Source of the DNA: an uncultured Flavobacteriaceae bacterium
Lineage (GTDB): Bacteria; Bacteroidota; Bacteroidia; Flavobacteriales; Flavobacteriaceae
Reading direction: 5' to 3'
Assembly (NCBI GenBank): GCA_947487895.1
Contig: CANKYF010000009.1
Location: 1-64,000 of the forward strand
DNA length: 64,000 nucleotides
In this document: in pieces, positions 1-64,000 of the stretch
Layout of the letters: each line of letters starts with the position of its first letter
Numbering within the stretch: the stretch's first letter is position 1
Made by a program: the position numbers and the translations under genes
Notes under the pieces: generated by a model
Databases searched by the model: none
What the model was told of the DNA's origin: nothing
What the model saw: the letters and a program-made list of their open reading frames with translations, nothing else

Positions 1-128
1 GACTTGTCTTTCCAATCTTTAAATTCACTTAGATAGTCTCTATATTGTCTACTGAGTTTTTTGCCATTAACACCATAAAAGCTGCCAATGGTATGGCAAT
101 CATTGGGCTTAGTATTTATTAAGTACTT
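1..128 (-). CDS. ISAon1-type transposase, second ORF (partial, runs off the window start)
   Basis: On the minus strand a second open frame begins after an in-frame stop and is open from about 128 down to base 1. It reads INTKPNDCHTIGSFYGVNGK and continues LSRQYRDYLSEFKDWKDK. The NDCHTIGxFYGVxGKxLxRQYRDYLS block is what I know as the beginning of the DDE transposase part of ISAon1-family elements. It lies in the +1 frame relative to the upstream ORF and overlaps it by about 20 bases. The catalytic residues lie outside the window, so activity cannot be judged. Confidence 0.7.
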
Positions 129-462
129 TTAAAAAAGCAGCGAACTCAACCGTCATACGAGTTCCCTGTGCTACCAAATCCCAATTTCTTTGTACAACTT
201 GCTTGGTGTTCTTATCTAACCAACGACGACGTTTAATATGAAGATAAACAGTTTTGCCTCTTAATGGAAAGTCTTGAATTGTAATTTCTTTGTGGAAGCC
301 ATGGGCTATTAACTTTCTGTCAGGGACTTCTCCGGGGAGATCTTTTTTCTCTTCAAAGAACAAATGTAAAGTCTTTTGTTCTGTACTATGCTTGGTAATG
401 GTAAAATGTGTAACCAATAATTCTGGTAATATAAACTTTAGTAAATCAATGTATGAATCCAA
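109..462 (-). CDS. ISAon1 family transposase N-terminal region protein
   Basis: A 117-residue basic protein starting MDSYIDLLKFILPELLV and ending FAAFLKVLNKY. The blocks GKTVYLHIKRRRW and QVVQRNWDLVAQGTRMT match the short first protein of ISAon1-type insertion sequences, whose transposase is split over two frames. It acts in DNA recognition during transposition, by family. The stop is followed within a few bases by the second ORF in another frame. The length is normal for this ORF and no internal stop is present, so this half looks intact. The start is the first ATG after the inverted-repeat junction at 511-545. Confidence 0.75.
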   Translation of the reverse strand: MDSYIDLLKFILPELLVTHFTITKHSTEQKTLHLFFEEKKDLPGEVPDRKLIAHGFHKEITIQDFPLRGKTVYLHIKRRRWLDKNTKQVVQRNWDLVAQGTRMTVEFAAFLKVLNKY

Positions 463-510
463 TAGATAATCTTTTTAAGCAAAGATCTTATTCTTTTCTC
501 AATTCACACA

Positions 511-545
511 CAACTTTTGAGATTGATCCCCAATCCCAAAAGTTG
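511..545. repeat. Back-to-back IS terminal inverted repeats (IS junction)
   Basis: Arms 511-525 (CAACTTTTGAGATTG) and 531-545 (CAATCCCAAAAGTTG) form a 15-bp inverted repeat with one mismatch and a 5-base spacer. The left arm lies upstream of the transposase ORF starting at 462. The right arm lies 3 bases past the stop of the transposase relic at 549-680. This places the left end of one element directly against the right end of another. A simple hairpin terminator is the alternative, but there is no T-run. Confidence 0.55.
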
Positions 546-548
546 GGT

Positions 549-680
549 TTAAGCAAAAATTCTAGTTAATCTAAAGAGGAAGAATTCTGCATTTTTTACA
601 CCTCTTAACTGTGCTCTAAAACTAGATTGTTCTACGTCTTTGTGGCAATGAGCGAGTTTTGTGTAAGTAATTTGTGTCAT
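549..680 (-). pseudogene. ISAon1-type transposase C-terminal relic
   Basis: An open minus-strand frame of about 43 codons reads ...TKLAHCHKDVEQSS, then FRAQLRGVKNAEFFLFRL and TRIFA-stop. The final block is the usual end of ISAon1-type transposases. The preceding LA-x(4)-DVE piece belongs well upstream in the intact protein, so a large internal deletion is inferred. It is therefore a dead remnant and not a small gene, although it begins with an ATG. It lies just before the promoter region of the regulator at 803; the bases 681-802 show no other coding sequence. Confidence 0.6.
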
Positions 681-802
681 TATATCAAAAAGGTCACAAT
701 TCCAGATTTTGTTTGTAACGATTTATGTTACAATAGTTATAATCATAATGTTTTGATTGTCATATTATTGCTTATATTTAAAATAGGCAATCGATTCGCA
801 AT

Positions 803-3736
803 ATGAAATATTTAGTAATATTCTTTTTTTTCTGTTATTGTAATTCTTCAAATACTCAAGAAAATATTACTATTAAATCTTATTCAAAAAAATTTGATTA
901 CCATATTGAAAGATATCAGGATAGTGCGAAAATTATTTTGAATAAGATAGAAAATATGGAACCTACAGATATATCTGTTATTTTTTATAAAAATTATTTA
1001 AAAGGAATATACTTACTGAAAAAAGAAGAAAATTTAAAGGCGCTTAATCATTTCAATTATTTAGACTCGCTTCTGTCAAAAGAAAAAAACACGCTATTCT
1101 ACTTGAAAAATAAGATAAAAATTGGTGTTGCTTATAAAAAAAACAAAGAAGCTACTATAAATCTTAAATCTTATTTTAAAAAGCTTCTTCTGTTAGCAGA
1201 CTCAATAAAAGACACTAAGAGTAACATAAAAATAAAATTAAATCTCGCCAAAATTTACAGTAAAGATAGTTTATTTAAAGCCCAAGAAACATACTACTCT
1301 TTAATAGAGAATATAGAAGGAAAGAAAGAGTTTGAAAAAGAACTAGCGCATATTTATGCTAGTTTTGGTGATTTTTATAACAGTTCAAGAAATTTTGATC
1401 CCAACAATAAATTATCTAATGCGAAAAGGTATTATTCAAAAGCAATTAATCTGGCTAAAAAAAATGGATTACTAACCCTGTATTATAATACTAAATTAAC
1501 TCTTAATCCTATTATACCAAGTAGAGAAGAATATAAAAAAAACACAAATTATTATATAGATCTCAATGGAAAACTTGCAAATGAAGCTTATAATTATTTT
1601 AAAGAGGCAAATGATTTTTTGGGTCAAGTTAATTCTCTTTTTGCATTAGGAAATAATAAAAGATGGTTAGGAGATGTTAAGGGAGCAATAGTCTTATGGA
1701 AAAAAGCTTATCATTTAAGCGCTGATAAAAATTACGAATTAGGACAACAAAAAATGTCCAAATTCATAATTGCTTTTTCATTAAGACTTAAAGATTTTGA
1801 TACAGCAGAACAATATGCTTTTTTGATGTACAATAAATCAAAAAACTCTAAGAATTTTAAAGCAAGAAGAGATGCTGAATTAAATCTAACAGATTTATAT
1901 ATAGCAAAAAAAGATTATCAAAAAGCACTTAAGCATAGTGGATTATATTGGACTTTAAAAGATTCTATTGCAAATAGAGAAGACTTAAGGAGACTAAACG
2001 AATTAGAGACAAAATATCAAACCACTAAGAAAGAACAAGAAATAGCTTTATTAAAATCTCAAAACGAAACTATAGAGCAGCAAAAAAAAAATCAACGAAA
2101 CTTACTATTGAGTGCTACAACTATAGCAACTATTGTTGGATTCTTTTTATATTTTCTTTATCGAAATCGGCAAAAAACAAATACTAAACTTAAAGAATTA
2201 GATAAAGTTAAATCAAACTTCTTTGCTAATATTTCACATGAGTTTCGCACGCCTTTAACTTTAATTTCCAATCCTATTGAAATCACATTAGAGGATTACA
2301 CAATAACTGATCAAAAACGACAACAATTTGAAACAGCTAAACGCAATTGCAATCGTTTATTGTCACTTGTTAATCAATTATTAGATCTGTCTAGAATAGA
2401 TGCTGGGAAATTAAAATTACATATTCAAAAATCTAATGTTACTAATTTTATAGCTGCTTTAAGTGAATCTTTTTCATTTCTTGCAAAACAAAAAAATATA
2501 AATTATAGTCTAATAATAAATAAACATACTGAAGATGTTTATTTTGACAAGGATGCAATAGAAAAAATAGTAGTTAATCTTTTATCTAACGCTATAAAAT
2601 ATACTCCAGAAAACGGAAGTGTGTCATGCAATGTTTTTATTGAAAAAAACACATTTAACCTTAAAGTTAAAAACTCTGGCGAAGGTTTATCTGAAGTCGA
2701 ATTAAAACATGTTTTTCAACGCTTCTACCAAAGCAATGAACAAAATCAAGGCGCAGGAATTGGATTAGCTTTAGTTAAGGAATTAGTAGATTTACATAAA
2801 GGAAAAATATATGTAGAAAGTGAGCTAAATAAAGTCACCACATTTACAGTAATGTTACCTGTTGACAAACAAAGTTTTAAAAAACAAGAATTTTTAACGT
2901 CTAAAAAGCCTATTACTATTCTTAGCCAAAATATAGAAGAGAAGGATTTGCATGAAGATGAAGAATTTATAGACACAGAACACCCCATTTTATTAATTGT
3001 AGAAGATAATGATGATGTAAGAACCTTGCTAAAACAGATATTTAAACCCACTTATAATATTATTGTAGCTTCAAATGGAGAAAAAGGTATTGAACTTGCG
3101 CTTGAGCATATCCCAGATTTAATTATATCTGATATTATGATGCCCGTTAAAGACGGCATTGAGCTTACCAAACAGTTAAAAAACGATGAACGCACATCCC
3201 ATATCCCTATTATTCTATTAACTGCCAAAGCTGGTGACGAAAACAAACTAGCAGGCTTAAAAGTCGGCGCAGACGATTATATCACAAAACCATTTAATTC
3301 AAAATTATTAATCACTAAAGCTGAAAAATTAATAGAAAACAGACGTTTACTTCAAAAACGTTACAGCCAAGAATTAGTATTGTTCCCTAAAGATTTATCT
3401 GTTACCAATATAGACGAACAGTTTTTAGAAAAAATACAAACTATTTTAGATGAAAACCTATTAGAATCTTCATTTAGTATCGCAAAATTTAGTGAAGCGG
3501 CAGGAATGAGCCGCATGCAATTGCATCGTAAATTAAAAGCCTTAACAGGACTTACTGCAACTGAGTTTATTCGTTCTCAACGTTTAAAGTTAGCTGCCAA
3601 GCTATTGCAAAGCTCAGATATTAATATTTCGCAAGTTGGGTACTCCGTTGGTTTTAATGACCATTCTTACTTTGCTAAATGTTTTAAAGACACTTATAAG
3701 TGTACTCCTACCGAATACGCAAAACGTAAATCCTAA
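803..3736 (+). CDS. Hybrid sensor histidine kinase / response regulator / AraC transcription factor with TPR sensor
   Basis: A 977-residue one-protein two-component system. Residues 1-15 are a leader with Cys (possibly a lipoprotein or simple signal). Residues 40-400 are TPR-like helices, followed by a coiled coil and one membrane helix at about 434-455. The HisKA motif has His479 in SHEFRTP, the N-box lies near 591-600 (VNLLSNAIKY) and the G-box at AGIGLAL. The receiver has Asp777 (LIISDIMMP) and Lys829, and an AraC helix-turn-helix lies at about 870-977. Unlike the regulator at 22538 it has no beta-propeller, so its signal is probably protein or peptide stress and not a glycan. It sits just upstream of the lipoprotein run 3851-10704, its likely target. 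Confidence 0.9.
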   Translation: MKYLVIFFFFCYCNSSNTQENITIKSYSKKFDYHIERYQDSAKIILNKIENMEPTDISVIFYKNYLKGIYLLKKEENLKALNHFNYLDSLLSKEKNTLFYLKNKIKIGVAYKKNKEATINLKSYFKKLLLLADSIKDTKSNIKIKLNLAKIYSKDSLFKAQETYYSLIENIEGKKEFEKELAHIYASFGDFYNSSRNFDPNNKLSNAKRYYSKAINLAKKNGLLTLYYNTKLTLNPIIPSREEYKKNTNYYIDLNGKLANEAYNYFKEANDFLGQVNSLFALGNNKRWLGDVKGAIVLWKKAYHLSADKNYELGQQKMSKFIIAFSLRLKDFDTAEQYAFLMYNKSKNSKNFKARRDAELNLTDLYIAKKDYQKALKHSGLYWTLKDSIANREDLRRLNELETKYQTTKKEQEIALLKSQNETIEQQKKNQRNLLLSATTIATIVGFFLYFLYRNRQKTNTKLKELDKVKSNFFANISHEFRTPLTLISNPIEITLEDYTITDQKRQQFETAKRNCNRLLSLVNQLLDLSRIDAGKLKLHIQKSNVTNFIAALSESFSFLAKQKNINYSLIINKHTEDVYFDKDAIEKIVVNLLSNAIKYTPENGSVSCNVFIEKNTFNLKVKNSGEGLSEVELKHVFQRFYQSNEQNQGAGIGLALVKELVDLHKGKIYVESELNKVTTFTVMLPVDKQSFKKQEFLTSKKPITILSQNIEEKDLHEDEEFIDTEHPILLIVEDNDDVRTLLKQIFKPTYNIIVASNGEKGIELALEHIPDLIISDIMMPVKDGIELTKQLKNDERTSHIPIILLTAKAGDENKLAGLKVGADDYITKPFNSKLLITKAEKLIENRRLLQKRYSQELVLFPKDLSVTNIDEQFLEKIQTILDENLLESSFSIAKFSEAAGMSRMQLHRKLKALTGLTATEFIRSQRLKLAAKLLQSSDINISQVGYSVGFNDHSYFAKCFKDTYKCTPTEYAKRKS

Positions 3737-3836
3737 AGTAGCTAAAAAAACAGCTCAAACCACTTACTATTATTGCTTTGTTACAAAAGTTATAGCTATT
3801 GTTACATATTTCACAGCACACTTATAACCTTCATTT

Positions 3837-3844
3837 TAAATTTG
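3837..3844 (+). promoter_or_regulatory. Bacteroidota -7 promoter box TAAATTTG
   Basis: A perfect TAnnTTTG box lies six bases before the ATG at 3851. No clear TTTG -33 element is seen about 20 bases upstream, which suggests dependence on an activator. Transcription from this box would start at or within a few bases of the ATG, giving a nearly leaderless mRNA for the run of genes 3851-10704. Confidence 0.5.
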
Positions 3845-3850
3845 TGTAGC

Positions 3851-4000
3851 ATGAAAAAAAAGTTATCGTACAAAGGTGATATAGACCGATTTCCCAGTAA
3901 ATCAATTCGTATTAATGTTAATCATCTTGGTAAAGGAAAGTATGTTTTAAAAATTATTTATAAAAATAGGGTCATTAAGAAAACTTCATTCAAAAAATAA
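3851..4000 (+). CDS. Small basic conserved-type protein (49 aa), function unknown
   Basis: The frame reads MKKKLSYKGDIDRFPSKSIR and ends YKNRVIKKTSFKK, 49 residues rich in Lys, with no signal peptide or membrane segment. An upstream in-frame ATG at 3773 would lengthen it, but the promoter box at 3837 and the typical MKKK start favour 3851. It is followed after 10 bases by the lipoprotein at 4011, so it is probably the first gene of that operon. I do not recognise a function; nucleic-acid binding is possible from the charge only. Confidence 0.55.
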   Translation: MKKKLSYKGDIDRFPSKSIRINVNHLGKGKYVLKIIYKNRVIKKTSFKK

Positions 4001-4010
4001 TCTCAAGGCT

Positions 4011-4994
4011 ATGAAAACAATAAAAACAAACCTAATTATTATTACTTTAATAATGGCTTTTACATCATGCTCTGGTGATGATACTACTAAAAATACACCA
4101 ACAGGACTCACTTTAACCATAAATCTAGAAACAGCTCAAGATCAAATTGGAGATTTTGCGTGTAATGCTATGACATTATTTAATAATAACGTATGGTCAA
4201 TTGGAGGAGCAAGATCCTCCACAAGCAATTTTAATAATGAAGTCTGGAATAGTATAAATGGTAACGCCTGGGCTTCTGTTAGCAATAATATAGAAAATGA
4301 ACGCTGTGGTCACACCTTGACAACCTTTAACGATAAAATTTGGCTTATTGGTGGTGAGGATAACAATGGTAATTGGCTTGCTGATATTTGGTCTTCTTCA
4401 GATGGCTCAACATGGACTAATAATTTTGAAACAGCACCATTTGGTAACGTCGCTTATCACAATACCATAATATTTAATAATAAACTATACGTAATAGCTG
4501 CTAACGCTAATACAGGAAATATGAAAGTCTGGTCTACTGTAGATGGAGAAAACTGGACGGAAGATACTAGTAATGCTTTTTCTGCTAGGATAAGTCAAAA
4601 AACAGTAGTATTTAATAACGCCATGTACGTTATTGGTGGTGAAGGAGGTTTATCAAATACAAGACTTAACGAAATATGGACAAGTACTGACGGTGTTAAT
4701 TGGAGTATAATTTCAAATAACACTTCCGTTTTTCCCGAAATAAATTGGCATACAGCTACAGTTTACAATAATAAAGTTTGGATTATTGGTGGACGCACTA
4801 ATACCTCTGTGTATACTAATGATATCTACTATTCTGAAAACCTTCAAGACTGGACAAAATATTCTGAGCTAAATCCTATAGACCCAATAGCACAACATGC
4901 AACTTTATTATATGATAATGCACTTTGGGTATTTGGCGGATCTATTGGTTTTGAAGAAACAACAGGAAAAATATGGCGCATTACTGAAAATTAA
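4011..4994 (+). CDS. Kelch-like beta-propeller lipoprotein
   Basis: 327 residues. The leader ends FTSC|SGDD, an SPII lipobox with Cys20. The rest is five to six repeats of about 45-50 residues with the pattern (V/I)WxIGG... W(S/T)S.DG..W, for example WLIGGEDNNGNWLADIWSS and MYVIGGEGG. This is the Kelch/galactose-oxidase-type blade pattern, so a secreted beta-propeller anchored to a membrane is expected, probably for binding. No catalytic residues were recognised. It lies within a dense plus-strand gene run. Confidence 0.75.
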   Translation: MKTIKTNLIIITLIMAFTSCSGDDTTKNTPTGLTLTINLETAQDQIGDFACNAMTLFNNNVWSIGGARSSTSNFNNEVWNSINGNAWASVSNNIENERCGHTLTTFNDKIWLIGGEDNNGNWLADIWSSSDGSTWTNNFETAPFGNVAYHNTIIFNNKLYVIAANANTGNMKVWSTVDGENWTEDTSNAFSARISQKTVVFNNAMYVIGGEGGLSNTRLNEIWTSTDGVNWSIISNNTSVFPEINWHTATVYNNKVWIIGGRTNTSVYTNDIYYSENLQDWTKYSELNPIDPIAQHATLLYDNALWVFGGSIGFEETTGKIWRITEN

Positions 4995-5047
4995 TTTCTC
5001 TCTTAATAATAGATTATCAAATAGTAAAATATTCAAAAAAATTAATT

Positions 5048-5971
5048 ATGAAAACAATGGATATAAAATATAAAAGTCATAAAACACTAATGCTTCTTTT
5101 GCTAACAAGTATCATATTATTTAATTGTAGTAATGATGATACTACAACCAATGAGTCGCAACAACTCAACTTTAGAGTAGCTAGTTTTACAACTAGTCTT
5201 AGCACGTATGGGATCACTTATAATCAAAATAATCTCATAGAATCTATAGAATTTCCTACTATTGATGGAATAAGAACAGACCAAGTAACCTATGACTCTA
5301 ATGATAAAATAACAGCAATTGGTACAATAAATTACACCTATAATGATACAAATGAAATTATCTCAATAACTTCAGAGAATACTAATGCTTCTTTAGACTA
5401 TAATGAGCAGGGAGAAATCGTGAGTATTAATACCACACGAGTTAATGATGATAGCTCCATAAGTGAGTCTCTTGCAAGTTTTGTATATAATAGTGACGGA
5501 ATGGTTGATTATACTATAGAGAGTAATAGTGATAACCCAACATTAACTTACAGAACTCGCTTTACGTATGACGCAAATTTAAATATCGCTCAAATATTTC
5601 AAGAAGAAACTACAGACGGCGTAAACTTTAACCTAACCAGAACGCAAACTTACACGCACGATAATAAAAAAGCACCATACTACGAGATAAATAACATCTT
5701 AAATGACAACTCCAAAACTTCAGTGTTTAATTTCTGGAATTTCTATAATCTTAAAGTTACACGAAGAAGTTTTCAACCTGTTTGGCATTATTCTCCAAAT
5801 AATTTTTTAACCATTAATAAAGTAACTATTAGTACCGGAGCAACTACATTGTTTGATTTTGAAAACAGTTATAACAATGAAGATTACCTAACATTAATGG
5901 ATAGGACAGTAACATCTCCAACAGGAGTTGAAAGCTTTGCAATTTTTGGCTTCAACTACGAAACTTATTAA
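5048..5971 (+). CDS. YD/RHS-like repeat lipoprotein
   Basis: 307 residues. The leader ends IILFNC|SNDD, an SPII site near residue 27. The body has short repeats such as VTYDSNDKITAIG, INYTYNDTNEI and LDYNEQGEIVSI, the Y.Y(D/N)..(G/N).(I/L)..I pattern seen in YD/RHS-like and DUF4595-like surface proteins. It is a paralogue of the protein at 6081: same length class, same repeat pattern and a matching C-terminal THDNKK/YDNKK block. A second ATG at codon 4 is possible. Surface or periplasmic role; substrate unknown. Confidence 0.65.
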   Translation: MKTMDIKYKSHKTLMLLLLTSIILFNCSNDDTTTNESQQLNFRVASFTTSLSTYGITYNQNNLIESIEFPTIDGIRTDQVTYDSNDKITAIGTINYTYNDTNEIISITSENTNASLDYNEQGEIVSINTTRVNDDSSISESLASFVYNSDGMVDYTIESNSDNPTLTYRTRFTYDANLNIAQIFQEETTDGVNFNLTRTQTYTHDNKKAPYYEINNILNDNSKTSVFNFWNFYNLKVTRRSFQPVWHYSPNNFLTINKVTISTGATTLFDFENSYNNEDYLTLMDRTVTSPTGVESFAIFGFNYETY

Positions 5972-5988
5972 ATAACTACAACTTAAAC

Positions 5989-6084
5989 ATGAAAAATTTA
6001 ATCTACAAATTCTCAAGCGTAATACTTTGTATAACTATTCAAAGTTGCGAAACAGATCATAAACCTTTAATAAGTACGCTATGA
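5989..6084 (+). CDS. Mini lipoprotein-leader ORF (31 aa), translationally coupled
   Basis: A short frame reads MKNLIYKFSSVILCITIQSC followed by ETDHKPLISTL and stops. The first 20 residues form a full SPII leader with lipobox IQSC, so it could make an 11-residue lipopeptide. Its stop overlaps the next start as ATGA at 6081-6084, a typical coupling arrangement. It could be a remnant of a lost lipoprotein gene or a real small lipoprotein. Confidence 0.4.
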   Translation: MKNLIYKFSSVILCITIQSCETDHKPLISTL

Positions 6085-6953
6085 AAACACATTTTAAAAT
6101 TTTAATTCTACTATTAACTGTTGCTCTATTTAGTTGTAGTAAAAGTGATAATGGAAATAGTATAGCAAATAAAAACATCCGATTAAAAACCTATGGAGTT
6201 GACGCTGAAGAGTATAACTTCAGTTATAATTCTAATAATCAATTAACCGGTTTTAACAACAACATTAGCATTATTTACAATACAGAAAATAAGATAATTC
6301 AAATTGGTAATTATATCTACACTTATAATACACTAGGAAGGCTTTCAGAAATTGATAACGGAGATGAACATGCAGATTTAGTTTATAATACCCAAGGTTT
6401 ATTAGCTAGGCTAGATTTTAGATTTATTAATCCTAGTGATTTATTAACGGAAAGAGTTACCAGAACTTTTGTCTACGATTCTAGTAGTAAGCTTATTGAA
6501 ATCGAAGAAAAAAGAAATTCAGATTCTTTTAAAACTAGAGAACTATTTACTTATGACAGTAATGATAATATTGTTCAAGTAAAAAAACAGAGATCTACAG
6601 ATTTAATTAATTATGAAGATAGAGAGGTTATTGCATATACTTATGATAACAAAAAAAATCCCAATAAGCTAACACTAGAAAAAATGGGAGTAAGTGACAA
6701 TATTACACTCTACATATTGATTCCTTATCATTCTATTGAATTTAGTAACTACGCATTTTTTAGAGCATTATTTTTTAGCAATAATAATATACTAACTGAG
6801 TCTAGAACTTCTTCAGCAGGCAATGGTTCTAGTCAATTTAACTATACATACAATACTGATAATTATCCCATTGCTGGAGAACGTATTAGAACATTTTTCT
6901 CTGGCGAAACTATCACAACATATTACACTTGGGTTTACGATAATATAAATTAG
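6081..6953 (+). CDS. YD/RHS-like repeat lipoprotein, paralogue of 5048
   Basis: 290 residues with leader MKTHFKILILLLTVALFSC, lipobox Cys19. Repeats such as YNSNNQLTGF, YTYNTLGRLSEI and FTYDSNDNIVQV follow the YD-like pattern. The YTYDNKKNP block matches YTHDNKKAP of the protein at 5048. The start codon overlaps the stop of the 31-codon ORF, suggesting coupled translation. Predicted anchored in a membrane and facing the periplasm or surface. Specific function unknown. Confidence 0.65.
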   Translation: MKTHFKILILLLTVALFSCSKSDNGNSIANKNIRLKTYGVDAEEYNFSYNSNNQLTGFNNNISIIYNTENKIIQIGNYIYTYNTLGRLSEIDNGDEHADLVYNTQGLLARLDFRFINPSDLLTERVTRTFVYDSSSKLIEIEEKRNSDSFKTRELFTYDSNDNIVQVKKQRSTDLINYEDREVIAYTYDNKKNPNKLTLEKMGVSDNITLYILIPYHSIEFSNYAFFRALFFSNNNILTESRTSSAGNGSSQFNYTYNTDNYPIAGERIRTFFSGETITTYYTWVYDNIN

Positions 6954-6964
6954 AAATACACATC

Positions 6965-7333
6965 ATGAAAACACTATTCAAAATAACACAAACATTAAGC
7001 ATTGCATTGATAATATGCTTTTCTTCTAATGCAGAGGCGCAAACTAAAAGCACAAAAAAAGACACTGTTAAAGCAAAAAAGAAAGATAATCTTTTAGACA
7101 TGCAAGCTAATGTATTAACAGACATTTTTGGTTCTAACTTAGATGGCAAACGTGATGGCAAAAAACTTAACTACTTACAGCTTTTAGAAAAATCTGGGTT
7201 AACAGACGCTCAAAAAAAAGAGTATCGAAATTGGTATTATCTACAATCTAAAAACCTAACTCAAAAGCAAAAAGATTCGTTAGGTAACGCCATGCGAAAA
7301 AAAATTTTAGAAACAAAAAAAACAAATAATTAA
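6965..7333 (+). CDS. Secreted hypothetical protein, Lys-rich (122 aa)
   Basis: Signal peptide at 1-25 ending SNAEA|QTKS, then a Lys/Thr-rich linker and a helical charged region (TDAQKKEYRNWYYL, LTQKQKDSLGNAM). No known domain recognised. It begins 11 bases after the previous stop and is followed after 17 bases by the next gene, so it is co-transcribed. Probably periplasmic. Confidence 0.6.
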   Translation: MKTLFKITQTLSIALIICFSSNAEAQTKSTKKDTVKAKKKDNLLDMQANVLTDIFGSNLDGKRDGKKLNYLQLLEKSGLTDAQKKEYRNWYYLQSKNLTQKQKDSLGNAMRKKILETKKTNN

Positions 7334-7350
7334 TTCTTAAAAAAAAACAC

Positions 7351-8079
7351 ATGAGAGCATTAAAACTCAAAACACTAATTATTGCAATATTATTAATTAC
7401 AAATACTTACGCACACAAAAATTATAATCCATTAAACAAAACTGAGATTAAAAAAGATACGCTTCTAAGGGTAACAAAGAAATTAATTAATACGGCCAGT
7501 ACATTTAGTTTTTCTCATAAATATGTTATGCAAATTAAAAAAGGGAATCGCACCACAGACATGCTATATTATTTAGCCCCATCTGGCAATTATTTTGCTA
7601 CAGGTGTAAGTGGAAACAATCAAAACAAAAGCACTATTAGTGTAATGGATTTGAGTAATAAAACCATCCATACACTTATGACTAATAATGGTGACAAGAC
7701 ACGTATATCTATGCGGTTAAATTTGGACAAAGCTTCAAATTACATAATAGACCAAACTAATGTAGAAGTTACACCAACCGGAACTACTAAAACAATATTA
7801 GGCTATGTATGTGATGGTTACAAAGTAGAAGGAGATAACATAAAAGGTACTGTTTGGGTAACTCAAAATGCAGGTATTTCATTTTCTAAACATTTATACA
7901 AAACAGATTCTACAAACAATCAAAATGCAACTTTTTTAAAATTAACCACAGGCTTAACTCTAGAGATGGACATGATAGACACTTCACGCAGAAGACCAAA
8001 GTCTATACTTATGAAATGTATAAGCCTAGAAAAGAAAAATATAACTATAAATACAAACGATTATAAAAAACTGATATAA
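7351..8079 (+). CDS. DUF4412-like secreted protein
   Basis: 242 residues with a signal peptide ending TNTYA|HKN. The body (FSHKYVMQIKKGNRTTDMLY ... then SVMDLSNKTIHTLM ... ILGYVCDGYKVEG ... GTVWVT) follows the layout of DUF4412 proteins: a beta-rich reporter of a protein status with a conserved 'G..C..Y.v....tvWvt' core. Function of that family is unknown. It sits directly before the OmpA-like gene, a pairing suggesting an envelope role. Confidence 0.55.
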   Translation: MRALKLKTLIIAILLITNTYAHKNYNPLNKTEIKKDTLLRVTKKLINTASTFSFSHKYVMQIKKGNRTTDMLYYLAPSGNYFATGVSGNNQNKSTISVMDLSNKTIHTLMTNNGDKTRISMRLNLDKASNYIIDQTNVEVTPTGTTKTILGYVCDGYKVEGDNIKGTVWVTQNAGISFSKHLYKTDSTNNQNATFLKLTTGLTLEMDMIDTSRRRPKSILMKCISLEKKNITINTNDYKKLI

Positions 8080-8122
8080 TAATTCAATGTAAGTATAAAA
8101 CATTATTTAATTAAACAATAAA

Positions 8123-9622
8123 ATGATGAAACTTTCAAAAAAAATAAAATTATGTACAATTTTATTCGGATTTCTTTTGATAGGATATTCTGGGCAAGCT
8201 CAGAAAAAAAAACTAAAAAGACCTTCTAGTCGTGTAGGTATTTCAAGTGTAGATGCTTTTGTAAAAGAATCGTTTGATTTATATGACCGTGTGTATATAT
8301 ACGATAGTTACGCCGAGCAAGATAAACCTTTGGAAGACGATGACTATGAAATATTACTGGACACTGTAGAAAATGCTCAAGGCATTTTAACTACAGCGCC
8401 AAATGCTGTAACTGATTTAGATGGTAAAGGAATTATAAAACAAAGTAAAGGAACGCTTCAAATAAACAGATCAAAAAAGGCTTTAAAATATAGTATAAAA
8501 ACTGCAAAAAAATTATTGTCTAAAAAAGAAGAAAAAACTAATAACGATGATAAAGACAGTAAAAATAAGAATCCTGATGATAAAAATACAAATGACTTAA
8601 CTCATATAGATAACAGTAAGTCTAAAAATTTAGAGGTCTATAACAAGTTCGATTTTGTACCGGGTGATAAAATATTAGTGGCTGACGACTTTTCATTAGA
8701 TAATTTAGGAGATTTTCCTGCTAAGTGGAATACTAATGGTGCAGGTGAATTGGTGACTATTGATAATAAAAAATGGTTTAAACTGGTAGGAAAATCTGTT
8801 TATGTCCCAGACTTACCATCTAATCTCCCAGAAAACTACACTGTAGAGTTTGATATGCTTACCGAGCTTGACAAAAAAACCAGTTCGCAAGCAAAATTAG
8901 AAATCTGGCTCGAAGACAACAACATGTTTGATACATCAAAAAATATGGCAAGAGTTGAGATTCCATTATGCTTATTTATTGATATAGGCTTTATAGTTGA
9001 GAATAGAGTAGCTTCAAAAAGAATTATACGCAATAGTATTGAAAAAGATATTAGGGATATTCTTTTACAAAAAAATCATATTTCTATTGCTGTAAATAAC
9101 AAACGTTTTAGGTTATGGGTTAATGAAAATAAAGCTGTTGACGTACCAAGACTAGTGCCAGATAATATTATATCATTTAAACTACATCCAAGAGACGTAC
9201 GCGATGGTATAGATAACATTTATATAAACAATGTAAAAATCGCCCAAGGTGGTTTAGACTTACGAAATCAATTATTAAAAAACGGTAAGTTTTCTACAAC
9301 TGGTATTTTATTTAATTCAGGTTCAGATAGAATTAAACCTGAGTCATTCGGTGTGTTAAAAGAAATTGCTAAAACGCTTCAACAAGATTCAAAACTCTAT
9401 TTAAAAATTATTGGTCATACCGATTCAGATGGTGACGATGTACAAAATTTAAAGCTTTCCAAAAAACGAGCTTTAGCAGTAAAAAACGTTTTGATTTCAC
9501 AATTCAATATAGATAAAAACAGACTGCAAGCAGAAGGCAAAGGCGAAACAGAGCCTGTTGATAAAAACAATACCACTGAAGGTAAAGCTAATAATAGACG
9601 TGTGGAATTTATAAAAAACTAA
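8123..9622 (+). CDS. OmpA-family protein with C-terminal peptidoglycan-binding domain
   Basis: 499 residues. Signal peptide to about residue 26 (GYSGQA|Q). Residues 30-165 hold a helical, charged region with a Lys/Asp/Asn-rich linker. Residues 190-370 look like a concanavalin/LamG-type beta-sandwich (LVADDFSLDNLGDFPAKWNT, FKLHPRDVRDGIDNIYI). Residues 385-499 are an OmpA C-terminal domain with IIGHTDSDGD, LSKKRALAVK and NNRRVEF, which bind diaminopimelate. Probably links the outer membrane to peptidoglycan. The start is one of two adjacent ATGs (8123 or 8126). Confidence 0.8.
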   Translation: MMKLSKKIKLCTILFGFLLIGYSGQAQKKKLKRPSSRVGISSVDAFVKESFDLYDRVYIYDSYAEQDKPLEDDDYEILLDTVENAQGILTTAPNAVTDLDGKGIIKQSKGTLQINRSKKALKYSIKTAKKLLSKKEEKTNNDDKDSKNKNPDDKNTNDLTHIDNSKSKNLEVYNKFDFVPGDKILVADDFSLDNLGDFPAKWNTNGAGELVTIDNKKWFKLVGKSVYVPDLPSNLPENYTVEFDMLTELDKKTSSQAKLEIWLEDNNMFDTSKNMARVEIPLCLFIDIGFIVENRVASKRIIRNSIEKDIRDILLQKNHISIAVNNKRFRLWVNENKAVDVPRLVPDNIISFKLHPRDVRDGIDNIYINNVKIAQGGLDLRNQLLKNGKFSTTGILFNSGSDRIKPESFGVLKEIAKTLQQDSKLYLKIIGHTDSDGDDVQNLKLSKKRALAVKNVLISQFNIDKNRLQAEGKGETEPVDKNNTTEGKANNRRVEFIKN

Positions 9623-9669
9623 TCAGAAACTTCAATCAATATATTCTATTGATTATTAAACAAAAAAAC

Positions 9670-10704
9670 ATGAAAACTCTTTTTAAATTTATAATACTAA
9701 TGCTACTACTTGCAAATTGTGGTAGCGACGACGACAATTCAAATTCAACAGACAATAATCTTCTCATAGGACAATGGCGTTTTATTTCAGGTAGTTTGGT
9801 TGAAGGTGATGATATGTTTATAAATTTTAATTCTGATAATACTTTAATAGTATTAAGAGAAACAAATCTTAATTTTAAACGAATATTTAAAACCAATTAT
9901 ACTATATCAGAAAATCAGATCAGCATAGATGGTTTAACACAAAGTGGCACAGACGTATTTGATTATGTACTCGAAAATGAAATATTAACAATAGGAACTC
10001 AAGCTGCTTTACAAAAAACTGACACAGGACCTGAAGTTTCCTCATGGATACAAGAACTCTCTATTTTAAATTCTGGTAATCCTTTTTGGGGTGGTGATAT
10101 TGATATGGCATTTAACTATGATAAAACGCAAATAGTTTATGGTAATGGAAATCAATCTAACTATATAAGTTTAATAAATCCAAATACATTACAAGAAACT
10201 GGACTAATAGAAACCACCCGTAGTGCTTATGCTGTAGAAGTTGAAAAATTTGATGTCCCTGATCGATATGTTTTTCAAAGCGATAACGGTTCTAATTTAT
10301 TTTATGGATACTTTGAAAATAGTAATATGTTAGAAATTACTTCTCCAGAACTAGGTAATCGGATAAGTGGACTAGCATCAGTTGACCAAAACAGTATCTG
10401 GGCGGCAAGTAGTAATGAAGCACGTCTCTATTTATACAATTATAGCGATAATATCATTGAAAATGAGTTAGCTGTAGATATACAACCTTCAGGTTTAGAC
10501 TACCAAAATGGATTTTTATTTATAAGTGACGGGAACTCTTTTCACAAATGTCAAACAATCCCAATTTTTGAAGTTTTAGAAAGCTATTATTTAGAAAACA
10601 TAGCTGTTTCAGGAATAGCTTATGATGGCACCAACTTTTGGGTTAATGGTTATGATTACGTAAATGACGAATACAAAATTATACAAACTAACCTAACATT
10701 ATAA
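9670..10704 (+). CDS. Lipoprotein with lipocalin-like N-domain and beta-propeller-like C-domain
   Basis: 344 residues from the ATG at 9670; this start places the leader MKTLFKFIILMLLLANC directly at the N-terminus with lipobox Cys17, so an upstream in-frame ATG at 9649 is rejected. Residues 30-110 (LLIGQWRFISGSL ... FNSDNTLIVL) resemble lipocalin-like domains of Bacteroidota. Residues 130-344 hold repeats like INPNTLQETGLIET and SGIAYDGTNFWVNGYDY, typical of a YncE/SMP-30-like propeller. Last gene of the plus-strand run. Ligand unknown. Confidence 0.6.
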   Translation: MKTLFKFIILMLLLANCGSDDDNSNSTDNNLLIGQWRFISGSLVEGDDMFINFNSDNTLIVLRETNLNFKRIFKTNYTISENQISIDGLTQSGTDVFDYVLENEILTIGTQAALQKTDTGPEVSSWIQELSILNSGNPFWGGDIDMAFNYDKTQIVYGNGNQSNYISLINPNTLQETGLIETTRSAYAVEVEKFDVPDRYVFQSDNGSNLFYGYFENSNMLEITSPELGNRISGLASVDQNSIWAASSNEARLYLYNYSDNIIENELAVDIQPSGLDYQNGFLFISDGNSFHKCQTIPIFEVLESYYLENIAVSGIAYDGTNFWVNGYDYVNDEYKIIQTNLTL

Positions 10705-11064
10705 AACAAATTATATTAATAAATTTTTCATAGCCTCTAAGAGTGACATAATATACTTGTTTAAATTAAGTGCTTAATAGAGAGGTTTTTGTGTTTTAAA
10801 AAATAGTGTTTTTAGGTCGAACTCAGGTTATTTCGTAAATGAATGTTTATAGCCACTTCTTCTTTATCTATATGAAAAGTTTACACACTTGAAAAAAAGG
10901 AAAGCTTTTCATTTTAGGTCAAAACTTGTTTAACAAACTTTATCCTGAATTAAATTCAGAAAACAACATAACTATTTTTATAGATTTCTAAGCCTCTTGT
11001 TTCTTTGTCTAAATTGATGACAAATAAAAAAATGGACTTGCAATAAACAGAAAGAATTAAAAAG
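10705..11064. other. Gene-free 360-bp gap between convergent genes
   Basis: No open frame of note on either strand. It holds two imperfect direct copies of TTTTAGGTC(G/A)AA near 10810 and 10912, and a 20-base string at 10860-10879 that recurs at 27090-27109 in the group II intron relic. These suggest decayed mobile DNA, but I cannot assign a family. No clear terminator was found for either flanking gene. Confidence 0.4.
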
Positions 11065-12879
11065 TCAATTCCCTTTTTTATTTATATAAAAGTTTTGCAA
11101 CGTATAATACGCTTTTTTAGGAGTTCCCTGCTCTGAAACTAAACCTTTACGGTTAAAATCTGCTTGAATTCTTCTTAATAATCTTCTTGGAGAACGAAAA
11201 TCCATTAATATCCAAGGAGACATTCCTGCTAAGAAATCAATATTTTTCAACATTTCAATATTGTTTACATAAACTGCATCTTGATATTCTTCTGTCCATC
11301 TTTCATTGGACTCTCCGTGTAATCCTTGAAGTGCTCCTGCACCAACTTCACTCATTATCATGGGTTTATTAAACTCACTTTTCCACTTCAAGCTTGCGCA
11401 TGAATCTGGTGCTCCTGAATACCACCCACAATAACTATTTATACCTATTACATCTACATATTTACCTAATTCATCTGCTATAATTTTTTCATTACTGCTA
11501 CCAGATTGAGTGTCTAAAGCAGCCGTAATCAACCGTGAGTCATCTAATATTTTAACCTTCTTTACCAAATTTGATAAAAAATGTAGTCTAGATTCCCCTT
11601 CTGGAGTTTCGTTTGCGATACTCCATAAAATAATGGCTGCTCTATTTTTATCTCTAGATATCATATCCTCAAGCTGCTTTTCAGCATTTTTGTAGGTTGG
11701 TTCATTGTCGAATAGTACTGTCCAGTATACAGGAATTTCAGACCATATTAACAGTCCCATCTTTTCAGCTTCTTTTACCATGGTTTCATTATGCGGATAA
11801 TGTGCCAATCGTATAAAGTTGCAACCTAAATCTTTTGCCCAGTTTAATAATATTTTACATTCTTCTTTTGAAGTTACTCGCCCTGTTTTAAAAGGAGCTT
11901 CTTCATGAATACTTATTCCTTTAAGAAATATGGGTTCCCCATTTAACACAATTTTTGAACCTTGCGTTTCTATAGTACGAAAACCTATTTGGTCTTTTAC
12001 TGTTTCATGAGCTGTAACTATTTCTATATGATATAGCTTAGGGTTTTGGGGTGACCACAATTTTGGTTTTGCTGATATAGAAAAATGTGCTTTACCATCT
12101 TTAATGGTTGCTTTTAAACTCTTCTTTAACTCAGGGATTCTAACCGTAACTTCTTCATTATCCATAGCATTATCAACACTCACCCAGCCATAAATCTTCT
12201 TTGAGTTTCCTTTATCCAATTTAAAAACGTAATCAAGTATGTGTTTTTTAGGTAGTTTAACAAGTTTAACAGATCTGGTAATACCTCCATAATTCCACCA
12301 ATCTGTATTAATAGTAGGTACTGCTTCTCGCTTTCGTTTATTGTCGACTTTTACAATTAAAAAATTGTCTTTTTCTTTCAATTTTTCGGTTATATCAAAT
12401 TGAAAAGGAGTGTATCCTCCAATATGCGAACCAAGTTTTTCTCCATTTAAATACACATGGGCTTCATAGTTTACAGCTCCAAAATACAATAACACTTTTT
12501 CTTCTTTACTTTTAGAATAATCAAAAGATCTCTTATACCATATGGTGCCTTCGTAATAGTATAATTTTTCCATTTGTGTATTCCAATCTCCTGGAACATT
12601 TAACTGATAAGAAGTGTCAAAATGATATTCAATAAGATCGGATGGCGATTTCATTTTTTTATTGGAAAAAAAACCTTTCACCTTTCGAGGTTGTAATCTG
12701 TGATTATAGTAGCCTGTTTCTAATGGGTCAATGGTTATTTGCCAAAGGCCATCTAAACTTTGTGTAACACGATTATCTACATTTTGGAGTATGTTATTTT
12801 GATGCTTTTCGTTTTGAGCAAAAAGCAAGAAAACATTCATAATCAAAGTGACGCATGTTATAATTCTAATATTCTTCAT
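11065..12879 (-). CDS. Glycoside hydrolase family 2, probable beta-glucuronidase
   Basis: 604 residues with a signal peptide (1-21, LLFA|QNEK). GH2 layout: sugar-binding jelly roll at 40-205 (GTIWYKRSF, GGYTPFQFDIT, NYGGITR), Ig-like domain at about 210-305 and a TIM barrel from 308. Acid/base Glu424 is in IANE and nucleophile Glu511 in MSEVGAGA. The C-terminal loop has FNRKG with Asn576 and Lys578: the N-x-K motif that in beta-glucuronidases contacts the uronate carboxylate. It is the last gene of the PUL operon, so it probably removes glucuronic acid from the glycan or its oligomers in the periplasm. Beta-galactosidase is the alternative but the motif argues against it. Confidence 0.85.
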   Translation of the reverse strand: MKNIRIITCVTLIMNVFLLFAQNEKHQNNILQNVDNRVTQSLDGLWQITIDPLETGYYNHRLQPRKVKGFFSNKKMKSPSDLIEYHFDTSYQLNVPGDWNTQMEKLYYYEGTIWYKRSFDYSKSKEEKVLLYFGAVNYEAHVYLNGEKLGSHIGGYTPFQFDITEKLKEKDNFLIVKVDNKRKREAVPTINTDWWNYGGITRSVKLVKLPKKHILDYVFKLDKGNSKKIYGWVSVDNAMDNEEVTVRIPELKKSLKATIKDGKAHFSISAKPKLWSPQNPKLYHIEIVTAHETVKDQIGFRTIETQGSKIVLNGEPIFLKGISIHEEAPFKTGRVTSKEECKILLNWAKDLGCNFIRLAHYPHNETMVKEAEKMGLLIWSEIPVYWTVLFDNEPTYKNAEKQLEDMISRDKNRAAIILWSIANETPEGESRLHFLSNLVKKVKILDDSRLITAALDTQSGSSNEKIIADELGKYVDVIGINSYCGWYSGAPDSCASLKWKSEFNKPMIMSEVGAGALQGLHGESNERWTEEYQDAVYVNNIEMLKNIDFLAGMSPWILMDFRSPRRLLRRIQADFNRKGLVSEQGTPKKAYYTLQNFYINKKGN

Positions 12880-12965
12880 TTATTAATTAATGCTATTTTA
12901 CGAAAGTCGAGAGATTTATACCTTTCATAAAGTTGTTTGGTTTTATTTAAACTTTATTCTTTATT

Positions 12966-14042
12966 TTATTTAAAAGTTTTGTCAGAAATGGTATTATAAA
13001 TGCTATTGTTTATAGTAATGACCATATTCTTTTTTTGCTTTTCAATAAAATTATGATACTTTTCTTCTTGATAGTATTGGAGTACTTGCTCTTTGACTTT
13101 CTGAAAGGGATGATATTTTTTCTCTAATGATTTATTTAATTTGATTATATATATTCCTTCTTGTGCTCTTACTATTTTATGTTCGTTTAATTTTAACTTT
13201 TGGGCATTTTGTTTAATTATTTCATCTGGATTATCTTCTCCATAAATAGGAACTGAATCATAAAAGACTTTTTGATGATAAACTCCAGTAACAAATGTTT
13301 TTTCTAAGCTTTTTTCTAACACTAACCCTTTATCTAATTCATCTTTAATTTCTCTAATTTTTTGAAGCGCCTGCTTATATGGTAATACACTATATTCAAA
13401 ACCAAATGACTCTATATCAATTTTTTCTGAATATGAGAATTTATCTTTTTTTATACTTTCATAGAACTCACTTAAAGTTTCCTCGTTTGCTGTAAACTTG
13501 TTCTTTTTTAGCTTTTCTTTAACCCGTATTTCTAAATTGCTTAACAAATAATTATAATAACCAGACATATTTGTATAAATAGAACCATAAACGACGCCTC
13601 CTTTATCATGAGTTTCTTTTCTACTTCTATTGTATTCTTTCCATTGTAATTTAAATTCATTAAAATCAAACTCTTCAATCACATTATATTTTTTTGCTAA
13701 AGCATGAATGGTTTTTGATTCTATAACCTTTTTGTTAGTCTGCTTTTTAATGAAGTCTATAGGTTTTATATTATTAATAGGTGTTACCCAAAAGGTAGGT
13801 GAATTTTCTATGCCATAATTTTGATAAAAATAATTATAGGTCATTGCTATTTCACGTTTAAGGTGAAGCAAATATTCTTCTTTATTTACCCTAATATCAT
13901 CTATTGCTAACACAGTGGAATCTGAGGCTTTGAAATGAATATCTTGCCTTGTTGCCTTTTTATGTTGGGTTATCACTAAAAAAAGTAGTGCTATTACAAT
14001 TAAAATGTAACCTAAAAATACCTTCTTCTTTATTTGTAACAT
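12966..14042 (-). CDS. Parvulin/SurA-like peptidyl-prolyl isomerase-type protein, membrane-anchored
   Basis: 358 residues. One N-terminal helix (about 9-26, FLGYILIVIALLFLVI) then a periplasmic body. VLAIDDIRVNKEEYLLHLKR resembles the entry strand/helix of SurA/PrsA chaperones, and the C-terminal part (DELDKGLVLEKS ... AQEGIYIIKLNKSLEKKYHP ... KVKEQVLQYY) resembles a PpiC rotamase and the closing SurA helix. The rotamase core is poorly conserved. It sits between the beta-helix gene and the GH2 gene, so it may fold or assist the secreted proteins of this locus. Confidence 0.6.
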   Translation of the reverse strand: MLQIKKKVFLGYILIVIALLFLVITQHKKATRQDIHFKASDSTVLAIDDIRVNKEEYLLHLKREIAMTYNYFYQNYGIENSPTFWVTPINNIKPIDFIKKQTNKKVIESKTIHALAKKYNVIEEFDFNEFKLQWKEYNRSRKETHDKGGVVYGSIYTNMSGYYNYLLSNLEIRVKEKLKKNKFTANEETLSEFYESIKKDKFSYSEKIDIESFGFEYSVLPYKQALQKIREIKDELDKGLVLEKSLEKTFVTGVYHQKVFYDSVPIYGEDNPDEIIKQNAQKLKLNEHKIVRAQEGIYIIKLNKSLEKKYHPFQKVKEQVLQYYQEEKYHNFIEKQKKNMVITINNSIYNTISDKTFK

Positions 14043-14165
14043 TAAATCCTTATTAATTAAATTCTAATAGATGTCTTAAATAAGCATTAGAACACATAAT
14101 TAATTTTTAGAATCACTATTATATTCTAAATCAAAATTATTACCTCTCAATTATTTTTTTAAAGC

Positions 14166-17021
14166 TTAACGCACTATTACCTTTTTATTTATTATCTGTC
14201 CATTCTTTTTAAGAAATCTAATAACATACAAACCTCCAGGTAAATAACTAACATTTAATCCTGTATTTTTTATTGTAGTTATATCTAAATTGTTTGATAC
14301 TACTTTTCCATTAATACCTGTCATTTCAATTTTTATAATATCATCTGATAAATTTCGAAAATACACCGTATTATTAGCTGGATTTGGATAAATTGCTAAT
14401 TCTTCTATAACAGACGCTTCAATATCTGCTCTACCTGCTGCGCTTGATTGTTTTAAAAATCCTCCTTGAGTGCCGCTTTCAAATTCAACAACCAAAGATG
14501 GTCTTAGTGCTGCATTGGTTACTTCTTTACTATTGAATACCACAAAATGATTACTCCCAGCAACTGTTGATGATAATGCTAAACTTATTGTGCCATCTCC
14601 TGATGCTTCCGCTTGAACTTGAGATGTAATATCCCATTCCATAGTTGAAGCACTTCCTGCTTTAGAATCAAGTACAGTACCTTGTGCCGGTTTATTGTTC
14701 CAGATAATTCCAGATTCAGACCATGAATCATCACTTACAGCTTTAATTTGTATTTGTGTTGATGATGCTGTACTTCCTGTATTACTAGGTTCTAAAACCA
14801 ATTTTGCGCTAACAATATTAATTGCTGTTGCCAGTGATGATACATCAAATTTAAAATACGCTTCTCTTGTAAAACTTGCACTCCCCAACTTTACATTTAA
14901 CCCAGTATCATTACCATAATTTGTATTGGCATTACTACCGCCTCTTACAAAGGCATCAGCTTCTGCTGATAAGGATACATTTTGAACAACAGTCTGTTCT
15001 TGAACAGATATGTAAGCTTTAAATTGACCTGTACCGTTTTCTTTAGAATAAAGATCTATGGTTTTTACCAAATTATTATCGTCTCTTAAACCTAGTGATA
15101 AAATTCCATCTCCTGAAATTTCTCCTTGTACCAAAGAGGTGATGTCTACACTATACCATTGGTCTGTGGTTTGAATTGGTACAGTATCTTCATTTGAGCT
15201 TAAAGATGGTGCGTTGTTCCATGTAATATTGCTTTCCTGCCAATTATCATTATTTACTTTATATACAGATAGATCTATTTGCTGCTGTGCACTTCCATAA
15301 ATATTTAATGTAGCTGATGATATTGCATTTAAATTGCTTACGTCAAACTTTAAATACCCTCGTCTTGCAAATGATGCATTACCAGTTTCTTTAACTCTTA
15401 TAATATCTGCACTACCATAATTGGTTGATGCGTTACTTCCTCCACGAACATGTGCATCTTCTAATACAGAAATATTGGTATTGTTATTATTTGTTGTACT
15501 TCTATATTCTGAAGCTCCTATATCTGGCGCCCCATTATATAATGGCTCTCCCCAAAAATCAAACCCTCCATTATTGGCCACACTTCTTCCAGCATCAATA
15601 CATGGTGAATTTGACTGAAGTTTATACCCTGTTAACACATTTGGATAATTGTCCCAATCTATATCTTGTTCGCCGCTATTAGGGCTTACCAACAAAGGGT
15701 TTGATGTTATGAAATTTGTGCCTAATGCTTGAATATTGTAGAAGTCGTTGTTTTCAAAATTAACGGTATTACTATCATAGTCTCCCCAAACTGACCCTGG
15801 GTCTTCAAAATAGAAAATGTTATTATAAAAATTGGTTTTTATGGCAGTACGTCTAAACCCTCCTGAACCAAATACAGTTAATTGAATACCTGGTTTTACA
15901 TAATGGGTGTTGTTATAAAAATTAGCTGTTGTTAAACCTGTTCTTCCTTCAAAACCATAAAAATATATTGCTTTTTGGTCATTTTCAGAAATATTATATC
16001 TAATAATAACGTTTTCATTTACTCGTCTCTTCATAATAGCAAAGCCCCAAAGGTTATCATGGCTATAGTTATATTGTATTATGGTATTCTTGCAATTATA
16101 ATCGGCATCATACGCACCTCTATCTTTATTTCCTACTCCTGTATTTCCATAGGCTTCATTATACTGCATTACAACCGCGTCTGTGTTAAAACAAAACACG
16201 CTATGCCCAGTATCATGTCTACTGGTATTAACTAAGGTGTTATATTCTACAACAGAACCATCACTAGCTCTTATAATTAAATTATTTCTACCTGTATTGC
16301 TTATTCTGTTTCCTCTAATTTGAATATTTAAAGACGGGTATCTTGAGCTTGATGTTATAGACGCATATGAAGATTGATTGGCAATACCTAAACCACCAAC
16401 ATTGTCTATTTCATTATTTTCAATTTTAAGGTCATTATATCTTGACGGATCTGTTCCAAATGCAGTCATATAAATACCACCTGTTGTTTTAGTAGCTACA
16501 TCACCATTAACATCATGAATATAGCAATTGCGTACATATATATGACGGGCTTCCATACCTCCAGCAATATCAAGTTCTCCTAAAATACCCCATAAATCTC
16601 CCTGATAATTGGTAGCTCCATTGGTATTGGTTATTTCCAGATTATTGACTTCTAAATATTCTGCATTCTTCAATAGTACTGTTGCAGCACTATTAGTTAA
16701 CAACCCTCCACCATTAAATATAGGTTTATTTCCTGTTCCATATTGATCTACAATTATAGGGTTCCCATTTGTACCAGAGTCATTTAACAAGAGTTGTCCA
16801 TTCCATACTTCACCTGCTTTAAAAAACAAATTGTCTCCTGGAGAAAATGTAAAAGAGTTTACTTTACTTAAAGATTTCCAGGCATTTCCTGAACTTGTAC
16901 CACTGTTTGAATCACTACCAGAGGTAGCATCAACATAATAATCTGTAGCCCATATGATATTGGCTACTAAAGCTATGATAAAAGAACATATAATTCTTTT
17001 AAATTGTAATAATGTATTCAT
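14166..17021 (-). CDS. Right-handed beta-helix protein with two DNRLRE/CBM96-like domains and T9SS sorting domain
   Basis: 951 residues. Signal peptide at about 1-25. Residues 26-510 form a right-handed parallel beta-helix (YYVDATSGSDSNSGT ... PGDNLFFKAG ... repeated NNEI/NNTH turns), the fold of many polysaccharide lyases and isomerases. Two DNRLRE modules follow at about 517-680 and 682-860, each with DA.VRGGSNA.TNYG and a WN..P core; CBM96 members of this type bind alginate. Residues 872-951 are a type A T9SS domain (IYPNPANNTVYF ... KKVIVR), so it is exported and surface-bound. Likely the depolymerising or glycan-binding enzyme of the PUL. No lyase catalytic residues were identified with confidence. 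Confidence 0.75.
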   Translation of the reverse strand: MNTLLQFKRIICSFIIALVANIIWATDYYVDATSGSDSNSGTSSGNAWKSLSKVNSFTFSPGDNLFFKAGEVWNGQLLLNDSGTNGNPIIVDQYGTGNKPIFNGGGLLTNSAATVLLKNAEYLEVNNLEITNTNGATNYQGDLWGILGELDIAGGMEARHIYVRNCYIHDVNGDVATKTTGGIYMTAFGTDPSRYNDLKIENNEIDNVGGLGIANQSSYASITSSSRYPSLNIQIRGNRISNTGRNNLIIRASDGSVVEYNTLVNTSRHDTGHSVFCFNTDAVVMQYNEAYGNTGVGNKDRGAYDADYNCKNTIIQYNYSHDNLWGFAIMKRRVNENVIIRYNISENDQKAIYFYGFEGRTGLTTANFYNNTHYVKPGIQLTVFGSGGFRRTAIKTNFYNNIFYFEDPGSVWGDYDSNTVNFENNDFYNIQALGTNFITSNPLLVSPNSGEQDIDWDNYPNVLTGYKLQSNSPCIDAGRSVANNGGFDFWGEPLYNGAPDIGASEYRSTTNNNNTNISVLEDAHVRGGSNASTNYGSADIIRVKETGNASFARRGYLKFDVSNLNAISSATLNIYGSAQQQIDLSVYKVNNDNWQESNITWNNAPSLSSNEDTVPIQTTDQWYSVDITSLVQGEISGDGILSLGLRDDNNLVKTIDLYSKENGTGQFKAYISVQEQTVVQNVSLSAEADAFVRGGSNANTNYGNDTGLNVKLGSASFTREAYFKFDVSSLATAINIVSAKLVLEPSNTGSTASSTQIQIKAVSDDSWSESGIIWNNKPAQGTVLDSKAGSASTMEWDITSQVQAEASGDGTISLALSSTVAGSNHFVVFNSKEVTNAALRPSLVVEFESGTQGGFLKQSSAAGRADIEASVIEELAIYPNPANNTVYFRNLSDDIIKIEMTGINGKVVSNNLDITTIKNTGLNVSYLPGGLYVIRFLKKNGQIINKKVIVR

Positions 17022-17145
17022 AATATTGATTTTTTTAATTTTAAGAATGGCTATGTATTAATCCATAAGACTACTCCCCCTTATTGTTCTCAGAGAAGTA
17101 GTCATTTGGGCTACAAACTAACTCTAATCTAAATTAAACTCTATC

Positions 17146-18696
17146 TTATAAGCCGCCATTTACAGACGTTTCTAATGCAGGTAATGGCCAATAAGGATTT
17201 GTTGCTATGTCTCCATTAGGCCCTAATGGCTTAAGTGCATCTGAGATAATACTAAATCTGTTGGTTCTTACTATATCAAACCATCTTTTAGATTCTTGTA
17301 CAAACTCATAACCTCTTTCTGTAAATATTCTGTCATCAAATGCTTCTTTTGAAGCTATTTCTTCAGGTAATAAATCTGGTGCAGAACCATTATAGGCTCT
17401 ATCTCTAACTACATTTATAGCATCTATAGCACTTTGTGTTGGTCCGTTTAATTGGTTTTCTGCTTCTGCATATATTAAAAATACATCTGCATATCTCATT
17501 AAATAAAAATCATTACCTGAACCAAATTCTCCTGGAGAACCTGGATCTCTATATTTTCCAAAAGTGTACAATCCTCTTTCTGTTTCAACTGTACCATCAC
17601 CATCTAAATCTATATCTCTTGTAACTTGAGGAATGACATCTACTTCTGTTCCGTCTGGCAAGGTTACTTTATCAACAAGTGTATACTGCTTTCTAATATC
17701 AGCATCGTCCCAACCCGTAATAAAAGTAGAAGCTGGATTAGCGTTACCTGACTCAAATGCTGATGCTGTTGAGAAACCTGCTGCCACACCTAATCTTACA
17801 CCGTTTACTCTTGGTTCTCTCATTGCCCATGCATCTGTATGAAAATTTCCAAACCCTATTATTTGCGCAAACTTTATTGAAAAAACATCTTCTGAATTTG
17901 TTGGTGCTGTTGGTGAAAATAATGAGCTGAAGTCGCTTACCAACTCATAACCATATGTAGCTGCATTATCTATTATCTCTTTTGCCTTATCTTTTGCCAA
18001 TTGGTACTCTTTTCTTGTTAAGTACACATCTGCCAAAAACGTCTTAGCACTGCCTGCAGTTGCTCTACCTGGATCTGCAGTTGCTGGTAAATTATCTTCT
18101 GCAAATTGTAAATCTGCTATTATACTAGCATAAATATTATCAATAGAAGATAATGCTAAATCTGCTTGAGAAGCATCTTTAACAGGTTCTAAACGTAATG
18201 GGACTTGTCCCCATATTCTTACTAATTGATAATGCATTACTGCTCTAAAAAAACGTGCTTCTCCTCCTCCTAAGTTTTTAGAACTTTCACTTAAATCTTC
18301 AGTTGTATTAATAAGGCTTATCAAAACATTTGCTCTTCCTATAGACTTATAAAAAGACGACCACATGGTTTGCTTATCACTTAAAGACGCTCCATTAAAA
18401 TCGTAATTAGATAAACGGGTTCTTGTTCCTCCACGTCCCCATTGGTATTCTGCTTGTAACTCTAATAATCTTAAATATCTAGATTCAAAAGATCTATTTC
18501 TTTCTCTAGTGATTGATTCATACATCCCTAGAATTAATGATTCCATTGTATTTTCATTAATTGATTCTAAAGAAATTAAACTTTCTGGAGCTTCTTCTAA
18601 CTGATCTTCACAAGAAACAAACGTAGAAAGCCCAACAAATACAAACAATATTGCTCTTAGTAATGTTTTAGTTTTTACTTTTATATTATTTATCAT
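17146..18696 (-). CDS. susD: SusD/RagB family nutrient-binding outer-membrane lipoprotein
   Basis: 516 residues with lipobox at Cys29 (LSTFVSCEDQ). The SusD hallmarks are visible: an N-terminal TPR-like part (ARFFRAVMHYQLVRIWGQVP), LADVYLTRKEYQLAKDKAKE, LMRYADVFLIYAEAENQLN and a C-terminal ERGYEFVQESKRWFDIVRT block. It sits on the surface over the SusC pore and binds glycan chains. It lies 18 bases after the susC stop, in the same operon. Confidence 0.95.
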   Translation of the reverse strand: MINNIKVKTKTLLRAILFVFVGLSTFVSCEDQLEEAPESLISLESINENTMESLILGMYESITRERNRSFESRYLRLLELQAEYQWGRGGTRTRLSNYDFNGASLSDKQTMWSSFYKSIGRANVLISLINTTEDLSESSKNLGGGEARFFRAVMHYQLVRIWGQVPLRLEPVKDASQADLALSSIDNIYASIIADLQFAEDNLPATADPGRATAGSAKTFLADVYLTRKEYQLAKDKAKEIIDNAATYGYELVSDFSSLFSPTAPTNSEDVFSIKFAQIIGFGNFHTDAWAMREPRVNGVRLGVAAGFSTASAFESGNANPASTFITGWDDADIRKQYTLVDKVTLPDGTEVDVIPQVTRDIDLDGDGTVETERGLYTFGKYRDPGSPGEFGSGNDFYLMRYADVFLIYAEAENQLNGPTQSAIDAINVVRDRAYNGSAPDLLPEEIASKEAFDDRIFTERGYEFVQESKRWFDIVRTNRFSIISDALKPLGPNGDIATNPYWPLPALETSVNGGL

Positions 18697-18714
18697 TATA
18701 TCTTATTTTTATAA

Positions 18715-21700
18715 TTAAAATGTCAAATTAAAACCTAATGTTAATGTTCTTACACTTGGGTAAGAAGACAAATCTACTCCCTGTCTTAAATCACCTCCAC
18801 TAAAACTATTAACTTCTGGATCATATCCTGAGTAATCTGTTATTGTAATAAGATTCTGTGCAGAAACGTAAACATTAAGATTAGAGATTCCTTTCATTTT
18901 CTCGGTAGGGAATGCATAATTTAATTTGATATTTTTTAAACGTAAATATGAAGCATTTTCTAAAAATCTATCACTCTGTCTACCCCCTATTGCAGATGCA
19001 ACACTTGGTCTAGGTGTAAAGTCTCTTAAATCTGATCTTTTATTGCTTCCTGGGTTTGCACCAACAAAACTAGACAATCGAGAATTATGTACTGTTAAAC
19101 CAGAAACACCCTGCCAGTTCATTCCTAATGATAACCTTTTATAATTAGCAGTTAAGTTAATTCCATAAACAAAATCAGGAAGTGATGACCCTACAATTTG
19201 TCTATCTGCGCCATCTATTACACCATTTTCATCTACATCTTCAAAAATAGGATTACCATTTTCGTCATTTCCTAAGAATTTTATCATATAAAAAGAAGAT
19301 AAAGACTCTCCTTCTCTAACAATTAAAGTTGCTCCAGTACGGTCATTTGACCCTCCCGTAATAATATCTTCCCCATCATTAGTTTTAATTACTTCATTCT
19401 TATTAGAAGAAAGGTTTGCATCTACTAATATTTCAAAATCATCAGAAACAGGAATATCTACACCAGCTGTAATTTCAAACCCACGATTTCTTATTTCTCC
19501 AACATTTGAGATTATACTAGAGAACCCTGATGATAATGGTAATAAAATATTAGCCAATAAATCTTCGGTCGTTTTTGTATACCAATCAAAGCTAAATCTA
19601 TACTTTTGATCAGCAAAGCCAAAATCTAAACCTAAATTGGTTTGTGTTGATGTTTCCCATGTTAAATTTTTATTAGGTAAATTAGGTGCAAGTCCTGAAT
19701 TAAGACCTATTCCATTACCTTGTGGAGTATTCACAGATTCTCCTATTGTTAATGATTGATAAGGTAAAATAGCTTGATTACCTGATTGCCCCCAACTAGC
19801 TCTTAACTTTAAATTAGAAATAGTACTTTCGTCTGAAATAAATTCTTCTTCAGATATTCTCCATCCTAAAGATGCTGCTGGAAAAGTTGCATGCTTATTT
19901 CCTTTTGCAAATTGTGAAGCCCCATCTCTTCTCACACTAGCATTAAATAAATAACGCCCTTTAATTGAAATGTTAACTCTTCCAAATACAGAATTAAGTG
20001 TTTGCTCAACTTTATTTGTTTCTGGTGGAGAAACAGTTTCAAGAGCTTGAAGTGCATTAATAGTTAAATTATCATCAGGAAGCCCTTGACCAGATATACT
20101 AAACCTATCGCTTATTTCATTTTGGTAGGCTACACCACCAACTAAATTAAGATTAATATTATCATTAATCTGTTTATTATAGGTTACAAAATTCTCTACA
20201 AGAAGATTCAAATCTTTACGGCTTTGTATAGATGCTTGCTGCGGAGTTATTAATAATGAGCTAGGTAAATAAACACCAATATCTGCATTATTATAAGTAG
20301 CCCCAAAACGTACCGTATTAGTTAAACCTTCTAAAAGCTGTATACGTGCTTCCACATTCCCTTGAAATCTATAAGCTTCTCTTTGATCTGTAGCTTCTAC
20401 ATATCCAAACGGATTTTGATTTTCTACAGATGAAAACGAATATGGACGAACATCTGATAAATTTCCATCTGCATCTCTAGGAGCAATTGAAGGTTCTGCT
20501 GCTAAAATAGATCCTATACCATTTTTACCTCCACCAGTATTATTAGTTCCATCATTACCTACAAACCTATTCTGAAATGTTCTTGATCCAGATAATTGAG
20601 TAGCTAACTTAACTCTACTACCAATATTATTATCTAAATTAACCCTTAATGCAACACGATTAAAATCTGTATCTAATACTGCTCCTTCTTGATCTAAATA
20701 ACTTAGAGAAACAAAATACTTACTTGTTTCTGAACCTCCAGAAACACTAATACTATGGTTTTGTCTAATTGCACTTCTAAAAAGCTCATCTTGCCAATCT
20801 GTATTGGCAATACCTGCGTTTTGGAATTCTTGAATTGCTTGATCTTTATCTAACTGTGTTAAATCTCCATCTGCAATAGAGTTGTCATAATATTCTGTAA
20901 CAAAATCTACATATTCTTGACCAGACATTAAATCTAATTTATTTCTTACAGATTGAATTCCTAGATTGCTTGAAAAACGAAAAACTGGTTCTCCTGTTTT
21001 ACCTCTTTTAGTAGTAATAAGAACTACCCCATTTGCTGCTCTAGAACCATATATAGCAGTTGATGCAGCATCTTTAAGTACTTCTATTGATGCTATTTCG
21101 TTAGGATCTAAAGTAGATAGACCATTGGCTTCACGAACATCTGAATTAAATTGTGGAATACCATCAATAACAAATAAAGGTTCTGATGATCCTGCTAATG
21201 AGGCTACCCCCCTAATACGAATACTTGTACCTGCACCAGGTTGTCCAGAACTTTGTACTACTTGAACGCCAGACAGTCTACCTTGCATACCTTCTTCTAA
21301 AGTTGTAACAGGTTGCAAGTCAAAAGCTTTAGCATCTAAAGAAGAAACCGAACCTGTTAAATCTGCTTTTCTCTTAACACCATAACCAACAACTACAACT
21401 TCATCTAATTGAGAGTTATCTTCAATCAAAGATATATTGATTGTGTTTTGGTTATTAACTGTTGCTTCTTGTGTTTCATATCCTATATAACTAAATATTA
21501 ATACATCTCCTTTATTAACTCCAGAGATAGAATATTCGCCATCAAAATCTGTTGTGGTTCCTTTTCTTGTACCTTTAATTACTATGGATACTCCAGGAAG
21601 TGGAATACCATCTGCTTGTACATTTCCTTTTATTTTTATGTCTTGAGAGTAACCTGTTAAGGTCAACATAACAAAAAATAAAAATGTAAATTTTAAAAAT

Positions 21701-21717
21701 GGTTGTTTTTCCTTCAT
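18715..21717 (-). CDS. susC: SusC/RagA family TonB-linked outer-membrane transporter
   Basis: 1000 residues. Signal peptide at 1-24 (TLTGYSQ), a carboxypeptidase-regulatory-like domain at about 27-100 (GVSIVIKGTRKGTTTDFDGE), the TonB-box-like segment LDEVVVVGYGVKRKADLTG, a plug domain at about 115-225 with the conserved VFVIDGIP-type block and IEVLKDAASTAIYGSRAANG, then a 22-strand barrel ending TLTLGFNLTF. It imports oligosaccharides captured by SusD. The ATG is only 20 bases from the end of the GH88 relic upstream, so the relic was once in the same mRNA. Confidence 0.95.
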   Translation of the reverse strand: MKEKQPFLKFTFLFFVMLTLTGYSQDIKIKGNVQADGIPLPGVSIVIKGTRKGTTTDFDGEYSISGVNKGDVLIFSYIGYETQEATVNNQNTINISLIEDNSQLDEVVVVGYGVKRKADLTGSVSSLDAKAFDLQPVTTLEEGMQGRLSGVQVVQSSGQPGAGTSIRIRGVASLAGSSEPLFVIDGIPQFNSDVREANGLSTLDPNEIASIEVLKDAASTAIYGSRAANGVVLITTKRGKTGEPVFRFSSNLGIQSVRNKLDLMSGQEYVDFVTEYYDNSIADGDLTQLDKDQAIQEFQNAGIANTDWQDELFRSAIRQNHSISVSGGSETSKYFVSLSYLDQEGAVLDTDFNRVALRVNLDNNIGSRVKLATQLSGSRTFQNRFVGNDGTNNTGGGKNGIGSILAAEPSIAPRDADGNLSDVRPYSFSSVENQNPFGYVEATDQREAYRFQGNVEARIQLLEGLTNTVRFGATYNNADIGVYLPSSLLITPQQASIQSRKDLNLLVENFVTYNKQINDNINLNLVGGVAYQNEISDRFSISGQGLPDDNLTINALQALETVSPPETNKVEQTLNSVFGRVNISIKGRYLFNASVRRDGASQFAKGNKHATFPAASLGWRISEEEFISDESTISNLKLRASWGQSGNQAILPYQSLTIGESVNTPQGNGIGLNSGLAPNLPNKNLTWETSTQTNLGLDFGFADQKYRFSFDWYTKTTEDLLANILLPLSSGFSSIISNVGEIRNRGFEITAGVDIPVSDDFEILVDANLSSNKNEVIKTNDGEDIITGGSNDRTGATLIVREGESLSSFYMIKFLGNDENGNPIFEDVDENGVIDGADRQIVGSSLPDFVYGINLTANYKRLSLGMNWQGVSGLTVHNSRLSSFVGANPGSNKRSDLRDFTPRPSVASAIGGRQSDRFLENASYLRLKNIKLNYAFPTEKMKGISNLNVYVSAQNLITITDYSGYDPEVNSFSGGDLRQGVDLSSYPSVRTLTLGFNLTF

Positions 21718-21737
21718 AAATTTAAGTTTAGTTTTAG

Positions 21738-22310
21738 TTAATTTTTCATTCTTCTACTTAATGCCTCTAAATAGTAATAATCAGTATAAATTAATGGTAC
21801 ATCTATTCCCAATCCACTTGGTTTTGAATTAGTTGAATATTCCAATAAAATCCCTTGTTCTTACCATTTATACTAAAATGTTTTTCTTTATTTTCTTCAG
21901 AAAAACTACTTAGCTCATATAAGGCTGAAGCTATTATAGACCCGGAAGAAGTATCTTTAGTTTCACCCGACACATCTTACATCTGCAAGCCTAAAACCCC
22001 AGTAAGGGATATAATCTTTTGGAAATTAAACTTTTCAGTTTTTAACAAATCGGTATAATTTAATGTCTTTTCTTTTCAACTATCATCATTGTTTAAACTA
22101 TACACTTGCCATAGTATTTCTAGGTAAAAACCGCTAGTCCAGTCACTTTTATCAACATGTATTATTTCCCGTTGCCTATCAAGACTACGTGGGAAAACTA
22201 CATGTTCTGAGTTATTATTTTTACTTTCTTTAATAGTTAATAATTGAGCAATGATTTTTTAAAAGCAGAGTATTAGCGGAAGTTTTATCCAAGTACTGCT
22301 GCTTAATTAT
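21738..22310 (-). pseudogene. GH88 unsaturated glucuronyl hydrolase, wrecked
   Basis: Reading the minus strand by eye gives GH88 blocks in several frames. They are AQLLTIKES then VVFPRSLDRQR, DKSDWTSGFYLEILWQVYSL, KDYIPYWGF, KDTSSGSIIASALYELSSF, GFYW and the C-terminal YSTNSKPSGLGID then VPLIYTDYYYLEALSRRM-stop. Frames change at least three times, a TGA interrupts after LNNDDS, and at about 190 codons the relic is half the normal length, so the middle is deleted. GH88 removes the unsaturated uronate left by polysaccharide lyases. The relic occupies the first position of the PUL operon, 20 bases before susC. Confidence 0.85.
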
Positions 22311-22372
22311 TACACACACCCATAGAGAGAAATAGCTAGAAATATATAGGTAGTATTCTCATAATTGGTGAA

Positions 22373-22402
22373 CAAATTTAGATGAGTAAACCCAAGTTTA
22401 CT
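22373..22402 (-). promoter_or_regulatory. PUL operon promoter box with adjacent inverted repeat
   Basis: On the minus strand 22380-22373 reads TAAATTTG, a perfect TAnnTTTG -7 box. Immediately upstream of it, 22385-22402 is AGTAAAC-CCAA-GTTTACT, a perfect 7-bp inverted repeat occupying the place of the missing -33 element. This is what an activator-dependent promoter would look like. The expected start is about 57 bases before the GH88 relic, facing away from the regulator at 22538. The rest of the gap (22403-22537) shows no second clear box. Confidence 0.45.
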
Positions 22403-22537
22403 GGTGTAAATGTTGCCAATAAGCGTCATATTATCTCATTTTAGTACAAATGTGCCAAATAACAACATGTGTACTAGCTATAATCAAATATCTTTTAATA
22501 GGGAGAGCTCTTTTATTCACTATCTTAGTGTGAAAAA

Positions 22538-25500
22538 ATGATTAATGGTTTTATAAAAATTTTATTAGGGGTTACCTCTTTTATATCTTTTAATTCAACA
22601 AACCCACAAATATCAATACATAAAGTTACACCTGAAGGAGGCGTAACTTATTCTCAGGTCACTTCCATTATTGAAGATGATAATGGCTTTATTTGGTTTA
22701 GTACTTACAATGGGCTTTTTCATTATAACTCTATTGAAATAAAAAAACACAGCTATTCGCAGAATGACCCTTTTAGTATTTCTGCAAATAGAATCAACCA
22801 ATTATTTAAGGATAGTCAAGGAAAAATATGGGTAGCTACTCAAAACGGATTATGTGCTTACAATCCAAAAAAAGACAATTTTGAGCGATATACAATTCGC
22901 AGCCAATTTGATAATTATATCGGTAACAACATCACTAGTTTTTTTCAAGAGGAGAATAAAAATTATTGGTTTACAGATGAAAATGGTATCGGAACAATAA
23001 ATCTAAAAAATAAAAGAGCGGTATATAAAAATATTTCTAATAAAACCAACACTATTATTTATGCTACAATTAATAGTGATAATACTATTTGGGTATTTTT
23101 TGAAGATGGTGATATTTATTTTCGACATAAGGAATCTAACTCCTTTCAATTTTTTGGAAAAGGTTTAAAAAATACTATTAGAACAGTTCTTTTTGATAAC
23201 GACTTAATTTGGATTGGTTACTCAACTGAAGGGATACTCTGTTTAGATAATAAAAATGCCAAAGAAGTGCATAAATTCACATCATCTTCTAAAACTGTTA
23301 GCTCAAAATTACCAAGCAACCAAGTGCGCAGTTTAATAAAGGATGACAACAATCAAATATGGGCAGCTACTTTTGAGGGTATTGCCATTATAAATAATAA
23401 GAAAGTTGTAGACATTGTTAATAAAGAAAAATATTCAGAAATACCTTTTCATTCCATTTGGAATTTATATAAAGATTCTCAACAAAACATTTGGATAGGT
23501 ACATGGATGGGGGGGCTTGCATTTCATAGTAAGCATAATAAATCATTTCAACATTATAAACATTCTTCTTCTAAAAAATCCTTAAGTAATAATATTGTAA
23601 GTTGTTTTGCACAATTGCCAGATAAAAATGACTTGTTAATAGGGACTGATGATGGAGATATTAACCTATTTAACCCTGAAAAAAATGAATTCTCTATTAA
23701 ATACATTGTTTATGAAAAAGATACTATTCAAAATATTAAATCTTTAGCCTATGACGAAAATGAAACGCTATGGATAGGAACCTACGGAAATGGAGTACTT
23801 TATAAAACAAAAAGTGAAAAAAAATTTAAACGCTTAACCCCTCCTTTTGAAGCTGGTTTTCAAGCTTTTGATATTTTACCAGTTAAAGATGGGGTTTGGG
23901 TTAGCGATTATCCACTAGGTGTATATCATTACAATTACACTTCAAAATTATTTACTAGGTACCAACATAACCCTTTAGATGTTAAATCTATATCAAATAA
24001 TAGGATTAAAGATATAATTCAAGATAAAGAAGAGAATTTATGGTTTGCCACAGAAAATGGACTAAATTTTTTAAAAAAAGGATCCTCTCAATTTAAACAT
24101 TTATTTTATCAAGAGCTCAACCCAAAAAGTATTTCTTTTAACCATATTAATTGTTTATACATTGATAAAAATGACTATTTATGGCTTGGAACCAATGGAC
24201 AAGGTTTAAATAAGTTAGACCCAAAAACTGGCAACTCAAAACATTATACCTTTAATAAAGGATTACAAGGCAACGAAGTATTTTCAATATTAGAAGACCA
24301 AAACCAAAATTTATGGATAACTACAGAAAATGGCGTCTGTAAATTAAATACCCAAACTGATGAGATACAATTTTTTAATAAAGACAATAGTATTGGAAAC
24401 AACCACTTTTATCCTAAAGCGGCATTAGCATCCCGTAACGGAGAGCTTTATTTTGGCGGTTCTAATGGAATCATTCGTTTTTCACCTTATCAAATTGAAA
24501 AAAATCCAATTCCGCCAAAAGTTACAATAATTCAATTATTAATAAATAATCAAAAAATTTCTCCCAAAAGCGAAAATGGTATTTTAAAAGATAACATTGA
24601 AAATACCCAATCCTTAAAGTTAAATTATAAGCAAAATTACATAAGCTTTTTATTTGCTTCCAGTAATTATATATCTCCACAAAAAACAGAATTCAAATAC
24701 AGATTAGTCAATTTTAGCAATCAATGGATTAATAATGACTTTAATGGAAAAGCTTACTTTACAAATGTACCTCCAGGCAAATATATTTTTGAGGTTAAAG
24801 CTGCTAACAATGATGGTATTTGGAATGAAATCCCTTCCCAAATTTTCATTGAAATCACGCCTCCATTCTGGTTAACTTGGTACGCATACCTTTTTTATTG
24901 TCTTTTATTTATTACTTCTATTTATTTTTTTAGAAGACAGGTTATAAACAAACAGAAACTTAAATCTGAAATAGAAATGGGCAAAATAGTAAAGGAAACT
25001 GAAAAAAAATTGTATCAAATGAAACTTCAGTTTTTCACCAATATTTCCCATGAATTTAGAACTCCCCTTACACTTATACAAGGTCCTGTAAATAGGTTAA
25101 TTAAAGCAGGAACAAATAATGATATCTCTAATAAGCAATTAACTCTAATAAAAAACAATACAGATAGATTATTAAGACTCATTAATCAGTTTCTTGATTT
25201 TAGAAGGGTAGACCATAGTAAATTGAAGCTTACCACAATGCATACCGATATCATTGCTTTTTGCAAAAATGTGTTTGATTGCTTTGAAGAACATGCTAAT
25301 CATCGTGATATAAAATTTAATTTTTTATCTAATAAATCTAATCTAAACATGGATTTTGATACGGATAAACTAGATAAGGTATTGGTAAATCTAATTTCAA
25401 ATGCATTCAAATACTCTCCAGATAATAGTTCTATTGTACTTCAAATTAAATACAACGAAAAAACAAAAAGAAACCAAGACTGGAGTCATCATAGCATTGG

Positions 25501-26626
25501 TGACAATTTATATGAAGATTTTGTAGAAATTAGTATTTCAGACTCTGGTTATGGTGTTCCAACTGAACAATTACCTCAAATTTTTGAAAGATTTTTTCAA
25601 ATTGAAGAAAACAATAATAGCGGTACCGGTATTGGGTTGTCATTGTCTACAAACTATATTTCACTACACAAAGGTCAACTACTGGTTTCTTCTTCTGAAG
25701 GAAATGGCACCGTTTTCTACATCTATTTACCTATACACCAAAAAGGTACTACACATAAAAAGTTTAAAAGTGAATTAAAGCCTTACATTTCAGAATTTAC
25801 TTCAGAACCTATACTAGATAGTGTAAATTATTCTAAAGACGCAGAAAATCAAGACTCTCTTATATTAATTGTAGAAGATAACCCTGAACTATTGGAGTTC
25901 TTATCAGACTCGTTAAATACGCACTACAAAGTGGCTAAATCTAAAAATGGTAAAGAAGCTTATGACCTTGCTTTGTCATTAAATCCAGACTTAATAATTT
26001 CTGATATCATGATGCCTAAGATGAACGGTGTGGAATTATGTCATAAGATTAAAAATGATATTAATACGAGTCATATTCCTTTTATTTTATTAACAGCTTT
26101 AGACTCTGTGCAAGATAAAATATCAGGAATAGATTCTGGAGCGGATGCATATATACCAAAGCCTTTCAGCGAAGATTTTTTAATTGTCCGTATCAACAAT
26201 TTACTCCATTCAAGAAAAATGCTTCGCAATTTGTTTTCTTCACAAATGAAAGAATGGAATGAACATCCCAACGTGCTGAATTTAGACAAAAGACTGCTTC
26301 TTAAAGCCATAAAAATAATTGAAGAAAATATTACTAATTCTGAATTTTCAATTGAGGATCTTGCCACTAATTTAAATTTAAGCCGTTCTCATTTACATAG
26401 AAAGTTAAAATCATTGACTAATCAATCTGCCTCAGAATTTATTAGAAGTATTCGTTTAAAAAATGCCATTAATTTGATGAAAGAAGGGAATTTAATGATT
26501 AAAGAAATTGGTTATGCTGTAGGTTTTAATTCGCATAATTATTTTACAAAAGCTTTTAAAAAACAATACGGTATTACACCTAGTGAATTTGTCAAGGAAA
26601 ATAAAAGTTCATTGAGAAAAACTTGA
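22538..26626 (+). CDS. Hybrid two-component system regulator of the PUL (HTCS)
   Basis: 1362 residues in the full HTCS layout. The periplasmic sensor to about residue 690 is two seven-bladed propellers of Reg_prop repeats (IWVATQNGLCAYNPKK, LWLGTNGQGLNKLDPKT), then a Y_Y_Y domain to about 775 and one membrane helix at about 778-798. HisKA has His838 (SHEFRTP), HATPase has the N-box at VNLISNAFKY and G-box GTGIGLSL, the receiver has Asp1156 (LIISDIMMP), and an AraC helix-turn-helix forms the C-terminus. By family it binds an oligosaccharide product in the periplasm and switches on the susCD operon, here divergent. Intact, despite the loss of GH88. Confidence 0.95.
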   Translation: MINGFIKILLGVTSFISFNSTNPQISIHKVTPEGGVTYSQVTSIIEDDNGFIWFSTYNGLFHYNSIEIKKHSYSQNDPFSISANRINQLFKDSQGKIWVATQNGLCAYNPKKDNFERYTIRSQFDNYIGNNITSFFQEENKNYWFTDENGIGTINLKNKRAVYKNISNKTNTIIYATINSDNTIWVFFEDGDIYFRHKESNSFQFFGKGLKNTIRTVLFDNDLIWIGYSTEGILCLDNKNAKEVHKFTSSSKTVSSKLPSNQVRSLIKDDNNQIWAATFEGIAIINNKKVVDIVNKEKYSEIPFHSIWNLYKDSQQNIWIGTWMGGLAFHSKHNKSFQHYKHSSSKKSLSNNIVSCFAQLPDKNDLLIGTDDGDINLFNPEKNEFSIKYIVYEKDTIQNIKSLAYDENETLWIGTYGNGVLYKTKSEKKFKRLTPPFEAGFQAFDILPVKDGVWVSDYPLGVYHYNYTSKLFTRYQHNPLDVKSISNNRIKDIIQDKEENLWFATENGLNFLKKGSSQFKHLFYQELNPKSISFNHINCLYIDKNDYLWLGTNGQGLNKLDPKTGNSKHYTFNKGLQGNEVFSILEDQNQNLWITTENGVCKLNTQTDEIQFFNKDNSIGNNHFYPKAALASRNGELYFGGSNGIIRFSPYQIEKNPIPPKVTIIQLLINNQKISPKSENGILKDNIENTQSLKLNYKQNYISFLFASSNYISPQKTEFKYRLVNFSNQWINNDFNGKAYFTNVPPGKYIFEVKAANNDGIWNEIPSQIFIEITPPFWLTWYAYLFYCLLFITSIYFFRRQVINKQKLKSEIEMGKIVKETEKKLYQMKLQFFTNISHEFRTPLTLIQGPVNRLIKAGTNNDISNKQLTLIKNNTDRLLRLINQFLDFRRVDHSKLKLTTMHTDIIAFCKNVFDCFEEHANHRDIKFNFLSNKSNLNMDFDTDKLDKVLVNLISNAFKYSPDNSSIVLQIKYNEKTKRNQDWSHHSIGDNLYEDFVEISISDSGYGVPTEQLPQIFERFFQIEENNNSGTGIGLSLSTNYISLHKGQLLVSSSEGNGTVFYIYLPIHQKGTTHKKFKSELKPYISEFTSEPILDSVNYSKDAENQDSLILIVEDNPELLEFLSDSLNTHYKVAKSKNGKEAYDLALSLNPDLIISDIMMPKMNGVELCHKIKNDINTSHIPFILLTALDSVQDKISGIDSGADAYIPKPFSEDFLIVRINNLLHSRKMLRNLFSSQMKEWNEHPNVLNLDKRLLLKAIKIIEENITNSEFSIEDLATNLNLSRSHLHRKLKSLTNQSASEFIRSIRLKNAINLMKEGNLMIKEIGYAVGFNSHNYFTKAFKKQYGITPSEFVKENKSSLRKT

Positions 26627-26635
26627 GATGATAAA

Positions 26636-27125
26636 ATGCCCCGACACTAGGTGTTGAGGCAAAACTTTCGGAACCATCTCCTTTTAAAAAAAGAGATATG
26701 ATGTATCAGAGTTAAAACGAACTTTGAAATTCGATGTAAGTGAAGCAACCCCATATTTGTTAATACTATCAAAAGGTTCACTTTTGCTAACGCTAAACAG
26801 ATTTTACTATCGAGCAATGATTTGACGACTACCAAATACCTTTAGGGAAGAACTGTAGCCTTCCCTAAAAGGAACCCCTCGAAAATAGAATTAGATACCA
26901 ATGTGTTTCTTAGTAAAAGCTTTGTTCGTTAATCGGAGAGGAGTAGCTGGTTACTGTTAAAGATCCTTCCAAAACGGTATTAGAGGTTTTGAATTTTACT
27001 AAAACCTCCTTCACAGATAGCCCAGATAAATTAATTATGAAAGGAGAGGAATTGGAAGATCGGTTATATGCATATATAAATGGCGGTAGTTCTTTATCTA
27101 TATGAAAAGCCTATACACATGCTAA
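26636..27125 (+). mobile_element. Degenerate group II intron, 5' part without reverse transcriptase
   Basis: From 26636 the sequence reads ATGCCCCGACACTAGGTGTT, close to the conserved 5' end of group II introns (GTGCG...TAGGGTGTTAAGTCAA), with the first G changed to A. Further typical blocks follow: GATGTAAGTGAAGCAACC, CGAGCAATGA then TTGACGAC, GAACTGTAGCC, AATGTGTTTC and TTAATCGGAGAGGAGTAG. A frame starting near 27038 stops after 22 codons, and no reverse transcriptase, no canonical domain V and no 3' splice end were found. It starts nine bases after the regulator stop codon. Class and boundaries are inferred from memory of the family. Confidence 0.55.
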
Positions 27126-27277
27126 AATATACAGAGCCAACGCCAGCAACAGCTTAATAGTTAAAATGGTTTCCTAAATTTCTTCTCATTTTTCAAATAA
27201 GTATAATTGAAAAAAGAATAACAGGTTAATACCTGTAAAATCGTTTTAAAAGAAATACTAACAAAATTAGTACAATG

Positions 27278-27309
27278 TTTGTAGATGTGTATTAAGCTTT
27301 ATACATTTG
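27278..27309 (+). promoter_or_regulatory. Complete Bacteroidota promoter: TTTG - 20 bp - TACATTTG
   Basis: TTTG at 27278-27281 and TACATTTG at 27302-27309 are separated by 20 bases, matching the TTTG/TAnnTTTG consensus of Bacteroidota housekeeping sigma. The next protein gene starts 340 bases downstream and a terminator lies in between at 27395-27423, so this promoter most simply drives a short untranslated RNA. Confidence 0.65.
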
Positions 27310-27315
27310 CACCTG

Positions 27316-27425
27316 TTTTTAATTATATCTCACTTGTACCCACAAGTGTGCTAAAATATTATTAAGGGTAATTGCTAGAGCGCCCTTTCAAATTAAAAAA
27401 GCACTTAATAAAAGCGCTTTTTTAT
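27316..27425 (+). ncRNA. Candidate small RNA (~110 nt)
   Basis: Bounded by the promoter at 27278-27309 and the terminator at 27395-27423. It has no reading frame of note but three predicted stems: 27331-27348 (CACTTGT/ACAAGTG, perfect 7 bp), 27364-27387 (AAGGG/CCCTT) and the terminator stem. It does not match the tmRNA, SRP RNA or RNase P motifs I know; 6S RNA is normally longer. Identity unknown. Confidence 0.45.
27395..27423 (+). terminator. Intrinsic terminator of the small RNA
   Basis: AAAAAAGC at 27395-27402 pairs with GCTTTTTT at 27416-27423 around a 13-base loop, ending in a U-run. Confidence 0.5.
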
Positions 27426-27647
27426 TCAAAGATGTTGTGTTGTTTTATCTCAACTAACGTTGAGGTAAAATGGTTGAGAACCGAAGTAATTCGGTGCTAA
27501 CCAATGGAAAGCTTTCCTTTTTTCTTTATTGAAAATTGGGATGCTTTTTTGTTTTAGACTAAATTTATTTAAAAATATTTCTTCTTTCTTGATGACATCC
27601 TACTAAGTGTTCCGATATGCTATTGTAAACCATTAACAATACATATC

Positions 27648-28898
27648 ATGAAACCCTCAATTTTATTCTTAGCATTATCAATTTTAGTACTTCTATTTGG
27701 TTGTAAAAACAATCAAAACGATAATGGATCATATTATGAAGATAGTTATTACGAAGATTATGAAAACGAAGACAATGATTATTACTCAGAAGCTTCTATT
27801 ACACCAAACGACCAGTATCCACAATCACAGCAAGTAAGTTACCAAAATAGTTCTTCAAAATCAGGAGGCTTTTTTAATGGGAGAAAAAAAACGCATCAAT
27901 TTAGAGATGCCCGTACAGGTTTGGTAGTAAATAGTGCAGACTATCCATCAAATTGGCAAGTTATTTCAAAACCAACGTATACTATAGATCAGAAAATGCC
28001 ATTGTTTTTAATGCAAGTTCAAGGTCCAGATAACTTAAAAACGTTTAATACGCCAATTCACTTTTATTTACATTATACAAATCCTCAAACAGCACAATGG
28101 ATGAGTCAGTACAGTAGTACAGCCTCCATGATACGCCCTTTAACAAGTAATCAGCAAATCATGCAGGAAGAAGTAAATAGCAGAATGTCTAAAAGTGGTT
28201 TTCAGATGATTGGTCAGAAACGTATTCCTAGAGCAGAACAGTTTTTAAGAGGTAGGCTAAATAAATCTGGTGTGCAACAAGCACAATTAGATCATTATGC
28301 TACAGAGTGGACTAATAATAAGGGGCAAAAGGCATTAGTGACTTTAGTTAAAATTGCTATGCAACAACCCATTTCGTATAACAACACTATGGTAATGTGG
28401 TTCTATAGTTTAGATTATATGTTTGTTGACGAGAACAAGTTTGAAGCTACTATTAATAAATTTCTTGAAGCTTCAGAGAGCCTAAAAGATAACCCACAAT
28501 GGGAACAATATATGGTGCATCTTAAAAAAGTAAGAGCCCAAAAAGCAGCACAACAACATAGAATGAATATGCAAAACCGTCAGGCTGCGTTTGATGCGCA
28601 TCAGCAAAAAATGAAAGGTATTTGGGCGGCACAAGATGCTAATCATGCGTCTTTCATGAATAGAACTTTTGGTAAAGGAAGTGATGTAGGTCAGAAACAA
28701 TTCATCAATATGATAAACGAGCAAGAGACGGTTTATAATCCATCTACAGGAGGTAATTATCAAGTACAAGCAGGGTCTATGGAATATTGGATGGATAGTG
28801 ACAGGAACTATATTAAAAATGATGACTATTTCTATAACCCCAATGGAGATATTAATCTAAATAATAGAGAGTGGACCAGAGTTAGAAAAGCATTTTAA
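27648..28898 (+). CDS. Asp/Tyr-rich lipoprotein, function unknown
   Basis: 416 residues with leader MKPSILFLALSILVLLFGC, lipobox Cys19, followed by an acidic low-complexity tract (YYEDSYYEDYENEDNDYY) that could be a spacer on the cell surface. The rest (WQVISKPTYTIDQKMPLFLM, QWMSQYSSTASMIRPL, Gln-rich QKMKGIWAAQDANHASFMNR) is not a family I recognise, though it reads as one folded domain plus a helical Gln-rich region. It lies after the small-RNA candidate and 17 bases before the next lipoprotein, so the two are probably co-transcribed. Confidence 0.6.
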   Translation: MKPSILFLALSILVLLFGCKNNQNDNGSYYEDSYYEDYENEDNDYYSEASITPNDQYPQSQQVSYQNSSSKSGGFFNGRKKTHQFRDARTGLVVNSADYPSNWQVISKPTYTIDQKMPLFLMQVQGPDNLKTFNTPIHFYLHYTNPQTAQWMSQYSSTASMIRPLTSNQQIMQEEVNSRMSKSGFQMIGQKRIPRAEQFLRGRLNKSGVQQAQLDHYATEWTNNKGQKALVTLVKIAMQQPISYNNTMVMWFYSLDYMFVDENKFEATINKFLEASESLKDNPQWEQYMVHLKKVRAQKAAQQHRMNMQNRQAAFDAHQQKMKGIWAAQDANHASFMNRTFGKGSDVGQKQFINMINEQETVYNPSTGGNYQVQAGSMEYWMDSDRNYIKNDDYFYNPNGDINLNNREWTRVRKAF

Positions 28899-28915
28899 AA
28901 TAAAGTTAAATAATT

Positions 28916-30202
28916 ATGAAACATATAAGCAAGCATATACTCATAGCAATTACAGCATTTATTTTTAGTTGTAGCAAAAATGATAATACAGTACAAGATC
29001 CTCAGGCTGATTGTACACGAGAGGTAAGAACCAATTTCTCTCTTGTTAAGCAAAATAATTTAGGAGGTATTGATGGTGACTTTGGGCAAGGTATTGTTGA
29101 AACATTTAATAACGGATATTTAATTTGTGGGATACTAGAAGATGAAAAAGCCCATATAGTGGGAGTTGATAATAATTTAAACATGCTATGGGAGCTAACG
29201 CCAAACAATCCAGGTATTAGCAGCTTAGAAAATATCATTAAATGTAAAGATGGCAATTACATAGCAGTTGGTTTTAAACAAACCGTTTTAGATGATATAG
29301 ATTTTGATTTATATGCTATTAAAATAGATGGTTCGGGCAATATTATTTGGGAAAACACCTATGGCGTTAATAGTATTACAGATACAACCATAGATCTAAT
29401 TGAAACATCTAATGGAGATGTTGTTTTAGTTGGTAGCATAATAATACCTCCTGTAACTCCAGAAAACTTTAACACAGATATTACAGTAACCAGAATAGAT
29501 AAAGATGGAAATTTATTATGGAATAAGGTTTTAGGAGGAACAAAGAGTGAATCTGGTGCTTCTGTGCTTGAAGAAACTAATGGCAATATTTTAGTAGCGG
29601 GTTCTACAAATTCTAACGATGGTGATGTAAGTGTAAATAAAGGGGAAAGTGATGTCTGGATTATAAAATTAAATGCTTTAGGAGATTTGTTGGAAGAAAA
29701 AACATTTGGATCTTCAGAAAGTGACGCGGTTAGTTTTATTGGAAAATTAAAAAACGGAAATATAGTTGTAGTGGCCAATAGTAGCGGTTCAGATAAAGAT
29801 GTTGTTAAGAATAATGAAGGAGAAAATATCTGGCTCTTTACATTAACACCATCATTAAACATCATAAACCAAAATAGTATAGGTGATTTTGAATTTGATC
29901 GTGCTTTCAAGATAACAGAAAGGGATAATAATGAACTTTTCTTAGTAGGTTCTACAAATGATGATGCATCTACAGATGTATTTGAGGGAAGAGATTTTTG
30001 GTTACTAAAATTATCAGAATCATTACAAGTAATATCAGAAGATAAATTTGGAGGTAGTGAAGATGAGTATGCATCAAACATGATACTAAATAATAATAAT
30101 GAGCCAGTAATTATAGGAAGTACAAATTCTAATGATTGTGATGTTACATCTAATAATGGCGATTTTGATATTTGGGTGACTGTTGTTGGAGCTATTGAAT
30201 AA
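28916..30202 (+). CDS. Beta-propeller lipoprotein
   Basis: 428 residues with a leader ending IFSC|SKND (Cys19). Repeats of about 55-60 residues end in W..(K/R)(I/L)...G, for example YAIKIDGSGNIIWENTYG, VTRIDKDGNLLWNKVLGG and WIIKLNALGDLLEEKTFG, typical of secreted PQQ/delta-60-like propellers in Bacteroidota. Asp/Asn-rich loops (STNSNDGDVSV, STNSNDCDVTS) may bind calcium. It precedes the sigma-factor unit by 92 bases and could be a sensor or a target of it, but that is only position. Confidence 0.65.
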   Translation: MKHISKHILIAITAFIFSCSKNDNTVQDPQADCTREVRTNFSLVKQNNLGGIDGDFGQGIVETFNNGYLICGILEDEKAHIVGVDNNLNMLWELTPNNPGISSLENIIKCKDGNYIAVGFKQTVLDDIDFDLYAIKIDGSGNIIWENTYGVNSITDTTIDLIETSNGDVVLVGSIIIPPVTPENFNTDITVTRIDKDGNLLWNKVLGGTKSESGASVLEETNGNILVAGSTNSNDGDVSVNKGESDVWIIKLNALGDLLEEKTFGSSESDAVSFIGKLKNGNIVVVANSSGSDKDVVKNNEGENIWLFTLTPSLNIINQNSIGDFEFDRAFKITERDNNELFLVGSTNDDASTDVFEGRDFWLLKLSESLQVISEDKFGGSEDEYASNMILNNNNEPVIIGSTNSNDCDVTSNNGDFDIWVTVVGAIE

Positions 30203-30275
30203 CCTTTTAAAAATGAAATATTTTAATTAATAAATAAAGTGTAACTTTTATATAAGACTGAAATTCTTTAATTTT

Positions 30276-30299
30276 CCCATACTTTTCAAAAGGTATGGG
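30276..30299 (+). promoter_or_regulatory. Hairpin that covers the start codon of the ECF sigma gene
   Basis: CCCATAC at 30276-30282 and GTATGGG at 30293-30299 are a perfect 7-bp inverted repeat, extendable by about three weaker pairs into the loop TTTTCAAAAG. The start ATG (30295-30297) lies in the right arm. There is no following U-run, so it is not an ordinary terminator; a translational block is possible. Confidence 0.4.
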
Positions 30300-30867
30300 G
30301 GATAATATAGGGTATAATCAAGACCAAATAATAAAAGGGTTTAAACAGAATGATTCAAGTATTCTAAGAACAATATACTCTAATACATATCCAAAAGTGA
30401 GGTCTCATATATTAAAAAATAACGGAGATGAAGATCAAGCAAAAGATGTTTTTCAAGAAGCTTTTGTAGTGTGTTGGCGGAATATTAAAGACAGTAAGTT
30501 TTCAAATACAGGAAGTGTTGAAGGATATTTATATACCATAGCTAAAAATAAATGGACAGATTATTTGCGTTCGGCTACGTATAAAAAAACAGTGGTAAAA
30601 AGTAAGCTTACTAACTTGCAAATAGTAGCAGATAATGATTTAGCAGATGAAGATGTAGCACAAGAAAACATAGAGGTATTAAAACAAGCCTTGTCTAAGC
30701 TTGGAGAACAATGTAAAACACTTTTAAAACAGTTTTACTACGAAAGAAAATCAATGAATGAAATATCTGAAACGTTAAACATTACACCAGCTTCTGCAAG
30801 AAACCAAAAGTACAGATGCATGGAAAAGCTTAAAGCATTGAGTTTAGATTTAAAAAAGCATGAGTAA
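30295..30867 (+). CDS. ECF-type RNA polymerase sigma factor
   Basis: 190 residues. Region 2 spans about 20-90 (IYSNTYPKVRSHILKNNG, DQAKDVFQEAFVVCWRNI, EGYLYTIAKNKWTDYLR) and region 4 about 120-185 (LSKLGEQCKTLLKQFYYE, MNEISETLNITPASARNQKY, MEKLKAL). There is no region 1.1 or 3, as normal for this class. It directs RNA polymerase to a small regulon. The next gene starts 8 bases before its stop (30860 against 30867), so they are translationally linked, as with sigma/anti-sigma pairs. Confidence 0.92.
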   Translation: MGDNIGYNQDQIIKGFKQNDSSILRTIYSNTYPKVRSHILKNNGDEDQAKDVFQEAFVVCWRNIKDSKFSNTGSVEGYLYTIAKNKWTDYLRSATYKKTVVKSKLTNLQIVADNDLADEDVAQENIEVLKQALSKLGEQCKTLLKQFYYERKSMNEISETLNITPASARNQKYRCMEKLKALSLDLKKHE

Positions 30868-31600
30868 AAATAAATACATATCTCAAGAATTTCAGGAAAC
30901 CTTTGAACGTTATTTAATGGATAACATGAACAAAGAAGAAACGGATGGTTTTATTAATAAGCTTGAAGCTGATGCTGATTTAAAAAAGGCGTTTCAAGAT
31001 TTTAAGCAAATGTTTTTAGCGGTTGAAGAAGAAGCGTTAAGAGAAGAACTCAATACATTTCATAAAGATATTCCCAAATTAGATATCACTCATAAAAAAA
31101 CAAATAAGACACGTTTTTATTTAATAGCAGCTTCAATAACCATTTTTGTTTTTATAGGAGGTTCTTTGTTTTTTAACAAGCAAACACCAGCAGACAAATT
31201 ATTTGCAACCTATTTTAGTCCAGATCCAGGATTGCCAACAGTAATGGGTAATAGTAATAATTATAAGTTTTACGAAGCTATGGTAGATTATAAACAAGCC
31301 AATTATAAGACTGCCATAGAAAAATGGGAACCTTTACTTTTAGAAAAACCCAAAAATGATACCTTGAATTATTTTTTAGGGTCTGCATATTTAGCTGAAG
31401 CAAATTTTGATAAAGCCATTACCTTTTTAAATGTTACCACGCAAAACTCAAAAAGTGTGTTATTACAAGATGCCTATTATTATTTAGGACTTTCTTATTT
31501 AAAGCAAAACAACATCAAAAAGGCTAAAGAAAATTTTGAGAAAAGTTCTAATGAATTAAGTAAAGAGATTTTGTTACAAATAACTCATTTAGAAAGATGA
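30860..31600 (+). CDS. Membrane anti-sigma-like protein with periplasmic TPRs
   Basis: 246 residues. The N-terminal cytosolic part, about 1-85, has FERYLMDNMNKEETDGFINK then DADLKKAFQDFKQM, typical of Bacteroidota anti-sigma N-domains. One membrane helix follows at about 88-105 (YLIAASITIFVFIGGSLF). Residues 130-240 are TPRs (YKTAIEKWEPLLLEKPKN, TLNYFLGSAYLAEANFDKA, DAYYYLGLSYLKQNNIKKA) in the periplasm. It overlaps both neighbours, 8 bases with the sigma gene and 4 with the CHAT gene. Role inferred: hold the sigma factor until a periplasmic signal is received through the TPRs. Confidence 0.75.
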   Translation: MSKNKYISQEFQETFERYLMDNMNKEETDGFINKLEADADLKKAFQDFKQMFLAVEEEALREELNTFHKDIPKLDITHKKTNKTRFYLIAASITIFVFIGGSLFFNKQTPADKLFATYFSPDPGLPTVMGNSNNYKFYEAMVDYKQANYKTAIEKWEPLLLEKPKNDTLNYFLGSAYLAEANFDKAITFLNVTTQNSKSVLLQDAYYYLGLSYLKQNNIKKAKENFEKSSNELSKEILLQITHLER

Positions 31601-34600
31601 AACCAGTAATTAAGACTAAAAATAGATTATACGTCGTGTTGTTGTTTTTAGTTTTTTTTACTACAAAAATTGTATTTGCACAAGAAAAGCGAAACCCATT
31701 ACTCAAACAACTTGATAGTTTAATTTTAGCTAAAAACTATGCAGAAGCTAATAAAGCACTTTCTTTTCAAATAGACAGTTTAAAAACCAATAGGCTAAAT
31801 GCTCATTTAGTCTCTTATCCGTATTATGTTGGTAAAATAACGCTTAAAAATTATGATATAGAAAGGGCTACTAAAACTTTATCTGAGTTTCTGGAAGGAC
31901 TAAAACAGCAACAAGTTTCTAACAAGATAATGTATGAAGCTTTAATGAGTGCAGTAGAGTTTTATGATGAGGTAGGAGATTTGAATAGATCATTAAAAAC
32001 CACGCAAAAAGCACTGCAATATATCTTACAAGCTCAGCAAAAAACACCAGAAGAAGTAGGCAAAGTTTATTATAATTTGGGTGTGAGCCATTTATCATTA
32101 GGAACCGTTGATAGTTCTAAAGTCTATTTTAAAAAAGCTCTCAAAACATATAAAACGTTTCCTAAAACATCTAACCAAAATCTTTCAGATGCTTATAATG
32201 CCAATGGAGCGGTGATGTGGATGACTTCTAAATTAGACAGTGCAACGTATTATTATAAATTGGCTGTTAAGCAGGTGCTTTCTGAAAATAAATCTACACC
32301 AAAAAACAGGTTACAAGCAGCAACCATTCGTTCTAATATGAGCCTGTTAGAATATTCTAAGAGTAATTTTCATGAAGCTATAGAAATACAAAAAGAAGTT
32401 ATTTCAGACTATCAAAAAGTTATAGAAAACACTCATAAATCTGAGGAAAAAGAGAATGCAAACCGCAACCAACTTACTGCCATTTACAATTTGTCGGCAT
32501 ATTATACAGAAATAGGAAACCTTCAAAAAGCAAAAGATTTTATTGAATACTCATATAACAAAGCAAAAGCAATTTTAGAACCCAAAGATTCTAGATTAAT
32601 AGAATACAAAGTGGCTTTAGGGCAGTCTGAATTGTCCTTACTAAACTATGATAAAGCTATTAGGCTTTTTAAAGAAGGTATTCATGATTATGAGATTAAT
32701 GGTGTTAAAAATGAATACTGGAAAGGCATTGCAAATTATGGTATAGGGAAGGCCTTTTTTGGGAAGGATGATTATAGTAAGGCAACTCATTATTTTAATA
32801 TAGCTGAAGAGCAACTCCACCAGATATTAAATGATGAATATAGTACCGATTATTTAGGATTGTTAAGAGAAAAATCATTATTGTATGCTAAAACCAATAA
32901 AGCGCAAGAGGCTGTAAATATCGCAGAGAAAGGATATGCTTATTTAAAAGGTAATTCTAAAGAAAATCATTTTTCACTTCATAAGTCAATTTTAAATTTA
33001 AGTGAGGTAAACTATATGCTTAAGAACTATAATGAAGCTTTAAAATGGGCAGATCATGGTATTTCTATAATAGAAAAATCTGAATTAGAAACAACGAATC
33101 AGTTTAGTAAAGTACAGTTGAATTTTTCAAAACCATCACTTCTATTATCAAAAGCCAAAGCAAAATTTGCATTATCAAAAGCAAAAGATAGTGTAGTTAT
33201 TAATACATGTATAGGTATTTTAAGAAACGCTACTAATGTTCTTGAAAAGCGAAAAATAGTAGCCGATGATGCAGAGGATATTAATGTGCTTATTGATGAA
33301 TACAAACAAATAAATGATTTTCATAAAGAGCTCTACTACAGTTTGTTTAAAATAACCAATAAAAGCATCTTACTAGATAGTATTGTGACACTTCATGAGT
33401 CTGGAGTTTATCAAAAAATTAGGGCTAAAATGAACTTGCGACATAATATTAGGTTTAAAAATGTTCCTGATTCTATTTTAAACCTTGAAAAAGAACTTAA
33501 AAAAAATATAAGTCTAGATCTTGAAAATAAAGAAGAAGGAGTTGCTACTTTATTTGAAAACCTTAACAACTGGAATCACTTTCTAAACACTTTAAAAATA
33601 ACGTATCCAGAATATTATAAAATGCGGTATGCTACAATTATTCAGCCTTTAAATAACTTAACAACTAATAAAGATGTTACTGTAGTGCGTTTTATATTTA
33701 TTGAAAACAATTTAATAGCGTTTGTAATTAATTCAAATGGTATTGAGCATTTTGATTTAGGAGCTTTAGATTTAAAAAAGCATATAAATACATTAACGCA
33801 TTTTAATGACTCATTTGAAGATATTACTGCTGCAATGTATGATTTGTATAATAATCTTTGGGAACCTATTAAAGCTAGTATAACTACAAAATCTGTTGTG
33901 ATAATACCAGATGCCGAATTGTTTAATCTTAATTTTGAGTTGCTTACAACAGAAAATATAACTTCTTATAAAGCATTAGCCACCAAAAGCCTTCTTGCTA
34001 ATTATAATATTTCATATAATTATAGTCTTTTACTGTTAGATTCTGAAGAAAGAAAAACGTTAGACTTTAAAGAGAACTACGTTGCTTTTGCACCAGAATT
34101 TGACAGTAGTATGAAAACAGACTATATTATGGCTGTTACAGACTCTTTGTATTTAGATAAAGGGTATTTAACACTTTTACCGCAACCTTTTAGCTCTGAG
34201 TTAGTAAAACGAATAGGGAAGAAATTTAATGGAGATTATTTTTTGAATAAAAACGCCTCAAAGAAACTGTTTATTAGTAACGCAAAAGAGCATAAAATTA
34301 TTCATATTGGTACACATGCAGAATCTAATAATGTGAATCCAGAATTATCAAGATTGGTTTTTGCCAAAGATTTATCAAATACAGAAGAGATTAATGATAA
34401 TTACTTATATGCCTATGAAATTTATAATCAAAATTTAAGTTCCAATTTAGCGATTCTAACAGCATGTGAAACAGGTAAACCTACCTATCAACCAGGAGAA
34501 GGTATGATTAGTTTAGCACATGCATTTAATTATGCCGGAAGCGATAGTATTTTAACCAGCCTTTGGGAAATAGATGAGCAATCTAGCATGCAAATTGTAG

Positions 34601-34857
34601 ATAATTTTTATAAGTTTTTAAGTGAAGGGCAGCCTAAAGATATAGCGTTAAAAAATGCTAAGTTGAACTATTTAAAGGTGTCTAACGGAAGAACCTTACA
34701 TCCGCAATATTGGTCTGGTTTAATACTTATGGGGAATACAGATACTATAAGCTTGTCTCAATCAAATAATCTACTTATTTGGGTATTAGCTTCTGCTATT
34801 GTTCTTTTGCTTTTACTAGTTTTTTTATTTAAAAAAAGACCTTCACAAAATGAATGA
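31597..34857 (+). CDS. TPR-CHAT caspase-like protease-type protein, inner-membrane tethered
   Basis: 1086 residues. Signal peptide to about residue 29 (TTKIVFA|QEK), TPRs at about 30-500 (GKVYYNLGVSHLSLGTVDSS, WKGIANYGIGKAFFGKDDYS), a linker, then a CHAT domain at about 770-1050 and a C-terminal membrane helix (LLIWVLASAIVLLLLLVFLF) with a short basic tail. The caspase-type dyad is present: His907 in HIGTHA and Cys957 in LTACETG, followed by the usual GEGMISLAHAF and SILTSLWEID. So the protease faces the periplasm. Its start overlaps the anti-sigma stop (ATGA), so the two are made together; a role in processing that protein is a natural guess. Confidence 0.88.
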   Translation: MKPVIKTKNRLYVVLLFLVFFTTKIVFAQEKRNPLLKQLDSLILAKNYAEANKALSFQIDSLKTNRLNAHLVSYPYYVGKITLKNYDIERATKTLSEFLEGLKQQQVSNKIMYEALMSAVEFYDEVGDLNRSLKTTQKALQYILQAQQKTPEEVGKVYYNLGVSHLSLGTVDSSKVYFKKALKTYKTFPKTSNQNLSDAYNANGAVMWMTSKLDSATYYYKLAVKQVLSENKSTPKNRLQAATIRSNMSLLEYSKSNFHEAIEIQKEVISDYQKVIENTHKSEEKENANRNQLTAIYNLSAYYTEIGNLQKAKDFIEYSYNKAKAILEPKDSRLIEYKVALGQSELSLLNYDKAIRLFKEGIHDYEINGVKNEYWKGIANYGIGKAFFGKDDYSKATHYFNIAEEQLHQILNDEYSTDYLGLLREKSLLYAKTNKAQEAVNIAEKGYAYLKGNSKENHFSLHKSILNLSEVNYMLKNYNEALKWADHGISIIEKSELETTNQFSKVQLNFSKPSLLLSKAKAKFALSKAKDSVVINTCIGILRNATNVLEKRKIVADDAEDINVLIDEYKQINDFHKELYYSLFKITNKSILLDSIVTLHESGVYQKIRAKMNLRHNIRFKNVPDSILNLEKELKKNISLDLENKEEGVATLFENLNNWNHFLNTLKITYPEYYKMRYATIIQPLNNLTTNKDVTVVRFIFIENNLIAFVINSNGIEHFDLGALDLKKHINTLTHFNDSFEDITAAMYDLYNNLWEPIKASITTKSVVIIPDAELFNLNFELLTTENITSYKALATKSLLANYNISYNYSLLLLDSEERKTLDFKENYVAFAPEFDSSMKTDYIMAVTDSLYLDKGYLTLLPQPFSSELVKRIGKKFNGDYFLNKNASKKLFISNAKEHKIIHIGTHAESNNVNPELSRLVFAKDLSNTEEINDNYLYAYEIYNQNLSSNLAILTACETGKPTYQPGEGMISLAHAFNYAGSDSILTSLWEIDEQSSMQIVDNFYKFLSEGQPKDIALKNAKLNYLKVSNGRTLHPQYWSGLILMGNTDTISLSQSNNLLIWVLASAIVLLLLLVFLFKKRPSQNE

Positions 34858-34866
34858 AGGCCTTTA
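34834..34866 (+). terminator. Hairpin at the end of the CHAT gene
   Basis: CCTTCA at 34840-34845 pairs with TGAAGG at 34855-34860, flanked by AAAG and CTTT, around the stop codon at 34855-34857. Lies between convergent genes and could serve both. U-run is short. Confidence 0.35.
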
Positions 34867-34891
34867 AGGAAAAATAACTAATTCAAACTAA

Positions 34892-35668
34892 CTAATTTTT
34901 ATTTACTGGTACATTGGGGTCATTATCGTCTGGATCTTCTAAAACTGTAAATCCATCGTTATCCTTGTCAACTATATTTCCTCTATCATCAACATAAAGT
35001 TGAAAGTTAAAAGGTAAAAAGGTCTCAATAACTTGTGAGTCATATTCGTTTTCAGGTGCTGCAACAACAGAAATAGCCATTGCTGTTCCACCAGCTACGT
35101 ATGTGGTTTTTACCCATACTTGGCCTATCATATTTCCAAACCTAATAAGGCGTGCATTAAATTCAATAGGAATACCTTCAAAAACAGTTTGCTGGGTATT
35201 GGTGCACAATAGCTCAAAATCTCCATTAAAATTAAAGTTGGCAAACATGGTATTTATTTCATTAGCTAAAATGGTTTGTGAAGGAATGTTGGCTAGAATA
35301 AAACTATTAGGAATCCATCTAAATACTACTGCATTATCATTTCTAATAACATTAACACCTACAGCTGCAGTTTGAGGCTCTGTCACTTCAAAGGCAGAAA
35401 ACCCTTGTGGAAGTATAAAGCCTAATAGTGGTACTCTACTATGTATAAATTGTCCTCCAGGGTTTTGTATAACAGGAGGGCTATTTAAAGGCAGTGGTAT
35501 ACCATTGGCAAAATCCCAATAAGCTCCAGTAAGTCCAATAACGTTATTACAAGAAGATTCTCGGTTAGCTAAATTGTTTAAGTCATTGCCCCCGCCATCG
35601 TCATTATTGCTACATGATGACATTATAAATAATAATAAGATGACATTTAATAAAGATACTTTTTTCAT
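34892..35668 (-). CDS. Lipoprotein with C-terminal Asp-rich calcium-type tail, function unknown
   Basis: 258 residues. Leader MKKVSLLNVILLLFIMSSC with lipobox Cys19, then an Asn/Asp-rich spacer. The core (LTGAYWDFANGIPLPL, GGQFIHSRVPLLGFILPQGF, QVWVKTTYVAGGTAMAISVV) is beta-rich and not a family I can name. The tail DKDNDGFTVLEDPDDNDPN resembles thrombospondin type 3 calcium repeats. Stands alone, convergent with the CHAT gene. Confidence 0.6.
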   Translation of the reverse strand: MKKVSLLNVILLLFIMSSCSNNDDGGGNDLNNLANRESSCNNVIGLTGAYWDFANGIPLPLNSPPVIQNPGGQFIHSRVPLLGFILPQGFSAFEVTEPQTAAVGVNVIRNDNAVVFRWIPNSFILANIPSQTILANEINTMFANFNFNGDFELLCTNTQQTVFEGIPIEFNARLIRFGNMIGQVWVKTTYVAGGTAMAISVVAAPENEYDSQVIETFLPFNFQLYVDDRGNIVDKDNDGFTVLEDPDDNDPNVPVNKN

Positions 35669-35990
35669 GAGGTTTGTTTTTATGGTTTATAGAGGTATCG
35701 AAATAGTACCCATAATGTCATCAATAAAAAGGGCTTTTTATTTTAGTAGATTATAATTCACATAAAAATGGCTGGTATTATAGGGTGTTATAAGAAGCTA
35801 CTTTATTTAAAAACACCTTTCTCTAGCGGAATCCAACATTAAACTACTGCATAAGAAGTTTTTAATTTAGTTTCTATAGAATACAGACATGTTACCTCTT
35901 AACTATTTTATAAAGTAGAACAAGTAAGTAATAACGCTTTACCCAAAGTTATTTCGTAAATTGCAGCGTAGATTAATAGGGGGTATAAGT
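35669..35990. other. Regulatory gap before the LacI-type gene
   Basis: No coding sequence recognised. It contains the 12-mer AATAACGCTTTA at 35930-35941, found again at 37069-37080, and a promoter-like TAAATTGC at about 35956, so it probably holds the divergent promoters of the lipoprotein gene and the regulator gene. Confidence 0.4.
35930..35941 (+). promoter_or_regulatory. Candidate LacI-type operator copy 1 (AATAACGCTTTA)
   Basis: The same 12 bases occur at 37069-37080, the gap on the other side of the regulator gene. Centre CG with flanking A/T is usual for LacI-family sites. Placed about 50 bases before the regulator start it would allow autoregulation. Confidence 0.35.
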
Positions 35991-36998
35991 ATGGTTACAT
36001 TAAAGCAGCTGGCAAAAGAGTTGAATGTTTCAATTTCAACAGTTTCAAAAGCACTAAATAATAGTGAAGAGATTGGTGAAGAAACGGTTAGACGCGTAAA
36101 AGAGTTGGCTGAACTTTACAACTACAAACCCAATAAAGTAGCTTTAAGTTTAAAGCAAAATAAAACCAAAACCATTGGGGTTATTATTCCTAATATATTA
36201 AATCATTTTTTGGCCAAAGTACTATATGGTATAGAAAAAGAAGCTACTAAATTAGGGTACAATATAATAACCTGCATTTCTAACGAGTCTTTAGAAAAAG
36301 AAAAAGAGAGTCTGCAAATTCTAGGAAATGGTAGTGTAGACGGATTTATTTTATCTGTTGCAGAAGAAACCCAAGTAAAAAACGAAGTAGATCATTTTAG
36401 AAAAACCATTAGCCAAGGCTTACCTATAGTCATGTTTGATAGGGTTGCTCATGATGTCATGTGCGATAAAGTAATTGTAGATGATTTTGATGCAACTTAT
36501 AATGCTGCTAAAGGATTATTAGAAGAAGGAAGGCAACGAATAGCTTTTATTAGTAATATAGAAAAAACCAGTGTTGGTAAATTAAGAGAAAGAGGTTATG
36601 CTAAAGCCATTTTAGAAAACCATGATATGGAACTCTTAATTTTAAGTATTAAAAAGAAAGACGACCACCAAAAGAAAATAAAATCATTTCTTAAAAAGAA
36701 TCCACATATAGATGGTGTTATTTCTGCAGATAGTTCTTCAGGCATAATGGCTATTAATACAGCTGTAAATTTGGGCAAAAAAGTACCTAAAGATATTTCG
36801 GTTATAGGGTTTGCCAGTAAATCAGATTCTAACCATGCATTGCCAAGACTTACTACAATTAGGCAACATGCTAAGGTAATTGGGGCAAATACAGCTCAAA
36901 TGTTGATACATAGACTACAAAACATGCATTTAAATGAAGATGTTAAGACTAAGATAATTAAGACAAGTCTAATAAAAACAAAGTCAACTCTTCAGTAA
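35991..36998 (+). CDS. LacI/PurR family transcriptional regulator
   Basis: 335 residues from the ATG at 35991 (MVTLKQLAKELNVSISTVSK), where the helix-turn-helix starts at once as in the family; an upstream TTG at 35961 would add ten odd residues and is rejected. The hinge helix is at about 48-58 (KVALSLKQNKT) and the effector domain follows (KTIGVIIPNILNHFLAKVLY, DGFILSVAEET, GLPIVMFDRVAHDV, DGVISADSSSGIMAINTA). It binds DNA as a dimer and releases or binds on a small sugar or nucleoside. No sugar operon is next to it, so the target may be the small lipoprotein at 37359 or distant. Confidence 0.92.
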   Translation: MVTLKQLAKELNVSISTVSKALNNSEEIGEETVRRVKELAELYNYKPNKVALSLKQNKTKTIGVIIPNILNHFLAKVLYGIEKEATKLGYNIITCISNESLEKEKESLQILGNGSVDGFILSVAEETQVKNEVDHFRKTISQGLPIVMFDRVAHDVMCDKVIVDDFDATYNAAKGLLEEGRQRIAFISNIEKTSVGKLRERGYAKAILENHDMELLILSIKKKDDHQKKIKSFLKKNPHIDGVISADSSSGIMAINTAVNLGKKVPKDISVIGFASKSDSNHALPRLTTIRQHAKVIGANTAQMLIHRLQNMHLNEDVKTKIIKTSLIKTKSTLQ

Positions 36999-37358
36999 AT
37001 GTAATCTATTACTTTCAAATTTGTATTTTGTCTAATAAATATGCTTTTAATCGATTAATTTGATTTAGAATAACGCTTTAGCATATTTTTACATCAGTTA
37101 ATCGATATTTCATAAAGTATTCCCTCTTGTCTTTTAACCGTTAATTACTCCATTTTTTTTAAGTGATGTTTTTTTAAATCACATTCTCTCAAACATTAGA
37201 AATCTATTTGCTTTTATAAGCCTAAGGTTTTTTGAAATTAATTATTCCATTTTCACCCTCAATTAAGGTTTTGTTTATCAAAGTCTTAGAGAACGTTTAT
37301 TATTAAAATTTAAATAAAGAAAATAGAAATAATTATTAACCAAAAATCACAATTTATT
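36999..37358. other. 360-bp gap with repeated palindromic motifs
   Basis: No protein gene seen. The gap contains TTAATCGATTAA at 37047-37058, a second TTAATCGATA at 37098-37107 and the shared 12-mer at 37069-37080, then A/T-rich DNA up to the small lipoprotein. It is best read as a control region. Confidence 0.45.
37047..37107. promoter_or_regulatory. Candidate LacI-type operator cluster
   Basis: TTAATCGATTAA (37047-37058) is a perfect 12-bp palindrome with central CG, the general form of LacI-family sites. AATAACGCTTTA (37069-37080) repeats a site upstream of the regulator gene, and TTAATCGAT recurs at 37098. The cluster lies upstream of the small lipoprotein gene. Confidence 0.35.
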
Positions 37359-37502
37359 ATGAAAGCCCTAAAATTTACTTTAATTATCGCAGTAGTATTT
37401 GCAACTTTTACTTCTTGTACCAAACAAGATTTGAGTGAGGATGATTTGCTTGAAGACTCTAATACTACAATGCCATCTACTGGAGGAAAAATAGATGACT
37501 AA
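37359..37502 (+). CDS. Small lipoprotein (47 aa)
   Basis: The frame reads MKALKFTLIIAVVFATFTSC followed by TKQDLSEDDLLEDSNTTMPS and TGGKIDD. The first 20 residues are a clean SPII leader with lipobox FTSC, and the mature part is 28 residues, acidic. A strong terminator follows at 37529-37557, so it is a one-gene transcript. It lies directly before the TPR kinase/response-regulator pair. A peptide signal or envelope role is possible; function unknown. Confidence 0.65.
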   Translation: MKALKFTLIIAVVFATFTSCTKQDLSEDDLLEDSNTTMPSTGGKIDD

Positions 37503-37528
37503 ATCTAATATTGAATTGATAAAAAAAA

Positions 37529-37557
37529 GGGTTCTTAAATATAAGAACCCTTTTTTT
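37529..37557 (+). terminator. Strong intrinsic terminator
   Basis: GGGTTCTTA (37529-37537) and TAAGAACCC (37542-37550) form a perfect 9-bp stem with a 4-base loop, followed by seven T. Ends the small lipoprotein transcript. Confidence 0.9.
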
Positions 37558-37612
37558 ATTGCAAGAAAAAAAAATATAGATAAATTTGATAAAATAGTTA
37601 AGGATTTATTTT

Positions 37613-39442
37613 TTGAAGTTTATTTTACTTAAGATATTATTATTATCAACATGTTTTGTTTACGGGCAGAATAACAGTTTAGCCATAATTGACTCTTTAA
37701 AGCAATCAATTAATAAGAAAAACGAAGATTCAACTGGAATAGCTAGGGTTAATTATAATATAGCAGAAATATATAGGAAGACGACTCCTTTGACTGATAG
37801 CGCATACTTTTATTATAATAAAGCTGGTAAATTCTATAAAAAATTAAATGATAAGCTTAATACTGCCAGAGTAATGTATGGAATTGCAGTCATACAAAAA
37901 AACGAAAAAGACTTTATTGGTAGTGAAGTAACTTCAATTGAAGCAATTACTCTACTGAAATCATTACAAAAATCTGATAATGTAAATAAATATATATCTT
38001 TTATTTACAATAATTTGGGAATTGTTTCTGATGAGTTAGAAAGATATCAAGAATCAGTTAAATACTATAATAAATCGATAGAGTTAAAAAGAAACTTGAA
38101 AGGAGATTATAAAACAAGTATTGAAAATACTTTAAATAATCTAGCAGAAAGCCATAAGAGAGCTGGAGAATTTGAATTAGCTAAAAACTATTATGAGGAA
38201 TTACTAGATATTAAAAAATTAAAAAAGAATCGACCAGAAATTTATGCTTTAATCTTAGATAATTATGCCCATACTTTATATTTATCAAAAGACTTGAAAC
38301 GAATACCAGAATTATTTTTAAAAGCATTAAAAATCAGTGATAGTATCAATTATGAGGGTTATAACTCAATTATAATAAATCAACATTTAGGGGAATACTA
38401 TAATAGTGTAAATAAAATAGATTCTGCTTTATTTTATGCATACAGAGCTAAGAAAATATCAGAAAAATATCATAATGATGATTTACTAAAATCTTTACTT
38501 CTTTTATCAAAAATAGAAGAAGGTGAAAAATCTGCAGAACATTTGAAAGCCTATGTTAAATTAAATGATAGCTTACAAAAAGAGGAACGAAAAGTAAGAA
38601 ATAAATTTGCAAGAATCCGTTTCGAAACAGAACAATTAGAAGAAGAAAATATAAAAATAGCCAAAGAACGTATGTGGTTGCTTATTGTGTCTACTGTACT
38701 TATAATGGCATTCTTTTTATTATACCTTGTTATACGCCAAAGAGTTAAAAATAAAGAATTAGAATTTGTACAAAAACAACAAGAAACCAATGAAGAAATA
38801 TATAACCTCATGCTTTCACAAAGTGATACTATTGAAGAGGCTAGAACTTTAGAGAAAAAGCGAATTTCAGAAGAATTACATGATGGCGTTTTGGGGCGCT
38901 TATTTGGAACACGTTTAAGTTTAGACAGTCTTAATTTTAATAACACACCAGAAGCTGTAAAAACAAGAGGAGAATACATAGACTCTCTTAAAAATATAGA
39001 AGAAGATATTAGAAAGGTATCTCACGAGTTAAATACAGATTTTATTGCTGGTGCTGGATTTAGAGATATTATTAAAACCTTGGTAGAAACACAATCTAGC
39101 GCTTACAAATTAAAGCATAGTTTAGAGCATGATGATAGTATAAATTGGGACCTGTTTTCTAATAAAACAAAAATTCATATTTATAGAATTATTCAAGAAT
39201 CTTTACATAATATTTATAAACATGCCAAGGCTTCTAGCGTAAATATTGGGTTTAAACCAAAAAATAATGTAATTTGCTTACAAGTACAAGATAATGGCGT
39301 TGGGTTTGATGTAAATAAAGCGAAGTCTGGTATTGGCTTAAAAAACATGAAATCTAGAATTAATGAAATTAATGGTGAGTTTAACCTATCATCATCTAAA
39401 CAAGAAGGAACTATCGTAAGTATAGAAATACCTCTAGCCTAA
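37613..39442 (+). CDS. TPR sensor histidine kinase (HisKA_3 type)
   Basis: 609 residues beginning at a TTG (37613); no ATG fits, and the TTG puts the signal peptide MKFILLKILLLSTCFVYG at the N-terminus. Periplasmic TPRs cover about 30-330 (FIYNNLGIVSDELERYQESV, ENTLNNLAESHKRAGEFELA). A membrane helix lies at about 352-372 (MWLLIVSTVLIMAFFLLYLV), then a coiled coil, HisKA_3 with His423 (SEELHDGVLGRLFGTRLSL), and HATPase with the N-box at IYRIIQESLHNIYKHAKA and DNGVGFD. NarL-type kinase; partner is the next gene, 11 bases downstream. Confidence 0.9.
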   Translation: MKFILLKILLLSTCFVYGQNNSLAIIDSLKQSINKKNEDSTGIARVNYNIAEIYRKTTPLTDSAYFYYNKAGKFYKKLNDKLNTARVMYGIAVIQKNEKDFIGSEVTSIEAITLLKSLQKSDNVNKYISFIYNNLGIVSDELERYQESVKYYNKSIELKRNLKGDYKTSIENTLNNLAESHKRAGEFELAKNYYEELLDIKKLKKNRPEIYALILDNYAHTLYLSKDLKRIPELFLKALKISDSINYEGYNSIIINQHLGEYYNSVNKIDSALFYAYRAKKISEKYHNDDLLKSLLLLSKIEEGEKSAEHLKAYVKLNDSLQKEERKVRNKFARIRFETEQLEEENIKIAKERMWLLIVSTVLIMAFFLLYLVIRQRVKNKELEFVQKQQETNEEIYNLMLSQSDTIEEARTLEKKRISEELHDGVLGRLFGTRLSLDSLNFNNTPEAVKTRGEYIDSLKNIEEDIRKVSHELNTDFIAGAGFRDIIKTLVETQSSAYKLKHSLEHDDSINWDLFSNKTKIHIYRIIQESLHNIYKHAKASSVNIGFKPKNNVICLQVQDNGVGFDVNKAKSGIGLKNMKSRINEINGEFNLSSSKQEGTIVSIEIPLA

Positions 39443-39453
39443 CTAAAATTTTT

Positions 39454-40128
39454 ATGACCAACCAAATAAAAATCTTAATGATTGATGACCATCCCATGAT
39501 TATTGAAGGTTATCAAAATACATTACAATTCACAAAAAAGGAAGATCAGGAATTATTTATAGATGTTGCCAATAATTGTGATGAAGCTTTAAAGTACATT
39601 GATAAATCTAGAAATTATGATAAGCAATATAATATCATTTTTGTAGATATTAGTTTACCATCTTCTTCAGATGGTAGTATGAACTCTGGCGAAGATTTAG
39701 CTGAATATGCAAGACAAGTACTGCCAAATACAAAGATTGTAGTGCTTACCATGTTTAATGAATCTTTTAGAATACACAATATTATAAAGAATATTAATCC
39801 GGAAGGATTTTTAATAAAAAGTGATTTAACGTCTAGTGAACTAGCGAGTGCTTTTCAAGCAGTCATAAATAATCCACCATTTTATAGCGGTACTGTTAAC
39901 AGTTATATTAGAAAAGTAATATCTAGTGATATTGTGATTGATGATAAAAACAGAAAGATTTTGCATTTATTATCGCAAGGAGTTAAAACCAAAAACTTGG
40001 CAGCTCATTTAGGGGTTTCTTTAAGTGCTGTAGAGAAAAGAAAAAAGCAATTAAAGGATGTTTTTTCGGTAGATGATGGTCAAGACGAAACTTTATTAAA
40101 AGAAGCCAGAAAAAAAGGTTTTGTATAG
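39454..40128 (+). CDS. LuxR/NarL-type response regulator
   Basis: 224 residues. Receiver at 1-130 with the acidic pair Asp12-Asp13 (LMIDDHPMIIEG), phospho-acceptor Asp65 (IIFVDISLP) and Lys near LIKSD. A LuxR-type helix-turn-helix lies at about 165-224 (ILHLLSQGVKTKNLAAHLGV and SLSAVEKRKKQLKDVF). The HTH is slightly unusual, with AAHLGVSLSAVEKRKKQ in place of the common SxxTVxxH. Output of the kinase at 37613; targets unknown. Confidence 0.9.
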   Translation: MTNQIKILMIDDHPMIIEGYQNTLQFTKKEDQELFIDVANNCDEALKYIDKSRNYDKQYNIIFVDISLPSSSDGSMNSGEDLAEYARQVLPNTKIVVLTMFNESFRIHNIIKNINPEGFLIKSDLTSSELASAFQAVINNPPFYSGTVNSYIRKVISSDIVIDDKNRKILHLLSQGVKTKNLAAHLGVSLSAVEKRKKQLKDVFSVDDGQDETLLKEARKKGFV

Positions 40129-40225
40129 AAAATACTACATTTTTTATTTGGGTTTATATTTTTTTTAAGAAAAATAACATTTTTTTCACCCCCAAACGTA
40201 AGATTATATCTAAAAATTATACATA

Positions 40226-40250
40226 AACCGTATAAAAAATACGGTTTTCC
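40226..40250 (+). terminator. Intrinsic terminator of the kinase/regulator pair
   Basis: AACCGTAT (40226-40233) and ATACGGTT (40239-40246) make a perfect 8-bp stem with loop AAAAA, followed by a short T-run. Confidence 0.65.
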
Positions 40251-40276
40251 CGCAATCCTAATACTACAAAAAGCAT

Positions 40277-40284
40277 TATATTTG
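40277..40284 (+). promoter_or_regulatory. -7 promoter box TATATTTG
   Basis: Perfect TAnnTTTG box between a terminator on its left and a GC-rich hairpin on its right, pointing at no protein gene on this strand. No clear -33 TTTG. Confidence 0.4.
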
Positions 40285-40290
40285 AGTGTC

Positions 40291-40390
40291 AACACTTCAA
40301 AAAAATTATTAATCCCTCAATTTTTTTTGTTGATAATAGCAATTTACAGCCCTGTGGAGGTGAGAGACCCACAGGGCTCTTCTTGTTTAA
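40291..40390 (+). ncRNA. Candidate small RNA (~100 nt) with GC-rich 3' hairpin
   Basis: Downstream of the box at 40277-40284. It includes GTGT/ACAC near the 5' end and ends with a perfect 10-bp stem, AGCCCTGTGG (40348-40357) and CCACAGGGCT (40369-40378), then a T-rich tail. There is no reading frame, and the next plus-strand gene is over 800 bases away. The hairpin could instead be only a two-way terminator between the convergent genes at 40128 and 40400. Confidence 0.35.
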
Positions 40391-40399
40391 AACTTTAGG

Positions 40400-40897
40400 T
40401 TAAAAAATATAAGCTTTATGATCCCAAAGAATCCCTATATATAAACCTAAGTATATAACGGCTACAATAAATTTTATAAATGTTGAGGTTATAAAGCCAA
40501 TAAACGAACCAAAGGCGGCTTTCATAGCTGTTTTAGAATCTGTTTTATTGAGTAATTCCCCCAAGTAAGCTCCAACAAATGGACCAATTACAATACCAAA
40601 TGGTATTGGGGCAAATAAGCCTATTACAAGTCCAATAGAAGTTCCTATCATACCATATTTGGTACCTCCAAAGCGTTTGGTACCCATGGCAGGAATTATA
40701 TAATCTAAAATCCAGATAAGTATGGCTACAATAAGGGTAATTACTAAAAAGGTTTTATCCATAGGTATAGCTTCAGAAAAATGCTGAATTAGTAAACCTA
40801 CCCAACTGGTTAGAGGTCCGGGTAACACAGGTAAAAAACTGCCAATAATACCTAAAACAAGAAATAAAGCAGCTATGAATATTAAAATGATGTCCAT
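40400..40897 (-). CDS. DUF456 family membrane protein
   Basis: 165 residues, almost entirely hydrophobic, with about five membrane segments. The conserved LGIIGSFLPVLPGPLTSWVG at the N-terminus and the Gly-rich GTKYGMIGTSIGLVIGLF / PFGIVIGPFVGAYLGEL repeats are those of the DUF456 family. Inner membrane; function of the family not established. Single gene. Confidence 0.85.
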   Translation of the reverse strand: MDIILIFIAALFLVLGIIGSFLPVLPGPLTSWVGLLIQHFSEAIPMDKTFLVITLIVAILIWILDYIIPAMGTKRFGGTKYGMIGTSIGLVIGLFAPIPFGIVIGPFVGAYLGELLNKTDSKTAMKAAFGSFIGFITSTFIKFIVAVIYLGLYIGILWDHKAYIF

Positions 40898-41205
40898 TAA
40901 AAATAGATTGTTTGTTCTTTAATTAGACACAAAAGTCTAAAAAACGTTACAAATAAAGGGGGAACATCATTTTTTAACATTTACAAATAATCTTAATTGA
41001 AAGTACTTTCTGTAGTAAATAGAAGAATTTAGCCAGAACAAAAGATTAGTGTAAAGAGCACTATTTTAACACTTTAGCTGTTTGTCGATTCTTGCCTTTT
41101 TTGTAGAGAACAGAATAACAGATTTATACAACAAATGTTCAATGTAGGAAAATATGTTTATTTCTGAATATAAATTAGAAGGACTTAAACTAAAACACTT
41201 TAAAA
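40898..41205. other. 308-bp gap between divergent genes
   Basis: No coding sequence recognised. It should hold the promoters for the DUF456 gene and the beta-helix gene at 41206, but no perfect TAnnTTTG box was found in either direction. Confidence 0.4.
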
Positions 41206-43431
41206 ATGAGAACACTAGTGAGAAAGCAATTATTAGTTCTTTTGCTCTGTATAACAGGCGCAAGCTTAAATGCACAAATTTTCTACTCTACAAATGGCAC
41301 AACAAATGTTGCAGCCCAACAAGTAGGAGAACCAAACCAACCCAATGGTACTGTAAAAACCAAGGCAGCACCTACAACAACACCCGATAATAGGGTAAAT
41401 GCAAGAACCGCATATGAAAATGCGGGAATACCTAACAGTATTATTTATAACAGTAGGTTTTTAGGTGATGGTGTTTTTGCCAGACAAATCTCTGATATGT
41501 GGGCAACTAAACAAACGGCCAAAAATGTACGTAAAGTAACGTCTAGGTCGGCAAATCCTCCTGCCGCTTCTAATGCTGTGATTTATATAAATTCAAGACA
41601 AATTCTTGATAATAACAGAAATAGAATTGCGAGTAATGATAATTTAACCTTTGTTTTTCAAGGTTGGATTAACCCAGGATGGCCAATAGCGGTTGGTTCT
41701 AACACCACTATTTGGATAGATGGTATTTTAAGCTATAATGGTTTTGATGCACCAAGAACAGCTACAGGCGCAGCTTTTACACCAAGACCCTCTAAATATG
41801 ATGGGGTGTTTAATATTAGACCTACAGGTGCATTTAGAGATGAGCCAACAAGTGCGGCTAACAAAGATCACAACACAGCGCTTTTAAACCAAAAATTTAA
41901 AGGGCCTAATAGATTTACTTATGCTATTGAAAATGTAAATGTTTTTGGTACAAGACGCGGAGAGATACTTGTAGCACAAGGAAATTACACAGATCCATCA
42001 AATCAAAAATTACCACAAGTAAACGGTTTAACGGTAATGAATGCCTCGAAAATCACCATTGAAGGTGTTACTATTAAAAATTCATTTCAAGGGTTGTTTC
42101 TGTCTCAATTGTCATTTGATGTAAATATTAATAATAACTTCATTGATAACTCATTATATAGAGCATTTCACTTAAAAGGTGCTTGGAACACTAACGGATG
42201 GGGATCTGTTAAAAATAACCTATTAACCAATTCAAAGTTTGATGGTATAGATTTAGATTCTTATGTATCTAGTTTCAATGTAAATGAAAACGTGGTGATA
42301 GGTGCAAGAGATCGATTATTAATTTGGACAGAAATTGACGCCTTTAAGAACACCATAAATAATAATGTTGGAATTGTTTTAGATGCAGCTACAGAAGGTA
42401 ATCCAATAGGTAATGCCGGTAAAGGAGCATATCAAGAAAATGGCACAGAAAAATCTAGAGAAGGTGTGCCTGGATTTAATGGAACAAATAATAACAAATG
42501 GACAAATAATCATAGTTTTTATGCCGAAAGAGCGTTTGATGGTTTTGTAATGCGTAAAGACCGTTTTATTCAGTTTAATACCATAGAGTTTACTAATAAC
42601 TACGTTTGGACTACCAAGGCAGATTTAGATAAACACAATCCTAAATCTGGAGTTACAAATGATGTTTATTATTTGGTAAGTAATGGTGGAGCTAGTGTTG
42701 CTGGAGCGCCAATAAATCAAGTTATTTCTTTAAGAAAAACTGGAGGAGACAGAAAATATGTTACAGGTGAAGCCGATGCTAGTAAACTTATAGCAAGATC
42801 TAATGTGGTCCTGGGATGGGAGCAATTTTTGGTAGAAAGTCATCCAAATGGTGGAGTAACTTTAAAAGCTTTATCTAACAATAAGTATGTGCAGGTGCCA
42901 AATTTAGATGCTAATGCGCCAGTACGTAATAATGGTAATTTTAAAGGAGATTGGGAGCAGTTTGAATGGAAATCTAAAGGCAATGGTAAAGTAGCATTAA
43001 AAAGCATGCATTCGGGCAAATGGTTACAAGGTGCTTGGAATGAAAATAACGGCATTATAAGAGCTCGTGGAAATCAAGATCTAGGTTGGGAAACTTTTGA
43101 CTTTGCCATAGTAAATCAAAGTGCAAAAAGTGTCAAAGAAAATATTTTAGCCATAGAGAATCAAGAAACAGATGTTTTTAAGGTGCAAGTTTATCCAAAC
43201 CCTGTTAAACAAGGTGAAGAATTATTTGTGAATTCTGGACTTTTAAGAGCTGGGGCTATAAGTTTAGATGTTTTTGATATATCTGGTAAAGTAATTTATC
43301 AAAAAGTGCATAGTAATGTACAAGTGGAGACCAAATTATCTGTTGATACTGCTAATTTTAAATCGGGAATTTATTTTATAAAAATTGCATCAAATGCATC
43401 AACTTCTATAAAAAAGATCTTGATTAATTAA
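41206..43431 (+). CDS. Secreted beta-helix protein with beta-trefoil domain and T9SS sorting domain
   Basis: 741 residues. Signal peptide at 1-23 (GASLNA|QIFY). Residues about 95-485 form a right-handed beta-helix (NASKITIEGVTIKNSFQGLF, NINNNFIDNSLYRAFHL, SVKNNLLTNSKFDGIDLDS). Residues about 486-650 are a fascin/RICIN-like beta-trefoil with three similar sections (VISLRKTGGDRKYVTG, VTLKALSNNKYVQV, VALKSMHSGKWLQG), likely carbohydrate-binding. Residues 660-741 are a T9SS type A tail (VYPNPVKQGEELFV ... KKILIN). Probably a surface polysaccharide-active or -binding protein. Not in a PUL. Confidence 0.75.
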   Translation: MRTLVRKQLLVLLLCITGASLNAQIFYSTNGTTNVAAQQVGEPNQPNGTVKTKAAPTTTPDNRVNARTAYENAGIPNSIIYNSRFLGDGVFARQISDMWATKQTAKNVRKVTSRSANPPAASNAVIYINSRQILDNNRNRIASNDNLTFVFQGWINPGWPIAVGSNTTIWIDGILSYNGFDAPRTATGAAFTPRPSKYDGVFNIRPTGAFRDEPTSAANKDHNTALLNQKFKGPNRFTYAIENVNVFGTRRGEILVAQGNYTDPSNQKLPQVNGLTVMNASKITIEGVTIKNSFQGLFLSQLSFDVNINNNFIDNSLYRAFHLKGAWNTNGWGSVKNNLLTNSKFDGIDLDSYVSSFNVNENVVIGARDRLLIWTEIDAFKNTINNNVGIVLDAATEGNPIGNAGKGAYQENGTEKSREGVPGFNGTNNNKWTNNHSFYAERAFDGFVMRKDRFIQFNTIEFTNNYVWTTKADLDKHNPKSGVTNDVYYLVSNGGASVAGAPINQVISLRKTGGDRKYVTGEADASKLIARSNVVLGWEQFLVESHPNGGVTLKALSNNKYVQVPNLDANAPVRNNGNFKGDWEQFEWKSKGNGKVALKSMHSGKWLQGAWNENNGIIRARGNQDLGWETFDFAIVNQSAKSVKENILAIENQETDVFKVQVYPNPVKQGEELFVNSGLLRAGAISLDVFDISGKVIYQKVHSNVQVETKLSVDTANFKSGIYFIKIASNASTSIKKILIN

Positions 43432-43450
43432 TCCTTTTACTACTGGTTTA

Positions 43451-43484
43451 AACCGTTTAAGATTAATTTCTTAAGCGGTTTTTT
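43451..43484 (+). terminator. Intrinsic terminator after the beta-helix gene
   Basis: AACCGTTTAAG (43451-43461) pairs with CTTAAGCGGTT (43470-43480), one G-U, loop of eight bases, then a T-run that overlaps the end of the convergent haloperoxidase gene. Confidence 0.75.
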
Positions 43485-44799
43485 ATTTTAAAGTATCAAC
43501 TATAAAACTGCCTAAATCTCTCCCTTGATTTACTCCAACTTCAACAGCTGCTCTATAGTGAATACCTCCATACATTCTGCTAATTGCAGCTTCGTCTGCA
43601 GCTTCATTAAAGGAGTTAAAACTTCTAATAGGTAATCCGTATGGGACCTCGGTATCATCATTAAAAGCAAAATTATCACCAAATATAGATGTTAACATGG
43701 TGCCAGCTGCACCAGATACTACACTATGGCCACTTGTATATTCTGGAAAAGGAGGTGTTTGAAGAATAGGTCTCCAATCACTATCAATATATTTATTAAT
43801 TAAGGTTTCAGGTCTAATTAAATTGCTCCTATATTTTTCGTCCCAACAACTTATAAATGCATCTGCTATAGCAATAGACGTTTTTGTAAAGGCATTGATA
43901 GTTTCGTTAAAATCGGTATTCTTTTTTTTACACGCAATTTTTGTAATACCAATCCAATGTGCTCCAGGAGTGATTTTTTTCTCGGCAAACATAAGATGTC
44001 CACGTGATACAGATACAAACGGATTACAGTCCCAAAATTGTGCAATTTGGACTTCTTCCGATGTGTCTCCTTTTTCATCAAGCGATACGCTTATATCATA
44101 AACTTCTTTTAATTCTTTATAGAACTTAGACGACGTATCTAAAGAAAAAGTAGGAGGAGGTACAGGTTTAAATTGATCTGCACTTTTTATAATGAAAGGT
44201 CTAATTTTGTTCCAGTGGGGTTCAATGCCATCCATATACGAAGGAGGTGTAGGCTGCCAACGTGATGGGTCTTGCGTGTTTTCGGTAAATTTTGACATAG
44301 TACGTGTCTCAGCATAATTATCTGTATTCATCCAAACAGCAATATGTTCTGCTACTTTAAGTCCATAAGCCTTAGAATTTTCAAATTCAAATTTGTTCTG
44401 TTGCTCCCAAATACTATATAAACTGTCTCTAAAGACTTCCATTTGGTTTTCAGAAAACAATAATCTTTTACTTAAATCTATGTGCGCTATTAGAGCTGAT
44501 AATTTGTAGTTGATATTGTTTTCATCATCAGGTTTAGGTATAGGTTCTAAATCTGAAATTTTGCCAACATATGAAAGTTGCGAATTACCTTTAAGGGCTA
44601 AAATTTCATTTGCCGCAATATTGGGATAAGCAAATACTCTACTTGCAACTGGTGGCGAAAAGATATCGTGAATCATTATTTCAATAGACATATCTACAGA
44701 AGCATAATAATCTTTAGGCGTAATAATTATAGGTGTATCTTTTGAGCAAGAAGTAAGGATGATTAAGAGCAAAGTTGCTATAAACGTAATTTTTTTCAC
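43483..44799 (-). CDS. Vanadium-dependent haloperoxidase (PAP2 superfamily) lipoprotein
   Basis: 438 residues with lipobox Cys18 (IILTSC|SKD). The vanadate-binding set is present: Lys322 and Arg329 (WDEKYRSNLIRPE), SGHS at 356-359 (PFPEYTSGHSVVSGAAG), and Arg408 with His414 (SRMYGGIHYR). By family it oxidises halide with hydrogen peroxide to a hypohalous species; acid phosphatase is the alternative for this fold. Nine bases separate it from the FG-GAP protein upstream, a pairing common in Bacteroidota. Exposed to periplasm or surface. Confidence 0.88.
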   Translation of the reverse strand: MKKITFIATLLLIILTSCSKDTPIIITPKDYYASVDMSIEIMIHDIFSPPVASRVFAYPNIAANEILALKGNSQLSYVGKISDLEPIPKPDDENNINYKLSALIAHIDLSKRLLFSENQMEVFRDSLYSIWEQQNKFEFENSKAYGLKVAEHIAVWMNTDNYAETRTMSKFTENTQDPSRWQPTPPSYMDGIEPHWNKIRPFIIKSADQFKPVPPPTFSLDTSSKFYKELKEVYDISVSLDEKGDTSEEVQIAQFWDCNPFVSVSRGHLMFAEKKITPGAHWIGITKIACKKKNTDFNETINAFTKTSIAIADAFISCWDEKYRSNLIRPETLINKYIDSDWRPILQTPPFPEYTSGHSVVSGAAGTMLTSIFGDNFAFNDDTEVPYGLPIRSFNSFNEAADEAAISRMYGGIHYRAAVEVGVNQGRDLGSFIVDTLK

Positions 44800-44808
44800 T
44801 ATTAAAAT

Positions 44809-47800
44809 TTATTTTTTAAACTTATATGTGTCTACTAGTGTATCGTTTTTTAGAATTAATAACAAATTGTCTTCTTTCATAGGTAGGCTAGCAGCACCTT
44901 TAATTTGAGAGTTAAAAGGCGTTATTCCAAAGTCTGAAACAGGTTTAAATGTTTTAGTGTTTTTAAGTATGTAGCCTTTTAAAGAAGAGTAACTACCGTG
45001 ATAAGCGCTTACCTTAAATGAGTTACCACTTACCAGTAGTTGTGATTCATTATTTATTTTAATAGCATTAAAAGCATTAATTGGAGCTAGCTGAAACTCT
45101 GAAGGTAATGGTATAAATTTATCAAAATTACCATTGTTGTTTTCTAAATAACCAGAGGCTAAATTATTGACTTCAAATGCGGTTGCTGTTTTTATGGCAT
45201 CATCACCAACAATATCTTCAACTGATTTTAAGGCAAAATCTTTATAAGTTAAGAATTTCTTTTTTAGAGTTATCATTTGGGATGCTAGTTCATCTTTGGA
45301 GTATATGGGGTAATATTTACCATCTATATTATAGGCTACTATAGTCTCCTTTTTTCCGTTTTTGTCAAAATCATTGTAATACATTTTAAGTGTGCCGGAA
45401 TTAATGCTAAACTTGGTGTTTAAACCCCAGTTACCCAAAATAATGTCTTGATCTCCATCTTCATCAATATCATAAGTGGTTACAGATTGCCATAACCCGT
45501 TCATGTTTTTAGTAGTTACTTTTAATTCTTCTAATGAATTACCTGAATTGATGAAAATTTTAGGAACATCCCATTCTGTAGCTACAATTAAATCTTTAGA
45601 ACCATCATTATTTATGTCTTTCCAAACAGCATCATTTACTTTAGAAACCAATTTAAATGTTTCATCTTTTGTAAAGTTGCCTTGTCCGTCATTTTTTAAA
45701 AGGAAAGATGCTACGCTTTCTCCAAAATCTAGCGGATTAGATAAATTACCAACAAACAAATCCATATCGCCATCAGCATCATAATCATAGGAGCTCACAC
45801 AAGATGTTACTAAAGTGTTGCCAGGAAGTTTACCTTCAGATTTTTCAAAATTACCATTAGTATTTATATAAAGTCTGTCTTCTAAATATTTCTTTGAGCT
45901 TTTAGCTAAAGGATTAATCCCTGAACCTACATAAAGGTCTAAATCTCCATCATTATCAACATCAATAAAATGAGCTGTATTATCTTCACAAATTTTGTCT
46001 GTAGCTAAGGTTGGTGTGTCTTTTCTTTGTAATTCAATACCATTATTTAGAAATAATGCAGCTTCTTGTCCTGAAGCATTACCAATAAAAACATCGTTAA
46101 ATCCATTATTATCTATATCTCCAATAGCAAACGCTGGTCCTTGCTTAGAAATCATGTAAGGAATTAGTCTTTGACGATAGAAATCTATGTAGCTATCTTC
46201 TTGATGTCTAAATTTAAAACTAGTATCTTTTTTGAAGTATGCCTTAGTGCTCAAAGGCTTGAATTGATAATTAATGCCAGATGTTTTGTATGTGATTTCT
46301 AAATTTTGATTGTGCTTAGGATTCACAATAGTTTGTAATGTATGATTAGGCCAAATAACACGAATGGAATCTACTTTATTGATAGTATCTAAACCGAAGG
46401 TTAATTTACTTTCTATTGAAGAGATAAACCCTCTAGATTTTTGTAGCTCTTTTACTTGTATGTTATTATTGGCGTATACAATTACTCTAGAGCCTATACC
46501 TTCAATGTTTTTGTCTTTATAAATTAAAGAGACTGAAATATAATTTTTACCAGTGGTAGTATTTTCAAAAATACTGGCTGTTTCATTTAAGTTATTTAAT
46601 ACTAAATCTAAATCGCCATCTAAATCTAAATCTGCATAAACAGCACCGTTTGATAAGGATGGTTTACTATTTATCCAATCCCCTGTTTTATTTACAAATT
46701 TGTTAGAATTTCCTTGAAAAATTTCATTAGCTATTTTTCCACTAGGCATTTCATTAAGCGATTCATACATCCAAGAATTATCTTTAGATTTTTTCTTGTT
46801 TCTATATTTTGTTGAAATAAACTTTGTGAAATCTAAATCATTTGGTCTGCGTAGAATACCATTAGCAATAAAAAGATCTTGATGCGTATCATTATTAAAA
46901 TCAGCAATAAGAGATGCCCAACTCCAATCTGTATTAGAAACATTGTTTATAATGGCTTGTTCAGAAAAGTGAGTGCCATTATTGCTAACGTGTAGCATGT
47001 TTCTGGTGTATTGGTTTTTATAGCCTAATCTTCTAAGTTGATTTTCAGAATTTAGCATAACGTCTTCTCCTTCAGATTCTTTAATGGCTCTTTCATCACT
47101 TGGTAACATATCTAGTGTGATTAAATCCATGTAGCCATCTTTATTAATATCGGCAGCATCGCTACCCATAGAAAAACGACTTGTCACCGAAAAAGAGTGC
47201 TCTAACCTTTCTGTAAAACTTCCATCTTGGTTATTTAAATAGTAATAATCATCTTCATGAAAATCATTACAAACATAAATATCTTCCCACCCATCGTTAT
47301 TAAAATCTGCTATTGAGGCACTTAAACCATACCCATTTGCACCTCCGTAAATATTAGCTGATTCACTAGCATTTACAAATTTTCCATTTTCATTTTTAAA
47401 TAAAATATCGCCAACTAAGGGTACGCGTTTTTTTCTTATATCTGCTGGTCCATGAGCATCTGCATTATGTATAGCATGATTAACTAAATACATATCTAAA
47501 TCACCATCTTTATCATAATCGAAAAAATAAGATTGAGTGGAGTATCCTTCATAATCTAAACCGTATTCTTTAGACTTTTCGCTAAAAGTGCCATCACCAT
47601 TATTTATAAATAATTCGTTATGCCCCTTAAAATCTAATAATTTTGAAATGGCGCAAACGTAGATGTCAAGAAATCCGTCACCATTTATATCTGCCATCGT
47701 AACACCAGAATTCCAACTAGAGTTTCCAGATATTCCTGAAACATTAGAAATGTCTTTAAATTTTAATCCTCCTTCATTGAGGTATAATTTATTCTTGTTT

Positions 47801-48054
47801 TGGTTTGAAACAAAAAAGAGATCTGGTAAATTATCATTATTTATATCACCAACAGCTACACCACCTCCATTGTAGTAGTATATATAATTAATAATATTGT
47901 GTTCATTGTCTTCCTTAATATCATTGCTAAAACTGATGCCCGATTTTTTGCTTGGCACTTCCTTAAAAAGGAAATTTGTATCATTTTCTTTTTTACTGGT
48001 ACAACTTAAACAAATGATCCCCAGTGTAAAAAATGAAATTAATCTTTGAAACAT
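44809..48054 (-). CDS. FG-GAP/VCBS repeat lipoprotein with UnbV/ASPIC domain (CRTAC1-like)
   Basis: 1081 residues from the ATG at 48054, which gives the leader MFQRLISFFTLGIICLSC and lipobox Cys18; a longer frame from 48159 adds 35 residues before the leader and is rejected. It holds many DxNxDGxxDLxxxN calcium-binding FG-GAP repeats (DINNDNLPDLFFVSN, DINGDGFLDIYVC, DVDNDGDLDLYVGSG) and an ASPIC/UnbV-like piece (GIGSRVIVYANN ... SKLTFGLDTINKVDSIRVIW). Large surface propeller, function unknown, first gene of a pair with the haloperoxidase. Confidence 0.88.
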   Translation of the reverse strand: MFQRLISFFTLGIICLSCTSKKENDTNFLFKEVPSKKSGISFSNDIKEDNEHNIINYIYYYNGGGVAVGDINNDNLPDLFFVSNQNKNKLYLNEGGLKFKDISNVSGISGNSSWNSGVTMADINGDGFLDIYVCAISKLLDFKGHNELFINNGDGTFSEKSKEYGLDYEGYSTQSYFFDYDKDGDLDMYLVNHAIHNADAHGPADIRKKRVPLVGDILFKNENGKFVNASESANIYGGANGYGLSASIADFNNDGWEDIYVCNDFHEDDYYYLNNQDGSFTERLEHSFSVTSRFSMGSDAADINKDGYMDLITLDMLPSDERAIKESEGEDVMLNSENQLRRLGYKNQYTRNMLHVSNNGTHFSEQAIINNVSNTDWSWASLIADFNNDTHQDLFIANGILRRPNDLDFTKFISTKYRNKKKSKDNSWMYESLNEMPSGKIANEIFQGNSNKFVNKTGDWINSKPSLSNGAVYADLDLDGDLDLVLNNLNETASIFENTTTGKNYISVSLIYKDKNIEGIGSRVIVYANNNIQVKELQKSRGFISSIESKLTFGLDTINKVDSIRVIWPNHTLQTIVNPKHNQNLEITYKTSGINYQFKPLSTKAYFKKDTSFKFRHQEDSYIDFYRQRLIPYMISKQGPAFAIGDIDNNGFNDVFIGNASGQEAALFLNNGIELQRKDTPTLATDKICEDNTAHFIDVDNDGDLDLYVGSGINPLAKSSKKYLEDRLYINTNGNFEKSEGKLPGNTLVTSCVSSYDYDADGDMDLFVGNLSNPLDFGESVASFLLKNDGQGNFTKDETFKLVSKVNDAVWKDINNDGSKDLIVATEWDVPKIFINSGNSLEELKVTTKNMNGLWQSVTTYDIDEDGDQDIILGNWGLNTKFSINSGTLKMYYNDFDKNGKKETIVAYNIDGKYYPIYSKDELASQMITLKKKFLTYKDFALKSVEDIVGDDAIKTATAFEVNNLASGYLENNNGNFDKFIPLPSEFQLAPINAFNAIKINNESQLLVSGNSFKVSAYHGSYSSLKGYILKNTKTFKPVSDFGITPFNSQIKGAASLPMKEDNLLLILKNDTLVDTYKFKK

Positions 48055-48170
48055 ACAAAAAGATAAGTGATAGTTTAGAAATTTTTTTAAAATCGAACAA
48101 AGTGAAGATTTAGCTTCCAATATAGAAAAAAACTTTAAAAAATCGTACTTTTCGGTCATAGTTTTAATTC

Positions 48171-48647
48171 ATGAAGTACATTCTCATTTTCTTAATAATA
48201 GTTGCTTTTACTTCTTGTAAATATTTTGATGTTGAAAAAACAACTTCGGAAGCTATTTTAAATGAAGAATTAAAAACTTTTGATTGGAATGATGTAGATG
48301 TCTACCCATCTTTTACAAAGTGTGATTCTTTAGAACAGAAATATGAAAAGATGTACTGTTTTCAATACGTATTAAAGAAACAAATTTTTGTAGCTCTTGA
48401 TAATGAGGCTATTGTTGTAACTAATGATGTTAATGATACTGTAAATTTAAAATTTCAAGTGTCTGAAACAGGAAAACTCTCTTTAATAGGCTCTAAAATG
48501 GACAGTTTAACTAAAGAAGAAATTCCAAATTTAGAACATATTATAACAGAAAGCTTGAGTGGTTTACCTAAAATTTATCCAGCTATAAAACGAGGCCAAC
48601 AAGTAAAAACAGAATTTGAATTACCAGTAATTATTAATGTAGAGTAG
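48171..48647 (+). CDS. Small lipoprotein, possibly TonB-C-like domain
   Basis: 158 residues with leader MKYILIFLIIVAFTSC, lipobox Cys16. The C-terminal half (TVNLKFQVSETGKLSLIG, LPKIYPAIKRGQQVKTEFEL, PVIINV) resembles the TonB C-terminal-like fold used by many small Bacteroidota lipoproteins. Divergent from the FG-GAP gene. Function unknown. Confidence 0.6.
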   Translation: MKYILIFLIIVAFTSCKYFDVEKTTSEAILNEELKTFDWNDVDVYPSFTKCDSLEQKYEKMYCFQYVLKKQIFVALDNEAIVVTNDVNDTVNLKFQVSETGKLSLIGSKMDSLTKEEIPNLEHIITESLSGLPKIYPAIKRGQQVKTEFELPVIINVE

Positions 48648-48660
48648 AATTAATGAAATC

Positions 48661-48727
48661 GTCACTTCGAGTGTCACGCTAAAGGCGTGATTGTACTTCG
48701 ACAAGCTCAGCATAAATATCGAGAAGT
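48661..48727. repeat. Palindromic intergenic repeat, copy R1
   Basis: Outer arms ACTTCGA (48664-48670) and TCGAGAAGT (48719-48727) enclose a perfect stem TCACGC/GCGTGA (48674-48679 and 48685-48690) and TTGTACTTCGACAAGCTCAGC. Flanks and several internal blocks recur in R2 at 57875. Confidence 0.75.
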
Positions 48728-48750
48728 AATTAAACAGTTGTTGTAGAGGC

Positions 48751-49485
48751 TTAAAATCTAACAGCTAATTTTCTTAATAATCTTAAAACTTCTGCATATA
48801 ACCAAACGAGAGTAACTAACAATCCCCAGGTTGCTAACCATTCTTTATATTTTTCAGATGTATGCTTGTGGCGTTCAATGTAATCAAAGTCTAAAAGCAG
48901 TGATAAAGCTGCAAAAACAACTGCCAAAACATTAAAAATAATAGCAAACCAAGAAGTTCCCCAAATAAATACATTTATTCCAAAGAAAGCTAAAATCCAT
49001 GAGATGATATAAATAACAAAAATACTTGCCGCAACAGTTATAATCACACTTCTTAGCTTCTTAGTAACTACAATAAGTTTTGTTTGATAGAGGATAAGCA
49101 TCACCAAAAAAGTAACCATAGTAATGCCTATAGCTTGATATGGTAAATTAGGGAAACGTGCATGAGCATAAGCACTCATGCCTCCTAAAAAGAATCCTTT
49201 TGCAAGCGCATAAAATGGTACTAAAATATGTGCCCAATGTTTTCTAATTGAAATAACAATACTAATTACAATTGAAGCTAGCATGCCACCCATAGAAAAC
49301 CATTTTATATCAACACCATCATTATAAAGTTTCCAAACCCCAATAGAAATACAAATGATAATAAAAATTGAAAACATCGATTTTTTAAAAATACCTGAAA
49401 CGGTCATGTTTTTTGATGTATCATAATTACTATCAAAAAAGTGTTTGGTAAAGGCTGGATTTGAAGTTTTATTTAAAAAATTCAT
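48751..49485 (-). CDS. Bax inhibitor-1/YccA family membrane protein
   Basis: 244 residues with seven predicted membrane helices. PYQAIGITMVTFLVMLILY and the C-terminal LLDFDYIERHKHTSEKYKEW then WATWGLLVTLVWLYAEVLRL-type end fit the YccA/TMBIM-like group of Bacteroidota. Inner membrane; in relatives it is tied to FtsH or to calcium leak, not shown here. Single gene. Confidence 0.85.
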   Translation of the reverse strand: MNFLNKTSNPAFTKHFFDSNYDTSKNMTVSGIFKKSMFSIFIIICISIGVWKLYNDGVDIKWFSMGGMLASIVISIVISIRKHWAHILVPFYALAKGFFLGGMSAYAHARFPNLPYQAIGITMVTFLVMLILYQTKLIVVTKKLRSVIITVAASIFVIYIISWILAFFGINVFIWGTSWFAIIFNVLAVVFAALSLLLDFDYIERHKHTSEKYKEWLATWGLLVTLVWLYAEVLRLLRKLAVRF

Positions 49486-49518
49486 TAATTAAAACTAATG
49501 AAAAATTATGAATTAAAT

Positions 49519-50649
49519 TTACTTTTTAAAAGTTCTGCCTTTCCATTTATAGTTTTTAAATATCGATAAAAAAGCGATGTATACACTAAAAAACGGATAT
49601 ACCATAAAAGCGATAGGGTAGTTTAAAAGCGCTTCACTTTGATTAAAAAAACGAGCCGTTTTAAAAATTAAGAGCACATCTATACTAAACTTTATAACTA
49701 ATACATATGCTAAATGTTTAAAGTTGAAAATGCCTAAAATTGAAAACATACTTAAAACTATAACCATAGCATTGGTAAGTAAAACAATAAGTCCAGTGAG
49801 TTTGCCAAACCAGTTGTTATAAGCACTGGCTTTGGATGCCCATCGTAGGCGTTGTTCAATGAGTTCCATCCATGATTGTTCTGGTTTGGTGATTACTACA
49901 GCTTGCGAGCTTTTTAAATAGTGTAAGTTTTTAGGATAGGCTTTTGATACTTTTTCTAAAAAGAAAATATCATCGCCACTTGCAATATTGGTGTTGCCCT
50001 CAAATCCGTTTAACTCTTTAAATAATGCTTTTTTGTAAGCAAAGTTAGCACCATTGCACATAAAAGGTTTATTAATACCAAAAGCACCAATAGTGGCTCC
50101 TTGTAGACTTAAGATGTCTAAAAGCTGAAACCTTTTTAAAAACGAGTTTGTAGAATGATACGTTACAGGTGCTACTATACACTTAGAATTGTTTTTTTGA
50201 ATGAATTCATTAAAAGTGTCTAACCAATATTTTGGCAAAATACAATCTGCATCTGTAGTTAGAATCCATTCATATTTACTTTGTTTTATAGCTGAGGTTA
50301 TGGCGTCTTTCTTGGGCGAATTAGTAAGCCTTTGATTTTTAATTATTTTAATGTTGACTTGAGGGTTTTCGCTTTGCGAAAATGTATTTATAATTTCAAC
50401 AGAATCATCATTAGATACATCATCAACAAGAATGATTTCATAAAGATGTTTGGGGTATTCTAAATCATGAATAGACTTTAGTAAATTAGGAAGGTTTTTT
50501 GCTTCATTTCTAAACGGAATAATAATAGTAAACTTAGTTTTGGAGGGAATATCTTTAAGGCTAAAATTTTTAATTTTATCAAAACCCACTACAAAGCTTC
50601 CTATTAAAAATAGATATAAAAGTATAATAACAAAGCTTGTAATAATCAT
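49519..50649 (-). CDS. Family 2 glycosyltransferase with membrane segments
   Basis: 376 residues. GT-A fold with FTIIIPFRNEAKNLPNLL, IILVDDVSNDDS, TTDADCILP (the metal-binding Asp pair), SGDDIFFLEKV and the acceptor motif QRLRWASKA. One membrane helix near the N-terminus and three near the C-terminus. Resembles HpnI/CrtQ-type membrane glycosyltransferases. It overlaps the next gene upstream by four bases (ATGA at 50646-50649), so they are translationally coupled and may share a lipid-linked substrate. Confidence 0.88.
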   Translation of the reverse strand: MIITSFVIILLYLFLIGSFVVGFDKIKNFSLKDIPSKTKFTIIIPFRNEAKNLPNLLKSIHDLEYPKHLYEIILVDDVSNDDSVEIINTFSQSENPQVNIKIIKNQRLTNSPKKDAITSAIKQSKYEWILTTDADCILPKYWLDTFNEFIQKNNSKCIVAPVTYHSTNSFLKRFQLLDILSLQGATIGAFGINKPFMCNGANFAYKKALFKELNGFEGNTNIASGDDIFFLEKVSKAYPKNLHYLKSSQAVVITKPEQSWMELIEQRLRWASKASAYNNWFGKLTGLIVLLTNAMVIVLSMFSILGIFNFKHLAYVLVIKFSIDVLLIFKTARFFNQSEALLNYPIAFMVYPFFSVYIAFLSIFKNYKWKGRTFKK

Positions 50650-51620
50650 GTCTCGTCTAAATTTTTAGGAAGGTTAAAATTTAGTACATAATAACTGCCA
50701 AATATACTAGGTATTACAAAATTAAGAATCCACATAAGTGTGGTGATACTTAAAATAGTCAATTCATCTACATGTATAAAAGTAAATAGATACAAGGCTA
50801 CACTTCCTTTTATAATAACATCAAAAATGAAAATGGAGGGTACTATTGACGATAAAAAATACATTGAAGTTATAAGTACCATAGCATCAAAATAATCTAT
50901 TTCAATTTTAAATATGATCAACAATAAGTAAAACTGAAAAGAAAAAATGAGATATCTGGTAACAGATAACACCAATGAAGCGGTTAAAACAGGTTTTGGA
51001 AGTTCTAAAATGAAGTTTTTTATTTTTTCTATAGAAAACCCTTTAATACGGTATTTGGTGTTTTTAATACCAAAACCAATAATAATTAGAAATACTACTC
51101 CTATTATTACTAGTCTTGAAACTCTCAAATAATTAATACTAATATTGTATTTAGAGATTAAGAAGTATAACCCAACAATTCCAAAAATAGTGGTTGCAAA
51201 CATTTGAGACATATTGCTTATTAAGTTAGCTAAAACCACTTTTTTTCTAAAATTTGAAGTAAAGTAAATGGCTTTTGCACCATATTCTCCAATTCTATTG
51301 GGAGTAAGAAGGGAGGCGGTTAAAGCCCCTAAGCTCTGCTCAAGTGCTGTTTTAAAAGTGATATTTTTAAAAAGAGCCACTAGTTTTTGCCATTTTAAAA
51401 CTTCAAAAAACCAGTTTAAAAGTGTTAAGATGCATAGAAAACTTATATTTTTATATGAGAAGATGTTGTTTGCAGATAAAAAATCTACAAAAGCAGAAAA
51501 ATTTAATTGCGTATTAGACGTTAGTTTATTAAAAATGAAATAAAGTGCCCCTATAACTATGCTGAGTTTTGTCAGCACAAAAAAGAATTGCTTAGTTTTG
51601 TAGGGTAGTAAATTATTCAT
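50646..51620 (-). CDS. Flippase-like LPG_synthase_TM (UPF0104) membrane protein
   Basis: 324 residues with about eight membrane helices and the family marker LTPNRIGEYGAKAIYF in an early loop plus YFLSSIVPSIFIFDVIIKG late. These are the traits of the MprF-N/AglD-like UPF0104 family, which often works beside glycosyltransferases. Coupled to the GT2 gene downstream. Confidence 0.82.
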   Translation of the reverse strand: MNNLLPYKTKQFFFVLTKLSIVIGALYFIFNKLTSNTQLNFSAFVDFLSANNIFSYKNISFLCILTLLNWFFEVLKWQKLVALFKNITFKTALEQSLGALTASLLTPNRIGEYGAKAIYFTSNFRKKVVLANLISNMSQMFATTIFGIVGLYFLISKYNISINYLRVSRLVIIGVVFLIIIGFGIKNTKYRIKGFSIEKIKNFILELPKPVLTASLVLSVTRYLIFSFQFYLLLIIFKIEIDYFDAMVLITSMYFLSSIVPSIFIFDVIIKGSVALYLFTFIHVDELTILSITTLMWILNFVIPSIFGSYYVLNFNLPKNLDET

Positions 51621-51647
51621 GCGTACAAATTAAATCAATATTTAGGT

Positions 51648-52286
51648 ATGATATCAAGTTTTAGAATTTATAGGACAATTTTTTGTTTAATAGGTTCTTT
51701 ATTATGTATTTCTATAGGAACGTCCCAAAATGATACTAGCCGTATTAAACTGCAATTTGCTTTAGGTTTAAATAGTCCTTCAAGTAATGGGTTTGTTGAA
51801 GATTTTGAAGGAAAATCTATTAATTTCCCAACAATAGACTTAGGGGTGCAATATATGTTCAAACCAAGATTTGGTGCAAAATTAGATTATGCTTTTAATA
51901 GAATTTCTAATGTAGATAATACGCCTGTGTTTAAGGTGAATTATACAAGATTTAATGCTTTGTTAGTCTATGATGCTAATGGTGTTTTAGAATTACCTCC
52001 TAGATTTGGCATGTTTTTACAAGCAGGGCCTGGTTATTCCATGGTAAAACCGTTAGACAACTATACGCAAAATAATGAGTCATTTTTCAACATCATGGCA
52101 GGAGTACAACTTCATTATGGTATTTCAGATACTTTATCTCTTTTCACAGATGTTTCTTATATAAATGGGTTTAGTGAAGATTTTGATCCTGTAGCCAGTG
52201 GAGCTGGTTCTTTTAATGGAAATATACTAGCGATAACTTTTGGAGCTTCTATTTCTTTAAGTGGGTGTTATTTTTGTGATCAATAA
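51648..52286 (+). CDS. Outer-membrane beta-barrel protein
   Basis: 212 residues with a signal peptide (LCISIGTSQ) and alternating amphipathic strands (IDLGVQYMFKPRFGAKLDYA, RFGMFLQAGPGYSMVKPL, ILAITFGASISL), an eight-stranded OmpA-N/porin-like barrel. A short Cys-containing end (GCYFCDQ) is unusual. Its stop overlaps the ruvC start by one base. Function unknown. Confidence 0.7.
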   Translation: MISSFRIYRTIFCLIGSLLCISIGTSQNDTSRIKLQFALGLNSPSSNGFVEDFEGKSINFPTIDLGVQYMFKPRFGAKLDYAFNRISNVDNTPVFKVNYTRFNALLVYDANGVLELPPRFGMFLQAGPGYSMVKPLDNYTQNNESFFNIMAGVQLHYGISDTLSLFTDVSYINGFSEDFDPVASGAGSFNGNILAITFGASISLSGCYFCDQ

Positions 52287-52837
52287 TGGCAGAAGAAAAA
52301 ATAATTTTAGGGATAGACCCAGGAACAACCATTATGGGGTTCGGGCTTATAAAAGTTGTTGGGAAACAGATGCAATTTCTGCAATTAAATGAATTGGACT
52401 TAAAAAAATACGATGACCATTATCTAAAACTAAAACTCATCTTTGAACGTACCATTGAACTTATTGATACGCACAACCCAGACGAAATAGCTATTGAAGC
52501 GCCTTTTTTTGGTAAAAACGTGCAAAGTATGTTAAAACTAGGTAGAGCACAAGGTGTAGCCATGGCCGCTGGTTTAAGTAGAGAAATACCAATAACAGAA
52601 TATTTACCCAAAAAAATCAAAATGGCCATTACAGGTAATGGTAATGCCAGTAAAGAACAAGTGGCTAAAATGCTTCAAAGTATGTTAGGATTAAAAACGT
52701 TGCCTAAAAACTTAGATGCTACTGATGGTTTAGCAGCGGCTGTTTGTCACTTTTATAACTCAGGTCGTGTGCAGGTTGGTAAAAGTTATTCCGGGTGGTC
52801 GGCTTTTGTGAAGCAAAATCAAGATAGGGTTAAATAA
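52286..52837 (+). CDS. ruvC: Crossover junction endodeoxyribonuclease RuvC
   Basis: 183 residues. The four acidic active-site residues are all present: Asp11 (LGIDPGTT), Glu71 (AIEAPFFGKNVQSML), Asp144 and Asp147 (LDATDGLAAAVCHF). It cuts Holliday junctions as a dimer, with RuvAB. Starts on the last base of the upstream stop (TAATG), a tight coupling to a barrel gene that is unrelated in function. Confidence 0.97.
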   Translation: MAEEKIILGIDPGTTIMGFGLIKVVGKQMQFLQLNELDLKKYDDHYLKLKLIFERTIELIDTHNPDEIAIEAPFFGKNVQSMLKLGRAQGVAMAAGLSREIPITEYLPKKIKMAITGNGNASKEQVAKMLQSMLGLKTLPKNLDATDGLAAAVCHFYNSGRVQVGKSYSGWSAFVKQNQDRVK

Positions 52838-52874
52838 TCTGTAGCTTTTTTCTTTTATTAATAAAGTTTTTTTC

Positions 52875-52882
52875 TACATTTG
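52875..52882 (+). promoter_or_regulatory. -7 promoter box TACATTTG
   Basis: Perfect TAnnTTTG box 28 bases before the ATG at 52911. No clear -33 element. Expected to give a leader of about 20 bases for the lipoprotein gene. Confidence 0.5.
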
Positions 52883-52910
52883 GACTTTCAAAATTTAATT
52901 AAAGTCTAAA

Positions 52911-53783
52911 ATGAAATTTCTTAAAACTCTCACAATTCTTTTTTTTACAATAAGTATAATATCATGTTCTACGGATGGGGATTCCGATGGAATTAGTAAT
53001 AAAGATTCTTTTGAATATAAACATGAAAATGAAGATGTTAAAATTGTAAATTGGAGAGCTGTAAAATCTGAAAATACAATTGAAGTCATCGGTAATTCGG
53101 AAAAAGGAGAAAGTTTTAGTGTTAGGTTTAATGTATATGGTAATTTGAGTGCAGCAACTGTGATTACTGATGAAAAAGACTCTGATGGATTTACAAAAGC
53201 CTATTGGGCATATGAATATTTCAAATCTAACTACTTCAATTTTGAATTATTAGGTTTAGATGAAACAAATAAAAGAGTATCTGTGAAATTCTCTGGAGAT
53301 TTATATGAAGATCAGTATGATATTGATTCTGAAACGAACTATGTTGAAGGAAGTTTTAATGTTGGATATACAGAAGTGACACCGCAAATATTAGGACTAG
53401 AGGTATCTGCTGTAATAGATGGTGATAAATGGTATTCTACCAGTTCTACTTCATCTGGTGGGCTTTCGGGAAGCCCACGTTCATATGAGCATTACAGTGA
53501 TAATGCATATAATTTATCTTATGTTATTATTAATAATAGTTTTGAAACAGGAACTTTTCAATTTGATAGTAATACTTCTTATAATAAAATAACTTTTTCA
53601 AGATATGATCCTAATACAGATGGATTTATTGGATATGAAACGTCTGGAGTATTTACTATTAATGAGCATATTCAAGGTTTTGGTATAAATCAAATAAAAG
53701 GAACATTTTCTTTAACAGCTGTAAATGGAAATGAAACTATTCAAATTACAGATGGGGTCATAAATGATATATATTCGTTCTAA
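52911..53783 (+). CDS. Lipoprotein, function unknown
   Basis: 290 residues with leader MKFLKTLTILFFTISIISC, lipobox Cys19, then an Asp/Ser/Gly-rich spacer. The mature protein is beta-rich (FSVRFNVYGNLSAATVITDE, GLEVSAVIDGDKWYSTSS) with a C-terminal domain resembling DUF6252-type lipoproteins of Flavobacteria. I cannot assign a role. Confidence 0.65.
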   Translation: MKFLKTLTILFFTISIISCSTDGDSDGISNKDSFEYKHENEDVKIVNWRAVKSENTIEVIGNSEKGESFSVRFNVYGNLSAATVITDEKDSDGFTKAYWAYEYFKSNYFNFELLGLDETNKRVSVKFSGDLYEDQYDIDSETNYVEGSFNVGYTEVTPQILGLEVSAVIDGDKWYSTSSTSSGGLSGSPRSYEHYSDNAYNLSYVIINNSFETGTFQFDSNTSYNKITFSRYDPNTDGFIGYETSGVFTINEHIQGFGINQIKGTFSLTAVNGNETIQITDGVINDIYSF

Positions 53784-53842
53784 TACTAATAAATAATTTT
53801 TAGTAAAAAGAAGACAAGAAGTTTACTATCTTGTCTTTTTTT

Positions 53843-55027
53843 ATGGCTGGCATCTACATACATATTCCCTTTTGCAAACAAGCATGTCATTATTGTGATT
53901 TTCATTTTTCAACCTCTTTAAAAAAGAAAGATGAACTAGTACAATGTTTGGTCAAAGAAATTGAGCTTAGAAAAACCGAACTACAAGGTAATACCATTGA
54001 AACCATTTATTTTGGTGGGGGCACACCATCTTTATTAAGTAGTGATGAATTGAAATTACTTATTGATGTAGTTTACAAAAACTTCTATGTTATTGAAAAC
54101 CCAGAAATCACATTAGAAGCAAACCCAGATGACCTAACTTCAGAAAAGATTTTAGAATTATCAGAATCCCCAGTCAATCGTTTAAGTATAGGTGTGCAAT
54201 CGTTTTTTGAAGATGATCTTAAAATGATGAATAGGGCTCATAATGCCGAAGAATCTAAAAATTGTCTATCAGTTGCTACTCAGTACTTTGATAATATTAC
54301 CATAGATTTAATTTACGGCATCCCAAAGATGTCTCTAGAAAAATGGTATCAAAATTTAGAAATGGCTTTTAGTTTTGGAGTGAACCATATATCTAGTTAC
54401 GCATTGACCGTTGAACCTAAAACAGCATTAGATAGTTTTATACAAAACGGAACATATCCACCTTTAGATGAAGCTTTAGCGTTAGAACACTTCAATCATT
54501 TAGTAAAAAGAACCGAAGAAGAAGGTTTTGTACACTATGAAATTTCCAATTTTGGGAAGCCTAATTATTTTTCAAAACACAATACAAGCTATTGGCATGG
54601 TAAATGGTATTTGGGTATTGGGCCATCTGCGCATTCGTTTTTAGGTGACCAACGTGGTTGGAACGTGTCTAATAATACAAAGTACATTAAAGCAATTCAA
54701 TGCGCAGAATTACCAATAACTATAGAACAGCTTTCAAAAAAAGATATGTTTAATGAGTATGTCATGACAGGGCTAAGAACCATTTGGGGTGTATCTTTTA
54801 ATAAGGTTGAAAAAGATTTTGGAGAAGAGTTTCTTAAGTATTTAAAGGAATCTTCCGAAAAGTATCTGAACGAAGACTTACTCGTCATTGCGAACAAAGT
54901 GAAGCAATCTTCTAAACAGGAAGGGATTACTTCGTCGATAACTCCTCGTAATGACAATGTATTAAAGACAACACAAAAAGGTAAGTTTTTAGCAGATGGA
55001 ATTGCTTCTGAGTTATTCATGATTTAG
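53843..55027 (+). CDS. hemW: HemW-like radical SAM heme chaperone with an inserted palindromic repeat
   Basis: 394 residues from the ATG at 53843 (MAGIYIHIPFCKQACHYC); an upstream TTG at 53831 is rejected. The SAM/iron-sulfur motif is Cys11-x3-Cys15-x2-Cys18, followed by IYFGGGTPSLL, VNRLSIGVQSF and HYEISNFGKPNYFSKHN. Near the C-terminus the normal end (...LLxI..LKTTxKGKFLADGIASELFMI) is split by LVIANKVKQSSKQEGITSSI and PRNDNV, which is the translation of the palindromic repeat at 54884-54955. HemW carries heme to its targets in the cytosol; whether the insert matters is unknown. Frame is kept. Confidence 0.93.
   Translation: MAGIYIHIPFCKQACHYCDFHFSTSLKKKDELVQCLVKEIELRKTELQGNTIETIYFGGGTPSLLSSDELKLLIDVVYKNFYVIENPEITLEANPDDLTSEKILELSESPVNRLSIGVQSFFEDDLKMMNRAHNAEESKNCLSVATQYFDNITIDLIYGIPKMSLEKWYQNLEMAFSFGVNHISSYALTVEPKTALDSFIQNGTYPPLDEALALEHFNHLVKRTEEEGFVHYEISNFGKPNYFSKHNTSYWHGKWYLGIGPSAHSFLGDQRGWNVSNNTKYIKAIQCAELPITIEQLSKKDMFNEYVMTGLRTIWGVSFNKVEKDFGEEFLKYLKESSEKYLNEDLLVIANKVKQSSKQEGITSSITPRNDNVLKTTQKGKFLADGIASELFMI
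54884..54955. repeat. Palindromic repeat inside the hemW coding frame (R4)
   Basis: Arms GTCATTGCGA (54884-54893) with TCGTAATGAC (54946-54955) and GAAGCAATC (54901-54909) with GATTACTTC (54925-54933) form a two-part hairpin. The element is 72 bases, 24 codons, so the frame is preserved. Confidence 0.85.
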
Positions 55028-55039
55028 TTATATTTGAGT

Positions 55040-55789
55040 ATGATCGCAACCATACAGTACAAGTCCAAGAAATTTCAAATAGATTTAACAGAACCAATAG
55101 ATATCTCAATACCAATAAGGGCATCAAAAGACAATGTGAATGCATGGTATATTGAGGAGCCTAAAATTGAACCTGCAACAGATAAAGAATGGGTAGCTAG
55201 TGTAAAAGAAGGGGCTTGTGTTAATTTTAATAACATAACATTTAATCCACACGCTCATGGAACACATACAGAATGTGTGGGTCATATCACAAAAGAAGTA
55301 CATTCTATAAATAAGAACTTAAAACAGTTTTTCTTTTTAGCAGAAGTTATTACGGTGGCGCCAGAAAAATTGAATGATGATTTTGTAATATCTAAAAAAC
55401 AATTACAATTTGCTATAGGTAATAAAAAAAGAGATGCTATAGTAATTAGAACATTGCCCAATACAACTGAGAAAATGAGTAGGCAATACTCAAATACTAA
55501 TCCGCCTTATTTGTTAGAAGAGGCCGCTATTTATTTAAGACAAAAAGGAGTTAAACACTTATTAATTGACTTGCCTAGTATAGATAAAGAAAAAGATGAA
55601 TGTTTATTATTGGCTCACAACGCATTTTGGAATACCAAGGGTATTACTAGAATGGATGCCACAATTACAGAATTCATTTATGTGCCAAACAAAGTAGCCG
55701 ATGGTATGTATGTATTAAATATTCAAATAGCACCTTTTGAGAATGATGCAACCCCAAGCAAACCCATTTTATATAAAATAATAGAATAA
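55040..55789 (+). CDS. Cyclase family protein (kynurenine formamidase-like)
   Basis: 249 residues from the ATG at 55040; a TTG at 55034 adds only two residues. The family metal motif HGTHTE lies in FNPHAHGTHTECVGHITKEV, with DAIVIRTLPN and GVKHLLIDLPSIDKEKDE following. Members hydrolyse N-formylkynurenine or related amides with a divalent metal. Follows hemW by 12 bases and precedes the DUF4230 gene by 3, so one operon. Confidence 0.85.
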   Translation: MIATIQYKSKKFQIDLTEPIDISIPIRASKDNVNAWYIEEPKIEPATDKEWVASVKEGACVNFNNITFNPHAHGTHTECVGHITKEVHSINKNLKQFFFLAEVITVAPEKLNDDFVISKKQLQFAIGNKKRDAIVIRTLPNTTEKMSRQYSNTNPPYLLEEAAIYLRQKGVKHLLIDLPSIDKEKDECLLLAHNAFWNTKGITRMDATITEFIYVPNKVADGMYVLNIQIAPFENDATPSKPILYKIIE

Positions 55790-55792
55790 GTC

Positions 55793-56401
55793 ATGGAAAC
55801 TTTTTTTGCAATAATAATTACTGCTTTAGTAACTCTTGGGTTAGTAACTGTTTTTAAAACTATAAAGAAAAAACAGTTGGTAAATGCGCAATCTGTTATC
55901 CTTTTAGATAAGATTAAAAAAGTGTGCAAGTTTATTACTGTTGAAGGCGATTTTGCTGAAATATACCATTATGAAGATGTTAAGGAGAAGTTTTTAAAAC
56001 TTATATCCAGTAAAAAGAAAGCGTTGGTTGTAATAAATGCAAAAGCGCATGTGGGGTATGATTTATCTAAAATTCATTTAGTAAGTGATACAGGAAGTAA
56101 AACTATTGTGTTAGAACATTTCCCAGAACCCGAAGTATTATCAATAGAAACTAATTTGAACTATTATGATAAGTCAGATGGTTTGTTCAATAAATTTGAA
56201 GCCACAGATTTAACAGATTTACATCAAGAAGCAAAACAGCATATTGAAGATAAAATTCCAGAAAGTGGGTTGATTCAAATTGCACAAACAGAAGTAAAAG
56301 AAACTATTTATTTAATAGAATCTATAGTTGAAACCATTGGTTGGAAATTAGATTACTCGTCATTAAAGTTAAATAGTAAAGAGGTAAAGAAGCTCAAATA
56401 A
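55793..56401 (+). CDS. DUF4230 membrane-anchored protein
   Basis: 202 residues. One N-terminal membrane helix (about 4-21, FFAIIITALVTLGLVTVF), then the DUF4230 body (ILLDKIKKVCKFITVEGDFA, EIYHYED, KKALVVINAKAHVGYDLSKI). Family function unknown. Its stop shares a base with the start of the acetyltransferase gene. Confidence 0.85.
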   Translation: METFFAIIITALVTLGLVTVFKTIKKKQLVNAQSVILLDKIKKVCKFITVEGDFAEIYHYEDVKEKFLKLISSKKKALVVINAKAHVGYDLSKIHLVSDTGSKTIVLEHFPEPEVLSIETNLNYYDKSDGLFNKFEATDLTDLHQEAKQHIEDKIPESGLIQIAQTEVKETIYLIESIVETIGWKLDYSSLKLNSKEVKKLK

Positions 56402-56799
56402 TGATAGACATTTCAAAAGATAAAAGTAAACTTCAAATTGATGTTATACACGAGTTTTTAACTAATTCTTATTGGGCAAAAGGGAGAACCTTAGAAGAAG
56501 TAGAAAAAAGTATTAAGCACTGTGTGTGCTTTGGGGTTTATTTAGATAAAAAGCAAATAGGTTTTGCCAGAATAGCAACAGATTATACCATTTTTGCTTA
56601 TATAATGGATGTTTTTATTCTAGAAGATTATAGAGGAAATGGCTATTCAAAACAATTGATTGAGACCGTTACCAAAGATGAAGCATTGAGTGCTTGTAAA
56701 ATTTGGATGTTAAAAACGGCAGATGCACATGGCCTGTATAAACAGTTTGGGTTTACAGAATTGAGTAGCCCTGAAAAAGTTATGGAGCGTTTATTATAA
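56401..56799 (+). CDS. GNAT family N-acetyltransferase
   Basis: 132 residues. GNAT core with FGVYLDKKQIGFARIATD, YIMDVFILEDYRGNGYSKQL (the acetyl-CoA loop RGNGYSK) and WMLKTADAHGLYKQFGF. Substrate unknown; the arrangement matches the small YitI/AttT-like group. Last gene of the hemW run, followed by repeat R3. Confidence 0.9.
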   Translation: MIDISKDKSKLQIDVIHEFLTNSYWAKGRTLEEVEKSIKHCVCFGVYLDKKQIGFARIATDYTIFAYIMDVFILEDYRGNGYSKQLIETVTKDEALSACKIWMLKTADAHGLYKQFGFTELSSPEKVMERLL

Positions 56800-56806
56800 A
56801 CCATTT

Positions 56807-56870
56807 TGTCATTCCCGCGTATTATGCTGTCCCGATAGCTATCGGGATTGTTGAAGTAAAGGCGGGAATC
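56807..56870. repeat. Palindromic intergenic repeat, copy R3
   Basis: Outer arms ATTCCCGC (56811-56818) and GCGGGAAT (56862-56869) enclose the perfect palindrome CCCGATAGCTATCGGG (56831-56846). Read on the minus strand its core TACTTCAACAATCCCGATAG is shared with R2. Confidence 0.85.
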
Positions 56871-56891
56871 TAAACTTTATATTAATCTATC

Positions 56892-57251
56892 ATGAACATA
56901 GAACAAATAAGAACCTACTGTTTAAGTAAAAAAGGCACTACGGAAGATTTTCCTTTTGATGAAGATACGTTAGTCTTCAAAGTACTAGGTAAAATGTTTG
57001 TATTAGCGTCTTTAAAATGGTGGGAACGAGGAGAAGCGGCTATAAATTTAAAGTGTAATCCAGATTATGCTGAAGAATTACGTGGTGAATATAATAGTAT
57101 TCGCGCAGGGTATCATATGAGTAAGAAGCATTGGAATACGTTGTATTTACATGAAGGTGAATTATCTCCACAATTTATAAAAGAGCTTATAGATCACTCC
57201 TATGATATGGTGGTAAAAGGTATGCCAAAGAAGCTTAGAGAAAGTTTATAA
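56892..57251 (+). CDS. MmcQ/YjbR family protein
   Basis: 119 residues. The family start IRTYCLSKKGTTEDFPFDED, then LVFKVLGKMFVLASL, INLKCNPDYAEELRGEY and HMSKKHWNTLYL, complete. A double-wing DNA-binding-like fold by family; role unknown. Confidence 0.93.
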   Translation: MNIEQIRTYCLSKKGTTEDFPFDEDTLVFKVLGKMFVLASLKWWERGEAAINLKCNPDYAEELRGEYNSIRAGYHMSKKHWNTLYLHEGELSPQFIKELIDHSYDMVVKGMPKKLRESL

Positions 57252-57279
57252 TTTACCCTATTATTGCAAAAAATATAAC

Positions 57280-57858
57280 ATGAGTGTATTACAGACATTA
57301 GTAGAAAGAAGTGGAAATATTTGCGAATTATGTGGAGCTACCAATGATTTAAAACAATATACCATTCCGCCATCTTTAAATGAAAATGTAGATAATGATA
57401 TATTAGTTTGTAATACCTGTAAATCTCAAATAGAAGAAGCTATAGAAATGGATCCAAACCACTGGCGCTGTTTAAACGACAGTATGTGGAGTGAACATGT
57501 AGCTGTTCAAGTAATGGCTTGGAGGCTATTACAAAGACTTAGAAATGAAGGGTGGCCAAAAGATTTACTAGATATGATGTATTTAAGTGATGAAGCACTG
57601 GCTTTGGCAAGAGCTACTGGTGAAGATAAAGACCCTAGCGAAAAGATTGTTCATAGAGATTCGAATGGTGTAGAGTTAAAGGTTGGAGATTCGGTAGTTT
57701 TAATAAAAGATTTAAAAGTGAAAGGGTCTAGTATGGTGGCTAAACAAGGTACAGCAGTTAGAAACATTCGTTTAGATCATGAAAATGCGAAATACATTGA
57801 AGGTAAAGTTGGTGCACAACAGATTGTAATTGTTACAGATTATGTGAAAAAGATATAA
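57280..57858 (+). CDS. phnA: PhnA domain protein (zinc-ribbon + SH3-like)
   Basis: 192 residues. N-terminal zinc ribbon Cys15-x2-Cys18 and Cys46-x2-Cys49 (CELC, CNTC), an alpha-helical middle (EHVAVQVMAWRLLQRLRNEG) and the C-terminal PhnA domain (VELKVGDSVVLIKDLKVKGS ... VAKQGTAVRNIRL). Longer than the E. coli PhnA, as usual in Bacteroidota. Despite the name, no phosphonate role is shown. Confidence 0.9.
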   Translation: MSVLQTLVERSGNICELCGATNDLKQYTIPPSLNENVDNDILVCNTCKSQIEEAIEMDPNHWRCLNDSMWSEHVAVQVMAWRLLQRLRNEGWPKDLLDMMYLSDEALALARATGEDKDPSEKIVHRDSNGVELKVGDSVVLIKDLKVKGSSMVAKQGTAVRNIRLDHENAKYIEGKVGAQQIVIVTDYVKKI

Positions 57859-57874
57859 TTTTTAAGCCTTTAAC

Positions 57875-57956
57875 GTCACTTCGAGTCATCACACCAAAGT
57901 GTTATTGTACTTCAACAATCCCGATAGCTATCAGGACAGTATAAATATCGAGAAGT
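57875..57956. repeat. Palindromic intergenic repeat, copy R2
   Basis: Flanks GTCACTTCGAGT and ATAAATATCGAGAAGT match R1 at 48661; the centre TTCAACAATCCCGATAGCTA and TC(A/G)GGACAG matches the minus strand of R3 at 56807. It is thus a mosaic of both. Confidence 0.8.
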
Positions 57957-58005
57957 TTACCAAGCACTGAAAATAAGTAGCTTTTCTAACTATTAGTTGC
58001 ATGGT

Positions 58006-58440
58006 TTACACAGAAGTGTCTGCAATTATTTTCCATGCACCATTAATCTTTTTAAAGACTAGCATAAAAATACCATCGGCATTACCAATTTCTCTTTTAA
58101 TATGGTATTCACCTAAAACATAATAGGCGCCTTCAGCAATTTTAGTAATGGCATTTATTCTAAAACTTAATTTTCCTGTATGTTCTTCGGTAGGATACGC
58201 TTTTTTATAACGCTCTAAAGTGTTGTCCCAACCATAGGTTGTACCATTTTTAGTATAAAATGCTAGAGAGTCACTTTTCCAATACCCCTCCATGTATTTA
58301 TCTATATTGTCTTTAGACCAGGCTAGCCTTTGAGCTTTTAAAACAGCTTGGATCTCTTTTTTGTCTTTTTCTTCTGAGTTCTGAGCATTAATAGATAATG
58401 GAGCTATAAATAATACTAAAACAAATAGAATCTTTTTCAT
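58006..58440 (-). CDS. SnoaL-like/DUF4440 secreted protein
   Basis: 144 residues with a signal peptide (IAPLSINA|QNS). The NTF2-like pattern is clear: EIQAVLKAQRLAWSKDNIDK, YMEGYWKSDSLAFYTKNGTT, YYVLGEYHIKRE and FMLVFKKINGAWKIIADTSV. Probably binds a small ligand; enzymatic role unknown. Single gene. Confidence 0.85.
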   Translation of the reverse strand: MKKILFVLVLFIAPLSINAQNSEEKDKKEIQAVLKAQRLAWSKDNIDKYMEGYWKSDSLAFYTKNGTTYGWDNTLERYKKAYPTEEHTGKLSFRINAITKIAEGAYYVLGEYHIKREIGNADGIFMLVFKKINGAWKIIADTSV

Positions 58441-58641
58441 AAGTTATTAAGTAATGTAAGGGCTAAAAATAGTAAAAACTTAGCTTATAACGTTACTCAT
58501 CGATTATTTTGACACACTTTAAATTTTAATCTAATCTTCCACGGGCTTCATCGATTTAATATTGATGTTGAGTTTCGGTGGTGTATATTTATATCGAATT
58601 ACAAGTTCTCCCTCAAATTTAAATGATAAAAAAACTAGATT

Positions 58642-58920
58642 ATGGAATTACGAATTACAAATTGTAACAATTTTTTTAAAATTAAAGGAATTTTAAACAA
58701 AAGAAGTCTTTCTCTTTTTGAAAACGAATTCAATAACATTTTTGATAAAATGGACTACTTAACTGTTAGTATTGAAGGTGTTGAAAGTATGGATCGTCAT
58801 GGAGTTACTGCAATAACAAGATTACATGAAGAAGCTTTAAATAGAAACAAAAGGTTGTCTATTATAGGTTACGGATGTAAAGATCTTTTTGATCATTTTA
58901 AATCTACTGCAGCAGCATAA
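58642..58920 (+). CDS. STAS-like small protein A
   Basis: 92 residues, no signal. The fold order fits STAS: IKGILNKRSLSLFENEFNNI, LTVSIEGVESMDRHGVTAI, RLSIIGYGCKDLFDHF. At the place of the usual Asp-Ser-Ser-Gly phospho-site it has Asp-Arg-His-Gly, so the phospho-acceptor serine is missing. A promoter-like TATATTTA lies at 58584-58591, with TTG 19 bases before it. Tandem with a close paralogue. Confidence 0.7.
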   Translation: MELRITNCNNFFKIKGILNKRSLSLFENEFNNIFDKMDYLTVSIEGVESMDRHGVTAITRLHEEALNRNKRLSIIGYGCKDLFDHFKSTAAA

Positions 58921-59080
58921 CTGTGTATTTCGTCGGTATTTTTTCTTGATTGGGCGATGTATAAATGGATTTAAAATATTTTTCGTAGGAATTTTAAGTT
59001 TTTTTTACATACATTTACGGGATGGTCAGATTTTTGACTTCGCACCCCAAATTTATTGTATAACTTAAATTAATTGTTTT

Positions 59081-59359
59081 ATGAGTTTAATTATTAATAA
59101 GTCAAGTAATTATTACGAATTAACAGGAGTACTTAATAGTACTAACGCTCAAAGTTTAGAAAAAGCCTTAACTAAAGGTTTAGAAAAGTTCAACAAAGTT
59201 ATTCTTAGTATTGAAGACGTGGAAAGCATTGATCGCTATGGCGTAGATGTGATCACTAAGATTCACGAAAGTGCAGTTAATACTAATAAAAACTTATCTA
59301 TTGTTGGATATGGTTGTAAAGATTTATACAATCATTTCAAATCTAGTTCCGCAGCATAA
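59081..59359 (+). CDS. STAS-like small protein B, tandem paralogue
   Basis: 92 residues, same length as the protein at 58642 and sharing SIE.VES.DR.GV..IT..HE, then NK.LSI.GYGCKDL..HFKS. It also replaces the phospho-site by Asp-Arg-Tyr-Gly. It has its own promoter-like TACATTTA at 59010-59017, so the two are probably separate transcripts. Ends four bases before the convergent DUF4407 gene. Confidence 0.7.
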   Translation: MSLIINKSSNYYELTGVLNSTNAQSLEKALTKGLEKFNKVILSIEDVESIDRYGVDVITKIHESAVNTNKNLSIVGYGCKDLYNHFKSSSAA

Positions 59360-59362
59360 ATA

Positions 59363-60463
59363 TCACAATACCTTCTTTTGATTTTTGAAGAAAGCATCAG
59401 CTTGTATTTGCATGAGTTCTTTAGCTATTTTGCGTTTATAAGCATATAAGTCTTCTTCTTGTTCAATGTCTGTATAAATTCTATCATTAATAGTATTATC
59501 TGTTTTTAGCATTAATGCTCTTTGGGTTTTATTTTGAGCTACGTTTGTTTTAAGCATGTCTTCTTGATCTTCTAGCTTTAAGTCATAGGCGCCTTTTGGA
59601 GAAAGAAGTTTAGCTAATATAGGTGAAGTTTCAATAGCTAAAAACAATAGAAAGATGAATAAAGATGGTAACCAGGGTAATTTGCCTAAAGCATTTACTC
59701 GTGCCATTAAACCATCAAAACTATTAATGATAGGTTGTGTATTTGTTATCTGAGATTCATAGTCTGACTGTAGTTTTACTATTTCAGATTCGGCGGCATT
59801 TATTTTAGATTTATTTTCGGTTTTTAATCCTTGTAATTCAGCTAAGAGAGCATCGTGTTTTTCTCTTTTTTCTTTATATACAGGCCCTTTGCCCGTAATT
59901 TTTGTTCCGGCAGTTCCTTCGGCTTCCGCAATGTAAGTGTCATAAAGTTGATTAACTTCAGCTTCTTTAGCATCAATTTGTTGTTGTAGAGATGTTATAT
60001 TGTTTTTCAATTCATTAATTGAAGGTGAATATTGTTCGGCAATTTGTGTTTTGTTATTCAGCGTTAAATTATTTTTTTCTTCTAGAAGTACTTGATTTAT
60101 TTCTTTTTCAAAAATCTTTAATTCTAAAGGTTTGGAAATAACTATAGCAATTATTACAGCTAAAACTATTCTGGGAGAAGCTTGAATAAGTTCATCTATT
60201 ATATTACCGGTTTTCTTAATAGTAGATACAATATATCTGTCTAGATTAAATATCAATAACCCCCAAATACAACCAAAAAAGATTGAAGTAAAAAGATTGT
60301 CAAAAACGGTGTAAAGCGCATAACTTCCTGCTATTGCAGCCATTAATGCGGTAAAGAAAACGGTGGCGCCAATACCTGCGTATTTGTTTTGTTCCCCTTT
60401 AGAGCACGCTTCTAAAATATCTGTGTCGGCTCCTGAGCAAATAATAAAAAATTGCTTTAACAT
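59363..60463 (-). CDS. DUF4407 membrane protein
   Basis: 366 residues. Three N-terminal membrane helices (IGATVFFTALMAAIAGSYAL, FFGCIWGLLIFNLDRYIVS, IVLAVIIAIVISKPLELKIF), a coiled coil at about 135-255 rich in Glu/Lys, and a fourth helix (LPSLFIFLLFLAIETSPILA). This is the DUF4407 layout, in which LDRYIV and SKPLELKIF are typical. Function unknown; a stretched periplasmic coiled coil is expected. Confidence 0.9.
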   Translation of the reverse strand: MLKQFFIICSGADTDILEACSKGEQNKYAGIGATVFFTALMAAIAGSYALYTVFDNLFTSIFFGCIWGLLIFNLDRYIVSTIKKTGNIIDELIQASPRIVLAVIIAIVISKPLELKIFEKEINQVLLEEKNNLTLNNKTQIAEQYSPSINELKNNITSLQQQIDAKEAEVNQLYDTYIAEAEGTAGTKITGKGPVYKEKREKHDALLAELQGLKTENKSKINAAESEIVKLQSDYESQITNTQPIINSFDGLMARVNALGKLPWLPSLFIFLLFLAIETSPILAKLLSPKGAYDLKLEDQEDMLKTNVAQNKTQRALMLKTDNTINDRIYTDIEQEEDLYAYKRKIAKELMQIQADAFFKNQKKVL

Positions 60464-60477
60464 TCTAATTGTTTTTT

Positions 60478-60503
60478 GATTGATACTTCGACTGCGCTCA
60501 GCA
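60478..60503. repeat. Short repeat fragment ACTTCGACTGCGCTCAGCAC
   Basis: Resembles the CTTCGACAAGCTCAGC module of R1. Probably the worn stub of a palindromic repeat. Confidence 0.5.
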
Positions 60504-60566
60504 CAGGTTGACTATTAGAACGTTAAAGTTGCTAAAATGTTACAGTTTTAATAGAAACAATTAGAA

Positions 60567-60971
60567 TTATTCTCTTCTAAATTTAGGTATTGGAGGTGGA
60601 GGAGGTATATTTTCAATACTTGGATTTACAGTAAAATTCATTTTAAGCTTTTTAAGATGCACAACTATTTCCTCAATGGTTTCCTTTGGAGTAATCTTTT
60701 CAGATTTAACGATTACAAATTTATTAGTATTATTTGATAAATATAATTTTGTTTTATTTAGAGTGCTTATTTCTTCATCAACAAGCAGTTGCCCTCTGGA
60801 GTTTACTAAAATCATTAAAACATCTTTTTCCTTTAAAACAGATGAATTCTGAGGATGAGAATTACTAATTGTATCTGACTTTTGACTAAAACTGAATAGC
60901 GAAAATGAGATGAAAAAAGAAAAAGTTAAATTTAATGTTAATAGATTGTTTTTTAGAAGGCTCATAACCAT
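60567..60971 (-). CDS. ExbD-like periplasmic protein, short
   Basis: 134 residues. N-terminal helix (LTLNLTFSFFISFSLFSF) then a body that reads as the ExbD/TolR periplasmic fold: KDVLMILVNSRGQLLVDEEI, FVIVKSEKITPKETIEEIVV and LKKLKMN. The ExbD cytosolic N-terminus and the membrane Asp are absent, and the end is Pro-rich (IPPPPPIPKFRRE). Its start overlaps the stop of the EamA gene by one base (TAATG). Confidence 0.5.
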   Translation of the reverse strand: MVMSLLKNNLLTLNLTFSFFISFSLFSFSQKSDTISNSHPQNSSVLKEKDVLMILVNSRGQLLVDEEISTLNKTKLYLSNNTNKFVIVKSEKITPKETIEEIVVHLKKLKMNFTVNPSIENIPPPPPIPKFRRE

Positions 60972-61843
60972 TATGAATTAGAGATTTGTTTCCTAGATCT
61001 AATACTCTCAATAACTACTGTAGCTAAAATTAATCCGCCTCCAATATAAGTGTTAGGAGATGGGACTTCATTTAAAAATATAAAGGCTAAAATAATACCA
61101 AAGATAGGTTGGGTACTTAGCATGATACTGGCTGTAGTAGCTGTGAAATTTTTCAAGCCTCTTATAAATAATGAATGACCAATGGCTGTAGCTAATAGCG
61201 CCAACATTATTATATAAGGATACTGGGTTTTAATTTCTTCAATGCCAAATAAGTATAAGGCAGGAGATAATAAAATAGAAACTACTAAGAACTGATATAA
61301 GGTAATCACAGAACTATCATACTTTTGAGATACACTTTTAAGCATAATATTTCTCAATGCAAATAATAATGCCGATAAGATGCCCCACAAAACACCTTTA
61401 AAGTCTGAATTTTCTATGTTAAATTCTGGAGCCAAAATATAAATACCTATTAGTACTAATACGGCAAGTAAAAGATGTGTTTTATCAAAACGTGCTTTAG
61501 TAATGAGAGGTTCTAAAATTGAAGTGATAGCTGGAAATGTAAATAAAGATAGCATACCAATTGAGACATTAGATACTTTTATAGAATGGAAATAAGTAAC
61601 CCAATGTGCCCCTAAAAAAATAGCACTAATAGCTAGTGTTATTTTATCTTTTTTGCTATTAAATGTTAGATTTATTTTTTGTGTTTTAGCAAAAGCAAAA
61701 AGTATAATAAATGCTAAAGCTGCCCGCCACCAAATAATTACTGATGTAGGCATTTGAATGTATTTCCCTAATACAGCAGATGTACTAATTAAAAATGTAG
61801 CAAAACTAAGTTCTAAAACATTTTTGAAGTGTTGGTTTTTCAT
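60971..61843 (-). CDS. EamA/DMT family transporter
   Basis: 290 residues with ten predicted membrane helices in two EamA halves (WWRAALAFIILFAF, SIGMLSLFTFPAITSILEPL in the first, MLSTQPIFGIILAFIFLNEV in the second). Probable metabolite exporter of the drug/metabolite class; substrate not predictable. It is read before the ExbD-like gene on the same strand. Confidence 0.92.
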   Translation of the reverse strand: MKNQHFKNVLELSFATFLISTSAVLGKYIQMPTSVIIWWRAALAFIILFAFAKTQKINLTFNSKKDKITLAISAIFLGAHWVTYFHSIKVSNVSIGMLSLFTFPAITSILEPLITKARFDKTHLLLAVLVLIGIYILAPEFNIENSDFKGVLWGILSALLFALRNIMLKSVSQKYDSSVITLYQFLVVSILLSPALYLFGIEEIKTQYPYIIMLALLATAIGHSLFIRGLKNFTATTASIMLSTQPIFGIILAFIFLNEVPSPNTYIGGGLILATVVIESIRSRKQISNS

Positions 61844-61855
61844 AAGTTGTTGTAT

Positions 61856-61943
61856 CTCGCGTTAGCGATTGAGGGATTTGTTGAAGCTCCTCACCATGAG
61901 TGAGAGCGACTCCCGAAAGCGCGACCCTTTAGGGTAACGCCCA
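61856..61943. repeat. Cluster of small palindromes (R6)
   Basis: Contains TCGCGTTAGCGA, CTCACCATGAGTGAG and ACCCTTTAGGGT, three hairpins within about 90 bases, with TTTGTTGAAGC resembling part of the R2/R3 core. GC-rich for this DNA. No coding sequence. Confidence 0.6.
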
Positions 61944-61947
61944 ATAT

Positions 61948-63336
61948 TTATTTAGATAATTCTGCAAAATATTTATAAAAATAGGGGATAGTTTCAATGC
62001 CTTTTAAATAGTTCCAAACCCCAAAATGTTCATTTGGCGAATGAATAGCATCACTATCTAAACCAAATCCCATGAGTATGGTTTTACTTTTAAGTGCTTC
62101 TTCAAATAAAGCTACAATAGGTATACTACCTCCACTACGTTGCGGAATTGGTGTTTTTCCAAACGTTTCTGTATATGCTTTTGATGCTGCTTGGTATCCA
62201 ATACTATTTAAAGGCGTAACATATCCATTACCTCCATGATGAGGTGTTACTTTTACTTTAACACCTTTAGGCGCAATATTTTCAAAATGTGTTTTAAATA
62301 AGTTTGTGATGTCTGTCCAGTCTTGATTTGGTACTAAACGCATGGAGATTTTAGCATAGGCTTTACTTGGAATAACAGTTTTAGCACCTTCGCCAATATA
62401 ACCACCCCATATGCCATTAACATCTAACGTTGGTCTTACTGAATTGCGTTCATTGGTAGTATATCCTTTTTCTCCATAAACCGATTCTATATCTAGTGCA
62501 TTTTGATAGGCTTCTAATGAAAATGGTGCTTTTGCCATTTCAGCTCTTTCTTCTTTTGATAATTCTTCAACATTGTCATAAAATCCGGGTATGGTTATAT
62601 GATTATTGTCATCATGAAGAGATGCAATCATTTTTGTTAAAATGTTGATTGGGTTGGCTACTGCACCACCATATAGTCCAGAGTGTAAATCTCTATTAGG
62701 TCCTGTAACTTCTACTTCTACATAGCTTAAGCCTCTAATGCCTGTAGTAATTGAAGGAATGTCATTAGCAATCATTCCTGTATCAGAAATTAGAATGACA
62801 TCGTTTTTTAGTTTTTCTTGATTGTTTTTTACAAATGTGCCTAAGCTTTTACTACCAACTTCTTCTTCACCCTCTATCATAAATTTTATGTTACAGGGTA
62901 GTTGGTTGGTAGATGTCATGAATTCTAAGGCTTTTACATGCATGTAAAGTTGCCCTTTATCATCACAAGCACCACGTGCAAAAATGGCACCTTCAGGATG
63001 TTTATCTGTTTTCTTTATAACAGGTTCAAAAGGAGGCGAATCCCATAAATCTAATGGATCAGGCGGTTGTACATCATAATGCCCATAAACCAATACTGTA
63101 GGTAGGTTTTTATCTATTATTTTTTCGCCATAAACAATAGGGTAACCTTCAGTTTTGCATACTTCTACTGTATCACAACCTGCTTTTTCTAGGCTTGTTT
63201 TAATAACTTCAGCATTTTTAATAACATCTTTTTCGTATTTAGAATCGGCACTAATTGATGGTATTTTAATTAGTTCAATTAACTCATCTAAAAAACGTTG
63301 CTTGTTTTCTTCTATGTATTGTTTAATGGAATTCAT
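61948..63336 (-). CDS. M20 family dipeptidase
   Basis: 462 residues. Metal site and catalytic blocks of M20A/C dipeptidases: His86 and Asp88 (VYGHYDVQPPDPLDLW), Asp125 (ARGACDDKGQLYMHVKALE), Glu157-Glu158 (MIEGEEEVGSKSL), then the dimer-lid HSGLYGGAVANP and the final His in DSDAIHSPNEHFG. Cytosolic dipeptide hydrolase by family. Complete. Confidence 0.93.
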   Translation of the reverse strand: MNSIKQYIEENKQRFLDELIELIKIPSISADSKYEKDVIKNAEVIKTSLEKAGCDTVEVCKTEGYPIVYGEKIIDKNLPTVLVYGHYDVQPPDPLDLWDSPPFEPVIKKTDKHPEGAIFARGACDDKGQLYMHVKALEFMTSTNQLPCNIKFMIEGEEEVGSKSLGTFVKNNQEKLKNDVILISDTGMIANDIPSITTGIRGLSYVEVEVTGPNRDLHSGLYGGAVANPINILTKMIASLHDDNNHITIPGFYDNVEELSKEERAEMAKAPFSLEAYQNALDIESVYGEKGYTTNERNSVRPTLDVNGIWGGYIGEGAKTVIPSKAYAKISMRLVPNQDWTDITNLFKTHFENIAPKGVKVKVTPHHGGNGYVTPLNSIGYQAASKAYTETFGKTPIPQRSGGSIPIVALFEEALKSKTILMGFGLDSDAIHSPNEHFGVWNYLKGIETIPYFYKYFAELSK

Positions 63337-63366
63337 GCTTGCGGTTTATAAAAAGCTTATACTAAA

Positions 63367-63374
63367 CAAATGTA
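63367..63374 (-). promoter_or_regulatory. -7 promoter box TACATTTG for the M20 peptidase
   Basis: The minus strand of 63374-63367 is a perfect TAnnTTTG box 31 bases before the ATG. No clear -33 element. Confidence 0.5.
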
Positions 63375-63509
63375 ACATTTAATATGATATTTTACTTTTT
63401 AGTAATTAGAGGTTTTTTTAAAGATATTACATGTGAAATAGTGCGTTTTTTAATATGTTTTTTTAAGATACTATTGTAGTTTTATGAACTCAATAAAATG
63501 TGATTAAAC

Positions 63510-64000
63510 ATGAATATTCCCAAATCAGATTTACCAAGAGTAGTAGTGGTTGGCGGTGGCTTTGCAGGGCTTAACTTGGTAAAAAAGTTAATGAAGTTAC
63601 CTATACAATTGGTAATGCTTAACAAACATAATTATCATGCATTTCAGCCTTTGTTGTATCAGGTGTCTACCAGTGGAATTGAACCAGATTCTATTGTATA
63701 TCCGTTACGTATGTTCATTAAAAGGCAAAAGAATTTTTATTTTAGATTAGCTGAAGTATCAAAAGTAGACCCTGAAAAGAAAATTTTGACAGCTGATATT
63801 GGTGAGTTGTCTTATGATTATTTAATTATAAATACCGGTACTAGAACGAATTTCTTTGGGAACGATCAAATAAAAAAATATGCAATGCCAATGAAAACTA
63901 TTCCACAGGCATTGAATTTACGTAGTTTGATTTTACAGAATTTTGAAAAGAGTACCATAGTCGTTCCACAGGAAGACAAAAAGTTTATTTTAAATTTTGT
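63510..64000 (+). CDS. Type II NADH dehydrogenase (partial, runs off the window end)
   Basis: 163 codons to the window edge, starting MNIPKSDLPRVVVVGGGFAG. The dinucleotide-binding GGGFAGLNLVKKL, the substrate segment HNYHAFQPLLYQVSTSGIEP and the DYLIINTGTRTNFFGND block are typical of NDH-2 (FAD-linked NADH:quinone oxidoreductase, membrane surface). A near-match promoter TACTATTG lies at 63469-63476. The C-terminus is outside the window. Confidence 0.9.
   Translation, partial: MNIPKSDLPRVVVVGGGFAGLNLVKKLMKLPIQLVMLNKHNYHAFQPLLYQVSTSGIEPDSIVYPLRMFIKRQKNFYFRLAEVSKVDPEKKILTADIGELSYDYLIINTGTRTNFFGNDQIKKYAMPMKTIPQALNLRSLILQNFEKSTIVVPQEDKKFILNF

Follow-up and report, generated by a model that had tools for sequence, protein, structure and literature searches.

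A dispersed palindromic repeat in frame within hemW of a flavobacterium and its recurrence at the same few loops in other genera

How does a palindrome come to lie in frame, and without a stop codon, near the end of hemW? The question is raised by one gene of the 64,000-nucleotide stretch of DNA analysed here (the window), which belongs to the genome of an uncultured Flavobacteriaceae bacterium (G000). The reading that we favour, and consider probable, is that a repeat landed in hemW and is read through as a loop, and that the same few turns and linkers of Flavobacteriaceae proteins have been hit repeatedly.

The insert in hemW and its repeat family

The hemW frame opens with an ATG at 53843 and codes as far as 55024 (Table 1). 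An earlier note on this DNA had claimed a 72-base in-frame palindrome in this gene, encoding a foreign stretch after which the normal C-terminus resumes, and both statements are borne out: the arms pair, the element spans 24 codons, NVLKTTQKGKFLADGIASELFMI follows it, and element-free relatives are shorter exactly there. The foreign residues are absent from these relatives, and the repeat, far from being unique, is dispersed in the genome with two further in-frame copies.

Table 1. Features of hemW and its insert in the window
Feature	Coordinates	Strand	Remark
hemW (radical SAM heme chaperone), 394 aa and stop	53843..55027	+	TIGR00539, E 6e-83, exceeds cut-off
Palindromic repeat, 72 nt = 24 codons, peptide VIANKVKQSSKQEGITSSITPRND, HemW residues 348-371	54884..54955	+	
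Left terminal arm GTCATTGCGA; C at 54883 precedes it, so that the end reads CGTC	54884..54893	+	conserved across genomic copies
Central loop, 14 nt, one of the least conserved parts	54911..54924	+	
Right terminal arm TCGTAATGAC	54946..54955	+	
HemW native C-terminus NVLKTTQKGKFLADGIASELFMI, in frame again after the repeat	54956..55024	+	alignment with 9 relatives

The arms, 10 nt each, are complementary except for one G-T pair, so the palindrome is imperfect; a repeat finder with a minimum of 12 nt did not list them as a pair. The RNA fold of 54880-54959 reaches -20.6 kcal/mol, a value equalled by one of 200 dinucleotide shuffles (z -2.96). With at most one mismatch, CGTCATTGCGA occurs a single time in the window against 0.09 expected, and Rfam matched nothing in 54700-55150. 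At the protein level, the HemN_C match ends at residue 351 (profile position 55 of 67) and the TIGR00539 match at 354, as expected with a foreign stretch interrupting both. An AlphaFold2 model of HemW (10 sequences, mean pLDDT 78) has the insert flanked by strands 347-349 and 373-376, pLDDT falling below 50 over residues 352-369; the insert is thus predicted to be a floppy loop at a hairpin turn.

Searching G000 with the element gave 18 matches at E ≤ 10 and 14 at E < 0.1. The latter reduce to 12 distinct copies, since two matches are parts of one copy and another (C25:4366) is unlike the element when read. The copies share the consensus CGTCATTGCGAACGCAGTGAAGCAATCT - loop - AGATTACTTCGTCG..CCTCGTAATGACG; the exact two-part pattern occurs eight times in the genome and the same pattern reversed not at all. 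Three copies lie in frame within long frames, all in what we call the VIA reading frame: those of HemW, GltX and an MptB-like glycosyltransferase. In GltX (548 aa) the element is C-terminal, directly before the Pfam anticodon-binding match. The MptB-like mannosyltransferase (536 aa) has no Pfam match and NCBIfam matches under the cut-off, and its copy of 84 nt holds a second hairpin. One further copy (L009/L014) overlaps a long frame only upstream of the probable start of that frame, and no frame of at least 120 aa covers the element in the remaining copies.

The ends of these copies tie the family to a described class of repetitive extragenic palindromes (REPs). Left ends in G000 read CGTC or TGTC, with one GGTC (L006), and right ends GACG or GACA. 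The element has the layout of a head-to-head dimer, GTCATTGC..GCAATCT - loop - AGATTAC..AATGAC, with the tags outside. In the centroid fold of the left hemW unit ATTGC pairs with GCAAT, forming a 5-bp stem with a 12-nt loop; the unit of L008 folds in another register, with 7 bp and a 4-nt loop. None of the four units folded takes the form of CGTC families 1-4, that is a stem of 8-9 bp, a loop of 4-5 nt and a CCA-like unpaired tail. Under the favoured explanation, the 72 bases are probably one member of this dispersed palindromic family, made of CGTC-tagged REP units placed head to head. As for the host, the HemW of G006, a genome of the same genus, is identical to that of Seonamhaeicola algicola (L057) across the 380 residues compared, so that, judged by this sequence, the genus is very probably Seonamhaeicola.

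The same sites in other genomes

The HemW proteins of G002 and G003, which have no element, are 17 residues shorter at the insert position, reading LLALNTNNEKVLVAT and LLIIESKEQEILVTT, respectively; those of G011 and G023 likewise have none. A clear element occupies the same place in G001, G012 and G152, half an element in G082 and an eroded version in G004; in G006 a stretch just as long is found, whose origin is doubtful. In G005 and a metagenome genome (L075) a different peptide, SSDFDS..NCIEKL, sits at the same turn. Its DNA in G005 is a different palindrome, CTTCGAGTGATTTTGA..TCAAAATTGCATCGAGAAG, which is itself dispersed, with 7 matches in G005, 16 in G000, 9 in G001 and 15 in G012 (E ≤ 1, the weakest doubtful). 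G004 and G005 are sisters on the HemW tree with 98% support. On the 102-row version of this tree the six carriers of the VIA type need six changes and the two carriers of the other type need two, counted by parsimony, which here and below does not distinguish gain from loss, and with carrier labels set by hand; labelling as a carrier any HemW with KQS anywhere in the loop was rejected, as this also caught native residues of other genera. Between G000 and G001 the arms of the two copies agree at 0.93. A single old insertion into HemW, with later losses, is possible within the genus and would speak against the favoured explanation, given the eroded copy of G004 and the weak support in that part of the tree.

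To what extent is this peculiar to HemW? A 24-position peptide profile (A4) found 61 places in 27 of 199 Flavobacteriaceae genomes; at 21 of them, spread over 16 genomes, the frame runs for 300 aa or more without a stop. These fall in PurL (7), the MptB-like glycosyltransferase (5), HemW (4), GltX (2), Mfd (2) and HsdM (1), so that all but one (20/21) belong to five genes. Family models were run for one PurL, two glycosyltransferases, the HemW of the window, both GltX, both Mfd and HsdM, and the others were named by homology. Since the profile was made from gene copies, one row being a hand-made composite, gene copies of other lengths are perhaps under-counted. An artefact of searching one frame or strand was considered and rejected: a reverse-frame profile (A5) found 64 places in the 199 genomes with one frame of at least 300 aa, against 21 of 61, in a comparison that favours the VIA frame to some degree, A4 deriving from gene copies and A5 being made by hand. 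That single frame (G109, 1073 aa) has the element upstream of the probable LeuS start.

In GltX, the element of G000 is matched by half an element at the same place in G068. The six congeners searched (G001-G006) all lack it, so the G000 copy is recent. Aligned with the closest solved structure, 6b1z, GltX gives two stretches that omit residues 391-425. The glycosyltransferase carries VIA-type inserts in G001, G002 and G005, none in G003, and other stretches in G004 and G006.

Several of these genes and genomes show further peculiarities. The glycosyltransferase of G001 (L393, a 574-aa frame) has a loop that looks like several palindrome-like peptides in series: VIANSVKQS..PRND, RRDSSLALRMT, LSGRAQSRP and again EIASSQVPRND. 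In the GltX of G000 (L367) a second insert of about 18 residues, HLITEDLEVTNNKVASSNLSHHNH, follows EDTD..GIPFDEGP and is absent from the eight relatives compared; its DNA holds the inverted repeats CTGAGG/CCTCAG and CTCGAA/TTCGAG, and its motif CTGAGNNTCTCGAAGTG is also found at the G000 loci L175 and L201. Tandem-like arrays occur in the fetched stretches L464 (G144:C1:2079550-2080750, seven copies) and L446 (G068:C78:42480-43110, three copies).

The most frequent target, PurL, was followed up separately. The linker ahead of its glutaminase domain was read in 130 of the 199 genomes, best matches first (30 + 100 loci); a further 63 genomes have a PurL match and 6 have none. By eye, 21 of the 130 genomes hold repeat-derived in-frame linker peptides, a few of these and some others being doubtful. 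They comprise the VIA type (7), TSSD..RIEK (6), LSGRA (7) and LTPSPSPKERG (1), the last of which we take to be a repeat type. Counting motifs by regular expressions gave 26 of 130 genomes, with 15 matches in 326,577 bases elsewhere as compared with 11,187 linker bases; the count by eye is preferred because the expressions postdate the viewing of the linkers and some of their matches (G000, G017) seem to be due to chance. All five genomes tested for the LSGRA type show it dispersed, with 15-57 matches at E ≤ 0.01, among which some places count twice, once per strand. For the TSSD type, G189 gave 14 matches and G045, G194, G162 and G128 only two or three each, PurL included. Other palindromic repeats thus also fill at least two of the sites, the PurL linker and the HemW turn. 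In G101 (L310) the PurL linker exceeds the usual length by about 45 residues and looks like at least two LSGRA-type repeats joined in frame.

About 250 residues of PurL, the glutaminase domain among them, lie downstream of the element in the same frame, so a whole PurL requires that the element be translated. An AlphaFold2 model of the PurL fragment was unusable (mean pLDDT 42). One could suspect that assembly or annotation is at fault or that the gene is dead, the assembly of G000 being a draft of 46 contigs; we regard this as very improbable, since independently assembled genomes of many genera have the same type of in-frame insertion at the same place and HemW, GltX and PurL are otherwise full length and stop-free in G000 or the carriers.

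In the TSSD type the PurL stems vary between genera yet pair (for example GATTCC/GGAATC and GATTCG/CGAATC). Together with the hemW arms, which still pair in a fold that beats its shuffles, such stems could speak for a repeat kept as a nucleic acid hairpin, serving mRNA stability, translation pausing at domain boundaries or protein binding, with the peptide incidental. However, a recent copy would be expected to pair its arms in any case, HemW (G004, G082) and GltX (G068) retain eroded copies or halves, and most relatives have no such repeat there; a role of this kind seems quite unlikely to us.

Age, length and origin of the copies

Were these sites filled once, or many times? A 130-row PurL tree asks for 18 changes to explain its 21 inserted rows and for seven to explain the seven VIA rows. 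The VIA rows also need seven changes in a 61-row tree, of which the starred branches force only four, and placing them in one clade is rejected there (AU p 5e-37). Taken over all types, the inserted rows show some clustering in the 61-row tree (11 changes for 16 rows); the label of uninserted rows likewise needs 11 changes, where shuffling gives 14.3 on average and a count as low in 8 of 500 shuffles. Some inheritance of the inserted state is therefore likely.

Third codon positions bear on the age of the copies. Between intact HemW pairs their identity is 0.79-0.96 inside the element and 0.49-0.53 in the rest of the gene, and across 21 PurL pairs it averages 0.79 (0.67-1.00) inside and 0.54 outside; for the eroded G004 HemW copy it is 0.50-0.54. 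On this measure, intact copies appear to be younger than the divergence of their genes, or else constancy is maintained at the DNA level. Because identity is so much higher within intact elements than outside them, repeated recent gain fits best, and gain is favoured all the more as different repeats share one site.

The opposite view is that each gene received one ancient insertion, inherited widely and often lost, whose palindrome has been held constant by selection or gene conversion. It would account for carriers of a gene using the same site, for the clustering of inserted PurL rows in the 61-row tree, for the eroded yet recognisable element in the HemW of G004 and for the similarity of the G000 and G001 arms. 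Yet VIA-type carriers are scattered over the trees, different palindromes occupy one site across genera and even in the sisters G004 and G005, the GltX copy of G000 has no counterpart in the six congeners searched, and intact elements are far less diverged at third positions than their genes. We consider a single ancient insertion per gene unlikely.

Copies in genes also differ from the others in length. Both ends were recognised (at most 3 mismatches each) in 22 of the 23 measured gene copies, all but the HemW copy of G004; 20 of the 22 are exactly 72 nt long, the exceptions being the glycosyltransferase copies of G005 (75 nt) and G000 (84 nt), and all 22 are stop-free and a multiple of three. 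The other copies number 67 (68 with both ends, at most 2 mismatches each, minus the 84-nt glycosyltransferase copy); they were taken from loci that show no long open frame in the searched reading frame, a choice made by frame and not by gene annotation, and a few of them (L425, L010) are doubtful as copies. Two of the 67 are 72 nt long and 14 a multiple of three. Fisher's test of 72-nt copies (18/20 vs 2/67) gives 2e-14, a comparison in which the tandem arrays of G144 and G068 are non-independent and the 24-position profile favours 72-nt gene copies. Comparing 17 gene copies with intergenic ones, the nearest neighbour was variously an intergenic copy, the same gene elsewhere or another gene.

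From the near-fixed length, the single open frame (VIA..KQS..PRND) and the hydrophilic peptide, one might see in the 72-nt form a lineage of repeats suited to residing in proteins, whose spread between genes and genera into a fixed set of permissive loops is in part targeted and not merely tolerated; we hold this to be rather unlikely. Under the favoured explanation of repeated insertion, a mobile palindrome would have inserted into hemW and been kept there, its 24 codons containing no stop and the site being an exposed, length-variable turn of the C-terminal domain. Ribosomes would read through the repeat, giving HemW a floppy loop of 24 residues. Survivors would be only stop-free copies of 3n bases at tolerant turns, eroding slowly afterwards as in G004, and the recurrent targets would be the inter-domain linker of PurL, the hairpin turn of HemW, a loop of the MptB-like glycosyltransferase, GltX and Mfd. 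We infer that the protein is made with its loop and that the loop is neutral or nearly so.

The repeat would presumably be mobilised by a transposase acting in trans. In this context, REP-associated tyrosine transposases (RAYTs) were searched with Pfam PF01797 (Y1_Tnp) in 18 genomes, 11 of which gave matches. At E ≤ 0.001 there was none in the in-frame carriers G166, G184 and G106, nor in G131, which has other copies, and at the 16 RAYT loci scanned, of 30 fetched, no exact VIA-type motif lies within about 1.5 kb. In these genomes and at these loci RAYTs show no link with the repeat, and the idea of a RAYT mobiliser was dropped. G000 has a single RAYT-like gene (L346, G000:C8:140878-141105), a 204-aa frame with 23.4 bits to Y1_Tnp; its fetched flanks hold no exact VIA-type motif.

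The interest of the system lies in its repetition: in these free-living bacteria a small set of loops has taken up palindromes, alike or different, in different genera, and the intact copies seem younger than their genes. So many replicate events make it possible to study the entry of new peptide segments into conserved enzymes, the protein sites that tolerate them and the means by which the repeats move.

Relation to known translated and tagged palindromes

Nothing in the open-access literature, among the matches listed, was recognised as a report of translated palindromes of this kind in Bacteroidota. The kind itself is already known, from the Rickettsia palindromic elements (RPE) and from intragenic CGTC-tagged REPs; the occurrence in Bacteroidota is apparently new within that same literature. 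A 2025 paper on RepRanger includes Flavobacterium genomes in a table, and the words 'intragenic' and 'in-frame' are absent from its main text (PMC12306157).

CGTC-tagged REPs were described by Di Nocera et al. in 2013 with Bacteroidetes among their hosts and in-frame intragenic copies in several other species (PMC3733652); the earlier note had overlooked this record. The repeat studied here shares with them the CGTC or TGTC tag on the outside, a stem starting with AT, head-to-head dimers and a mostly intergenic distribution with some copies in frame within genes. It differs from their families 1-4 in the predicted shape of the left hemW unit, 5 bp with a 12-nt loop as against 8-9 bp with 4-5 nt. 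The parts of that paper drawn on here name no Bacteroidetes gene with an intragenic CGTC-tagged REP. They do describe recB of X. campestris and X. oryzae, orthologous genes in which different REPs sit at about one site, as here; that case concerns two species of one genus, whereas here one linker is filled in many genera by several repeat families. PARCELs are similar in that palindromic DNA encodes a protein repeat, but, as far as their description is drawn on here, they form tandem arrays of 25-residue repeats within proteins, unlike the single enzyme inserts discussed above (PMC2996958).

Rickettsia and Wolbachia are the best-known hosts of protein-coding palindromes; in them, on the account used here, common descent and insertion hot spots could not be separated (PMC3767692). 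For RPE-4, RPE-6 and RPE-7, which share an ATGAC motif, lie in solvent-exposed parts of proteins and behave similarly at shared loci, that account deduced a common insertion of old date, leaving hot spots undecided. The comparison with Rickettsia made in the earlier note is apt; that note, well supported in its reading of the element, did not see that other genera carry the insertion at the same loops or that further palindrome families use them as well. As in Rickettsia, the repeat studied here is both in frame and dispersed, with its genes read from sequence alone; in both systems dispersed ATGAC palindromes lie in frame within housekeeping genes, tRNA synthetases included, and orthologs may carry different groups of elements at one locus (PMC3767692). 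The likeness to RPE-4, RPE-6 and RPE-7 is one of description, the ATGAC motif being the one shared sequence feature noted. What sets the present case apart from the Rickettsia elements, as they are portrayed there, is its setting in free-living Bacteroidota, the nearly fixed 72-nt form of its genic copies and a pattern across genera that points to recent independent gain.
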